Assembly (NCBI GenBank): GCA_018396995.1
Contig: JAGTQB010000009.1
Location: 1 to 46,512 of the forward strand
Source of the DNA: Candidatus Bathyarchaeota archaeon
GTDB taxonomy: Archaea > Thermoproteota > Bathyarchaeia > Bathyarchaeales > DTEX01
Direction of reading: 5' to 3'
DNA length: 46,512 bases
Made by a program: the position numbers and the translations under genes. Below are positions 1-46,512 of this stretch, piece by piece. Below the pieces are notes generated by a model. It ran no database searches. It was not told where the DNA came from and saw nothing but the letters and a program-made list of their open reading frames with translations. Within the stretch, counting starts at the first letter, position 1. Each line of letters begins with the position of its first letter.

Positions 1-922
1 TGTCTATTGCTAGGTCTATTGCTTGTCTTACTTGTGGTAGGTTTAGTGGGTATAGTCTTGTGTTTACTGCTAGGACTTCTGTTGCAACAGGAACCGGAAA
101 CGTCCATATACCAATATTAGGCTTACCGGCGATTTGGCCTAATAGATAGAACGGATATGCTGGAACTACATCAATCTCTCCTTTCAGTAGGAGCAGAGGA
201 TATAAGGATTCATCAGTCACAAATCTAATTAAGACTCCATCTATTTTCGGTATCGATTCTTTCTTCCAGTAGTCAGGCCTCTTCCTAAAGAACCACCACT
301 TACCTGGCTCAAATGAATCATAAATGAATGGGCCGGAGGTCACATGCTTCTTAGGATCGTTAATGAATTCAAAGCTCAATGGATCTTCGAGCTGCTCCCA
401 TATGTGCTTCGGTATTGGATTGGTAATACCGAAGTCTGCGTACCATCTTGCCCATGGTTGTGACGTTCTAAATTCTACTGTGTATGTGTCTACTGCTTTA
501 ACTTCTAATAGGATTCCTTGTAGTGCTGATGGGAAGGCGTATTTGAACGTTAGGTTCCATGTGAATTCTACGTCATACGCTGTTACTGGTTTTCCGTCGC
601 TCCATTTGGCTCTCTCATCTATATAGAATACATATCTTGTTCCGTTGTCTAGTATCTCCCAGCTTTTTGCGAGCCATGGGACTAAACTCCCATTAAATAG
701 GTTTAAGATTAAAGGCTCGTAAAGCAAACCACCAAACCACACTGGTATACCAATTTCTCTGGAAGCTTGTAGCGGATTGAATGTGCTCACTATATAATTA
801 CACGCTACCCGGAGAATGTTCTCTTCCGCCCGTGCGCAAGAGGCGAATAAGGGAATTATTAATGTACTGGACAACAGTACAGCCAAGAGAAAAGCTACTA
901 GGCACTTAATATTCCTCTCCAT
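1..922 (-). CDS. Extracellular solute-binding protein, family 5 (peptide/nickel type), 3'-truncated by window edge
   Basis: Reading the minus strand from the ATG at 922 gives about 307 uninterrupted codons that run off the left edge. The first ~33 residues are a Sec-type signal peptide (basic start, hydrophobic core, then an Ala-rich cleavage region before EEN). The mature part has the hallmarks of SBP_bac_5 substrate-binding proteins of ABC transporters for peptides or other small solutes: an early segment with TFNPLQ, then LYEPL, then KWSDGKPVTAYDVEFTW, and later SGPF followed by a long W/F-rich segment. A strong Shine-Dalgarno (gggagg) lies just upstream of the ATG and fixes the start. It acts outside the membrane; the permease and ATPase partners would lie beyond the left edge (downstream on this strand). 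The substrate cannot be told from sequence. Confidence 0.85.
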   Translation of the reverse strand, partial: MERNIKCLVAFLLAVLLSSTLIIPLFASCARAEENILRVACNYIVSTFNPLQASREIGIPVWFGGLLYEPLILNLFNGSLVPWLAKSWEILDNGTRYVFYIDERAKWSDGKPVTAYDVEFTWNLTFKYAFPSALQGILLEVKAVDTYTVEFRTSQPWARWYADFGITNPIPKHIWEQLEDPLSFEFINDPKKHVTSGPFIYDSFEPGKWWFFRKRPDYWKKESIPKIDGVLIRFVTDESLYPLLLLKGEIDVVPAYPFYLLGQIAGKPNIGIWTFPVPVATEVLAVNTRLYPLNLPQVRQAIDLAID

Positions 923-1297
923 AAATTCCTCCCTCAAACCTTTTCTATGTTTAGAGTTCTTATTTAAAATTATAAATTTTTCGTGTAACCTTTAACTTTA
1001 CTATGGAATCTTCTCTTTCATAAAAAAGAATTCATTTAACAGTTTTCTTTCAATTTTATGATTAAAAATGTTCATTTAAAATTATATTAAACAATTTTTA
1101 TGAATATAATTGATATAATCAGATTTTTTAAAATAGCAACAAGTTTGATGTTTTAACCCGGGATAGATAAATATGAATAGTTTCTTTATCCCCTTTAGAT
1201 TTATTAAAAATGTATTAATGAAAATTTTCTCTTTAAACTTAAGTATTAGTTACTTCCGATTTAAGTTAGGCGATTATCTGGAAGAGAGGCTTCAGAT
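923..1297. other. AT-rich intergenic region between divergent genes
   Basis: About 375 bases with no convincing gene. It separates the divergent solute-binding protein and MgtE-like genes and must hold both promoters. The 13-mer atttaaaattata occurs twice (near 961 and 1074), which looks like repeated TATA-type sequence. A ctttaaac box near 1231 is a plausible TATA element for the rightward gene. A 61-codon open frame at 1173-1358 is low-complexity and overlaps the next gene, so I do not call it. Confidence 0.5.
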
Positions 1298-2623
1298 TTG
1301 TTGGGCATGGTTGCAGAGAGGGGCTCGAAGGAGCAATGGAACCTTCAGCAACATTTAACATTAAACGAATCTTTCATGTCTCAAAACGTGATAAAAGCCG
1401 CAAATGCCTCTGCTCGAAATGGGTATATTCTCACCCAGCACCCTTTCCATAAAACTCTTAAAGAGTGTTTAGTATCCTTTACTTTTGATTTTATTGGTTT
1501 GCTAGCTGGTTTTATCTTTGCTCTCTTTATAGAAATTTTTATGTCAGCGCCCTGGATAATCGCCACTTACCCCGCAATACTAACGGCGAAAGGGGTTATC
1601 GTAGGTATTCTTACAGGTAGGCTGAGCACATCTCTCCATATTGGCACAATATATCCCAGATTTATTAGAAATACGAGAGCATTTCATAGACTCCTCGAGA
1701 TAATCATAGTTGTAAATTTGATAGCTAGTCTCTTAATGAGCTCAATTGCCGTAATTTTTGGTTTATTTTTTTGGGGGGTTGAAGTTGGCGCTCTCATTGA
1801 AATCATGCTGAATGTTGTTACGACAATGGCCTTAGGTTTAACTATATCTCTCTTAGCAGCTTACATTTCATTCTTCTCATTTAAGTTTGGTTGGGATCCA
1901 GATGTTGTTGTGTATCCTGTTATGTCCTCCTCAGCCGACACATTAATAACCCTTTATTATGCTTTAGTCATAATGGCTTTCTTTTTTTGTGGCGATATGG
2001 GGAAAGCTATCGTAATCATTGTTAATGTCATCTATCTTGCCATCACAGCTCTCATAGTGTTACGTAATATACATGAGGAGGAATTTATTAAGAGTATAAA
2101 GGAGGTACTACTAACTCTAATAATAATTGCATTCATAGTTAATGTTACTGGAACCTTTCTTGACAGAATAAGCACTATTATTGAGGAAAGAAGGGAGGTA
2201 TATGCCATTTATCCGCCCCTAATCGATATGATTGGTGATGTTGGTTCCGTTATAGGTTCAATAGCGACAACTAGGCTTGCTTTAGGTCTAATTAGTCCAT
2301 CACTTAAAGACTTAAAGAAGCTTAAAGGGCATGTTTTCGGCTCATGGATCTCTTCACTAATAATTCTTGCCGCCCTTTCAGCAACATCATTAATGTTAAA
2401 TGGACTGCTTACGCTTCAACGCTTCGCTTGGCTTACATTAATCCTAGTGACGGTTGATATAATTGCTATCCCATTAATATTACTTGTATCATACCTAGTT
2501 TCAATTCTGACTTTCAAGAGGGGTTTTGATCCAGACAACTTTGTGATACCCATAGAGAGCTCCCTTGCAGATAGCATTACAACAATATCCCTACTCGTTG
2601 CACTACTCTTAATTCCCGGATAA
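1298..2623 (+). CDS. MgtE-family divalent cation permease (two membrane domains, no CBS domain)
   Basis: Polytopic membrane protein of 441 codons made of two tandem copies of the MgtE/SLC41 membrane domain. Copy one carries YPAILTAKGVIVGILTGRLS and copy two carries YPPLIDMIGDVGSVIGSIAT, the pore-lining helix found once in each bacterial MgtE. The N and CBS regulatory domains of bacterial MgtE are absent, which fits the archaeal two-domain class (COG1824-like). Predicted role: Mg2+ or another divalent cation across the cytoplasmic membrane. The TTG at 1298 is preceded by gagagg at good spacing; ATGs at 1307 and 1376 are alternatives. The next gene on the same strand is the PhoU/TrkA_C protein that is commonly paired with this permease family in archaea, which suggests that protein gates or regulates transport. 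Confidence 0.85.
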   Translation: MLGMVAERGSKEQWNLQQHLTLNESFMSQNVIKAANASARNGYILTQHPFHKTLKECLVSFTFDFIGLLAGFIFALFIEIFMSAPWIIATYPAILTAKGVIVGILTGRLSTSLHIGTIYPRFIRNTRAFHRLLEIIIVVNLIASLLMSSIAVIFGLFFWGVEVGALIEIMLNVVTTMALGLTISLLAAYISFFSFKFGWDPDVVVYPVMSSSADTLITLYYALVIMAFFFCGDMGKAIVIIVNVIYLAITALIVLRNIHEEEFIKSIKEVLLTLIIIAFIVNVTGTFLDRISTIIEERREVYAIYPPLIDMIGDVGSVIGSIATTRLALGLISPSLKDLKKLKGHVFGSWISSLIILAALSATSLMLNGLLTLQRFAWLTLILVTVDIIAIPLILLVSYLVSILTFKRGFDPDNFVIPIESSLADSITTISLLVALLLIPG

Positions 2624-2693
2624 ATAGCAGAAAATTCTCAGTAAATTTAAAACTGTCAAAATAAAAATATTAAATTTGGAGAGAGCAAAACGA

Positions 2694-3902
2694 ATGCGTA
2701 GTCGAATGAGGAAGGAAAAGATAAGATATCAGCCGATATCGGTGAAGGAAATACTTTTAGAAATGAAGAATTTATCTGAATTGATGATTGACTTAGCCTA
2801 TTCAGCAGCCTTATTTGGGGATAGAGATTTAGCTGAAGATGTGATAGAACTTGAGGAGAGAATCGACACTCTGGCTTATCTCCTCGACATAGAAATGATG
2901 CTTGCTGCAAGAGATGCCGAGGATGCAAAGGTCTTATCTGGTGTTGCTAAGGTTGCCTCCGCCACTGACAAAATCTCGGATGCGGCTGGCGACATAGCGA
3001 ACATAGTTCTCCAGGGGATTGGCGTACACCCAGTTATAGCCGAGATATTTGAGAGAGTTGAGGAGAGACTTGCAAAAGTAAAGATACTGGAGAATTCTCC
3101 GGTTGTTGGAATGAAAATAGGGAGTATTGACCCCGCATCAATGGGAATAGATATAATAGCCATTCGTAGGGGAGGAGACTGGATAATAAATCCAAGGGAG
3201 GATGAAACCATTAGGGGCGGCGACATCATTATTGTTCGTGGGGTACAGGATGGTATAAATGGGTTTAGGGAGAGAGTTGGAGAGAAAATCGTGAGGGGTG
3301 AAGAGGAAATAATTAGGAAAATCGTTTGGGAGGATCGATTTAGAAATGTTATTGAGCGCTTCGTTGAGCTCAAAGATGTTTCAGAGCTAATGATTGACTT
3401 AGCCTATTCAGCACTATTGCTCAATAGTAAAGAGCTTGCCGAAGAGGTTCATAAGCTTGAGGAGTACGTTGATAAGCTTCATACAGAGTTTGAGCTAATG
3501 GTTCTTTCAAGCGGGTTTGTTGAGAGCGAAGCTAAAGGCATACTTGGCTTAATAAGGCTTGGTGTAGCAGCTGAGAGCATTTCGGATGCTGCTGCCGAAA
3601 TAGCCGAGATAATATTGAGGGGTATTGAGCCACATCCAGTTCTAAAAATAGCTGTTGAGAGCGCCGAAGAAACTGTTGTTTACGTAAGGGTGAAGTGGGA
3701 CTCTGCTTTAGTAGGTAAGACCCTTAGGGAGGCACGCATACCAGAGGAGACTGGCATGTGGGTTCTAGCCATAAAAAGAGGAGACAAGCTAGTTAGACCA
3801 AAACCAGAAATGAGGATCGAGGCTGATGACGTAATAATTGCGGCTGGGTACTCACAGGGTAAAGAAGATCTTCTTAACCTAGTTTCTAAAACTAAGAGTT
3901 AG
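2694..3902 (+). CDS. PhoU/TrkA_C double-repeat regulatory protein (COG3273-like)
   Basis: About 402 residues, soluble. The protein is an internal tandem duplication: a PhoU-like helical part (SELMIDLAYSA, IDTLAYLL, ISDAAGDIA) followed by an RCK_C/TrkA_C beta part (SPVVGMKIG ... GGDIIIVRG), then the same pair again (SELMIDLAYSA, VDKLHTEFEL, ISDAAAEIAEI; SALVGKTLREA ... ADDVIIAAG). RCK_C domains usually bind small ligands or nucleotides and control ion channels; PhoU-like helices scaffold regulators. It follows the MgtE-like permease by about 70 bases on the same strand, so a role as its regulatory subunit is the natural inference. The ATG at 2694 is placed 10 bases after ggagag; a TTG at 2676 is possible. 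Its stop lies only 8 bases from the stop of the convergent pyrophosphatase gene. Confidence 0.8.
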   Translation: MRSRMRKEKIRYQPISVKEILLEMKNLSELMIDLAYSAALFGDRDLAEDVIELEERIDTLAYLLDIEMMLAARDAEDAKVLSGVAKVASATDKISDAAGDIANIVLQGIGVHPVIAEIFERVEERLAKVKILENSPVVGMKIGSIDPASMGIDIIAIRRGGDWIINPREDETIRGGDIIIVRGVQDGINGFRERVGEKIVRGEEEIIRKIVWEDRFRNVIERFVELKDVSELMIDLAYSALLLNSKELAEEVHKLEEYVDKLHTEFELMVLSSGFVESEAKGILGLIRLGVAAESISDAAAEIAEIILRGIEPHPVLKIAVESAEETVVYVRVKWDSALVGKTLREARIPEETGMWVLAIKRGDKLVRPKPEMRIEADDVIIAAGYSQGKEDLLNLVSKTKS

Positions 3903-3910
3903 CTTGCAAG

Positions 3911-5890
3911 CTAAGTCATATAAGTCACGTGCATTAGGGCCGCAGTCCCTATAAGGTTTATGAATATATCTAGTGATGGGCCAGCAGCATCTTTAAGTGG
4001 GTCGCCCACAGTGTCACCGATAACTGATGCTACATGCATTGGGCTACCTTTATCCTCCGGCATTCTAATCTCAATATGTTTCTTAGCGTTATCCCAGGAA
4101 GCGCCGCTTATACACATAAATAGGGAGAGTGGTAGTGTCGTAACCAGGTTTCCAATTATGAGGCCTCCGAGGGGCTCCTTCCCTAGAAGCAGACCAGTTA
4201 TAAATGGCGTGAGAACAGAGAGGAACGCTGGGAAGAGCATTCCCCTTAAAGCTGCTTTTGTACATATTTCTATACACTTAATGTAGCCTGGCTTAATTTT
4301 CCCCCTCACATTATGTAAGGGTGATGTGTGGGCATTAAGTTGTCTGCGGATCTCCTCGATCATTGTATAAGAGGCTTTGCTCACGGCTTTAATGACTAGT
4401 GAGCAGAGGACGAATGAGAGGGAACCACCTATTAGTATTCCAGTTATTACTCGAGGATCCACAGCGTTAATTGCGGTAAGACGTGTGGAGGTCAGGTATG
4501 TTGAGAAGAGGGCAACTTGAGCTAGCGCTGAGGTTCCAATAGCGTAAACTTTACAGGTGGCCTTCGTTACGTTGCCTATTGAGTCGAGTATATCCATTTC
4601 CTTCCTAAATTCTTTGCCCATCTTCGACATAGTTATTAAGCCATCAGCGTTATCAACTATTGGACCATATGCCGCAATAGAAACGAATGTAGCCATTATG
4701 GACAGAAAACCAGTTGCCGCAAGGGAGAGTCCATAAAGGTCTTCAAAATTGTAGGCGAGAAAAACCACGATCGAGATTACTATGGTTGGTAGGAGCGCGG
4801 CCTCTAATCCGGTGGAGAGACCAGTTAATATATTCACCGCGGGCCCAGTTCTAGAAGCCCTTATGATAGCCTTCACGAATCTGCTATTTGGTGAAGTGTA
4901 ATAGTTGGTTATATGAGCTAGTAAGAGTACGGATATTATCCCCATCAATGTCGGCAGGAACGCCCTCAAACTTCCAAATAAGCATTGTGATGCTATAGCA
5001 GATGTTATAATCGTGAGTATTGTGGGGGAATAAATCATTTTATATATTAGTCGCTTAAAGCTTTTAAATGGAAAAGCTGCGAAAAGCAGATTTATTGCCG
5101 ACGAGAGTAAACCAAAGCTTGAAACTATAAGTGGGTATAGCGCGCCAACGAAGCCATGCGTAGCTGTCCCGAGAATTATTGCCGCTATTAGCATACAAAC
5201 ATATGACTGAAAAACATCAGAACCCATCCCAGCCACATCACCGACATTATCTCCAACCTGGTCGGCAATTACAGCCGGGTTACGCGGATCATCTTCAGGC
5301 AACTTCATCTCAATTTTTCCAACAACATCAGCGCTTATGTCAGCGGCTTTAGTATATATCCCACCGCCAACACGCGCGAAGAGAGCGACTAAACTTGCTC
5401 CAAAAGCTAAACCGATGAGATCCGTTATGTTACCATGGCCCAAGGCTAGGAATAATAGGTAAAGTCCAGCTACAGATAATAATCCAAAGCTTGTTAAGGA
5501 TAAGCCTGCAACCATGCCGCCGTTGAAGGCTCTAAAAAAGGCTTTAAAGGAGCCTTCTTTTGCAGCCTCAGCTGTTTTGGAGTTCATGTTTACTGTGATT
5601 AATGTGCCGGTATATGCTGAGATGGTTGAGAAAGCGGATCCTAAGAGGAAGGATATTGCCTTCCATATTCCAAAAAATATGTCAAGGATAACGGCAAAGA
5701 CTGCGCTGAAAAGCAGAACTAATAGGAATTGTTTATTTAGGTAGGCTATGGCGCCCCTTCTAATTAGATTTGAAATATCGGATAACTCTTTAATGCCAAC
5801 CGTAATTCTAGATAAGCGCCATGCTAGGGAGATAGAGAGAATACTAGCTGTAGCAGATGAGATGACGGGGAAGTATAGTAGTAAATCCAA
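3911..5890 (-). CDS. hppA: Membrane-bound ion-pumping pyrophosphatase (H+-PPase, K+-independent type)
   Basis: 659 codons, about 15-16 membrane segments. It hydrolyses pyrophosphate in the cytoplasm and pumps ions outward. The substrate-site motif DDPRNPAVIADQVGDNVGDV and the C-terminal GDTVGDPLKDAAGPS are both present, as is WDNAKK. The motif GNVTKAT has Lys at the position that in this family marks K+-independent enzymes (K+-dependent ones have Ala), so proton pumping is likelier than sodium pumping; this is inference from family rules. Odd: the usually conserved DNAGGIAEM reads DNADGLITM here, losing a conserved Gly and the Glu, and the C-terminus ends about 13 residues after GPSLDIFINL. 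The start must be TTG at 5890 or later, because an in-frame TAG lies just upstream. Convergent with the PhoU/TrkA_C gene. Confidence 0.93.
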   Translation of the reverse strand: MDLLLYFPVISSATASILSISLAWRLSRITVGIKELSDISNLIRRGAIAYLNKQFLLVLLFSAVFAVILDIFFGIWKAISFLLGSAFSTISAYTGTLITVNMNSKTAEAAKEGSFKAFFRAFNGGMVAGLSLTSFGLLSVAGLYLLFLALGHGNITDLIGLAFGASLVALFARVGGGIYTKAADISADVVGKIEMKLPEDDPRNPAVIADQVGDNVGDVAGMGSDVFQSYVCMLIAAIILGTATHGFVGALYPLIVSSFGLLSSAINLLFAAFPFKSFKRLIYKMIYSPTILTIITSAIASQCLFGSLRAFLPTLMGIISVLLLAHITNYYTSPNSRFVKAIIRASRTGPAVNILTGLSTGLEAALLPTIVISIVVFLAYNFEDLYGLSLAATGFLSIMATFVSIAAYGPIVDNADGLITMSKMGKEFRKEMDILDSIGNVTKATCKVYAIGTSALAQVALFSTYLTSTRLTAINAVDPRVITGILIGGSLSFVLCSLVIKAVSKASYTMIEEIRRQLNAHTSPLHNVRGKIKPGYIKCIEICTKAALRGMLFPAFLSVLTPFITGLLLGKEPLGGLIIGNLVTTLPLSLFMCISGASWDNAKKHIEIRMPEDKGSPMHVASVIGDTVGDPLKDAAGPSLDIFINLIGTAALMHVTYMT

Positions 5891-5965
5891 GTCCTAAGAC
5901 CACTCCTAGAAACGAGTTCATGTACTTAAATTCTTCATAAAAATAAAGAATTTCCAATTGGCAAA

Positions 5966-5973
5966 CTTAAAAA
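5966..5973 (-). promoter_or_regulatory. Candidate TATA box for hppA
   Basis: On the minus strand this reads as a tttttaag box, about 76 bases before the hppA start codon, implying transcription from near 5940 and a leader of about 50 bases. The remainder of the 222-base gap 5891-6112 shows no gene I can support. Confidence 0.3.
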
Positions 5974-6112
5974 CTTTACTTTAAAAGCAAGCGCCTTCAT
6001 GAGACCCATGGGAAAAATATCGTTTTTGGATATCCTGCGCCTTTATAACCGTCCTCTTTGGAGGAATAAATTTTCACTTGTGTTGTATAAAAAGACGTGG
6101 TTGGAGATAGTT

Positions 6113-6331
6113 TTAGATGGTTTCTTGACCACTTATCATGCTCAAGTACTGCTTAAGCTTATTAAACAATTCGCTCGCCTTTACTTCCTCAGTAGTTTCA
6201 GGCAACATAAACTGGTATTTACCTTGCCCTATATCCCTTAAAATAAAGTATTTTTTGTTGTACTCAAAGTAGATATGCTCTCTGCCGAGCTGAATATCCC
6301 ACTTTTTCCCCTCTTCAACCATAGACATCAC
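6113..6331 (-). CDS. Small conserved-looking hypothetical protein
   Basis: 72 codons, soluble, charged, with aromatic-rich strands (HIYFEYNKKYFILRDIG, KYQFMLPET) followed by a short helix (ELFNKLKQYLSMI). The composition is that of a real small domain, not a random frame, but I do not recognise a family. Alternating beta strands followed by a helix would suit a small nucleic-acid or protein-binding fold; this is a guess. Start taken at GTG 6331, with ATGs at codons 2 and 4 equally possible; no clear ribosome site decides. It lies downstream of, and on the same strand as, the small membrane protein and ESCRT-III-like genes. Confidence 0.5.
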   Translation of the reverse strand: MMSMVEEGKKWDIQLGREHIYFEYNKKYFILRDIGQGKYQFMLPETTEEVKASELFNKLKQYLSMISGQETI

Positions 6332-6410
6332 AAACGCTAGATTAATGAAACAGTAAATATTAAGGTTACTGCTTTTTTAACTATGAAATAAGACTTGGCA
6401 AGAAATCTTC

Positions 6411-6623
6411 TTAGAGTAGATATGCGTATATTATGCAGCAGATTATCGCCGCTAATGCTCCTACAAGCCCCCATGCAATCAAGCTGGATGCAAAAATATA
6501 TGAGAAGGATTCAGTCAATAAGGGTAGGATTCTAAAGTATATTGTGTTAGCGATGATGCCGAATATAAATCCTATAAGACCAATTGCAAACAACGTGAGA
6601 GCAGCCTTTAGTCTCCTGCCCAT
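6411..6623 (-). CDS. Small two-helix membrane protein
   Basis: 70 codons. After a basic start (GRRLK) there are two long hydrophobic segments (about residues 8-30 and 42-69) joined by a short polar loop, so it is an integral membrane protein with both ends probably inside. No family recognised. ggtggtg just upstream supports the ATG at 6623. It follows the ESCRT-III-like gene by 21 bases on the same strand and is probably co-transcribed with it, which makes a link to membrane remodelling conceivable but unproven. Confidence 0.6.
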   Translation of the reverse strand: MGRRLKAALTLFAIGLIGFIFGIIANTIYFRILPLLTESFSYIFASSLIAWGLVGALAAIICCIIYAYLL

Positions 6624-6644
6624 TGTTCACCACCAACGGATAAT

Positions 6645-7289
6645 TCACTTTGGTAGACTCTCACCCTCAGCCTCAGCAGACTTTGATGCAACGAGCTCTG
6701 GGAACTTCTCTCTCATCTTTTCTTCAGCTATGAGCGCTGCTTCCTCAAGTATTTTTTGAGCTTCCTCACTTATCGGCTCCGCCTCTACACTAACACCATG
6801 CATGTGACTGGATTCGATCATTATCTCATCGAGCATACTCATTATCGCCCCTAATTCTTGCTCCGCGCCAGGCATTAGCCCAGATATCCCGGATTTTATA
6901 TCCTTGAGTAGCTCCATTATTGGCGCTATAACCGCAGCTGCATTACCTAGATGCGTAATAGTCCCTAGTCTCAGCGCAACTCTCTCAAGAGATAACCTGG
7001 CATTTGACATAAGGTTTATAGTCTTCCTTATCTCCACCAGCTCATTAGCGTAAATCGTAGCCCTTTTCATATCATGCTCAGAGTAGGCATCAACGATCTT
7101 AGAGAATAGGGACTTATCTCTCTCACTCATACTATTAATCGCCTTATCAAGCATTTGTATCTGAGCTTCTATCCTCTTTATAACCAGCGAAAGCTTATAT
7201 CTTAGGGGCTGCTGCGGCCTAACAACATCAACAAGTCTGTCAATTATTGTGGCTCCGGTTCCCTCCCACTCTCTACTAAACCTTGACAT
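6645..7289 (-). CDS. ESCRT-III-like protein (Snf7/CdvB family)
   Basis: About 214 residues, almost all helical. The N-terminus has the basic/aromatic start typical of CdvB proteins (FSREWEG), then RPQQPLRYKL opening the long ESCRT-III helix hairpin (IEAQIQMLDKAI ... LFSKIVDAYSEHD ... YANELVEIRK), and an acidic C-terminal part with a MIM-like helix (EEAALIAEEKMREKFPEL). Archaeal CdvB paralogues assemble into membrane-deforming filaments in cell division and vesicle budding. ATG at 7289 chosen because GGTGA lies 6 bases upstream; a TTG at 7301 is the longest option. Neither CdvA nor the ATPase CdvC/Vps4 is next to it, so it may be an accessory paralogue rather than the main division protein. 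Confidence 0.8.
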   Translation of the reverse strand: MSRFSREWEGTGATIIDRLVDVVRPQQPLRYKLSLVIKRIEAQIQMLDKAINSMSERDKSLFSKIVDAYSEHDMKRATIYANELVEIRKTINLMSNARLSLERVALRLGTITHLGNAAAVIAPIMELLKDIKSGISGLMPGAEQELGAIMSMLDEIMIESSHMHGVSVEAEPISEEAQKILEEAALIAEEKMREKFPELVASKSAEAEGESLPK

Positions 7290-7371
7290 CCATTTCACCA
7301 ACCGTTTCTGAACCGGCGGAGAATATTTGAGTATTCTTATTATCCAGGTATCTATGTGCTTGTTACAATTG

Positions 7372-8187
7372 TTAAAGGGCTGCTGTTCGGTCTTTTCTTA
7401 AAGAATGTGCCTTAAGCTCCATGAGAACTGGTATTTCTCTTATCCTCTCGATGGGAATCTTCTCCCAAAATATTCCTCTTGGTCTTTCACCCACGTCATT
7501 TACTCTAATAACCTTCGTCGGCGTTATTATTGCGTTAACTGTAAGATCATGTGGCTCCTTCAACACGAAATCAACAATTTGGATGTCGTGGACTGTGGTT
7601 AATATTGGCGTACTATTATCTACAGCGCCCACCTCGCGCAGAATACCATACTCCAACTCGCTGTAGCCTCCGCCCTTACCCACACGAGCACCATCCCTGG
7701 ATACGGCTACGGAGCCAACAACAAGCAAATCTACTTTAGGTATATCTCTAAGCCTACATGCCTCACCATACTTAAAAGCGCCATGAATCGTAGATGCCTC
7801 ACCATAAACACTCCTTGGAATCTTGCTCGGATTAAGGAGTAGAAATCCCGATCTGAGCCTTGGAGTTGGTATGAGCAGAATCTTCCCGCTCTGAAGGGTG
7901 AGATATCTAACACTCTTCTGTGGGGAGTCTGGGTTAACCTTAACAACTCTAGCTCTTTTAAACTCTTCTAGCTCAGAGAGTCTCCGCGCTGCGACCTCCG
8001 CCCCAACAAAATTTGGTATTCTCCCATAAACTGGTCTTGGAAAACTTGCCACATTAGTCTTCTCCATTAAATCCCATATTCTGCGACGTATTTCTTCTTT
8101 AATTGAACTGGGGGACTCGTATTCCGCTACCATATGTATGGGGCCTTCACCATAAATATTTGACTTATCGCCCATATAAAGAATCAT
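7372..8187 (-). CDS. 5-formyltetrahydrofolate cyclo-ligase-like protein (MTHFS domain family)
   Basis: 271 codons, soluble. The N-terminal half contains SFPRPVYGRIPNF and the central part has the NagB/RpiA-like Rossmann core seen in MTHFSD-type proteins: KVDLLVVGSVAVSRDGARVGKGGGYSE is represented by the stretches VDLLVVGSVAV and GARVGKGGGYSELEYG, the latter being the glycine-rich nucleotide/folate loop, followed by TTVHDIQIVD and NAIITPTKVI. True cyclo-ligases convert 5-formyl- to 5,10-methenyl-pterin using ATP; the archaeal members are longer and their substrate is not settled, so the function is family-level only. Divergent from cimA; start codons are about 40 bases apart and share a TATA-like sequence. 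Shorter starts (ATG at codon 5 or the later MVAEYES) are possible. Confidence 0.75.
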   Translation of the reverse strand: MILYMGDKSNIYGEGPIHMVAEYESPSSIKEEIRRRIWDLMEKTNVASFPRPVYGRIPNFVGAEVAARRLSELEEFKRARVVKVNPDSPQKSVRYLTLQSGKILLIPTPRLRSGFLLLNPSKIPRSVYGEASTIHGAFKYGEACRLRDIPKVDLLVVGSVAVSRDGARVGKGGGYSELEYGILREVGAVDNSTPILTTVHDIQIVDFVLKEPHDLTVNAIITPTKVIRVNDVGERPRGIFWEKIPIERIREIPVLMELKAHSLRKDRTAAL

Positions 8188-8206
8188 GGCTTTCTATCCA
8201 CCAATC

Positions 8207-8215
8207 CTTTTTAAG
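8207..8215. promoter_or_regulatory. Candidate TATA element shared by the divergent MTHFS-like and cimA genes
   Basis: The sequence ctttttaag works as a TATA-like box in either direction. Leftward, about 25 bases leads exactly to the ATG at 8187, which would make that transcript leaderless. Rightward, transcription would begin near 8236, which would favour a cimA start at one of the TTG codons at 8249 or 8255. A second box, atataaag near 8173, could serve cimA from ATG 8228. Confidence 0.35.
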
Positions 8216-8227
8216 CGAAAGACTTTT

Positions 8228-9829
8228 ATGCAAAGTACTTACAATTTTTTGATTTTGAGGTTTGAGAAATGGGGTATTGCTTTATTTGGCCGTGAAAGCC
8301 GCTTCGCTGAAAAGATAAGGATTTTTGATACTACTCTGCGTGATGGGGAGCAGACCCCCGGAGTATCATTAACCCCCGAAAAGAAAGTCTTGATTGCCAG
8401 GAAACTTGATGAACTCGGAGTAGACATTATAGAAGCCGGATTTGCAGCGGCATCTGAAGGAGAGAGGAAAGCTATAAAACTTATAACAAAAGAGAAAATT
8501 AGGGCTGAGATATGCAGCTTCGCCAGAGGTCTGAAGGACGACATAGATGCTGCGCTAAAATGTGATGTAGACTCCGTCTTCCTAGTTATACCGGCCTCAG
8601 ATATACAGATAAGAAGTAAGCTCCAGAAGAATAGAGAGGAAGTCTTAAGAATGGTTGAAGAATCGGTTGAATATGCCAAAGCCCATGGATTAATTGTTGA
8701 GTTTGGACCGGAAGATTCCACGAGAAGCGATATGTCCTTTCTTAAGCAGATGATTAAAACCGCTCTCTCTGCGGGTGCTGATAGAATTACTCCGCCCGAC
8801 ACTGTAGGCATATTAACGCCTGAAAGAGCCTATCAATTCTTCTCAGAATTAAAGACAGCCTTTCCAGGGACAGTATTTGGAGTTCATTGCCATGATGACT
8901 TTGGGTTGGCTGTCGCCAATACCCTTGCAGCCCTAATGGCTGGTGCAACAATAGCCCACGTCACCATTAATGGTTTAGGTGAGAGAGCTGGTAACGCAGC
9001 CCTAGAAGAAGTGGTCATAGCTCTAAAGCTTCAGTATAATGTGGATATTCCAATAAGGACAGAGTTACTTTATGAAACATCACTGTTGGTTTCAAGGTTG
9101 ACCGGGGTTCCTACCCAGCCCAATAAAGCCATTATCGGTGAGAACGCCTTTACACATGAGTCGGGAATACATACACACGCAATCTTAGTAGATCCATCAT
9201 CATATGAGCCTATACCACCGGAAATTGTTGGCAGGGTTAGAAGGATCGTTGTTGGGAAGCATGCTGGGATACATGGGATTAGGGCGGCGTTAATGGAGAT
9301 GGGAATTAATCCAACGGAGGAGCATCTCAAGGAAATATTTAGGAGAGTTAAGGAGTTAGGCGATAAGGGCAAGAGGGTTACGGATGCTGATTTAAAGGCT
9401 ATTGCCGAGGCGGTTATGGGAATACCATCCGCTCAGCCAATAAGGCTTGAGGAGCTAACGGTTATAACTGGAAACCGTGTTACGCCAACCGCGTCCGTCA
9501 AGCTCAATGTTAATAACAGGGTTATTGTAGAGGCTGCTACTGGTGTTGGTCCGGTGGACGCTGCGATGAATGCCATAAGAAAGGCGGTATCTGCTATAGA
9601 GCCAATTCACTTGGAAGAGTATCATGTTAAGGCAATAACTGGGGGGACGGACGCAGTTGTTGAGGTCATCGTTAGATTGCGTAAGGGCGACAGGATTATA
9701 ACTGCCATGGGCGTGCATGAGGATATAGTTATGGCCAGCGTTAATGCCATGATGAGTGGGATAAACGTCTTAGTGGATAATAGGTCGCGGATGTCACAGA
9801 ATAGTAAAATTGTGGAGCAAGATTTTTAA
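8228..9829 (+). CDS. cimA: (R)-citramalate synthase
   Basis: Member of the LeuA/CimA family: condenses acetyl-CoA with a 2-oxoacid in the cytoplasm. It has [15 protein letters not shown], the metal site [17 protein letters not shown], the [17 protein letters not shown] block and a C-terminal LeuA regulatory domain ([30 protein letters not shown]). Of the two family members here, this one shares the CimA-like features [29 protein letters not shown] and PPDTVGIL, whereas the gene at 16092 has the isopropylmalate-synthase pattern. I therefore call it citramalate synthase (pyruvate as acceptor), the entry to isoleucine. Start uncertain: ATG 8228 gives 533 residues; TTG 8249 or 8255 would fit one candidate promoter better. 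Several DNA patches are almost identical to leuA. Separated by 218 bases from ilvB. Confidence 0.85.
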
Positions 9830-9831
9830 GC
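9824..9831 (+). promoter_or_regulatory. Candidate TATA box for the ilvB leader / ilv-leu operon
   Basis: tttttaag overlapping the cimA stop codon. Transcription would begin about 25 bases downstream, near 9852, just where a folded sequence begins. It would give the ilvB message a leader of nearly 200 bases. Confidence 0.4.
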
Positions 9832-9851
9832 GACATCCGTGTAATAATATG

Positions 9852-10000
9852 CGGTTCCAGCCTTGGGAGGGCGAAAAGTGAGGGAGAGCTGGGTACGGAG
9901 GAGTCGCTACCTCCATAAACTTTGAAAGATTGTTTTTCGGGGAAAACCCTGAGGAAAATGAGACTACAAGCGAGTGTATAATTTTCCAAACATCTTTCAG
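9852..10000 (+). ncRNA. Candidate structured leader RNA upstream of ilvB (unknown class)
   Basis: Seen by hand-folding: (a) ccagc 9857-9861 with gctgg 9888-9892; (b) ggagg 9897-9901 with cctcc 9910-9914, 8-base loop; (c) a long stem 9923-9935 with 9988-9999, 12 pairs and one bulge; inside it (d) ggg 9939-9941 with ccc 9947-9949 and (e) 9953-9959 with 9981-9987, 7 pairs. The loop of (b) contains tcgct (9904-9908), complementary to agcga (9969-9973) in the loop of (e), so a kissing or pseudoknot contact is possible. It lies just after a TATA-like box and before ilvB. No Leu/Ile/Val-rich leader peptide is present (a 15-codon frame from GTG near 9878 is Arg-rich). It matches no riboswitch class I know; the hairpin (b) plus following ataaac only loosely recalls the fluoride motif and lacks its conserved core. 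Confidence 0.4.
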
Positions 10001-10047
10001 AATCCACGCCCCCTATAATGGTTTCATATTTACGGTGGTGTTTCTAA

Positions 10048-11739
10048 ATGGTTTTGATGAGTGGAGCTAAGGCTTTAATAGAGGCTTTAAAGAAGGAGAA
10101 TGTTAAGGTAATATTCGGTATACCTGGGGGAGCAATACTACCAGTATACGATGAGCTATCTAAGGAGTCAGATATAAACCATATTTTAGTGCGCCATGAG
10201 CAATGCGCTGCGCATGCAGCTGATGGATATGCTAGGGCCAGTGGTCAGGTCGGGGTCTGCATGGCTACTTCAGGTCCTGGCGCCACTAACCTTGTCACTG
10301 GAATTGCAACAGCGTACATGGATTCTTCACCAGTAGTCGCCATAACTGGTCAAGTTCCAAGAACCCTGATAGGTAAGGATGCTTTTCAAGAGGCCGATAT
10401 AATTGGCATAACGACGCCCATAACCAAATTTAACTTCCAAATCAATAGGGTTTCTGAGATACCGGGGATAATTAAGACAGCCTTCTATATTGCCTCAACT
10501 GGTAGGCGTGGTCCAGTCTTAATAGATGTTCCGAGAGACGTGCAGACAGAGGAGGCCGATGTAGAATTTAATGATGAGATTAGGCTTAGGAGCTATAAGC
10601 CCATCTATGAGCCCCATCCATTACAGGTGGAGAAGGCCGCTCAATTGTTAATTGAGGCTGAGAGGCCGGTGATAGTTGCTGGGGGAGGGGTTATAGCTTC
10701 GAATGCATGTCAGGAGCTGGTTGCATTGGCAGAGTTCCTGCCCGCACCAGTTGCAACAACACTTATGGGAAAGGGCGCCATTTCTGAGAATCACCCGCTT
10801 TCAGTTGGCATGCTCGGGATGCATGGAACCGTAGCAGCTAACCACCTTGTCCAAGACGCCGACGTACTACTAGCTGTGGGCATGAGATTCTCGGACAGGA
10901 CAACCGGGAACTTGAAGACCTTCTGCCCAAATGGAAAAATAATACATATTGACATAGATGCCTCTGAAATAGGTAAGAATATTAGGCCTCACGTCCCAAT
11001 AGTTGCGGATGCAAAGAGGGCTTTAAGGGCAATATACCAGCGTCTCGTTGAGAAGGCGCAGAAGAAGGAGAAGACTGCGTGGCTAAGGAGGATGCAAGAG
11101 CTTAAGGAGATGCAAGAGGAAGTCGTTAAATCTAATGTTGGTGGCGACGGGATTAAGCCGCCAGCATTAATGGTTGAGATAAGGAAGATTCTGCCAAATG
11201 ACGCCATTATAACAACAGAAGTCGGCCAGAATCAAATGTGGGCCGCATTATATTTAAAGGTTTATAAGCCGAGGGCTTTCATAAGCTCCGGCGGGCTTGG
11301 GACAATGGGTTTTGGCTTCCCAGCTGCTATAGGGGCTAAGGTTGCCTGCCCCAGCGTCCCAGTGGTTGATATAGCGGGTGATGGAAGCTTCATAATGACT
11401 GAGCAGGATCTCGCAACATCAGTTGCATGGAAGATACCGGTGATAGTTATAGTACTAAATAATTCAGTTTTGGGTATGGTTGCTCAATGGCAGAGACTAT
11501 TTTATGGCAGGCGCTACTTCGCGGTTCACCTCGGCGGCATACCAGATTTCGTTAAGCTTGCTGAGGCATATGGCGCCCAGGGGATTAGAGTGCAATCACT
11601 AGAAGAGTTTAGGAGAGCCCTAAAGACTGCCCTAAACAGCGATGTCACAACAGTTATAGATGTACCAATATCCTCAGAGGAGAATGTTTTACCAATGGTT
11701 CCCCCAGGCCAAGACATTAGAAATCTGATGCTGAGCTGA
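10048..11739 (+). CDS. ilvB: Acetolactate (acetohydroxyacid) synthase, catalytic subunit
   Basis: 563 residues. Thiamine-diphosphate enzyme making acetolactate or acetohydroxybutyrate, the first common step to valine/leucine and isoleucine. Domains in order: N-terminal Pyr domain with the catalytic Glu in RHEQCAAHAADGYARASG and TSGPGATNLVTG, central Rossmann domain (AGGGVIASNA, LGMHGTVAAN), and C-terminal PP domain with the ThDP/Mg motif GDGSFIMTEQDL ending at NN. QVPRTLIGKDAFQE is the usual substrate-channel segment. Length is normal. ATG 10048 has ggtggtg 7 bases upstream. First gene of a compact operon; the stop overlaps the ilvN start (TGATG). A folded leader precedes it. Confidence 0.96.
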   Translation: MVLMSGAKALIEALKKENVKVIFGIPGGAILPVYDELSKESDINHILVRHEQCAAHAADGYARASGQVGVCMATSGPGATNLVTGIATAYMDSSPVVAITGQVPRTLIGKDAFQEADIIGITTPITKFNFQINRVSEIPGIIKTAFYIASTGRRGPVLIDVPRDVQTEEADVEFNDEIRLRSYKPIYEPHPLQVEKAAQLLIEAERPVIVAGGGVIASNACQELVALAEFLPAPVATTLMGKGAISENHPLSVGMLGMHGTVAANHLVQDADVLLAVGMRFSDRTTGNLKTFCPNGKIIHIDIDASEIGKNIRPHVPIVADAKRALRAIYQRLVEKAQKKEKTAWLRRMQELKEMQEEVVKSNVGGDGIKPPALMVEIRKILPNDAIITTEVGQNQMWAALYLKVYKPRAFISSGGLGTMGFGFPAAIGAKVACPSVPVVDIAGDGSFIMTEQDLATSVAWKIPVIVIVLNNSVLGMVAQWQRLFYGRRYFAVHLGGIPDFVKLAEAYGAQGIRVQSLEEFRRALKTALNSDVTTVIDVPISSEENVLPMVPPGQDIRNLMLS

Positions 11740-12257
11740 TGGATATGGAGAGGGAAGAAAAACTTTACATGATTTCGGCGATAGTTGAGCATAAGCCAGG
11801 AGTCCTTCACACAATTTCAAACATGTTTAGGAGGAGGGGGTTTAACATAGAGAGCATATCTGTCGGCGTATCAGAGGAGCCAGATTTAGCAAGGATGACA
11901 ATAACAATTAAAGGTGATGAAGTTGTTGTCGAGCAGCTCGTCAAGCAGCTGAGGAAGATTATAAGCGTTGTTAGGGTGAGCATCCTAGACCCGAAACATA
12001 CTGTAGCGAGGGAGCTAGCCCTAATTAAAGTGAATACACCAGACTCAAAGACGAGGTCTGACGTGATAAACTATACTGAGATATTTAAGGGGCATATTGT
12101 GGATGTAGCACATGACTCACTAATAATAGAGATGACTGGCGACTCTGAGAAAATAAATGCCTTTATAGATCTTATGAAGCCATTTGGTATAAAAGAGATA
12201 GCGAGAACTGGAATAGCCGCCCTCCCAAGGGGCATGAGGTCTACTAGAATGGAGTGA
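11739..12257 (+). CDS. ilvN: Acetolactate synthase, regulatory (small) subunit
   Basis: 172 codons. N-terminal ACT domain ([20 protein letters not shown] ... NIESISVG) followed by the C-terminal small-subunit domain (RELALIKV ... [20 protein letters not shown] ... EIARTG). It binds to IlvB, raises its activity and confers valine feedback inhibition in characterised systems. The ATG overlaps the ilvB stop and its own stop overlaps the ilvC ribosome site, so translation is probably coupled. The size is the standard single-ACT form (about 160-170 residues). Confidence 0.95.
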
Positions 12258-12262
12258 AGTGT

Positions 12263-13264
12263 ATGGTTAAGGTGTATTTTGATAGTGACGTAAAAATTGA
12301 TGCAATTAAGGATAAGACTATAGCGGTTATAGGCTATGGCAGTCAGGGCCGGGCTCAGGCAATGAATATGCGGGACTCTGGACTAAGAGTTATAATCGGC
12401 TTGAGACCTGAAGGGCACTCATGGGAAAGAGCTAAGCGGGACGGCTTTGAAGTATACACAGTAAGTGAAGCGGTAAAGATGGGCGACATAATCTTCATGC
12501 TTGTTCCAGACATGGTTCAACCAGCCATCTATAAGGAGCATGTAGAGCCAAACTTATCTGAAGGTAGGGTCTTAGATTTCGCGCATGGCTTCAATATACA
12601 TTTTGGGCTGATAAAAACCCCAAGAAACGTGGACGTCATAATGGTTGCGCCTAAAGCTCCTGGACCGAGACTACGTGAGACGTTCCTTAGCGGCTTCGGG
12701 GTTCCCGCGCTAATAGCCGTATACCAGGACTACTCTGGCAGGGCTAAGGAGACGGCGCTTGCCATTGCAAAGGCTTTGGGTTGCACCAGAGCTGGCGTGA
12801 TAGAGACGACATTTAAGGATGAAACCGAGAGCGACTTGATAGGGGAGCAAACAGTCCTGGTGGGAGGTCTCATAGAGCTCATAAAGAAGGGATTTGAGGT
12901 TCTAGTAGAGTGCGGTTATCCACCAGAGCTCGCCTACTTCGAGGCTTGCAATGAAGCTAAGCTGATAATGGACTTAATATATGAGAGGGGGATATCCGGC
13001 ATGCTCATGGCCGTCTCTGAGACGGCGAGGTATGGTGGGTTGACTGTTGGGCCTAAGGTAATAGATGAGCATGTTAAGGAGAATATGCGGAGGGCTGCGA
13101 TGAGGGTGCGGAGCGGAGAGTTTGCTAAGGAGTGGGTTGACGAATATAAGCTTGGTGGAGAGAAACTCAAGAGATTAATGAGGGAGATTGAGGAGCATCC
13201 GCTGGAAAAAGTTGGCTCATTTATACGTAGGATGTCTGGCTTAGAGAAGAGTCAGCAGGCTTAA
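12263..13264 (+). CDS. ilvC: Ketol-acid reductoisomerase (class I)
   Basis: 333 residues. Converts acetolactate/acetohydroxybutyrate to dihydroxy acids with NADPH and Mg2+. The Rossmann loop is [17 protein letters not shown]; the following GLRPEGHSW is the cofactor-selecting loop. The metal-binding residues are in [17 protein letters not shown] and the C-terminal knotted domain has the typical [16 protein letters not shown] and SETARYGG. The length is that of the short class I form. ATG 12263 is preferred over GTG 12254 because ggag lies 8 bases upstream. Third gene in the operon. The dihydroxyacid dehydratase (ilvD) that would follow in the pathway is not in this window. Confidence 0.96.
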
Positions 13265-13286
13265 TTGGTGAAGGGATTTGTGTGGG

Positions 13287-14555
13287 ATGACGATATCCGA
13301 GAAGATCCTCGCGCATGCAGCTGGACTAGACCATGTTAAGCCCGGCGAGATAGTTGAGGCAAGAGTAGATGTAGCCATGGCGAACGATATAACTGGACCA
13401 TTAGCCATACAAATGTTTAGGCGCATAGGTCTCAAGAAGGTTTGGGATAACAGGCGCATAGTTTTAGTCTTAGATCATCAGGTTCCAGCGGACTCGGCGA
13501 AATCCGCCGAGCTACACAAAATTATGAGGGAGTTTGCCAGAGAACAGGGTATAGAGTTTCTCTATGATGTCGGCGATGGCGGGGTATGTCATCAAGTTAT
13601 GGTTGAGAGGGGCCATGTGAGGCCCGGAGACCTCATTGTTGGAGCTGACTCACATACATGCACGTATGGCGCCCTTGGGGCGTTCGCAACCGGAATAGGT
13701 TCAACGGAGATAGCTGCGGTCTTCGCGACTGGAAGAATATGGTTAAAAACCCCGGAAACAATAAAGATAAATGTTACTGGCAGGTTCCAGGAGTTTGTAA
13801 CCCCGAAGGACTTAATCCTCTATATTATTGGTAAGATTGGCGCCGACGGAGCCATCTATAAGGCCATAGAGTTTTCTGGACCAACAATACGTGAAATGAG
13901 CATAAGTGGTCGGCTAACACTATGCAACATGGTTGTTGAGATGGGTGCTAAGAATGGTATAATAGAGCCTGATGAGAAGACCATTGAGTACGTTAAGGAA
14001 AGAACTAATAAAGAGTTTAAAATATTTAGGAGTGACCCGGACGCAAGATACGAGAGCATAGTAGAGCTTAACGTTGACTCCTTGGAGCCAATGGTTGCCT
14101 GCCCGCACTCGGTCGATAACGTTAAACCAGTTAAGGATGTTGAGGGTATAGAGATAGACCAAGCATTCCTAGGCTCGTGTACAAACGGGCGCTTAGAAGA
14201 CCTTGAGGTAGCTGCAAGGATACTTAAGGGTAGGCGCATTAAGAAATGGGTTAGGATGATAGTAACCCCGGCCTCAACCCAAACCTATCTAAAAGCCCTT
14301 GAGAAGGGGCTCATTGAGATCTTCATTAAGGCTGGGGCATGCGTCTCCAACCCGACTTGCGGGGCGTGTTTCGGCGGGCATATGGGTCTCCTAGCGCCCG
14401 GAGAGGTCTGTATAAGCTCCTCCAATAGGAACTTTGTTGGTAGGATGGGTAGTCCAGAAGCAATGGTTTACTTGGCATCACCAGCAACTGTCGCGGCGTC
14501 CGCGGTTGAGGGGAGGATTACTGATCCAAGGCGCTTTCTGGAGGGTTCGGCATGA
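13287..14555 (+). CDS. leuC: 3-isopropylmalate dehydratase large subunit (isopropylmalate/citramalate isomerase)
   Basis: 422 residues, aconitase superfamily. It carries the three cysteines for the [4Fe-4S] cluster (GSCTNGRLEDL and PTCGACFGGHMG), an HTCTYGALGAFATGIGSTE block and SSNRNFVGRMG near the end. With LeuD it isomerises 2- to 3-isopropylmalate, and in archaea the same enzyme usually also handles citramalate/2-methylmaleate for isoleucine, which fits the presence of cimA. ATG 13287 follows aaggga; a TTG at 13278 is possible. Its stop overlaps the leuD ATG by four bases. Confidence 0.93.
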   Translation: MTISEKILAHAAGLDHVKPGEIVEARVDVAMANDITGPLAIQMFRRIGLKKVWDNRRIVLVLDHQVPADSAKSAELHKIMREFAREQGIEFLYDVGDGGVCHQVMVERGHVRPGDLIVGADSHTCTYGALGAFATGIGSTEIAAVFATGRIWLKTPETIKINVTGRFQEFVTPKDLILYIIGKIGADGAIYKAIEFSGPTIREMSISGRLTLCNMVVEMGAKNGIIEPDEKTIEYVKERTNKEFKIFRSDPDARYESIVELNVDSLEPMVACPHSVDNVKPVKDVEGIEIDQAFLGSCTNGRLEDLEVAARILKGRRIKKWVRMIVTPASTQTYLKALEKGLIEIFIKAGACVSNPTCGACFGGHMGLLAPGEVCISSSNRNFVGRMGSPEAMVYLASPATVAASAVEGRITDPRRFLEGSA

Positions 14556-15061
14556 AAATCAGTGGCAGGGCAATTAAATATGGAGACAACCTAAATACTG
14601 ACGTTATAATTCCAAGCAAGTACCTGACATCTTTAGATCCAAATGAGTGGGCTAGGCATGCGATGGAGGGCATAGATCCGGATTTCCCGAAAAAGGCTAG
14701 AGAGGGCGTTATTATTGTCGCCGGGAGGAACTTTGGTTGCGGTTCAAGCCGGGAGCAGGCTCCGCAGGCACTAAAGCATGCTGGAGTTAGGTGTATAATT
14801 GCCGAATCCTTTGCTAGAATATTTTATAGGAATTCAATAAACATAGGCTTACCAGTTCTAGAGGCTCCTGGAGTAACGTCCAAGGTTAATGATGGAGACA
14901 TGCTTAGCGTGCACCTCGATGAGGGAAAGATTATAAATGAGAGTAGTAATGAGATTATTTTTGCGAGTAGGCTTCCAGGCTTCATTCTTGAGATCATTAA
15001 GGATGGAGGTTTAATTGAACATTTAATCAGGATTTTGGGAGGTAGAGGAAGTGAGGTATAA
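14552..15061 (+). CDS. leuD: 3-isopropylmalate dehydratase small subunit
   Basis: 169 residues: the swivelling aconitase C-domain as a separate subunit. GDNLNTDVIIPSKYL, the active-site GRNFGCGSSREQAPQAL and SFARIFYRNSINIGLP are all present. The flexible specificity loop after SK reads YLTS, which differs from the YLRT that has been linked to homoaconitase activity, so isopropylmalate/citramalate is the likelier substrate; that is inference from family rules. Overlaps leuC by 4 bases and leuB by 11, so it is translationally coupled within the operon. Confidence 0.93.
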   Translation: MKISGRAIKYGDNLNTDVIIPSKYLTSLDPNEWARHAMEGIDPDFPKKAREGVIIVAGRNFGCGSSREQAPQALKHAGVRCIIAESFARIFYRNSINIGLPVLEAPGVTSKVNDGDMLSVHLDEGKIINESSNEIIFASRLPGFILEIIKDGGLIEHLIRILGGRGSEV

Positions 15062-16079
15062 GATTGCCATAATTCCGGGAGATGGTATTGGCCCGGAGCT
15101 AACCGAGACAACAATGACGGTTTTAAGGGCCGTTCAAAAGAAGCTTAACTTAGACCTGGAGTTTATTGAGCTCGAGGCTGGAGATGCATGTTACGCGAGG
15201 TGTGGAGTAGCCCTCCCGGAAGAGACTATTATGGGGATACGTAATTCACATGTCTGTCTTAAAGGCCCTGTAGGTGAGACTGCTGCTGACGTGATAGTTA
15301 AGCTTAGACTTATGCTCGACCTATATGCCAACATACGCCCAATAAAGTCCTACCCGAATACGCCGAGCCTGAGGGATGACATAGATCTCGTCATAGTCAG
15401 GGAGAATACTGAGGACTTGTATAAGGGATTTGAGTTTAAGGTTGGCGAGGACACTGCTGTCGCCCTTAGGGTAATAACCAGGAAGGGCTGTGAGCGCATA
15501 GCGAGGAAAGCATTTGAAATGGCGCTTAAGAGGAGGAGAAAAGTTACTGCTGTTCATAAGGCTAATGTTATGCGGGTTACATGCGGATTATTTGCGGAGG
15601 TCTGCCGAGGTATTGCTAAAGAGTATCCTATGGTATCATATGAGGAGCAATATGTCGATGCAATGGCTATGAGGTTAATAAAGGAGCCACAAAACTTCGA
15701 TGTTATAGTTACAACAAATATGTTCGGCGACATATTATCTGATGAGGCGGCACAGCTCGTTGGGGGTCTCGGGATGGCCCCTGGAGGAAATATAGGAGAT
15801 GACTATGCAATCTTTGAGCCGATTCATGGCTCCGCGCCAACGAGGGCTGGTAAACGCACAGCCAATCCTTGCTCAATGATATTAGCCGCTAAAATGATGT
15901 TTGATTGGCTCAGTGAAAAGTATGGCGATCAGTTATGCTCTAAGGCGGCTTGGCTCATAGAGAGGGGGGTTACCTCCGCCCTAAAGAAAAATTTATCCGT
16001 ACCTGATCTAGGAGGCAAGCTGAGGACGGATGAGATGGGCGAGGCCATAGCTAACGAAATACTTGAAATCGAGATTTAG
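15051..16079 (+). CDS. leuB: 3-isopropylmalate dehydrogenase (isocitrate/isopropylmalate dehydrogenase family)
   Basis: 342 residues. NAD-dependent oxidative decarboxylase. Typical blocks: IIPGDGIGPELT at the start, the substrate-binding RENTEDLYKG, the catalytic Tyr/Lys region (ITRKGCERIARKAFEMA; VHKANVMR), the Mg-binding NMFGDILSDEAAQLVGGLGM and the NAD loop EPIHGSAPTRAGK. It probably also acts on methylmalate in the citramalate route to isoleucine. Start is GTG 15051, preceded by ggaggtagagga. The family also includes homoisocitrate dehydrogenases, but the operon context argues for LeuB. Confidence 0.92.
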   Translation: MRYKIAIIPGDGIGPELTETTMTVLRAVQKKLNLDLEFIELEAGDACYARCGVALPEETIMGIRNSHVCLKGPVGETAADVIVKLRLMLDLYANIRPIKSYPNTPSLRDDIDLVIVRENTEDLYKGFEFKVGEDTAVALRVITRKGCERIARKAFEMALKRRRKVTAVHKANVMRVTCGLFAEVCRGIAKEYPMVSYEEQYVDAMAMRLIKEPQNFDVIVTTNMFGDILSDEAAQLVGGLGMAPGGNIGDDYAIFEPIHGSAPTRAGKRTANPCSMILAAKMMFDWLSEKYGDQLCSKAAWLIERGVTSALKKNLSVPDLGGKLRTDEMGEAIANEILEIEI

Positions 16080-16091
16080 GATGGTATGTTT

Positions 16092-17594
16092 ATGGAGCAG
16101 GATTACATAAGGATTTTTGATACTACTCTGCGTGATGGCGAGCAGACCCCCGGAGTATCATTAACCCCTGAGGAGAAGCTAGAGATAGCGTTGCACCTTG
16201 ATAGGCTTGGCGTTGACGTTATCGAGGCTGGTTTCCCATCAACCTCGAAGGGCGAGCAGAAGGCTGTAAGGGATATAGCCAGAGCTGGCTTAAGGGCGCA
16301 GGTCTGCGCTCTCGCAAGGGCCCTGAGGAGCGATATAGACATAGCATTACAATGTGACGTCAAGTATATTCACACTTTCATTTCAACTTCCGAGGTCCAG
16401 ATGAAATATGCTCTAAACATGACTCCGGAACAGGTCATTGAGGCCGCCGTGGACTCTGTGCAGTACATTAAGGATCACGGCGTGATATGCGAGTTCTCTC
16501 CCATGGATGCTACTAGAACCGACATAGAGTTTTTAAAGAGGGTTTGCAAGGCTGCTGAGGAGGCTGGAGCCGACTACATTAATGTTCCGGATACCGTGGG
16601 CATAATGACGCCGAAATCTATGGAGAGACTAATTAGGGAGTTAAGGGCTATCCTCAGAGTTCCTATAAGCGTTCACTGCCATAACGATTTTGGCTTAGCC
16701 GTGGCTAATTCCTTGACCGCCGTCGAGGCTGGTGCAACACAGGTTCACGTTACCGTCAATGGTTTGGGTGAGAGGGCTGGTAACGCAGCCTTAGAAGAGG
16801 TTGTCATGGGACTCCACTTACTTTGTAACAAGAAGACCGGAATAAACACCAGACTCCTCTATGAGACCTCAAAGCTCGTTTCTAGGCTGACTGGCATTCC
16901 AGTTCAGCCCAATAAGGCTGTTGTAGGCGAGAACGCCTTCGCCCATGAGTCCGGGATACATACGAAGGGAGTTGTCGCTAAACCAATCACGTTTGAGCCC
17001 TTTGATCCAGAGCTTGTTGGCAGGAGGAGGAAGATAATTGCAGGGAAGCATGCTGGTAGACACGGGATTAAGGCCACGCTTGAGGATGCTGGCTTCCATC
17101 CAAGCGAGGAGCAACTAAGGGAGATTGTTGAACGGGTGAAAGAGCTCGGCGATAAGGGGAAAACAGTGACGGACGCCGATCTATTCGCTATCGCGAGGGC
17201 CGTCATAGGCAAGGTTCATGAAGAAGAAGTTGTTAAGCTGGCTGGTTTAGTGGTAACTACGGGATTAAGGGTTACACCAACTGCATCTGTTAGGCTGCTT
17301 ATCGATGGTAAGGAGTATGTTTCCGCCGAGACCGGTGTTGGTCCGGTAGACGCTGCGATTAAGGCAATACAGAAGATTACTAGCAGTCTGGCCGACGTGA
17401 AACTAAGGGAATATAGGCTTGAGGCTCTAACCGGAGGCTCGGATGCCGTCGCCGAAGTTGTGATAAAGGTTGAGGATAGAGATGGAAATATAGTTTCGGC
17501 TAGAGGCGCCAGAGAGGATATAGTTATGGCGAGCGTTGAAGCCATGATAAGTGGAATAAACAAAATTTTATCAAAAAAGTTAAAAGCATCTTAA
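16092..17594 (+). CDS. leuA: 2-isopropylmalate synthase
   Basis: 500 residues. Condenses acetyl-CoA and 2-oxoisovalerate, first committed step to leucine. [67 protein letters not shown] and a C-terminal regulatory domain ([30 protein letters not shown]). The block HTFIST plus NVPDTVG is the isopropylmalate-synthase pattern and distinguishes it from the CimA-type gene at 8228. ATG 16092 chosen because aggatgg sits 7 bases upstream; ATG 16086 would leave no spacer. Last leu gene of the operon. A 62-base stretch (16107-16168) differs from cimA at one base only. Confidence 0.93.
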   Translation: MEQDYIRIFDTTLRDGEQTPGVSLTPEEKLEIALHLDRLGVDVIEAGFPSTSKGEQKAVRDIARAGLRAQVCALARALRSDIDIALQCDVKYIHTFISTSEVQMKYALNMTPEQVIEAAVDSVQYIKDHGVICEFSPMDATRTDIEFLKRVCKAAEEAGADYINVPDTVGIMTPKSMERLIRELRAILRVPISVHCHNDFGLAVANSLTAVEAGATQVHVTVNGLGERAGNAALEEVVMGLHLLCNKKTGINTRLLYETSKLVSRLTGIPVQPNKAVVGENAFAHESGIHTKGVVAKPITFEPFDPELVGRRRKIIAGKHAGRHGIKATLEDAGFHPSEEQLREIVERVKELGDKGKTVTDADLFAIARAVIGKVHEEEVVKLAGLVVTTGLRVTPTASVRLLIDGKEYVSAETGVGPVDAAIKAIQKITSSLADVKLREYRLEALTGGSDAVAEVVIKVEDRDGNIVSARGAREDIVMASVEAMISGINKILSKKLKAS

Positions 17595-17612
17595 ACTTGT
17601 ATTTTCGCTGAA

Positions 17613-18683
17613 GTGTATTTGGAGATGAGGAGAGAGAAGAGGATAACACCATATTTTATAAGGAAGCTCGAGTCCGTGGAGGTTAAGGTGCCAAAGAAGA
17701 TATCTGAGCTTTTATCGGAGATGGCTAGGACAGGATTTCAGGGCAGGAAGCTTGGTGAAGTCGTTGATGTGTGGGAAATGATGCTTAAGGATGATGTGGT
17801 CATATTATTTGGCTTCGCTGGCTCAATGAGCACAACCGGGCAGTGGAAGATAGTTAATTGGCTAATAGAGAAGCGTTTCGTAGACGTTATTGTATCGACT
17901 GGCGCAAATATCTCCGAAGATATACTGGAGGCTATGGGTGGAACGTATTGGCAGGGATGCCATTTAGTTGACGACGAAGATTTAGCGAGACATAAAATAG
18001 ATAGGTTTTATGATGTTTTCGCTGACGAATACGAGTATGAGGAAATGGAGAGTCTTATAGCCAGCTTCATGGAAACCCTAAATCCGGAATATAAGTACTC
18101 TTCAGCAGAGTTCCTTTATTTGCTTGGCAAATACCTATCGGGGATTGGTGTAAAGAGTATTGTTGCAAAGGCTTATGAGAATAATGTTCCAGTCTTCTGT
18201 CCAGCCATCGTTGACAGCGCCTACGGCATAGCATACATAGTGAATAGGCGGAGGAGTGGGGGGAGATTCAGCATAACAATAGACCAAATGAAAGACTTTG
18301 AGCAGCTCGTTGAAATAAAGAGGAGGTTTGGGGGTAATACAGGCGTAATATATATTGGCGGGGGAGTACCAAAGGACTTCATTCAGTTGACGGCTATAGG
18401 TGCAAGCATAACTGAGGAGGGAAGATACGGCCCACCAGTTCCACATAAATATGCAATCCAGATAACGACTGATGCCCCCCATTGGGGAGGCCTATCTGGC
18501 TGTACATTTGAAGAGGCTATAAGCTGGGGTAAGGAGAGCAGGGCTGGAAAGAATGTTCAATGCTACTGTGATGCAACTATAGCTCTACCAATAATTTCAC
18601 ATGCATTGGCAGAGAGGGTCAGTGAAAGAAGAAAATCACCGGACCTTTCATGGATATTCCATGAAGTAAAGCAATTAACCTAA
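17613..18683 (+). CDS. Deoxyhypusine synthase-like protein (probable DHS paralogue, perhaps homospermidine-type)
   Basis: 356 codons, NAD-dependent DHS superfamily. The catalytic lysine block is present (EEAISWGKE, Lys about 307), as are TGANISEDILEAMGG and PAIVDSAYG. However, bona fide archaeal and eukaryotic DHS have GGG(I/V)xKHH and AQEYDGSxSGA; here these read GGGVPKDFI and DAPHWGGLSGC, so the spermidine-site His pair and Asp are missing. That pattern resembles the bacterial DHS-like clade, some members of which make homospermidine rather than modify aIF5A. I therefore call it DHS-like and would not assign aIF5A modification from this gene. It follows leuA by 18 bases on the same strand and may be read through with the leucine operon, although the pathways are unrelated. 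GTG 17613 or ATG 17625 are the start options. Confidence 0.8.
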   Translation: MYLEMRREKRITPYFIRKLESVEVKVPKKISELLSEMARTGFQGRKLGEVVDVWEMMLKDDVVILFGFAGSMSTTGQWKIVNWLIEKRFVDVIVSTGANISEDILEAMGGTYWQGCHLVDDEDLARHKIDRFYDVFADEYEYEEMESLIASFMETLNPEYKYSSAEFLYLLGKYLSGIGVKSIVAKAYENNVPVFCPAIVDSAYGIAYIVNRRRSGGRFSITIDQMKDFEQLVEIKRRFGGNTGVIYIGGGVPKDFIQLTAIGASITEEGRYGPPVPHKYAIQITTDAPHWGGLSGCTFEEAISWGKESRAGKNVQCYCDATIALPIISHALAERVSERRKSPDLSWIFHEVKQLT

Positions 18684-18697
18684 AATGGACTCATTTT

Positions 18698-19132
18698 TCA
18701 TGTGCCGCTGAGTAGGATCTTAAGATTACGTTTGTTTAGGAAAGCTGGTGGGCTCTGTTCCTCAACTAAGCGCCTATAGATTGAATCCTCATCCATCTTA
18801 ATTACCCTGAGAAATGCTGGCCAATCAATGACGGTTTCGGAGATGAAAGTATCGTTCCTCTTTTTTACGACGAGCACCCTTCCACGCCTACAGAAGCGTG
18901 CAGCCCTCCGGGACACGATTACCACGCCCGGAGCAGTTGATTTAGCCCTGAAGCCATCCATATATGGAATATGCGCCCTCGTTAAGGCAACAGCGTAGTA
19001 TGCGTCATCTCTGCAGGAGTGGACCTTCCAGTACTTATTTGAGAGAATTGCAGAAACAAGGTCATCGATTCCCCGTCGAGAACATCCTGGATAAATCTTC
19101 ATAAAATGTCTTCTCAATTCCTCGGAGCGCAA
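18698..19132 (-). CDS. Hypothetical protein, possibly PUA-like
   Basis: 144 codons, basic and soluble. A central stretch (AKSTAPGVVIVSRRAARFCRRGRVLVV) looks like the conserved core of a PUA RNA-binding domain (APGVV followed by a basic beta strand), preceded by a helical part with Cys and Arg residues. I do not recognise the whole protein, so RNA binding is only a suggestion. Start taken at TTG 19132, with aaggatgat about 10 bases upstream; ATG at codon 11 (19102) is an alternative. Convergent with the DHS-like gene (14 bases between stops). Confidence 0.55.
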   Translation of the reverse strand: MRSEELRRHFMKIYPGCSRRGIDDLVSAILSNKYWKVHSCRDDAYYAVALTRAHIPYMDGFRAKSTAPGVVIVSRRAARFCRRGRVLVVKKRNDTFISETVIDWPAFLRVIKMDEDSIYRRLVEEQSPPAFLNKRNLKILLSGT

Positions 19133-19242
19133 GATGGATCATCCTTGAGACATCAAGGCAGCCTAGAGACTTAAGCGTATACCACTAAAAACAAAACTTA
19201 ATTACCATCTTTATTTAATCTTTATTGTCTGCGGTGAATGAA

Positions 19243-19572
19243 ATGGCAGTAGAAATCTCCGCATTAGTTATGATTATTAGCGTAGCATTTTTGCTGGTCT
19301 TTCTGATATTCTTCCTCGTGGCACTTATATCTTTTCTTAAGTGGCTGAGGAGACCGAGAATTTATTATGCGCCCATAAGGGTTGAGGACTACATGTGCCC
19401 AAAATGTGGATCAAAGGAACTCGACTTAATTGGTGTGAGAACACTGCGCTGCAGAAGGTGTGGAACAATATTTGCACTGAGGGGGGCATATGAGGAACGC
19501 TGGATAATATGGCCCTTCTTCTGGTGGTTCCCACTAATAATACCAATACCGCTAAAAAGGGAAGAATCCTAA
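19243..19572 (+). CDS. Small membrane-anchored zinc-ribbon protein
   Basis: About 109 residues. One long N-terminal membrane helix (roughly residues 5-35), then a cytoplasmic-type zinc ribbon with two CxxC pairs (MCPKCGSKEL and LRCRRCGTIF), and a Trp/Pro-rich hydrophobic tail (FFWWFPLIIPIP) that may dip into the membrane. No family name recognised. ATG 19243 is chosen because GGTGA lies 5 bases upstream; a TTG at 19225 gives a slightly longer form. Stands alone on the plus strand. Confidence 0.6.
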   Translation: MAVEISALVMIISVAFLLVFLIFFLVALISFLKWLRRPRIYYAPIRVEDYMCPKCGSKELDLIGVRTLRCRRCGTIFALRGAYEERWIIWPFFWWFPLIIPIPLKREES

Positions 19573-19691
19573 AAGAATAACGTGTTTTCTGTTTTCAGAG
19601 AATTTTGGGACAACTGAAGCTGTTATTCTATGAAGTAGCAATCTGAGAGGAACCTATAAACAATGATATAGTCTGGCAATAGCATAAGTGT

Positions 19692-19713
19692 TTTAGGAGA
19701 GGAGACTCCTAAA
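19692..19713. promoter_or_regulatory. Perfect 8-bp hairpin just upstream of the PIN gene
   Basis: tttaggag (19692-19699) and ctcctaaa (19706-19713) are exact inverted repeats with a 6-base loop, 17 bases before the PIN-gene ATG. A ctataaa box near 19654 would place it in the 5' leader. Could be a protein-binding operator or an RNA element that occludes translation. Confidence 0.4.
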
Positions 19714-19730
19714 CCCATAATTAGGTTGAC

Positions 19731-20267
19731 ATGAAGTGCACGGTTACGGTTGATTTTGAGGAGCCATTAAGCATCCCCCTAATCCTACAGGGGAGAGAGA
19801 TGATTCTCCTTGACACAAATGCCCTAATAATGATCTCTAGAGCTAGCGAACCCTCCTGGCTACTTAAGCTCTTCCTAGATTGGAGAAACTATGGCGCAAA
19901 AGCTGTCTGCGGGGTTTGTGACTTCATTAGGGTAGAGGCGATAAACGTCGAGAACTGGTTCTTCGGTAGGGTCACCGTCCTCAACTTCCTTAGAAAGGTT
20001 GAGGATGGACAAAACTCGATGTATGTTGAGGTTAAGACGCCTATAGTTGATGAACTGGCTGATAAAAGAGCCCTCTTCCTAAACTTTCTTCCAAGAGATG
20101 AGCGCAGGATCATAATATCTGACACTAAGACTTCTCAGACAGATAAATGTCTCGTCCTCATGGCGAGACACTTCTCCAGGTCTAATATAAGCGTGTCCAT
20201 AGTGACCGCAGATAAAGCCTTAATAAACCTCTCCAAGAAACTCCTCGTAAAAACGTATGCAATTTAA
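19731..20267 (+). CDS. PIN-domain protein (probable ribonuclease)
   Basis: 178 codons. The PIN signature ILLDTNALI (first acidic Asp about residue 28) begins a little way in; the later DKCLVLMARH and SIVTADKAL match the third and fourth PIN segments with their conserved acidic residues. PIN domains are metal-dependent RNA nucleases found in VapC toxins and rRNA-processing proteins. No antitoxin-like gene is adjacent, so it is not obviously part of a toxin-antitoxin pair. The start could also be the ATG at 19800 (MILLDTN), which has ggggag just upstream and gives the usual PIN length; the longer start adds 23 residues of unclear value. Confidence 0.65.
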   Translation: MKCTVTVDFEEPLSIPLILQGREMILLDTNALIMISRASEPSWLLKLFLDWRNYGAKAVCGVCDFIRVEAINVENWFFGRVTVLNFLRKVEDGQNSMYVEVKTPIVDELADKRALFLNFLPRDERRIIISDTKTSQTDKCLVLMARHFSRSNISVSIVTADKALINLSKKLLVKTYAI

Positions 20268-20418
20268 CCCACCCCTTAGTAAATTTGAGAAAACTTTGCT
20301 TCATTTAACATCATTGTTCAGCCCGCTAAATGTTCTGGGTATTCGGCGTTTATCTCTGACTTACCTATTCCTTGGCAATATATACGCTTACAGTTCACTT
20401 AATAAAGAGTACGCCCAT

Positions 20419-21492
20419 CTATTTTAGTGTCTCTTCTCTAATTTTTCTTATAATGGAATTAACCATAAAGTCAATGTCGCTCCTCCATAAGCCATTGGAG
20501 AAAGCTTCATCATAAAAGTAATATCTTAGGCTTGAGTGATAATCGCACCAATAAATCTCTATTTTCTCGCAATATTTTCGCAAGATAGATGTTAATAGGG
20601 AATAATCGGGCGATGTCGTCATAATATATAGGATGAAGCCATCTGATGTGAAGAAGAAGGTGTTCTGGAAGGGGAGCATCTTTATAGCTGAGGCAATTCT
20701 CATAGAATCTCTCATAGAACACTTACATTTAAGAAGTACATAAGATGTTAATTGTAGAAAGTGCATCCCTACAAGAACCCTATAGCCCTCAATAACACCA
20801 AGATCTTCCAACCTTTTCCATCTCTTATCCAAATGGTATAATTCAACGTCCGCAGCCTTAGCTATCTCGCTCCTTCTTCTTAAAATGTTCTTAGAGAGTT
20901 CTCTCAGTATCCGCATATCCACCTTATCAAGCAGATTTAGAACATTCTTTTCCACCTTAGGCTCAAGCGGCTCGATGCACTCTATGCTCTTAGCCCATTC
21001 ACTCCAATTAAACTTCCATCCAACCCCCGGCTCATAAAAAGAGTAATCTGCTTCACAACTAATCGGAAATGAGGTGGGCATCTCTAAGATCCATCTCTCA
21101 ACAACATTGTGCCTTAAGAGCTCCTCTAACAAATCTATGAGTAAATATGTTGTATCGATAGGGATATAAAATATAACGAAGAGCCCGTTTATGGGGCCAA
21201 AGCATCTTACTCTATAATGAGTATAAGGGTGAAGATCACAAACCTTTTCAAACAATGCTAACTTTTCAGGTAGAGCTTCGACAAAAAGTAACACCATTTT
21301 TAGACCTAATGTAAAGGGATTTATTCTAGCAGAAACGCCATAAAGCAGTTTGTCCGATAACATCCTTTCAATTCTTCTCTTTAATGATACTTGAGAGAGA
21401 CCAACGTCTTTACTTAAAGTTCTTAATGATGCTTTGGGATTTTTTCCTAATGCGGATAGAATCTTTAGCGTTAGTGCATCGATGCTAGACAT
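20419..21492 (-). CDS. Double Lrp/AsnC-type transcription regulator
   Basis: 357 codons. Two successive Lrp-like units: a winged helix at about 1-52 (LKILSALGKNPKASLRTLSK, GLSQVSLKRRIERM) with a following RAM-like ferredoxin fold, then a second winged helix at about 191-235 (MRILRELSKNILRRRSEIAK) followed by another RAM-like part (YRVLVGMHFLQL ... TSDGFILYIMTTS). Normal Lrp proteins are about 150 residues, so this is a tandem fusion able to act like a built-in dimer. DNA binding in the cytoplasm is expected; the effector is unknown. It lies 39 bases after the small secreted protein gene on the same strand and may be co-transcribed. Confidence 0.7.
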   Translation of the reverse strand: MSSIDALTLKILSALGKNPKASLRTLSKDVGLSQVSLKRRIERMLSDKLLYGVSARINPFTLGLKMVLLFVEALPEKLALFEKVCDLHPYTHYRVRCFGPINGLFVIFYIPIDTTYLLIDLLEELLRHNVVERWILEMPTSFPISCEADYSFYEPGVGWKFNWSEWAKSIECIEPLEPKVEKNVLNLLDKVDMRILRELSKNILRRRSEIAKAADVELYHLDKRWKRLEDLGVIEGYRVLVGMHFLQLTSYVLLKCKCSMRDSMRIASAIKMLPFQNTFFFTSDGFILYIMTTSPDYSLLTSILRKYCEKIEIYWCDYHSSLRYYFYDEAFSNGLWRSDIDFMVNSIIRKIREETLK

Positions 21493-21531
21493 AATTTTCT
21501 TTCCTCATCACCTGCCATAAACGTTTGATAT

Positions 21532-21966
21532 TCAGCAGGGCACTCCCGGAGTCCCGCCAGTTGGAGGATCAAATTTGAAGAAAGCGGTATCTACCAAACC
21601 TCCGCATGTAGCTGTAACTTCAATCTCATAAATCCCCTTTTCATTTACACAACCTTCGAATATATGCTCAAATAATATTTTTGTAACACCTTCGTACTGA
21701 GTTACCCCCTCAACACAAAACGTCTCACATATGCTAGTATTACCTGGTTTCTTAACAGTAATCGTAATGGTAACATCGACTTCTCTTCCATCCTCTAAAC
21801 CCTTCAGAAATACTTTTCCGCCGACTATAATATCACTATCTTTGGCCATCGCATGCACAATTACCCTGATTGCCGGCTCCTCTGATAATGCTATCTGGGC
21901 AGAGCTTAGGAGTGTTACAATGAAGAAAGCCGCAACTGCCATACCGAAAACTATACTTTTCCTCAA
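21532..21966 (-). CDS. Small secreted or membrane-anchored hypothetical protein
   Basis: 144 residues from TTG 21966, a start fixed by a strong ribosome site (ggaggaggtgg) 6 bases upstream; the longer frame from TTG 21993 would place that site inside the gene. N-terminal signal peptide (MRKS, then a hydrophobic core, cleavage near ALSEEP). The mature part is beta-rich (IRVIVHAMAK, DVTITITVKKPG, YEIEVTATCGG) with several cysteines (CETFC, GCVNE, TCGG) and ends in a final Cys, suggesting a disulfide-stabilised Ig-like domain outside the cell. No family recognised. Confidence 0.6.
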   Translation of the reverse strand: MRKSIVFGMAVAAFFIVTLLSSAQIALSEEPAIRVIVHAMAKDSDIIVGGKVFLKGLEDGREVDVTITITVKKPGNTSICETFCVEGVTQYEGVTKILFEHIFEGCVNEKGIYEIEVTATCGGLVDTAFFKFDPPTGGTPGVPC

Positions 21967-22155
21967 CCTACCACCTCCTCCATTAACTTTCAATATATTT
22001 TTAGAGTTTTTTCTATTTAATTTTTTGCTTTTCTGGGCAAAAATATATAAGTAAATAAATCATATTTTGTATATGGAGGCAAAATAATACCTGCTGTTTC
22101 AATTCTTGGAGAAAGGCTGAGAATGCTAGATCTAGGAGCTTATTGAGGTGATTTT

Positions 22156-22539
22156 ATGAGGATGGTGAGTATTATGGAAAAGAACTTTGTAATTGAAGTT
22201 TTTCGCGACACTTTTAAGAAGGTTCTTTACTCCTCTATTGGAGAGTCTGTTTGTGAAGCCATAATATTCTTTCTGCATAGGGAACTTAATCGCGATCCCT
22301 TTGAAGTATTTTGGGAGAACCCGAGAACAGTTTACCACGCCATGAAGAAGATTTTGGGTGTAGGGGCAGAAATCTTAATTGACATACTGATAAAGAGAGT
22401 CAACCAAGAATACGGCCTAAGCATGAGGGCGGAGCGTTTCCTCAGTCTCATGTGCAACAGTAACCAGAACTCAATTGAGGAAGTGCGCGATTTTCTAAGA
22501 GAGATAGCCGAGCTTCATAGGGAGAGAAATAGAGAGTAG
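22156..22539 (+). CDS. Hypothetical helical protein
   Basis: 127 codons, soluble, predicted almost all helix (FRDTFKKVLYSSIGESVCEA, MKKILGVGAEILIDILIKRV, EEVRDFLREIAELHRERNRE). The ribosome site gaggtgat lies 7 bases before the ATG, supporting expression. I do not recognise a family. An aaatatataag TATA-like box near 22040 would give a leader of about 85 bases. Divergent from the small secreted protein gene. Confidence 0.6.
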   Translation: MRMVSIMEKNFVIEVFRDTFKKVLYSSIGESVCEAIIFFLHRELNRDPFEVFWENPRTVYHAMKKILGVGAEILIDILIKRVNQEYGLSMRAERFLSLMCNSNQNSIEEVRDFLREIAELHRERNRE

Positions 22540-22784
22540 AAGAAGTGAAAATTCTTATTAACATTCTAAAGATCACAGCAATGGTTCTTTAAACCAAAGC
22601 GACTAAAAGTGTAAGATAATTAAGTCAACAAAATCAATAAGAGATTTGCGAAAAGAAGGGGAATCTGTTAAAGGAGCGAATGCAATCAATTTTTCATCAA
22701 AACAAACATCAAAAATCACATTTTTATTCCATACTAGCAAAATCCATCGAGAACGGTGACATGAGCCCGAGATGGCTAACTTAG
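22540..22784. other. Intergenic region without a recognisable gene
   Basis: AT-rich and full of stops in all frames I checked. No RNA gene or clear promoter seen. It leads into the decayed gene described next; together they make a stretch of over 500 bases between the gene ending at 22539 and tRNA-Pro. Confidence 0.4.
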
Positions 22785-23031
22785 GGCTCCAAATGGTATT
22801 CAGAAGAGATAACTAAATTTCCTTGAGTCAGCGTTTCCAAGAGACCCTAAAATACTAGAGGCCGTGGCATGCTTGAAAAGCAATCAGCATTTATGAGGAG
22901 ACTATTAAGACTCTCAAAATAGGATACACTACCGAGATAAGGAGTAAGGTGGCTGGGAAACTGCGTGAGACTGCGGGCTACGAGAGGGAGGCTGGCTACT
23001 TGATGGCATCATCAACCAGATAAAGGCTTAA
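22785..23031 (+). pseudogene. Decayed coding sequence with apparent frameshifts
   Basis: Coding-like segments follow each other in different frames: SKWYSEEITKF, then LESAFPRDPKILEAVACLK, then AISIYEETIKTLKIGYTTEI and KVAGKLRETAGYEREAGYL, then GIINQIKA and a stop at 23029-23031. Joined across three frameshifts they form one charged helical protein of about 80 residues, resembling the end of a HEPN- or TPR-like helical protein, though I cannot name it. No intact start is visible. It lies directly 35 bases before the 3' end of tRNA-Pro(UGG), a common place for insertion and decay. Sequence errors in the assembly would give the same picture. Confidence 0.35.
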
Positions 23032-23065
23032 AAGGAGAGGAGAGGGGATTTGGACTGTGGGCTGG

Positions 23066-23140
23066 TGGGGTCGCCAGGATTTGAACCTGGGTCACGAGGG
23101 CCCAAGCCTCGTAGCCTAGACCAAGCTAGCCGACGACCCC
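23066..23140 (-). tRNA. tRNA-Pro(UGG)
   Basis: On the minus strand: acceptor ggggtcg with cgacccc, anticodon stem cgagg/cctcg with loop cttgggc giving anticodon TGG, and T arm ccagg-ttcaaat-cctgg. CCA is encoded (23063-23065). No intron. 75 bases. Confidence 0.93.
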
Positions 23141-23271
23141 GCCGCCTGTCAATATATCATTTTTACTTTATAGTTATGGGGTTTAAAAACACTACTCCTT
23201 TTTTACTTGCAAGATTTATATTACTATAACTATTTATTCTCTCTTTAAATATGAGGAGGTTGGTTAAAGGT

Positions 23272-23577
23272 ATGCAGGTCCAGAGGTTTAGGCTGACCCC
23301 AACTAGTAGGGGAGCGCTATTTAGGGCGAAGAGATGGTTCTATTCTACATTCTACACTAAGGCTCCGCCTGAGGTTAAGGAGGAGAATAAGAAGGCTTGG
23401 GTTAGCTTAGCCAGCAAGATAATTCAGGAGCTTAATAAGCGAAATGCTTCAGATAGGCCAGCGAGACTAACAATAAACTATAATGTTGGCCCTAGGGGCG
23501 AGTTTAAGCCAATATCGGCAACAATCGAGCTAATGGAAATTAAGCCGATAGAAACATTCACGGTAACTGTTGAATGA
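23272..23577 (+). CDS. Hypothetical protein
   Basis: About 101 residues, basic N-terminal half (QRFRLTPTSRGALFRAKRWFY) and a beta-rich C-terminal half (ARLTINYNVGPRG ... ISATIELMEIKPIETFTVTVE). Codon use is like its neighbours and the frame is clearly coding, but I recognise no family. gaggaggt lies 11 bases before ATG 23272, which is why this start is preferred to ATG 23251; a ctttaaat box just before also argues that 23251 is not translated. Divergent from tRNA-Pro. Confidence 0.6.
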   Translation: MQVQRFRLTPTSRGALFRAKRWFYSTFYTKAPPEVKEENKKAWVSLASKIIQELNKRNASDRPARLTINYNVGPRGEFKPISATIELMEIKPIETFTVTVE

Positions 23578-23649
23578 AGAAATGGCCCAGCAAATAAAAT
23601 TAAATCTCCTTCCTATACTATTTTAGAGCTCCATGAAGTAAAGTTATTG

Positions 23650-24399
23650 ATGAACATGATGCTTGAAGTTGAACATTGGGAATCCTCATTTGTGTTAGAG
23701 TTAGACGAAAGGTTTTGGAAGAATATAGGGGGCAAGGTTCCATTTAAAACGAACTTAGTTGTTTGGAAGGAAGAAGTTTATTTCTTAACGCCAATAGAGA
23801 TAGATGTCTCCACTCTCAGAGGGCAGATTAGAGTTGAGCAGGGTAAACTCTTCTACTGGCCCATTGAAAGAGCCTTCTGCATATTTTATGGAATCAGCCA
23901 GCCTTATAGCCCAGTATACCAAGTAGGCCTATATATCGGCCTCCTAAGCAAGCTTAGAGCTATAAGGGACGGAGCTGAAGCAACTGTTAAGGTTCATAGA
24001 ATACATGAGAGCTACTCGAGCATAACCACTATACTAGAATCCCTCGGATTTAAAGTAGCCACACCGCTCCATAATGGGGGGAGGGTTATAGAGGCAACTA
24101 AATATATCGGCAATGTAAGAGTATCCTTTAGGCTTTATGTTGAGGATTATGGCATACATATTGAGGGGGAACCCGTACTTCCACGAGACTGTTGCCCAGA
24201 AAATATTCGGCTTATAGAGATGTTGGATAAAATTGTAAGAGGGGGAAGATACACGCGTTTAGATTTAAGCGAGAATGGTGAGATAGCGGTAACGGGTTTT
24301 GTAGAGAAGAATGAGAAACAAATATGTAATGCAATAAATGAAATGAGTAAAATTTACCATAAAATCTTAAAGGATTTACATTTGACAAGGTACTTGTAG
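23650..24399 (+). CDS. Cyclophilin-like domain protein with extra C-terminal domain
   Basis: About 249 residues. The first ~105 are a cyclophilin-like domain (TM1367/DUF369-type): VVWKEEVYFLTPIEID, then GKLFYWPIERAFCIFYG, which is the signature shared with the genes at 24475 and 27006 (GDIAYWPxGRxFCIFFG). The remaining ~140 residues form a separate alpha/beta part (TTILESLGFKVATPL ... VRVSFRLYVEDYGIHIEG ... KIVRGGRYTRLDLSENG) that I do not recognise. The cyclophilin fold in this clade lacks the known proline-isomerase residues, so peptide or ligand binding is as likely as catalysis. Convergent with its paralogue, with a terminator-like hairpin between. Confidence 0.65.
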   Translation: MNMMLEVEHWESSFVLELDERFWKNIGGKVPFKTNLVVWKEEVYFLTPIEIDVSTLRGQIRVEQGKLFYWPIERAFCIFYGISQPYSPVYQVGLYIGLLSKLRAIRDGAEATVKVHRIHESYSSITTILESLGFKVATPLHNGGRVIEATKYIGNVRVSFRLYVEDYGIHIEGEPVLPRDCCPENIRLIEMLDKIVRGGRYTRLDLSENGEIAVTGFVEKNEKQICNAINEMSKIYHKILKDLHLTRYL

Positions 24400-24434
24400 G
24401 TTTAGTAGAGAGTATTGAATGATAAAGGAGGGCA

Positions 24435-24461
24435 AAAAAGGGCGGAAGGAAAACCCTTTTT
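24435..24461. terminator. Bidirectional terminator-like hairpin
   Basis: aaaaaggg (24435-24442) and ccctttttt-type arm ccc plus ttttt (24454-24461) are exact inverted repeats of 8 bases with an 11-base loop, giving a T-run at the 3' end on either strand. It sits in the 75-base gap between two convergent genes, just where both transcripts should end. Confidence 0.6.
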
Positions 24462-24474
24462 ATGAATACGGCAA

Positions 24475-24876
24475 CTAACTCTCCACTCTCTCAACCCTGA
24501 TTCTGTCGCCATCCCTGACCTTCTTAAAGATCTTCGGATCCCCAATAACCTTTGCAAATACATTCACTGGATCAGCTGGTCTAATCTCATCTCCCCGACT
24601 TATTGGCGTCGGCCCAAAGAATATGCAAAACCCCCTTCCAGGAGGCCAGTAAGCTATATCCCCAGTCTCAACCACCTCTTGAGGATTCTCCTCATTGAGC
24701 TCAACTGGTATTGTAAAGTATATTTCATCGCCCCACCTATGAGCTATTCCTTCAAAGGGAAGCTTCTCCCATATTGCCGTAACAGTCCTCGGGTTTCTCT
24801 CCTCAAGTAACTCAGCCTCAATAGAACCAATCCTATCACATTTAATCCTAATTCTCCTCAATGAGGGCGCCCCCAA
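24475..24876 (-). CDS. Cyclophilin-like domain protein (TM1367/DUF369-type)
   Basis: 133 codons, single domain. Contains the family block DIAYWPPGRGFCIFFGPTP after HRWGDEIYFTIPVELNEE, and ends VRDGDRIRVERVES. It is clearly paralogous to the protein at 27006 (same order of YFxIP, GDIAYWP, VRxGxRIRVE) and to the N-terminal half of the one at 23650. Characterised relatives adopt a cyclophilin fold without proven isomerase activity. TTG 24876 is the apparent start with ggggag right before it; an inner TTG is possible. Divergent from the tetraether synthase gene, 114 bases away. Confidence 0.7.
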   Translation of the reverse strand: MGAPSLRRIRIKCDRIGSIEAELLEERNPRTVTAIWEKLPFEGIAHRWGDEIYFTIPVELNEENPQEVVETGDIAYWPPGRGFCIFFGPTPISRGDEIRPADPVNVFAKVIGDPKIFKKVRDGDRIRVERVES

Positions 24877-24990
24877 ACTCCCCTTTCAAAGTCTTTATTG
24901 GGTAAGTTATAAAATTATTCTCTTAAAGGTTTCATTCGGAAAGTCTATTATAGATCATTCTCTCATATATTTATTTTAACGTGATGATGG

Positions 24991-26481
24991 ATGAGGGAAA
25001 TAAAGCGTACCAAGAGCATATGTCCAGAATGCCTGAGAGTTTTGGATGCAGTTATTTTTGAGGAGAATAATGTAGTATATATTAGGAAAGAGTGCCCAGA
25101 ACACGGCCCCTTTGAGGATGTTTATTGGTCTGATTATAAGATCTATGAGAGGGCAAAGAAATTTGATCTCATAGGCGATGGTCTTGAGAACCCGAGAACC
25201 ACAGTGAAGAGCGGCTGCCCATATGATTGCGGCATCTGCCCCCAGCATAAATCGCATACAGTGTTAGCGATAATAGACGTGACAAATAGGTGTAATCTTC
25301 GCTGCCCAGTATGCTTCGCAACAGCTGGTACAACCGGATATGTTTACGAACCAACACTAGATGAAATAAAAAGCATGCTAATAAACCTGCGCAGTAACAA
25401 GCCGATCCCGGCGGATGCATTGCAACTGTCTGGTGGGGAGCCGACAGTTAGGGAGGATCTTCCGGAAATAATTAAGATGGCTAAGGAGTTAGGCTTTAAG
25501 CATGTTGAAGTTAATACTAACGGCCTAAGAATGGCCTCAGACCCAGAGTACTGCCGCGCCCTTAAGGAGGCTGGCATGAGCACAGTTTACCTTCAATTTG
25601 ATGGCCTAACACCGGATGTTTATAAGTTTACTAGAGGAGTCGATTTAGTTGACATTAAAAAGAAAGTTATCGAGAACTGCAGGAAGGCTGGCATCGACAG
25701 TGTGGTTTTAGTCTGTACGCTTATAAGAGGCGTTAATGACTCCCAAGTCGGAGACATAATAAAGTTTGCGGCGGAGAACTTTGATGTAGTTCGCTGCGTG
25801 AACTTTCAGCCAATATCATTATGTGGGAGAATACCCGTAGAAGAGCGAATGAAAATGCGCATAACGATACCAGACTGGATAAAACTCGTTAAAGAGCAGA
25901 CTGGAGGCCAAATAAGGGAAAGCGATTTTTATCCGGTGCCCACTGTGGTTCCAATATCTAAAGCTGTTGGGGCGCTTAAGGGCAGACGCTACGTTGAGTT
26001 TACAGCTCACCCACATTGTGGGATGGCAACATACGTTTTTGTTGAGGGTGGAAGAATAGTCCCCATAACCAGATACGCTGATGTGGATAAGTTCATTGAG
26101 GAGATGGATAAGGTTCATAAGTGTGTGGAAATGGGCCACAGGTTGAGAGCGAAGCTGCATCTTGTGTGGGCGCTAAGACACGTTAAGTTTGGTATGCTGA
26201 GAAAATACTTATGGCCAGTTCTAAAAACGGGCAGCTACAAATCCTTGGGAAAATTGCACAGAAAAATGATTTTAATCTCAGCTATGCATTTCATGGACCC
26301 ATATAACTTTGATCTTGAAAGGGTTCAGCGCTGCGTCATACACTATGCGGTTCCAGACGGCCGCATAATCCCATTCTGCACAATGAACTCCATACATAGA
26401 CCAGTAATAGAGAAGGCTCTGGGGATCCCAGTTGAGGAGTGGAGAAGGAGACGGAAAGCCGAGGTGAGCGCAGTCATATAA
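24991..26481 (+). CDS. tes: Tetraether lipid synthase (radical SAM, Tes/MJ0619-like)
   Basis: 496 residues. Radical SAM enzyme that joins archaeol phytanyl chains into membrane-spanning tetraethers (GDGTs), as shown for the MJ0619/MA_1486 family. N-terminal zinc/iron motif CPECLRVLDA plus ECPEHGPF, a second Cys group CPYDCGICPQHKSHT, then the SAM cluster motif RCNLRCPVCF (Cys101, 105, 108), the LSGGEPTVREDLP strand, and a C-terminal Cys group around RCVIHYAV and IPFCTMN for another cluster. The order and spacing match the family over the whole length. ATG 24991 is preceded by gtgatg. Predicted to work on membrane lipids at the cytoplasmic face. Confidence 0.88.
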   Translation: MREIKRTKSICPECLRVLDAVIFEENNVVYIRKECPEHGPFEDVYWSDYKIYERAKKFDLIGDGLENPRTTVKSGCPYDCGICPQHKSHTVLAIIDVTNRCNLRCPVCFATAGTTGYVYEPTLDEIKSMLINLRSNKPIPADALQLSGGEPTVREDLPEIIKMAKELGFKHVEVNTNGLRMASDPEYCRALKEAGMSTVYLQFDGLTPDVYKFTRGVDLVDIKKKVIENCRKAGIDSVVLVCTLIRGVNDSQVGDIIKFAAENFDVVRCVNFQPISLCGRIPVEERMKMRITIPDWIKLVKEQTGGQIRESDFYPVPTVVPISKAVGALKGRRYVEFTAHPHCGMATYVFVEGGRIVPITRYADVDKFIEEMDKVHKCVEMGHRLRAKLHLVWALRHVKFGMLRKYLWPVLKTGSYKSLGKLHRKMILISAMHFMDPYNFDLERVQRCVIHYAVPDGRIIPFCTMNSIHRPVIEKALGIPVEEWRRRRKAEVSAVI

Positions 26482-26490
26482 GAAAGAAAC

Positions 26491-26498
26491 CTATAAAT
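26491..26498 (+). promoter_or_regulatory. Candidate TATA box for the eS25 gene
   Basis: ctataaat about 25 bases before gaattggaggt, so transcription would begin near 26520 with a short leader holding the ribosome site. Confidence 0.4.
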
Positions 26499-26540
26499 TG
26501 CACATCCTTTATATGAGGAGAATTGGAGGTAGAGGTAAAT

Positions 26541-26873
26541 TTGGGTGGTAAAAAGAAGCCGACACTCTCACAGGCTGAGAAAGCACAGTTAAGGGAATCT
26601 TTGAAGGAGGAGGGGACGAAGGAGACTAAGGCTAAAGTCCCAACAAAAGTTGAAAGGAAGCCCCCAAGCGTGATTATGCCAAACCCAAGGGATGAAAGGA
26701 TTCTGAAGGAAATACAGAAGATGAAGGTCTTAACACCATATACGGTTGCCTCCAAATTCAACCTGCGCCTAAGCATCGCAAAAGATTTCCTTGAGGAACT
26801 CCACAGGCAGGGGGTAATAACCTTCGTCTCAAGCGGCAGGCACTTAAAGATTTATAAGCCAGCGGCCGCTTAG
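26541..26873 (+). CDS. rps25e: Small ribosomal subunit protein eS25 (S25e)
   Basis: 110 residues. Lysine-rich N-terminal tail (GGKKKPTLSQAEKAQ) followed by a winged helix typical of eS25: DERILKEIQKMKVLTPYTVA, SIAKDFLEELHRQGVI, and SSGRHLKIYKPA at the end. The real start is TTG 26541: the family begins with MGG-KKK, and ggaggt/gaggt lie just upstream; the TTG at 26523 lies within the ribosome-binding area. eS25 occurs in TACK and Asgard archaea and eukaryotes, which helps place the organism. A perfect 17-bp hairpin begins 9 bases after the stop. Confidence 0.92.
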   Translation: MGGKKKPTLSQAEKAQLRESLKEEGTKETKAKVPTKVERKPPSVIMPNPRDERILKEIQKMKVLTPYTVASKFNLRLSIAKDFLEELHRQGVITFVSSGRHLKIYKPAAA

Positions 26874-26881
26874 ACTTTAAT

Positions 26882-26918
26882 ACATCCTCTTTATGTGGAA
26901 GCCACATAAAGAGGATGT
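26882..26918. repeat. Perfect 17-bp inverted repeat (3-base loop) after eS25
   Basis: Left arm 26882-26898, loop aag, right arm 26902-26918; all 17 positions are complementary, with a G-T pair possible beyond. There is no T-run after it, so it is not a classic terminator. A 10-mer atgtggaagc occurs twice (26893 and 26915), overlapping the hairpin. Could be a processing/termination hairpin, a protein-binding palindrome or a small dispersed repeat. Confidence 0.75.
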
Positions 26919-27005
26919 GGAAGCGTGGCCTATAAGATGTGAAAATTTTAAACTGTTTCCTAAAGGCTAATTTGTCATATTCTAAAAATCTCTCTTTTGG
27001 AGAAT

Positions 27006-27374
27006 ATGAGTATATCCAAGATACCGGTAAGAGTGATTGTTGAGGGACTTGGCGAGGCACAGGGGACTTTAGTGAGAATACTCTCCCCCAGAACAGTTGA
27101 TGCAATTGTCAGGCTTCTTCCATTAGAGGGCCGAGCAGCTATATGGCAAAGCAAAGTTTACTTTGGGATACCGTTGAGGATGGGTGTAGAAAAGCCGAGA
27201 AATTTTATGAGGAGGGGTGACATAGCCTACTGGCCTCTTGGAAGAGCATTCTGCATATTTTTTGGAGATATGCGCCCCCACGGCCCAGTAAATCTAATTG
27301 GACAGATTACGGACGGAATAGACATAATCAGTAAGGTAAGAAGTGGAACGAGAATCAGGGTTGAAAAGATATAG
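27006..27374 (+). CDS. Cyclophilin-like domain protein (TM1367/DUF369-type)
   Basis: About 122 residues, single domain. VRVIVEGLGEAQGTLVRI at the start, QSKVYFGIPLRM, then the signature GDIAYWPLGRAFCIFFG and a final VRSGTRIRVEKI. It is the closest match in the window to the minus-strand gene at 24475 and shares the signature with the gene at 23650. Function unknown; the fold is known in related structures. ATG 27006 is preceded closely by ggag; TTG 26997 is the longest form. Downstream of eS25 on the same strand but separated by the long hairpin. Confidence 0.7.
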   Translation: MSISKIPVRVIVEGLGEAQGTLVRILSPRTVDAIVRLLPLEGRAAIWQSKVYFGIPLRMGVEKPRNFMRRGDIAYWPLGRAFCIFFGDMRPHGPVNLIGQITDGIDIISKVRSGTRIRVEKI

Positions 27375-27517
27375 AACCCTGAATTTCCAGTAAAGCAGCC
27401 ATAAATTATGGCATGATTTCGTTATCCTACACTCATTTTTTACGTTAATTTTAGTTTAAACTTAGCATGGAAAAAATAATATATAGATATAAATAGAGAA
27501 TATATTGAGGGTTTTAA

Positions 27518-27916
27518 ATGGTGAACAGCAATTTCGAGGAAGCGCTATTAAATATAGAGGCCTTCTGTAGAGTTTTAGCCGATAAAATAAGTGGAAAAGA
27601 ATCTTGTAGTGAGCCTGATCCAATAGAGAAGCTTCTGAAGAGAAAGGCTACATTTGAGTTTTATGGGAGAAGCGTGGAGGGGAGGGAGCCTCTAATAGAC
27701 TTCTTTGAGGATGAGAAGGAGATTAAGATTCTAGCTTTAGTGAACCCACTTTCTAAAAGTGAGATAGCGCTTAACTCAGACACCGATTTTACGGAGATAA
27801 CAATAGGCGATCACCTAAAGATTAAGCTTCCCTTCACCATTGCGGAGAGTGGTAAAGTTCATGTGAAGAATTTTGGTTGGACTTTCGAAATAACGGTTGA
27901 GAAGGCGATTCCATAG
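27518..27916 (+). CDS. Hypothetical protein, possibly Hsp20/alpha-crystallin-like
   Basis: 132 codons. The N-terminal ~45 residues are helical; from about residue 58 the pattern REPLIDFFEDEKEIKILALV, SEIALNSD, TIGDHLKIKLPF and FGWTFEITVEK follows the strand order of a small heat-shock/CS domain (entry strand with D-F-E, then the L-K-I-K-L-P strand). The similarity is at the level of pattern and the usual C-terminal I-x-I motif is not obvious, so the call is tentative. A palindrome (27398-27412) and AT-rich promoter-like sequence lie upstream. Convergent with the hydrogenase protease gene. Confidence 0.5.
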   Translation: MVNSNFEEALLNIEAFCRVLADKISGKESCSEPDPIEKLLKRKATFEFYGRSVEGREPLIDFFEDEKEIKILALVNPLSKSEIALNSDTDFTEITIGDHLKIKLPFTIAESGKVHVKNFGWTFEITVEKAIP

Positions 27917-27996
27917 TAGCGTAATATGCCAAGCTATATTTGGGGTTCTGGTCACCCTAAACCTCGATTTAAAAAATAAAAATATTGAAGGATGGA

Positions 27997-28503
27997 TTAA
28001 TGAGAGCCTTTTGCTAGGAGAGCGGAAAGTAAAATTTTTACCACTCTCTCCTTTGATGAGAGGAGCTCGCTGGATAACTCCTCCCCGAAATCTATTTGTT
28101 TTGGCTGAATTAGGAGTAGTTTTACGTCGGCATGAAATATCTTCGCAATATATTCGCAGAAAAGTTTTATGGGTAGAAAATGTGTTGAAAATACATGGCT
28201 TGCATCCAGGTCTTCTGGCTTTAGAAGAGCTATTCCGCCGGGTTTAAGGTTTAGCATAGCCGCATCGATTAACAGGACGTGTGAGGGTTTAAAATCCGCT
28301 ATTTCCTGCAGGTAGTTTTCTGGAGTTGTTTCACATTCAACCAGCAGAACTTTCTCTGGAACCTTACCCTTCAGATCCTGAACAACCTTTATCCCAACCG
28401 AGTCGTCCATTAAAATTGGGTTACCAACGCCAATAATAACTACTCTCTCCGCTCCTAAGAGCCACCTCTTCAGCTCCTTTTCAACATCTTTCTCTGTATT
28501 CAT
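27997..28503 (-). CDS. [NiFe]-hydrogenase maturation endopeptidase (HycI/FrcD family)
   Basis: 168 residues. Begins the peptidase core with VVIIGVGNPILMDDSVGIKV (nickel-sensing Glu/Asp position in MDDSVG), then LLVECETTPENYL and the LLIDAAMLNLKPGG strand, and SHVFSTHFLP with the conserved His. It clips the C-terminal tail from the hydrogenase large subunit after nickel insertion. It lies directly after mvhA (24 bases), whose product still carries such a tail, so the pairing is consistent. Last gene of the Hdr/Mvh operon. Confidence 0.9.
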   Translation of the reverse strand: MNTEKDVEKELKRWLLGAERVVIIGVGNPILMDDSVGIKVVQDLKGKVPEKVLLVECETTPENYLQEIADFKPSHVLLIDAAMLNLKPGGIALLKPEDLDASHVFSTHFLPIKLFCEYIAKIFHADVKLLLIQPKQIDFGEELSSELLSSKERVVKILLSALLAKGSH

Positions 28504-28527
28504 AGATGAGAGAAAAAGGGGAAGGTG

Positions 28528-29982
28528 TTAACGCTGTATCCTTTTAACCAGTCTCTTCCTACTATCATAGATTTCTACCGTTAAAGGCATTTGCCCAAAA
28601 GCAAAGTGTGTTGCGCATGCGAAGCATGGGTCGTATGCCCTGAAGGCCATCTCAACCATGTTAAGTAAGCCCTCATCAACATGTCCTCCATGGATCAAGC
28701 CCTTGGCAGCATTACGTATCGACATATTTATTGACGGAACATTATTAACAGTTGCAACAATCAAGTTAACGTCTTTAACCAGCGCTCTCTCATCCAAAAT
28801 ATAGTGGTGTATTAGGGTTCCCCTAGCAGCCTCTACGACACCTACACCCTCACCTGGCTCACCGGGCACATTACGGACATTTTTGCTCGTTATCTCCGGA
28901 TCTTTCACGAGTTCAAGGGCCCTTTCGGCAGCATACAGTAGCTCAATGAGTCTAGCCCAGTGGAAGGCTAATGTCGAGTGCACCGGCCTCCCACCTAAAG
29001 TCCTATACATCTCCTTGTATTCTTCATTTGCAAGTGGTGTTGCCATTCCTTCTGAAACGTTTAGTCTAGCGAGTGGGCCAACCCGATATATTCCACTATC
29101 AGGCCCGTCCACAAAACCCTTCCAACCAACCTTCCTCAGGTATGGAAACTTAGTGTAAGTCCACTCCTCCACATGCTCAGCTATGTGATCTAAGTAATTC
29201 CTAGCATCAAACTTCGCGAACTCGCTTCCATACGGATCTACAACCCTTATCTTCCCATCATAGAAGTTCATTCTATTCTTCTCGTCTACCAGACCCATAT
29301 AATAGGTTTTTAGCGTGTAGGCATCACTCTTTATTAAATCAGCATACTCAGTGTTCTCTAGAACAATTTTATGAAAGATCTCAAGTGAGAACTGCGCGAA
29401 TTTAACGGATGATTCAACCATTTTCTCAATTTCCTGTCTCTTCTCCTCGCTTAAGGGTTTTGATAAGCCGCCAGGTAAACCAGCTACTGGGTGGGTTGCT
29501 TTCCCACCAATAATCTCAACTATTTTCTGCCCATAGGACCTATGCTTTATAACCTCCCTTCCAACATCTAAGCCAACCTTCTCAATAACCCCAAGAATAT
29601 TACGTTTCTCTTTAGGGGCTCCTGGCCCAACTATGAAGTCCGGTCCACCTAAGTAGTAGAAGTGGAGGGTATGATCATATATTATGTAACCGCAGTACAT
29701 GAGCTCCCTGAGCTTCTTAGCTGGTTCAGGGGGCTCTACATGAAATGCTGCATCGAGTGCCTTTGTAGAAGCTATATGATGAGCTACTGGACATACACCA
29801 CATATCCTACTCGTTAAAATTGGCATATCCTCAGCTCTTCTCCCAATACAGAACCTCTCAAAGCCACGTAGCTCAGGAACCTGTAGATAGGCATTATTAA
29901 CTTCTCCAGTCTCATCTAGGAAGATTACTATTTTTCCATGCCCCTCAAGTCTCGTGATCGGATCAATAACTATTTCCTTCAT
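28528..29982 (-). CDS. mvhA: F420-non-reducing (group 3c) [NiFe]-hydrogenase large subunit
   Basis: 484 residues. Holds the NiFe active site: N-terminal RICGVCPVAHH (Cys61, Cys64) and C-terminal DPCFACATH (Cys453, Cys456), followed by a 25-residue tail for the maturation protease. Oxidises H2 in the cytoplasm; as MvhA it works with MvhG and MvhD and passes electrons to HdrA. Full length. Its ATG overlaps the mvhG stop by four bases. No hyp maturation genes are in this window. Confidence 0.94.
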   Translation of the reverse strand: MKEIVIDPITRLEGHGKIVIFLDETGEVNNAYLQVPELRGFERFCIGRRAEDMPILTSRICGVCPVAHHIASTKALDAAFHVEPPEPAKKLRELMYCGYIIYDHTLHFYYLGGPDFIVGPGAPKEKRNILGVIEKVGLDVGREVIKHRSYGQKIVEIIGGKATHPVAGLPGGLSKPLSEEKRQEIEKMVESSVKFAQFSLEIFHKIVLENTEYADLIKSDAYTLKTYYMGLVDEKNRMNFYDGKIRVVDPYGSEFAKFDARNYLDHIAEHVEEWTYTKFPYLRKVGWKGFVDGPDSGIYRVGPLARLNVSEGMATPLANEEYKEMYRTLGGRPVHSTLAFHWARLIELLYAAERALELVKDPEITSKNVRNVPGEPGEGVGVVEAARGTLIHHYILDERALVKDVNLIVATVNNVPSINMSIRNAAKGLIHGGHVDEGLLNMVEMAFRAYDPCFACATHFAFGQMPLTVEIYDSRKRLVKRIQR

Positions 29983-30974
29983 TTACGCATCACCCTCCTC
30001 TTGAGAATTGAGGCTGGTAAAGCATACATGTAGAATGTTCCAATTGGATCCACTATCTGATCAATTATCTTCTCAACCTCCTCAGCACTATATTTTTCCT
30101 TTTCTTCCTCTACACCTAGAATAGATGCTAATGCGCTTATCATCGCCGCACCTTGTTCAGGAGACTCTGGGCAGGGTCCGCCGCAACCGGTACATGGCAT
30201 ATCTACCTTTAGGCATCTAGCGCTGCATCCGCCTCTAGTCGCCGGCCCCATACATATAATTCCTTGCTCAAGGAGGCATCTCTCCGGATCAACAACTTTT
30301 TCATATATGCGGTATATTCTGGATATCTTCTTGCTCTCCTTCTTCTTTGGGCATTCATCGCAGACAGACTTTAGTGGAGCTAGGACTGAACCTTTAGGCG
30401 GCAGCTCTCCTTTAAGCATTCCATTTGCTAGCGTCTCAAGCGCATATATTGTTCGTTCAACGGCAGGCGGGCATCCGGGAACGTAATAGTCCACGTCGAC
30501 AACCTGACTTAAGGTATGAACCGTATCATAGAACTCCGGAATCTCCAGCTCGCCCTCCTTCACGCGAACCTTAGGTTTTGGTACAAGATTTTCTGGATTA
30601 ACCGTTGAGAACGTTTCAAGGTAAACCTTTTTGAAGATATCTTCTCTGTCAGTTAGATTTGCTAGGCCTGGAATGCCTCCGAGATGCGAGCAGGCTCCGT
30701 AGGCTACTAGAATCTTCGACTTCTGCCTTAAGAGTTTTGCCATTCGCTCCTGTTCACTATTACGTATACCACCGTTAAAGAAGCACACGTCAATGTATTT
30801 ATCAGACATCCTCTCAACATCCTTATACTTTATGTCCATTGCAACTGGCCAGAAGACTATATCCGCAACATGAATGACATCAAGTATTTTCTCATCTATG
30901 TCAAGCACAGCTATCTCGCAGCCGCCGCAACTAGCAGCCCAATAAAACGCAAACTTAAGCTTCCCTTCTCCCAA
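29979..30974 (-). CDS. mvhG: F420-non-reducing hydrogenase small subunit
   Basis: 331 residues. Electron-transfer subunit with iron-sulfur clusters: N-terminal CGGCEIAVLD for the proximal cluster, YGACSHLGG, PGCPPAVERT, then further Cys clusters (CDECPKKK, CIMCMGP-like region ending CLKVDMPCTGCGGPCPE). No Tat signal, so it is cytoplasmic as expected for group 3 enzymes. The start is TTG 30974 with aaggagggg upstream. Translationally coupled to mvhA. Confidence 0.92.
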   Translation of the reverse strand: MGEGKLKFAFYWAASCGGCEIAVLDIDEKILDVIHVADIVFWPVAMDIKYKDVERMSDKYIDVCFFNGGIRNSEQERMAKLLRQKSKILVAYGACSHLGGIPGLANLTDREDIFKKVYLETFSTVNPENLVPKPKVRVKEGELEIPEFYDTVHTLSQVVDVDYYVPGCPPAVERTIYALETLANGMLKGELPPKGSVLAPLKSVCDECPKKKESKKISRIYRIYEKVVDPERCLLEQGIICMGPATRGGCSARCLKVDMPCTGCGGPCPESPEQGAAMISALASILGVEEEKEKYSAEEVEKIIDQIVDPIGTFYMYALPASILKRRVMRK

Positions 30975-30988
30975 AAATCCACCCCTCC

Positions 30989-31900
30989 TTAAGAACTTTT
31001 TTGGCTGGAATTCTCCTTAAAAACTTTTCTAAGTAAAGCTGTGGGCTTAACCCTTAACTCGTCAAGAGCCAGTTCTTGTGGTTGGAAGCCCATGGCTAAC
31101 CCAAGTAGTTGTGTGTAGTGTAGTGTTGGAAGACCAATGCTTACGTTAAATATTCTCTCTATCCTCGGCTGGTTAAGGTCAAACATTATATGACAGAATG
31201 GGCAAACCGTTATTAAGGCTTCCGCCCCAGCCGCTATAATGTGATCCAGTTTCTCTTTAGCCATCTTGAATGGGATATCCTCATTTACGCCTATTATTGG
31301 GTTTCCGCAGCACTCGTTCTCGCCCCTATAACTTATGCATTTAGCCCCAGTAAGACCGATTAGATCCTTAAGAAGCCTCGGGTTCTCCGGATCATCTTTC
31401 CCAACAACCTTTTTAGGTCTAATTATATGGCAGCCCGGGTGCTGGGCTACTCTAAGCATCGACAACGGCCTTTTAATGGAGTCTTTAATCTTCTTGAAGC
31501 CCACATCCTCAGACAAAACATGGACTAAATGCTTAACCTCTATGGTGCCCCTAAACTCCATATCAAGGATCTTTAAATATTCGTTTATCCTCTCCCTTTC
31601 CTCCTTATCCTCTCTAAGCATCTTATTGACCTTATGGAGGGAGCTGAAGCATCCATTACAAAGGGTTAGGATATTTAGTTGCTCCATCTCAGCTCTACAT
31701 AAGTTTCTGGCAGCCAGCAGCACTGCTGTGTCATGGTTTACTGGGTCTATTGGGAAGCCACAGCAATTATATTCGGGCATTTCAACAAGCTCCACACCGA
31801 GGGCTGATAAAACCCTCCTAGCGGATATTTCATAGCTTGAGAGTCTATATGGAATCACGCACCCCAGAAAAATCAGGTATCTAGGTTTCCCAGAAACCAT
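30989..31900 (-). CDS. hdrB: Heterodisulfide reductase subunit B (CCG-domain iron-sulfur protein)
   Basis: 303 residues with two CCG domains. First: LGCVIPYR, YNCCGFP, LCNGCF; second: QHPGCHIIRP, ENECCGNP, CPFCHIMFD. These cysteines bind the noncubane [4Fe-4S] clusters that cleave a disulfide in methanogen HdrB. In a non-methanogen the natural acceptor is unknown (perhaps another disulfide). ATG 31900 is preferred, directly after the hdrC stop with ggtggag upstream; a longer in-frame start (to 31918) overlaps hdrC. Works with HdrC. Confidence 0.92.
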   Translation of the reverse strand: MVSGKPRYLIFLGCVIPYRLSSYEISARRVLSALGVELVEMPEYNCCGFPIDPVNHDTAVLLAARNLCRAEMEQLNILTLCNGCFSSLHKVNKMLREDKEERERINEYLKILDMEFRGTIEVKHLVHVLSEDVGFKKIKDSIKRPLSMLRVAQHPGCHIIRPKKVVGKDDPENPRLLKDLIGLTGAKCISYRGENECCGNPIIGVNEDIPFKMAKEKLDHIIAAGAEALITVCPFCHIMFDLNQPRIERIFNVSIGLPTLHYTQLLGLAMGFQPQELALDELRVKPTALLRKVFKENSSQKSS

Positions 31901-31901
31901 T

Positions 31902-32444
31902 TTACTCCACCCTCTCAAAGGTTTGTGAACCCTTTATGAGGGATGAGAGACCCGTTAACTCAAAAATTTTTAAAATTTCCCCGGGATTTGTCTTGGGCAG
32001 TGGTGGCAGGCCCAGCTCCTCCCTCCTCTTAATGCGCGATTCCGGAATAACATATACAAAGCCTGTTTTCATTAGATTCTCAGCTAGCTCCCTGTAGACT
32101 AATGGCATTGATTCAGTATATTGAATGGAGATATTTCGTAGAACGCGAACGACATTCGCTATCTCCACATCCTGTGGGCAATGATCAACGCATGTGTAGC
32201 ATGTGGTGCAGAGCCACAAATGTTTATCACGTAGAATCTTATCCTTTAGGCCTAGCTGAACCATGCGTGCTATCCTCTTAGGCTTATAGAGGTCGCTAAA
32301 GCGAGAGACTGGGCATTCTGCAGTGCATGTCCCACATTGAAAACATAATGTAACCTTCTCCGCCCCGTGCATTTTTGAGACCACATATTTGAACTTCGGA
32401 TCGATCTCCTCAGCCCTAATTATTTGAGCCGACTCCGCCATCAT
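31902..32444 (-). CDS. hdrC: Heterodisulfide reductase subunit C (ferredoxin-type)
   Basis: 180 residues. Two [4Fe-4S] motifs: [14 protein letters not shown] and [14 protein letters not shown]. It relays electrons from HdrA to HdrB. Length and spacing are typical of HdrC. ATG overlaps the mvhD stop by four bases. Confidence 0.92.
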
Positions 32445-32896
32445 TTACCCCCCGACCTTTTTAGCGGATTTGGACCAAGCTTCTTAATCTCTTTAACCAT
32501 CTCGCTCACAACTTTTGCGAACTTGTCTCCCTCAGATGCTGAGATCCACTCTATCCATAGTCTCTCAGGCTCTATGCCAAACTCCTTTAAAACCCTCTTC
32601 AATAATAGGACCCTCCTAAGAGCCTTGAAGTTTCCAGCTAGGTAATGGCAGTCCGCTGGGAGGTGGCACCCCGCGACTAATACGCCGTCAGCGCCATTTT
32701 TAAATGCCTCTAAAATGAAAATTGGATCAACCCTACCACTACACATAACGCGTATCACTCGTATGTTTGGCGGATACTGTATTCTACTAACGCCTGCCAA
32801 GTCCGCTCCAGCATATGAGCACCAGTTGCATAGAAAACCAACTATTATCGGCTCAAACTCTTTTTCAGACATTTCTACTTGCTCCTTCCCAGACAT
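32441..32896 (-). CDS. mvhD: MvhD-type [2Fe-2S] electron-transfer subunit
   Basis: 151 residues. MvhD family: [16 protein letters not shown] at the start, [17 protein letters not shown], then [16 protein letters not shown], giving the five conserved cysteines of the [2Fe-2S] site. Links the MvhAG hydrogenase to HdrA. The operon also holds a second, longer MvhD-like gene at 35907 with a winged-helix tail; this one is the standard single-domain form. Four bases separate it from hdrA. Confidence 0.93.
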
Positions 32897-32900
32897 GATC

Positions 32901-35900
32901 TCACCCCGCTAATATAGCCTTAACTTGTGATAGAATTTGCTCTGTTGTGAAGTGCTGGGGCTTAATAGCTTTCGTTGGGCAGGCTGAGCCACATGTCCCA
33001 CAACCCTTACATAGAGCCTCAATCACATGGGCCGAAATCTTTCCCTCCTTCTCCACCATCTCAATTGCGCCAAACGGGCACACCGCCTCACAAATCCTAC
33101 ACCCACCACATAGATCTTCATCCACTGATGCAACTATACCTTCTAGCTCGAGAACACTCTTAGAGAGAATCGTTGCCGCTCTAGATGCGGCGGCGCAAGC
33201 CTGCGATATGCTTTCATCTATAGATTTTGGTCCATGGGCTAGGCCGCAAAGAAATATGCCGTCTGTCTGGAAGTCGACTGGGCGGAGCTTCATGTGAGCT
33301 TCTAAGAAGAAGCCATCCTTTGTGAGGGGGACCTTAAGCATTTCAGCCACCTTCCTATTATCTGGATTTGGAACAACCGCGGCGCTAAGAACAACTAAGT
33401 CTGGGTATATCTCGATCTCCTGCTTGAGAACTGGCTCCCAGAAAACAAGCCTAAGCCTATCGCCATCCTTAACCACAAGAGGTTTCCGCGAATCCTCATA
33501 GTTTATGAAAACCACGCCCTTCTTTAATGCCTCATGATAATATTTCTCCTTAAAGCCATAGCTCCTAATGTCTTTGTAAAGTATATAGACTTCTGTCTCA
33601 GGGCTTATCTCCTTTATCTTTAGGGCATTCTTTATGGCTTCACTGCAACAGATCCTTGAGCAGTTTGGGTTTTCCTCGTTCCTGGCACCCACACACTGAA
33701 TCATGGCTACAGTCTTTGCGTTGAACAGCCCTTTATATACCATTTCTTCCAGCTCGCGCTGCGTTATGATCCTTGGGTCAACGCCATATAGGTACTCCTT
33801 TGGCTTATACTCGGTAGCTCCAGTAGCAACTATTATAACTCCATGTTCTATCTCCTTAATCTCGCCACCATGAAGTATTTTGGACTTAAAGTTTCCAACG
33901 AAACCGCTTACCTCAACAACCTCAGCGCCGAGATAAACATGTATATTAGAACACTTATTTACTTCATTAATGAGGTTTTTAAGGTATTCTTGTGGATCCT
34001 CCCCCTCAAGTAGATAATATATTCTTCTTAGATTTCCGCCGAGCTCCTTCTCACGCTCCACAAGGTGTACTTCAAAACCTTGCCTAGCGAGTTCTACTGC
34101 GGCGGTCATCCCAGAGACCCCTCCACCGATCACAAGCGCGACTGGAATAACGTTCACCATAGGCTTCTTTAGGGGTCTTAGCATCCTCGCCTTCGCAACC
34201 GCCGAGCGGATTAAATCCTTTGCCTTCTCGGTAGCCGCTTTAGGCTCATGCATATGAACCCAGCTGCATTGATCGCGTATATTAGCCATCTCAAATAAAT
34301 ACTCGTTTAACCCAGCCTCGCGGACGGTCTCCCTAAATAGAGGCTCATGGGTTCTAGGCGTACAGCTGGCGACTACAACGCGGTTCAACTTATACTCAAT
34401 GATCTTCTCCTTAATTCTCTTCTGGGTATCCTCGGAGCAAGTATAGAGGTTATGCTCGGCGTAAACAACATTGGGCAGGGTTTTAGCGTACTCAGTAACC
34501 TCTGGAACGTTAACGTAGCCGCCAATATTAATCCCGCAGTGGCAGATAAAGACGCCTATGCGTGGCTCTTCCCCCAAGACATCTCTTTCCTGAGGATACA
34601 CTTTAGAGGTTACAAGTTTCCCCCTCTCAGAGGCCACTATGCCCATCGCCTTGGCTGCAGCTCCACTCGCCTGCGCCACGCTCTCGGGAATATCTTTCGG
34701 CCCGGCAAACGCTCCACAGACGAATACGCCTGGTCTCGAAGTTTCAATTGGTGAGAGTGGATTAGTTAAGCAGAAACCGTATTCATTAAGCTTTATTCCT
34801 ACGGCATCCGCCAGTTTCTTAGCATTCTTCGGGGGCCTCATACCAATGGATAAGACGACCATATCAAACTCTTCTTCACATGGCTTCTCGTCAACTATAT
34901 ACCTCAATATGAGATTCCTCGTGGATGGATCCTCATTAATGCTTGCAACTCTAGCCCTCACAAACCTTATTCCATACTCCTCCATGGCGCGTTTATAGTA
35001 CTTCTCAAAGTCCTTGCCGTAGGCGCGTATATCCATGTAAAAGATTGTGCACTCAAGTTTTGTTGGGACGTGTTCCTTAGCGATGATAGCTTCCTTTATC
35101 GCGTACATACAGCAGGCAGCCGAACAATATTCATTTCCGATTTGAGAATCCCTTGAGCCAACGCACTGAATAAAGGCAATTTTTCTTGGTATCCTCCCAT
35201 CAGATGGTCTTAAAACTATGCCGCCATAGGGCCCTGAAGCGCTCAGAATACGCTCAAATTCTATAGAAGTGACAACGTTTGGGTAGCGCTTGTAACCATA
35301 TTCACTCTTAACTACTGGATTAAATTCTTCAAATCCCGGCGCAAGTATTATTGCTCCAACAGATAACTCGGTAATATCATCTTTGTCTTCATATGTTATG
35401 GCTCCAGCCCTACATAACTCCTTACATGTTCCACAGCCAATACATCTCTCTCTATCAATAACGTATGTCCGTGGGACGGCCTGAACATACTTTACATAGA
35501 TGGCGCTCCTCTTACTTAAACCCTCATCATACTCATCTATAGCTTCAACCGGGCACTCCCTTGCACAGACACCACACCCAGTACATTTCTCCGGGTTAAC
35601 ATAGCGGGCTCTCCTCCTTATCTTAACCCTAAAGTTCCCAGGCTCCCCTTCAACACCCTCCACTTCGGCGTGGGTTATTAGGTGGATGTTGGGATGTCTT
35701 CCCGCGGCAACTAGCTTAGGTGCGAGGATGCACATGGCACAATCATTTGTGGGGAATGTTTTATCAAGCTGAGCCATTGTTCCTCCGATGCTTGGAGATT
35801 CATCAAGTAGGTAGACTCTGAAGCCGGAGTCGGCTAGGTCGAGTGCAGCCTGTATGCCAGCTACCCCCCCACCTACCACAAGAACTGCTCCAACTTTACT

Positions 35901-35906
35901 CCCCAT
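32901..35906 (-). CDS. hdrA: Heterodisulfide reductase subunit A with extra N-terminal HdrA-like flavin module
   Basis: 1001 residues against about 660 for methanogen HdrA. From about residue 445 it is a standard HdrA: the N-domain cluster motif ([18 protein letters not shown]), FAD domain [14 protein letters not shown] (about 595), [20 protein letters not shown], and two C-terminal ferredoxin motifs ([12 protein letters not shown] about 933; [12 protein letters not shown] about 966). Residues 1-440 are an additional module with its own FAD site ([15 protein letters not shown]), ferredoxins [12 protein letters not shown] (108) and [11 protein letters not shown] (155), and CVGSRD...YCSAACCM. 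HdrA is the flavin-based electron-bifurcating subunit; the added module gives a second flavin and more clusters. Start abuts the preceding stop (TAAATG). Confidence 0.92.
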
Positions 35907-36656
35907 TTAATCCACCTCCAACGCCCTATAAAGCGGGGTATAACCTTCAATCCTATCCATTGCTAGTAATCCCCTGCGCCTAAGGGCGACGATATGCTGT
36001 AACACTAGAGGTGAGTCGACACCAATACGCTTAGAAATCTCCTCAACAGACATGGGTTTCTCCTTCGTTAAAAGGTAAATTTTACTTCGGATATACTCCT
36101 CCCCCATAACCTCCTCAATCAACCTATCAATCTCCTCCTGACTAATTTTCTCTCCATACGCGTTCGCTTTCTCAGTAAGCTTCCTTTCCCTACCAGAGAG
36201 TATTCTTAGCCTAGACCAGGTAACTGCCTGCTTAGCCGCCTGAATATTGAAGAGTATCTCTTCATCAACCTCCTTACCCTTAAATAATGGGCCGAGACTT
36301 TTTATTCGCTCAACAAACCTCTCAACTAAATTTAGGAAACTCTTGTTTTCGATGGGTGAAACAAGTTCTAAGTGTAAGCGCTCCGGCTCTAAGCCAGCAA
36401 GCGTTATAACCTTCTTCAGTAAATTAATTGTTCGCTCAGCATATAGGTTCCCCTCTATGAAGTGGCAGTCCGGCGGACTGCATCCAATAACTATTATGCC
36501 ATCAACCCTTTTGGCAAAGGACTCCAATATGACGATTGGATCAAGCCTACCAATACACTTAACCTGGATAACACCAGTATTTGGCGGCGCCTCTATCTCC
36601 CACTCTGGAAAAGCCCAACTACATGTAAAACATATGATTTTCGGATTACCCTCCAT
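35907..36656 (-). CDS. MvhD-like iron-sulfur domain fused to a winged helix
   Basis: 249 residues. Residues 1-~140 are MvhD-like: CFTCSWAF, QVKCIGRLDPIVILE and IGCSPPDCHFIEGN keep the [2Fe-2S] cysteines; ordinary MvhD ends near here. A linker (about 140-175) leads to a winged helix (about 180-249: IYLLTKEKPMSVEEISKRIG, SPLVLQHIVALRRRGLL). Winged helices of this kind bind DNA, so the protein could be a redox-sensing regulator or use the helix to dock on HdrA. It lies between the gltD-like gene and hdrA in the operon with no gaps, which argues for a structural or regulatory role tied to the complex. Confidence 0.8.
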   Translation of the reverse strand: MEGNPKIICFTCSWAFPEWEIEAPPNTGVIQVKCIGRLDPIVILESFAKRVDGIIVIGCSPPDCHFIEGNLYAERTINLLKKVITLAGLEPERLHLELVSPIENKSFLNLVERFVERIKSLGPLFKGKEVDEEILFNIQAAKQAVTWSRLRILSGRERKLTEKANAYGEKISQEEIDRLIEEVMGEEYIRSKIYLLTKEKPMSVEEISKRIGVDSPLVLQHIVALRRRGLLAMDRIEGYTPLYRALEVD

Positions 36657-36659
36657 ACG

Positions 36660-38384
36660 CTACGTCACCTCCGCTATGGCGTTCATCACGGCAGCTAAAA
36701 TTCTCTCATTGGAAATATTCTCCATAGTTATAGCCTCCTTCGGGCACCTTGCAGCGCAAGTTCCACAACCCTTACACAGTTCCTCACTGACCTGCGCCAC
36801 ACCATTCTCGTTCTTCGTAATGGCGTTATAGGGGCATATTTCTACACAGAGACCGCAGCCAATACACCTGTTCTCGTCAACGACTGCCTTATCTTTCACG
36901 CATAGGTCTATGCCCATGAGACACTCGGCGCATGGGCCGCAGCCAAGACAACGGAGAGCCTCAAACCTCGCCGCCCGCTGCACTCTCTCAAGATAAGCCC
37001 TCACCTCCTCGAAGCTTAGGCGCGGCTTCTCAACAGGAGACTCGTATCTCCGCTCCTTCTTACTTAATGAGCTCCAATTCTTAACCCATGTTACCTCCTC
37101 AAGATTCTCTCTCTTAAGAGGCTCCCCTCTAAGATAGCAATGTATTGAAAGAGCCGCTCTTTTCCCAGCGCCAACAGCTTCAATTATACTTGCAGGACCG
37201 CTGACAACATCCCCTCCAGCAAATACTCCCGGGATATTGGTCTCCATTGTTAAAGGATTAACTTCAATCAACCCATCTTTACTCACGATTTCGGGCGGTA
37301 AGGTCCATGTTTCAACTACCTGGCCGATGGCTGGTATAACCAGGTCTACTTCATACTGGTGTTCGGTGAATGGTATTGGTATCGGACGCCTCCGCCCGCT
37401 CTCATCCGGCTCACTTAGGCGCATCCTTATACATTCAACAGCCTTAACTCTTCCATTTTCGCCAATTATCCGCTTAGGAGACACCAAAAAGTAGAATTTC
37501 ACACCGTCTTTCTCGGCTATCTCAACCTCCCATGGGTGCGCAGGCATTTCCTGGCGTGAACGCCTGTAAAGAATCATAACCTCTTTAGCTCCAAGTCTCT
37601 TCGCAGTTCTTGCAGCGTCGATTGCCGTATTTCCGCCGCCAATAACAGCCACCCTCTCGCCCACATCTATTTGTTTACCAAGGGATAAAGCTCGTAGAAA
37701 ATCTACTGCATGTATAACTCCCTCAAGATCCTCGCCTGGAATATTCATCTTTGCGCTCGCTTGAGCTCCAACAGCGATAAAAATCGCTTTATATCCATCT
37801 CTTCTCAAACTATCAATGGTTACATCTTTTCCAAATTCCACACCAGTTTTTATCTCAACGCCCAAATCCTTTATGTACTCTATTTCATTTCTAACAACGA
37901 ATCTCTCCAGTCGGTAGTCTGGTATGCAGTAGCGCATCATCCCACCTGGCTCTGGCATACGTTCAAAGACAGTTACTGGGTAGCCTAGTTTAGCGAGCTC
38001 GTAGGCCGCGGCTAGGCCAGCTGGACCAGCACCTATTATGGCAATTTTCTCACTGTACCTCTTTGGTATTGGCTCAGCCCTAACTCTCCCCTGTTCCCGC
38101 TCAATGTCCGCCACAAGTCTCTTCAGGGATCTTATAGCAACCGCCTGATCAATGTTGATCCTACTGCAAGCATCTTCACAAGGAGAAAAACATACTCTCC
38201 CACAGATTGCTGGGAAAGGTAGGTCTCTCCTTATAACTTCAACGGCTTCTTTAAATTTTCCCATCTGGATGAGACAGACATATGCTTGAACGTTAACGTG
38301 AGCTGGACATGCAGCTCTGCACGGAGGAAATTTTCTTACAGTTTCCTCCAATCTTTCCATGAGGAGAGAGAAAACCTCCTTCAT
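36660..38384 (-). CDS. GltD-like NAD(P)H-dependent oxidoreductase with C-terminal ferredoxin clusters
   Basis: 574 residues. N-terminal Cys-rich helical domain (CRAACPAHVNVQAY, CGRVCFSPCEDAC), then a two-dinucleotide flavoprotein: FAD site AIIGAGPAGLAAAYELAKLG, ERMPEPGGMMRY, NAD(P) site VIGGGNTAIDAARTAKRLG, and the FAD-closing GGDVVSGPASIIEAV. The tail adds CLGCGPCAECLMG plus two ferredoxin motifs (CIGCGLCVEICPYN, CKGCGTCAARCPKE). This matches the GltD/NfnB/SudA class that moves electrons between NAD(P)H and ferredoxin-like partners. As first gene of the Hdr operon it probably links the Hdr complex to NAD(P)H. ATG 38384 has no clear ribosome site and could be leaderless. Confidence 0.88.
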   Translation of the reverse strand: MKEVFSLLMERLEETVRKFPPCRAACPAHVNVQAYVCLIQMGKFKEAVEVIRRDLPFPAICGRVCFSPCEDACSRINIDQAVAIRSLKRLVADIEREQGRVRAEPIPKRYSEKIAIIGAGPAGLAAAYELAKLGYPVTVFERMPEPGGMMRYCIPDYRLERFVVRNEIEYIKDLGVEIKTGVEFGKDVTIDSLRRDGYKAIFIAVGAQASAKMNIPGEDLEGVIHAVDFLRALSLGKQIDVGERVAVIGGGNTAIDAARTAKRLGAKEVMILYRRSRQEMPAHPWEVEIAEKDGVKFYFLVSPKRIIGENGRVKAVECIRMRLSEPDESGRRRPIPIPFTEHQYEVDLVIPAIGQVVETWTLPPEIVSKDGLIEVNPLTMETNIPGVFAGGDVVSGPASIIEAVGAGKRAALSIHCYLRGEPLKRENLEEVTWVKNWSSLSKKERRYESPVEKPRLSFEEVRAYLERVQRAARFEALRCLGCGPCAECLMGIDLCVKDKAVVDENRCIGCGLCVEICPYNAITKNENGVAQVSEELCKGCGTCAARCPKEAITMENISNERILAAVMNAIAEVT

Positions 38385-38472
38385 TTTAAAGATAAAAGGA
38401 TGCGGATAATTATTTCAACTTTTCTAAGTTAATTTTAATGTATAATTAGTTACTGAAAACATCTCCCTAGCC

Positions 38473-38482
38473 TTTTTAAAAG
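38473..38482 (-). promoter_or_regulatory. Candidate TATA box for the Hdr/Mvh operon
   Basis: On the minus strand a cttttaaaaagg sequence lies about 90 bases before the gltD-like ATG and just after the TauE stop codon. It could start the operon separately from the upstream TauE gene. Confidence 0.3.
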
Positions 38483-38491
38483 TTCTCCACT

Positions 38492-39460
38492 TTAACGTTT
38501 CTTCCTACTTCTCAACGGGCTGGTTGCTATAAGAAGAGAAACAATTGAGACTGAGACAAGCGTCATTGTTGGTGATAGTAGGCTGAGAAGAGGAATATTG
38601 AAGAGATAAGAGAGCAATTTTACGAGGACACTTATAGAGATAAAGCCTAAACATAAGGAAAATAGCAGCTTAAAGTTCTCTTTTTCCACATGTTTTATTG
38701 CAGTAATGCCAATTTGCATTCCAATTAGAGAGCCGGTGAGAATTAAGAGCACCAACGTGAAATTGACGTTCCCCTTAAGGGCGTGTGTTAAAGACGCGTA
38801 CAGAGAGTTTAACAGTATCCAGAAGGCACACGTCCCGGATGCCGCCGCCGGCTCAAAGCTAGCTACATAAATTAGCAGTGGGATTAAGATAAAGCCGCCA
38901 CCAGCCCCTAAAAAACCAGCGAAAAAACCGCTGACAAAGCCCATTAAAACTATTATCCATGCTGAAATTTTCCCCCTACTTGACCAAGATATGACGATGA
39001 ATGGCGGGATTTTAAGCTCCGCCAATCTATACCATGGAGATAAGTTCTTCCTTTTGTAGTCATTGAGCTTCGAGGATAATCTTTCGTGGATCATATATGT
39101 GGAAATAAAACCTAGGATTAAGGCATATAATAGGCTTACAACCAAGTTCATGTAGTAGACACCAATTATCTTCAGATGCTCGATTAATCGCGCCCCGCAT
39201 TCGGCTCCGGGAATTGAGGCAATGGCTGTAATAGAACCAGTTTTTACCTCAACATTACCCAGAAATTTATGTCTCAATGAGTTAACTAGGGAAGAAATAA
39301 AGACCCCCACTATACTTGTCCCAATAGATATATTTGCTGGCAAGCCCAAGCTAATGAGAAGTGGTGTAAGAATAAATCCTCCGCCAAGGCCGAAAAATCC
39401 TGATAAAATGCCGACTACAAAGCCTACAGCAATTATGAGTAGCTCTAGCAAAATTGACAT
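38492..39460 (-). CDS. TauE/SafE family permease (sulfite/organosulfonate or anion exporter type)
   Basis: 322 residues, about 8 membrane helices in two homologous halves, each with the glycine-rich opening helix: GFVVGILSGFFGLGGGFILTP and GFVSGFFAGFLGAGGGFILIP (as two halves of these segments), and the following P-loop-like SIGTSIVG / ASGTCAFW. Known members move sulfite, taurine-related sulfonates or sulfolactate; the substrate here is unknown. It lies between the RHH-GcvH gene and the Hdr operon on the same strand, so a sulfur-linked function is suggested by context only. Confidence 0.85.
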   Translation of the reverse strand: MSILLELLIIAVGFVVGILSGFFGLGGGFILTPLLISLGLPANISIGTSIVGVFISSLVNSLRHKFLGNVEVKTGSITAIASIPGAECGARLIEHLKIIGVYYMNLVVSLLYALILGFISTYMIHERLSSKLNDYKRKNLSPWYRLAELKIPPFIVISWSSRGKISAWIIVLMGFVSGFFAGFLGAGGGFILIPLLIYVASFEPAAASGTCAFWILLNSLYASLTHALKGNVNFTLVLLILTGSLIGMQIGITAIKHVEKENFKLLFSLCLGFISISVLVKLLSYLFNIPLLSLLSPTMTLVSVSIVSLLIATSPLRSRKKR

Positions 39461-39518
39461 GAAAAACCCTCAATAAAAAAATGATTGGAGATTTAAGGGT
39501 TGCTTGTTTGGCTTTCAG

Positions 39519-40112
39519 CTACTCCCTTAGTCTTCCCTCTATCTTACTTACCCACTTGTTGTACTCCCTAGCTGTTAATAGGTCCTTTAGCTCTTCCTCA
39601 AGTACCAGAGAATTCTTTGGCTTAATCTCAAGTATCCAACCTTCACCGTATGGATCCTCGTTTATTAGGTGTGGTTCGGCTTTTAGAGCCTCGTTAACTT
39701 TAACTATTTTTCCGCTCACTGGTGCATAGATATCGAAGATGAACATCCATGTTTCAACCATGCCTATTGGCTCCATTTTCTTAACTTCCTTTCCAACTGG
39801 TTCAGTCATGACATGCGCAATGCCCTTTAAGTGTCTGGCAGCGTAATCGGTTAATCCGATGCGTACATTGCCCTCGGGAGTTATCTGAGACCAAACATGC
39901 TTAGGCGAATACAGCAATTGTTCTTGAACCTTCGCTAAAACCTCCTTTCTCCTTTCCTCCGGTATCCCCCTTGTGCGCATTAGTTCCTCTAGGCGTAGCC
40001 TTATAGCCTCAGAAACAAACTCCGAGACACTCCTGTAAAGGCCCGTTTTAATTATCTTCTCGATTTCTTCTATCAATTCTTGTCTTACACTAACTGTTCT
40101 CCACTCGGACAC
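39519..40112 (-). CDS. Ribbon-helix-helix DNA-binding domain fused to a GcvH-like domain lacking the lipoyl lysine
   Basis: 197 residues. Residues 1-45 are a CopG-type ribbon-helix-helix (TVSVRQELIEEIEKII, YRSVSEFVSEAIRLRLEEL). After a linker, residues ~75-195 are a glycine-cleavage H-protein fold: DYAARHLKGIAHV, then GMVETWMFIFDIYAPVSG, VNEALKAEPHLINEDPYGEGW. In real GcvH the lipoylated Lys lies in ESVKAxSD; here the aligned residue is Met123, so it cannot carry lipoate. The domain is therefore probably a sensor or scaffold, and the protein a regulator. Start is GTG 40112 with a strong ggaggtg site. Upstream of TauE and the Hdr operon on the same strand, divergent from phoU. Confidence 0.85.
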   Translation of the reverse strand: MSEWRTVSVRQELIEEIEKIIKTGLYRSVSEFVSEAIRLRLEELMRTRGIPEERRKEVLAKVQEQLLYSPKHVWSQITPEGNVRIGLTDYAARHLKGIAHVMTEPVGKEVKKMEPIGMVETWMFIFDIYAPVSGKIVKVNEALKAEPHLINEDPYGEGWILEIKPKNSLVLEEELKDLLTAREYNKWVSKIEGRLRE

Positions 40113-40131
40113 CCCTTACACCTCCTTTAAA

Positions 40132-40225
40132 TTTCCATGATATATAACATAAGCGAAAAATATATATGTGTTGCAAATAAAATAATTTTTGATAAATACT
40201 ATATAAACCGTGATTATCATGGAAA
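40132..40225. promoter_or_regulatory. Widely spaced 11-bp inverted repeat flanking the divergent promoter
   Basis: tttccatgata (40132-40142) and tatcatggaaa (40215-40225) are exact inverted copies, one before the RHH-GcvH ribosome site and one over the phoU start codon. TATA-like atatat sequences lie between. Suitable as two operator half-sites for the RHH or AbrB-type regulator encoded on either side. Confidence 0.4.
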
Positions 40226-41274
40226 GTAGAAAATTACAGAGAGTTGGTCGTTCAACTATAACAGTTTCACTTCCAAATAAATGGATAAAGGAGAACGGTA
40301 TTAGGCCGGGAGATATAGTATTTATAGTGCCAGAGAAAGATGGAACTTTAAGGATAGTGCCTAGAGAGCGCTTCAGCCAAGAAAAATTTGAAGAGGAATA
40401 CGTAATTAATGCTGATGCATGCACGGATACCGGTCTTCTCGAAAGGATGGTTGTTGGCGCCTATCTCCTCGGAAAAAATGTCATTAGAATTACATCAGCG
40501 AATAGAATAGAGAAGGCTCATATGGATGAGATTAGAAGAATCGTACGAAAGCTCGTTGGCTTAGGTATACTGGAGGAGACCGAGAATAATGTACTTTTAC
40601 ACTGTTCACTTGACGAAACCAAGTTTAAATTTGATATGCTAATTAGAAGATTGGCTCTGCTCGTATTAACGGTATTCTCAGAGGCGATGCGAGCTCTCCT
40701 TAAAAACGACAAGAGGTTGGCTCAAGAGGCTATTGAGAGGGAGAATGAGGTGGATACAATTTATTACTTGGCAATACGCCTACTTCTCTCTGCACAAGAA
40801 AGGGAAGAAGTACGTGAACAGACAGGTCTAACAGACATACGCTTTCTACCAGCTGCAAGGTTGTTATTGCAATCTTTAGAGCTTGTAGGGGATATCTCTG
40901 AAGACATTGCGAAGAAAGTGATATCTCTAAGAGATAGCGGAGAGACATTAAGTGAAGAGGATATAGAAAAAATATATAATATTGGAGAGAAGGTACAAGA
41001 AATTGTAAAAACCTCCGTCGAGAGCCTTTTTACGGGGGATGTAAAGCTGGCTAACACAATACTTGAGATGAAAAGATCCCTTAAAAATGAGATAGAGAAG
41101 ATCTTTTACGAGCTTCCTAAAGTGCCATACTTAAGGGCCATTGTCTCATCTATAAGCAATATAATGCACATCGGATCGATAAGCGCAGAGATAGCAATAA
41201 ATAGAGCAATAGGCGAGCAAAGCGAGTCTCTTAAAAATATAGTTGAAGTTGTTAGGCATTCCTGGAAAAAGTAG
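40219..41274 (+). CDS. phoU: PhoU-family regulator with N-terminal AbrB/SpoVT DNA-binding domain
   Basis: 351 residues. Residues 1-45 form a swapped-hairpin AbrB domain (RKLQRVGRSTITVSLPNKWI, RPGDIVFIV). The rest is the PhoU double three-helix bundle (RRLALLVLTVFSEAMRALL, REVDTIYYLAIRL-like ENEVDTIYYLAIRLLL, LVGDISEDIAKKVISL, ISAEIAINRAIG). This archaeal form is thought to control phosphate uptake genes. Start at ATG 40219; a GTG at 40210 is possible. The start codon lies in one arm of an inverted repeat. No pst transport genes are in the window. Confidence 0.82.
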   Translation: MESRKLQRVGRSTITVSLPNKWIKENGIRPGDIVFIVPEKDGTLRIVPRERFSQEKFEEEYVINADACTDTGLLERMVVGAYLLGKNVIRITSANRIEKAHMDEIRRIVRKLVGLGILEETENNVLLHCSLDETKFKFDMLIRRLALLVLTVFSEAMRALLKNDKRLAQEAIERENEVDTIYYLAIRLLLSAQEREEVREQTGLTDIRFLPAARLLLQSLELVGDISEDIAKKVISLRDSGETLSEEDIEKIYNIGEKVQEIVKTSVESLFTGDVKLANTILEMKRSLKNEIEKIFYELPKVPYLRAIVSSISNIMHIGSISAEIAINRAIGEQSESLKNIVEVVRHSWKK

Positions 41275-41303
41275 CTGAGCCCCCGTAGAATTCATGAGTG
41301 TGG

Positions 41304-41455
41304 CGGGCCCGGAGGGAATTGAACCCTCGACCTTCCCGAGGCGTCCTAACTCAATTGAAACGCCTTCGCGGGTGTCTCCTCAGAGCGGCTTAAGAGCATC
41401 AGCCCCACCTCTCCAGAGGCGAGACCGCCGCTCTACCTTGCTGAGCTACGGGCCC
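41304..41455 (-). tRNA. tRNA-Lys(CUU) with apparently two introns
   Basis: Minus strand. Acceptor gggcccg/cgggccc with G73 and encoded CCA (41301-41303), D arm gctc-agcaaggta-gagc, T arm gaggg-ttcaatt-ccctc: all standard archaeal tRNA-Lys. The gene is 152 bases, about 78 too long. The anticodon arm can be assembled as gcggt-ctcttaa-gccgc (loop CTCTTAA, anticodon CTT) if about 27 bases are removed within the anticodon loop; the remaining ~51 extra bases lie between the anticodon stem and aggtc of the variable loop, as a second intron. The exact splice points are uncertain by a few bases because ctc is repeated at the junction. Confidence 0.75.
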
Positions 41456-41556
41456 CACGATGCCCTTTCAGATAAAAGATAAGTTAATTGGATAGTTAAT
41501 AACTTTTCTCCTCTGAGGTGAATTATAAACCTAAAATTCCCTTATTTGGTGTCAAT

Positions 41557-42363
41557 ATGGGGGAGCTCGTATTTATTGGGATAGGTCTCTACGATTACCT
41601 TGATATCTCGCTCCGTGGTCTCGAAGAAGTTAAAAAAGCAGACTATGTCTTCGCCGAATTCTATACGAGCTTTATGCCCGGCTTTAAGATTGAGGAATTT
41701 AGGAAGATTGCTGGAAAGGATATAATTGTAGTTTCAAGAAGGGACATTGAGGATGATGATGGAAAAATAATTATTGATAAAGCTTTGGATGGTAGAGTAG
41801 CTTTCCTTACCCCTGGGGATCCCATGATTGCAACAACTCACGTGGCCCTTAGAGTTAAGGCTGAAAAGATGGGGATTAAAACAAGGGTCATTCATGGGGC
41901 ATCAATATTGTCAGCCGCAATAGGTTTATCTGGTTTACAAAATTATAGGTTTGGCAAGAGCGTCACAATACCGTTTCCTGAAGACGGTCTCCTATCCCAA
42001 ACACCCTACACTGTTATATCGGAGAATAAGTCCCGAAACCTCCACACGCTATGCTTCCTAGACATTAAGGCTGAGGAATTCAGGTTTATGTGTATTAGAG
42101 AGGCTCTGGAGATACTTATGAAGCTTGAGGAAATTAACAAGCGGGGTCTCTTTAAGGAAGATAGCCTTGCGATCGGTATCGCCAGGGCCGGATCAGAGAA
42201 GCCTATCGTTAAGGCCGATACAATAAGGGATCTAATGAGACTTGATTTCGGCGGCCCGCCACACACATTAATTATACCTGCGGATAATCTTCACTTCATG
42301 GAGGCTGAGGCCCTAATAACCTTAGCAGGGGCACCCAATTGGGTTATGAGGATGATTAGATGA
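41557..42363 (+). CDS. dphB: Diphthine synthase (diphthamide methyltransferase)
   Basis: 268 residues. SAM-dependent tetrapyrrole-methylase fold: starts with FIGIGLYDYLDISLRGLEE, then DYVFAEFYTSFM, FLTPGDPMIATTH (the G-D-P SAM loop), VIHGASILSAAIGLSGLQNYRFG, and IARAGSEKPIV near the end. Methylates the modified His of elongation factor aEF2 in diphthamide synthesis. The family begins right at the GIGLYD strand, so ATG 41557 (with ggtg upstream) is chosen over the longer GTG at 41518. Its stop overlaps the next start (ATGA). Head of a dphB-DUF357-ribL-nfo cluster. Confidence 0.93.
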   Translation: MGELVFIGIGLYDYLDISLRGLEEVKKADYVFAEFYTSFMPGFKIEEFRKIAGKDIIVVSRRDIEDDDGKIIIDKALDGRVAFLTPGDPMIATTHVALRVKAEKMGIKTRVIHGASILSAAIGLSGLQNYRFGKSVTIPFPEDGLLSQTPYTVISENKSRNLHTLCFLDIKAEEFRFMCIREALEILMKLEEINKRGLFKEDSLAIGIARAGSEKPIVKADTIRDLMRLDFGGPPHTLIIPADNLHFMEAEALITLAGAPNWVMRMIR

Positions 42364-42626
42364 ATGAGGTGAGTATTGAAGAGAGGGCGTTAAAGTATAT
42401 ACTTAAGGCTGAAAGGGTTCTTAAAAACATGAAGATTTCAGAGGGTCCAGCTCTTGTTGGTGTGGAGAGAATGAGGGAGGTTGTTGATGAAGCTAGAAGA
42501 TATTTTGAGGACGCAAAATATTATTTTGATAAAAAAGAATATGATGTTAGTTTGGCATCTATAGCTTATTGTGAGGGGCTCTTAGATGCCTTACGCCTGC
42601 TTAAATTAGTTGAGTTTGAGTGGTAG
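42360..42626 (+). CDS. DUF357 family protein
   Basis: 88 codons, helical. Pattern EERALKYILKAERVLKNMKI, REVVDEARRYFEDAKYYFDK and DVSLASIAYCEGLLDALRLL matches archaeal DUF357, a small helical-hairpin protein often found next to RibL. It overlaps dphB by four bases and is followed three bases later by ribL, so it is co-translated. Function unknown; the context suggests a partner in flavin or HEPN-like chemistry, but nothing in the sequence proves it. Confidence 0.8.
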   Translation: MNEVSIEERALKYILKAERVLKNMKISEGPALVGVERMREVVDEARRYFEDAKYYFDKKEYDVSLASIAYCEGLLDALRLLKLVEFEW

Positions 42627-42629
42627 ACT

Positions 42630-43109
42630 ATGGGAGGCGGGGGGCAGAAGAGGGGAAAGATAGTGTTGGCAGAGGGAACATTTGACCTACTCCACTATGG
42701 ACATATTCATTATTTGACTAATGCTAAGATGGCTGGTGGGGAAAACGCTAAGTTAATAGTTATAGTTGCTAGGGACAAGACTGTTGAGAGACTTAAGGGT
42801 AGGAAACCAATATTGCCGGAGGACCAGCGCAGAGCTATTGTTGAGTCACTAAAGGTTGTGGATGAGGCAATCCTCGGTTATGAAGACATAGACATGTATA
42901 AGGTTATAGATAAAGTTAAGCCAGATATAATAGCGCTGGGATACGATAAAGTCGATTTAGAGAAGGAACTAAAGAGGTATATTGAAGAGAGGGGGTTAAA
43001 TATAGAGGTTATAAGAATAAGCAAGTTTGACTCCGCTGAACCAAACAGCTCAACAAGTATCAGAAGAAAGATTATTGAGGAGTATCAAAGCCAGATAAGT
43101 AGGAAATAA
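42630..43109 (+). CDS. ribL: FAD synthase (archaeal RibL-type cytidylyltransferase fold)
   Basis: 159 residues. Nucleotidyltransferase with the ATP motif EGTFDLLHYGHIHYL, then VIVARDKTVERLKGRKPILP, and STSIRRKI near the end (ISSTxxR-like motif). RibL transfers AMP from ATP to FMN to make FAD. The family also includes glycerol-3-phosphate cytidylyltransferases, but the archaeal length, the DUF357 neighbour and motif pattern favour RibL. FAD is required by the Hdr complex encoded nearby. Confidence 0.85.
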   Translation: MGGGGQKRGKIVLAEGTFDLLHYGHIHYLTNAKMAGGENAKLIVIVARDKTVERLKGRKPILPEDQRRAIVESLKVVDEAILGYEDIDMYKVIDKVKPDIIALGYDKVDLEKELKRYIEERGLNIEVIRISKFDSAEPNSSTSIRRKIIEEYQSQISRK

Positions 43110-43160
43110 ACTGTTATGGCAGAGAAACGCAGCCCACATAATATTCATGGTGTAGTATAG

Positions 43161-44012
43161 ATGCAGATGAGAATTGGCTTCCACATGTCAATATATGGAT
43201 CCCTCGACAAAGCTGTTGATAGGGCCCTTGAGATTGGATGCAACACCCTCCAATTGTTCACGAGAAACCCAAGGGGCTGGGCCGCTAGACCTCTCAGGCG
43301 TAATGAGATAGAAATGTTCATCATGAAAGTCAATAAAAGTGATATAAGACCAGTCTTTGCGCATATGCCATATTTATCAAATTTGGCTTCACCAAGGAGC
43401 GAAATTTACGCAAAATCTGTTGAGACTCTTATAACTGAAATGAAAAGATGTGAAATTTTAGGGATCCCCTATTTAGTGACTCATTTGGGTAGCCACCTGG
43501 GACTTGGCCCTAAAATTGGTTTAGAAAACGTGGTTAAGGCGATAGATATGGCATTCTCTGTTGCGGGGGAGAGGGTGATACTCCTCCTCGAAAATACTGC
43601 TGGGACTAGGAATAGTATTGGCGGCTCATTCAGAGATATTGAGTATATACTGGAGCGGACGGCATATCCAGAAAAAGTTGAAATATGCTTTGACACTTGC
43701 CACGCGTTCGCAGCTGGCTATGACCTTAGGACGGAGGAGGCGATAGAAAGAACAATAAATGTTATTGAAGAAAGTGTAGGCTTTAATAGACTGAGACTTG
43801 TTCACTTAAATGATTCAAAGGGGGATCTAGGTTCACATATAGATAGACATGAACATATAGGTCTGGGAAAAATTGGGGAAGAAGGTTTTAGAAATATATT
43901 GAGGAGCAAATTTGCCAGAGTGCCGCTGATCTTAGAAACACCGATGAATGGGCGGAGAAGCGACCTAGAGAATTTGATTAAGGTTAAGGAGCTTGCAGGC
44001 ATTAAGCCTTAA
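43161..44012 (+). CDS. nfo: Endonuclease IV (AP endonuclease)
   Basis: 283 residues, TIM-barrel with three-zinc site. The metal ligands appear in order: FAHMPY, THLGSHLG, LLENTAG, CFDTCHAFAAGYD, LVHLND, DRHEHIGLG and ILETPM. Cleaves DNA at abasic sites in base-excision repair. Full length. ATG 43161 follows a short gap after ribL on the same strand. Convergent with cysS (62 bases between stops). Confidence 0.94.
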   Translation: MQMRIGFHMSIYGSLDKAVDRALEIGCNTLQLFTRNPRGWAARPLRRNEIEMFIMKVNKSDIRPVFAHMPYLSNLASPRSEIYAKSVETLITEMKRCEILGIPYLVTHLGSHLGLGPKIGLENVVKAIDMAFSVAGERVILLLENTAGTRNSIGGSFRDIEYILERTAYPEKVEICFDTCHAFAAGYDLRTEEAIERTINVIEESVGFNRLRLVHLNDSKGDLGSHIDRHEHIGLGKIGEEGFRNILRSKFARVPLILETPMNGRRSDLENLIKVKELAGIKP

Positions 44013-44074
44013 CGCAATAATCTTCTTCCAATTCAACTTTTATATCCATCAGCCCTCACGTGGGCCGCAAAGCT

Positions 44075-45502
44075 CTAGGTTTCTTTTAGTCGCCATTTTG
44101 TTCCTTGAGGGGTATCCTCTATGATAAAGCCAAGCATCTGCAACCTCTCTCTTATTTTATCAGAAATCTCCCACTCCTTTCTCCTGCGCATCTCCTGCCT
44201 TACCTCCAGAATGAGTTCCACCAAAGAGTTTATTATATCACTTCTAGTTTTCTCCCTCTTCCCTACCTCAATTTTAATGCCCAAGACATCCTCTAGAAGC
44301 ACTCTTATCGTCTCGTAAACTTCACTTTTAGTCGCCGCCTCTATTTCGCCATTCCTATTTACATAAGTGTTTACCGCCCTTACCATGTCAAATATTGCTG
44401 CAATCGCTAGTGGAGTATTGAAGTCATCATCCATGGCCTCCTCAAACCTCTTCTTCGCCTCGCGCACCTGAGCCAAAAGAAACTCTTCATCCTCTCCTCT
44501 CTCAGACCTCTCTTTTAAGGAAAGCAGTCTCTCTATGGCATTAAAAATTTTCTCAAGGTTTATTTTAGCCTGCTCAATACTCTCTTTATTGAAGTCAAGC
44601 GGACTCCTATAATGCGCGGATATTAGAAAGAACCTTAGAACCTGAGGGCTATATATTTTAAGGGCATCACGGACAGTAATTATGTTCCCAAGGGACTTTG
44701 ACATCTTCTGTCCCCCAACAGTGAGCCACTCATTATGAAGCCAATACCTGGCAAAGGGCTTTCCAGTTAAAGACTCTGCCTGAGCAATCTCATTCTCATG
44801 GTGTGGAAAAATTAAGTCCTTTCCACCCATATGTATATCAAATGTCTCTCCCAAATATTTCATGGCCATCGTTGAACACTCAATATGCCACCCAGGCCTA
44901 CCCCAACCCCATGGGCTATACCAAGCTGGCTCGCCCTCCTTACGAGACTTCCAGAGGGCAAAGTCTGCCGGATTCCTCTTCTTGGGATTAACCTCAATCC
45001 TGGCACCCATCTCAAGTGCCTCCAGCTTGTTTCCAGAGAGCTTCCCATAATCCTCAAATTTTAATACATCAAAGTATACGTCGCCATCAACTTGGTATGC
45101 GAAGCCCTTTTCGATGAGATTCTGGATAACCTCTATCATCTCGGATATATGTTGAGTTGCCCTTGGGCTTACGTTGGGTCTCCTTACGTTTAGGGCGTCC
45201 AGATCCTCAAAATATGCATCGCTATATATCTCGCTAATCCGCTGCATGCTTAAGCCTGTCTCCTGCGAACGCCGTATAATCTTATCATCCACATCAGTTA
45301 TGTTACTGACAAGAATTACATTAAAGCCCCTATATTCTAAATATCTACGCACAATGTCGGCAAAAATGAAGGCCCTAGCGTTTCCAATGTGAATAAAATC
45401 GTATACTGTTGGACCACAGACATAAATCCTAACTTCTCCATCACGTAATGGGACGAACTCTTCTTTACGCATACCTAGAGTATTAAACACCCTCAGTCCC
45501 AT
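44075..45502 (-). CDS. cysS: Cysteinyl-tRNA synthetase
   Basis: 475 residues, class I. VCGPTVYDFIHIGNARAF gives the HIGH-type motif and the first zinc Cys; IECSTMAMKYLG, FPHHENEIAQAE supply further zinc ligands; KMSKSLGN is the KMSKS loop. The C-terminal part has the DALR-type helices and anticodon-binding region. Charges tRNA-Cys. Its presence shows this organism need not depend on the SepRS/SepCysS route. The ATG at 45502 is preceded by ggt. Confidence 0.95.
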   Translation of the reverse strand: MGLRVFNTLGMRKEEFVPLRDGEVRIYVCGPTVYDFIHIGNARAFIFADIVRRYLEYRGFNVILVSNITDVDDKIIRRSQETGLSMQRISEIYSDAYFEDLDALNVRRPNVSPRATQHISEMIEVIQNLIEKGFAYQVDGDVYFDVLKFEDYGKLSGNKLEALEMGARIEVNPKKRNPADFALWKSRKEGEPAWYSPWGWGRPGWHIECSTMAMKYLGETFDIHMGGKDLIFPHHENEIAQAESLTGKPFARYWLHNEWLTVGGQKMSKSLGNIITVRDALKIYSPQVLRFFLISAHYRSPLDFNKESIEQAKINLEKIFNAIERLLSLKERSERGEDEEFLLAQVREAKKRFEEAMDDDFNTPLAIAAIFDMVRAVNTYVNRNGEIEAATKSEVYETIRVLLEDVLGIKIEVGKREKTRSDIINSLVELILEVRQEMRRRKEWEISDKIRERLQMLGFIIEDTPQGTKWRLKET

Positions 45503-45544
45503 ACCAGCTCATTTTGAGTAAAAGAGGAGTTATATATAAAGGTC

Positions 45545-46264
45545 TCACTCTTTATATGCCTTAAAAATTTTACTTACAGTTTTCAAGATTTTGTCTCTGG
45601 TCTTTCTCCAGGAAACTATGATACATAGAATTAATGAAGCCGCCAAGAGTATTAATGATGTAGTTTCGTATTCGAAAGCAGATTTAAGTTCTATAAAGAT
45701 TAGACCGCCAACATACGCTCCCGCCAAATAGAGAATTGTTTTTCCAACAATCTGCACCAAGATAACTTTCCATAATGGAAGGCGAAGCGAGGCTAATAAT
45801 AACACTATTGGGGTATCTGGTAATGGTGAAGAGGCGAATAACAATAACGTTAGGAGCCCATACTTCTCAGCAATCTTCGATGATGAACCTTTGCTTCCAT
45901 CACAACTAAAAGCATCTCTTATACCAGACCCCCAACAATAAGCAGTTGTCTCACCCAAGGCGCCACCCAGTCCAGCCACAAACCCAAGTAATACAGGACT
46001 ATAAAACTCCGTTAGTGATAACAGTGCTGGAAGAAACATACCTCTAGCAACAATCGACAAATGACTTAACAATGCCACCAGGAAGATCCCCGGCAACCCA
46101 TACTCCACCAGAACCGCCCTATCCATAAACACCCCATAAAGCACAAATAAAGAAACAATTACGGCAAGGGTGGCGCTAACAACCTTAGCAAGAGCTTTAA
46201 TATAAGCTCCCATATAATGAACCTTAACAGTAATCTCCACATATAAGCCTTCCGCATCCGCCAA
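45545..46264 (-). CDS. DedA/VTT-domain membrane protein
   Basis: 239 codons, about 6 hydrophobic segments. The centre carries the VTT-type pattern: FVAGLGGALGETTAYCWG (re-entrant Gly-rich loop with Glu), then FASSPLPDTPIVLLLASLRL and VQIVGKTILYLAGAYVGG. DedA-family proteins are implicated in lipid scrambling or ion coupling; the role here is unknown. Start unclear: TTG 46264 is the longest, GTG 46240 or ATG 46213 (MGAYIKALAK, straight into the first helix) look as good. Downstream on the same strand is cysS. Confidence 0.7.
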   Translation of the reverse strand: MADAEGLYVEITVKVHYMGAYIKALAKVVSATLAVIVSLFVLYGVFMDRAVLVEYGLPGIFLVALLSHLSIVARGMFLPALLSLTEFYSPVLLGFVAGLGGALGETTAYCWGSGIRDAFSCDGSKGSSSKIAEKYGLLTLLLFASSPLPDTPIVLLLASLRLPLWKVILVQIVGKTILYLAGAYVGGLIFIELKSAFEYETTSLILLAASLILCIIVSWRKTRDKILKTVSKIFKAYKE

Positions 46265-46343
46265 TAGCAGAAAAATAGTAAAGCATGAAACTTCTTTAGA
46301 AGCGGCAAAAACAATATAATACTGTTAAGTTAAAATACCTAAA

Positions 46344-46419
46344 GGGGCCGTGGTCGAGCCTGGTCTAAGATGCGCGCCTGGGGCGTGCGTGGTCGTGGGT
46401 TCAAATCCCACCGGCCCCA
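46344..46419 (+). tRNA. tRNA-Pro(GGG)
   Basis: Acceptor ggggccg/cggcccc, anticodon stem cgcgc/gtgcg with loop ctggggc (anticodon GGG), T arm gtggg-ttcaaat-cccac, CCA encoded at 46420-46422. No intron. 76 bases. AT-rich sequence (aatataat) upstream could be the promoter. Confidence 0.93.
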
Positions 46420-46456
46420 CCAAAAGGCTTAAAAATTGCCTTTTTAGGACTGTCCT

Positions 46457-46512
46457 ATGGAGGATTGGGTTGACTTCTTTGAGTGGTTGAGGAGAGAGAA
46501 CTCGGCTAGGTA
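46457..46512 (+). CDS. Start of a protein-coding gene cut by the window edge
   Basis: ATG 46457 opens a frame MEDWVDFFEWLRRENSAR that continues off the right edge. The acidic/aromatic helix would suit many proteins, including the N-terminal core-binding domain of a tyrosine recombinase, which is often found beside a tRNA; 18 codons are too few to decide. A tttttagg sequence just upstream could be a TATA box or belong to the tRNA 3' end. Confidence 0.35.
   Translation, partial: MEDWVDFFEWLRRENSAR

Follow-up and report, generated by a model that had tools for sequence, protein, structure and literature searches.

Domain organization of the RHH–GcvH fusion protein

On the minus strand of the window (the whole stretch of 46 512 nt that was analysed) we identified, at 39519..40112, a gene with a GTG start codon that specifies a protein of 197 aa, recognized from profile matches and relatives, in which an N-terminal ribbon-helix-helix (RHH) domain is joined to a C-terminal domain of the glycine-cleavage H-protein (GcvH) type. 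The sequence AAAGGAGG lies 8 nt 5′ of the start codon. The RHH domain occupies residues 1–46 (39975..40112), which on their own score 23.7 bits against Pfam RHH_1 (gathering score 20.5) and also match the ParD-like NCBIfam model TIGR02606 (E = 4.4 × 10−4). A linker of helical character (residues 47–66; 39915..39974), for which pLDDT is < 50 over most of its length in an AlphaFold model, leads into a GcvH-like lipoyl-fold domain (residues 67–190; 39543..39914) that matches Pfam GCV_H (E = 2.5 × 10−31); the protein additionally exceeds the cut-off of the NCBIfam GcvH subfamily model NF002270.

The AlphaFold model was built with 59 sequences and has a mean pLDDT of 79.6, compared with only 66 for an earlier model built with 20. 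Its GcvH part matches the lipoylated H-protein of Escherichia coli (PDB 3ab9) with a TM score of 0.95. Helices of the RHH domain are present at residues 11–21 and 29–47, and its N-terminal strand is unformed in what is a monomer model of a presumably obligate dimer, with linker residues 48–64 poorly modelled. When aligned to the GcvH structures 1onl, 3ift and 3hgb, the lipoyl-lysine of the latter falls, without gaps, on Met123 (39744..39746). This residue is the centre of a Trp122-Met123-Phe124 hairpin tip (W-M-F; 39741..39749), which forms the turn joining strands 115–121 and 125–129 in the model, within a segment (residues 121–130) of mean pLDDT about 88. A Lys in a shifted register was considered and ruled out, as the alignment to the lipoylated GcvH structures is ungapped. 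The sequence DIYAPVSG is found at residues 127–134 and PYGEGW at residues 154–159. A sequence-only reading of this stretch had described a well-kept H-protein fold fused to an RHH, with the lipoylated Lys replaced by Met123 and the DIYAPVSG turn and PYGEGW strand retained, and the profile scores, the structural comparison and the alignment bear it out on each of these points. The data support a putative DNA-binding protein whose GcvH domain could no longer be lipoylated at the usual site.

Genomic context

Divergent from the fusion gene is a gene for an AbrB/MazE-PhoU protein (40210..41274, plus strand; Pfam PhoU and MazE_antitoxin), a neighbour found in nearly all fusion loci that reach that far. 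Downstream, and likewise on the minus strand, the next gene encodes a TauE/SafE family membrane protein (38492..39460; Pfam), present in part of the relatives. It is followed by genes for a GltD-like NAD(P)/FAD oxidoreductase with ferredoxin domains (36660..38384; Pfam and NCBIfam), a protein with an FlpD/MvhD domain and a C-terminal HTH (FlpD–HTH; 35907..36656; profile matches), an HdrA of 1001 aa with two flavoprotein halves (32901..35906; profile matches), MvhD (32441..32896; Pfam), HdrC (31902..32444; Pfam and NCBIfam), HdrB (30989..31918; Pfam and NCBIfam), a VhuG-like hydrogenase small subunit (29979..30974; Pfam and NCBIfam), a VhuA-like [NiFe] hydrogenase large subunit (28528..29982; Pfam and NCBIfam) and a HycI-type hydrogenase maturation protease (27997..28503; Pfam). 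The two-half HdrA resembles the ‘type II’ HdrA of PMC12054007. The FlpD–HTH protein, which carries the cysteine motifs CFTC, KCIGRLD and GCSPPDC, is a second fusion of an enzyme subunit with a DNA-binding domain in this operon; about 41 genomes of the order encode it complete or nearly so.

Across relatives, the fusion gene is usually the first gene of the Hdr/[NiFe]-hydrogenase operon, and in 29 of the 42 genomes with the fusion it lies ≤ 5 kb from the FlpD–HTH gene of that operon. For two of the other 13 (G181 and G191) the fusion and the operon marker are on separate contigs, those of G181 being at contig ends. Among 163 genomes, 31 possess both the fusion and a full-length FlpD–HTH protein, 10 and 11 possess one only and 111 neither (odds ratio 31, P = 9 × 10−16, Fisher test, with kinship of the genomes ignored).

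Six members of the genus that do not have this HdrA nevertheless retain the fusion (G001, G002, G004, G005, G006 and G010). Downstream of the fusion gene in G002, G004 (contig C2), G006 and G010 come TauE, a gene for a 124-aa protein and a NuoE/NuoF/NuoG-like and [NiFe] hydrogenase gene cluster, which holds small and large [NiFe] subunits (Pfam assignments being from the G002 copy only) and which in G010 is preceded by an intervening hydrogenase cluster on the opposite strand. For G001 and G005 the contig, or the stretch examined, ends before any such cluster. Where the flank suffices, the fusion thus heads a Hox-type hydrogenase operon in relatives without this Hdr. The conserved 124-aa protein (e.g. 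locus L114, 8110..8484, minus strand), for which no Pfam match was found, adjoins TauE in G013 and, in several relatives, within the hydrogenase operon. Within the stretch examined, G013 and G015 have no Hdr or hydrogenase genes 3′ of the fusion, and in both another Hdr-hydrogenase operon lies past the PhoU gene; in these two as well as in G105 and G199 no Hdr or hydrogenase operon is visible directly downstream of the regulator. As the regulator persists without Hdr and in these four genomes, the genes under its control may differ. Hdr cannot be its sole partner, since the regulator persists in six close relatives that lack this Hdr, and in four of these a Hox-type cluster lies downstream.

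Lipoate machinery in the source genome

The source genome carries a Lys-bearing GcvH on contig C38, adjoining a pyridine-nucleotide-disulphide oxidoreductase, and an LplA-type ligase on contig C12; lipoate is therefore probably present in the cell, and lipoylation is plausible there, but not at the usual site of the fusion protein. The sequence-only reading had suggested that the domain perhaps docks onto a lipoate-handling or Hdr-type enzyme; the proximity to the FlpD–HTH gene described above supports a link to an Hdr-type enzyme, onto which the domain may dock, whereas no such linkage was seen for lipoate handling, the ligase and the Lys-bearing GcvH being on other contigs. No match to GcvP (PF02347) was found in the source genome, which is 98.5 % complete, whilst 10 of 14 control genomes had one. 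The GcvH/oxidoreductase pair (locus L182, 1683..3472), in a genome without GcvP, may represent a lipoyl redox carrier that works apart from glycine cleavage. A GcvH-like protein of Baldrarchaeum (locus L055, 8037..9589) has ESGKW at the lipoyl site, and its gene has immediately after it what is, judging from sequence only, an apparent lipoate–protein ligase gene.

Distribution, conservation and selection

A search of archaeal genomes for the same RHH–GcvH fusion found it in dozens of relatives as one gene. The fusion model matches 42 of 163 genomes of the order (Bathyarchaeota), spread over four family codes and with partial matches in G015, G099, G165 and G181, and because of this the fusion is regarded as real and not as an assembly artefact. 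A DNA pattern for ETWMFxFDxY was present in 33 of 257 genomes of the class, every one inside the order, and the near relatives in named records are likewise Candidatus Bathyarchaeota. The sole apparent full-length match outside Bathyarchaeota (locus L048, Dehalococcoidales) turned out to be an ordinary Lys-bearing GcvH and was rejected.

All 48 distinct fusion proteins that were aligned contain the RHH and Trp122. Position 123 is occupied by Met in 36, Trp in eight, Pro in three and Leu in one, and by Lys in none. The family comprises two clades, with W-M-F and W-W-F tips, respectively, and in several genomes both are found in tandem; three members of the W-W-F clade have a W-P tip, the column assignment of which depends on the alignment because the tip is longer. 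The question raised by the sequence-only reading, whether Met is conserved, can accordingly be answered positively for one clade, whilst across the whole family it is Trp122 that is constant, followed elsewhere by Trp, Pro or Leu. In a tree of 135 GcvH domains, which is based on few columns and leaves many forks unresolved, the fusions fall into a single clade to which no Lys-bearing GcvH belongs (SH-aLRT 99).

For five closer pairs the dN/dS of the GcvH part was about 0.004–0.04 (0.0293/0.692, 0.0399/2.04, 0.0068/1.79, 0.0154/0.685 and 0.0102/0.361), with dS saturated in distant pairs, and the dN/dS of the RHH was also low. These estimates indicate strong purifying selection on the GcvH half of the fusion protein and, together with the invariance of Trp122, agree with the earlier proposal that the lipoyl-less domain is maintained for something other than carrying lipoate. 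An assembly fusion or a pseudogene was ruled out by the dozens of genomes and the low dN/dS.

Occurrence of the two domains apart from each other

Either half is also found without the other. In G056 an RHH 63 % identical over 61 residues is joined to DUF2096 at the same locus, and in G112 and G099 Lys-less GcvH domains with a Trp tip (ETWMF and ETWNF) occur without an RHH (locus L195, 5169..5663, and locus L216, 238..723). Such an arrangement therefore fits a DNA-binding module combined with an input module.

The RHH–DUF2096 gene (locus L131, 5258..6064) is situated between the AbrB-PhoU and HdrA genes. In G008 a second, apparently degenerate copy without an RHH (locus L130, 4984..5364, minus strand) has kept ETWMF, with an intact fusion also present. 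RHH proteins of 119 aa with a Cys-rich C-terminus (CTNDFVH...CPMFGWF...GCKEKKKHCTWFVG) are specified at locus L213 (1101..1460, minus strand) and locus L126 (12261..12620, plus strand), and both genes have the same promoter element 5′ of them as the fusion gene.

A conserved DNA element upstream of the fusion gene

Alignment of 38 upstream regions, from copies that are first in their operon, revealed three conserved blocks. Nearest to the gene is a 5′ leader, ATATATCA...AAAGGAGG (40121..40145, minus strand), which includes the ribosome-binding site. Further upstream lies block 2, TATTTGCAACACATATATAT (40160..40179, minus strand), with the 20 bp family consensus TATATGCATTAnATATATAT, which both the phylogenetic footprint and its genome-wide association with genes of this RHH family mark as a candidate operator/promoter element. 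The most distal block, TATTTATAGTATTTACTA (40190..40207, minus strand), probably serves the divergent PhoU gene as core promoter. Part of block 2 may be a TATA box; inspection by eye showed no clear inverted repeat inside it, and no palindrome was pinned down.

Allowing one mismatch, we searched 11 genomes for block 2 and obtained 13 matches, versus two for the reversed pattern used as a control. Nine of the 13, including that of the L126 gene at 12261, are located no more than 60 bp 5′ of a gene encoding this RHH; in seven of these nine it is a fusion gene, of the family from whose promoters the motif had been derived. The other two precede RHH genes with a Cys-rich C-terminus, in G042 (contig C10) and G045 (contig C13), neither of which was used to define the motif. 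As the element was derived from fusion promoters, these two genes and, weakly, the DUF2096 gene constitute the only independent test; the score for the RHH–DUF2096 gene of G056 was 13.2, against 10.7 for the 99th percentile of random pieces. A score of 23.7 was obtained at the operon start in G199.

Proposed function and alternative explanations

We propose, with a probability of roughly 60 %, that the protein is an RHH regulator which autocontrols its own Hdr/hydrogenase operon, with the Lys-less GcvH serving as an input domain, most likely by docking. An RHH dimer would bind the element just 5′ of its own gene and, once bound, would regulate, as an activator or a repressor, that gene together with the electron-bifurcating Hdr/[NiFe]-hydrogenase operon it heads; the divergently oriented AbrB-PhoU gene may be under the same control. 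The C-terminal domain would be a former lipoyl carrier, not lipoylatable at the usual site, whose conserved hydrophobic W-M-F tip most likely serves to dock it, as a lipoyl arm would, on a partner protein from that electron-transfer system; the occupancy or redox state of this partner may then be the signal that alters DNA binding. That the former swinging-arm site now bears an invariant aromatic tip suggests contact with another protein, perhaps as a mimic of the lipoyl arm. A more specific version, which we put forward tentatively and consider rather doubtful, is that of a decoy carrier: the tip would imitate the lipoyl arm in the acceptor site of a flavin or iron-sulfur enzyme (hydrogenase/Hdr) and, by competing there with the genuine substrate or carrier, would report occupancy or redox state directly to the promoter.

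Alternatively, the GcvH domain may sense a small molecule, the lipoyl-arm cleft binding free lipoate, lipoamide, a thiol or a disulfide, with Trp122 and Met123 in the pocket. Enzyme- or carrier-derived ligand domains are common in one-component regulators, the fold is almost exactly kept (TM 0.95), conserved residues surround the tip and the genome, with its LplA and Lys-bearing GcvH, probably provides lipoate; nevertheless, hydrophobic residues in a hairpin turn, at the site of the arm in H-protein, suit a contact over a pocket, and in G112 and G099 the domain occurs with no DNA-binding part attached, such that we see this as a possible explanation but not a probable one. Somewhat less credible still is a GcvH domain that acts purely as an oligomerization scaffold and senses nothing, its W-M-F tip packing on another copy or, in genomes with tandem genes, on the W-W-F paralogue. 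RHH proteins work as dimers or tetramers, exposed aromatic tips need burial and the tandem paralogues of several genomes could form hetero-oligomers. Most genomes, however, contain a single copy, free-standing GcvH proteins with the Trp tip occur, and DUF2096 or a Cys-rich module replaces the C-terminal domain in related RHH genes, as expected for input modules.

We consider it improbable that the main role of the protein is that of a non-lipoylated subunit or an assembly factor in an Hdr/hydrogenase complex, comparable to LbpA, with its RHH a secondary feature. The fusion is the conserved first gene of an Hdr operon, Lys-less GcvH proteins with the Trp tip exist in free-standing form, and in sHdr sulfur oxidation the GcvH-like LbpA proteins are without exception found together with Hdr-like clusters (PMC6067878); yet Lys is kept in 95 of 95 LbpA members (PMC6067878), the RHH is present in every fusion protein aligned and has a low dN/dS, and the gene persists in genomes without the Hdr. 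An antitoxin of a toxin–antitoxin pair, to which the weak ParD-like score of the RHH might point, was rejected, given that no toxin gene adjoins, that the neighbours are conserved metabolic genes across several families and that a whole, folded GcvH domain makes up the C-terminus.

Comparison with known systems

In the open-access literature searched we found neither an earlier description of an RHH–GcvH fusion nor a described regulator of hydrogen/electron-bifurcation genes in Bathyarchaeota. If our regulator proposal is true, the protein would be a transcription factor whose input domain is a co-opted lipoyl carrier. For the hydrogen/electron-bifurcation genes of the largely uncultured Bathyarchaeota it provides a named candidate regulator together with a candidate binding site, and its lipoyl site is under selection for something besides lipoate.

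With GcvH (PF01597, NF002270) the fusion protein shares the fold, a Glu three residues before and a Gly 11 residues after the lipoyl site, and the motifs DxYxPVSG and NEDPYG.GW. It differs from GcvH in having Met, Trp, Pro or Leu in place of the lipoyl-Lys, after an invariant Trp, in the addition of the RHH and in occurring where the genome has no GcvP. Among known Hdr-linked proteins, LbpA is the closest relative of the GcvH type, and its gene, too, accompanies an Hdr-type cluster (PMC6067878), although LbpA retains the Lys and no DNA-binding domain has been described for it (PMC6067878). The clusters differ as well, that of the fusion being HdrABC-MvhD-[NiFe] hydrogenase and not sHdr (hdrC1B1A-hyp-hdrC2B2).

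The GcvH-L protein of streptococci (PDB 5a35) similarly has a GcvH fold in a role outside glycine cleavage; it shares only 17 % identity with the fusion and is not tied to DNA binding, being linked instead to ADP-ribosylation. In overall architecture the fusion protein resembles one-component regulators such as NikR, in which an RHH is combined with an ACT-like nickel-sensing domain: both have an N-terminal RHH and a C-terminal input domain, and autoregulation is apparent for NikR-type proteins and predicted for the fusion, the putative input domain of which is, unlike the ACT-type ligand domain of NikR, a lipoyl-fold carrier.
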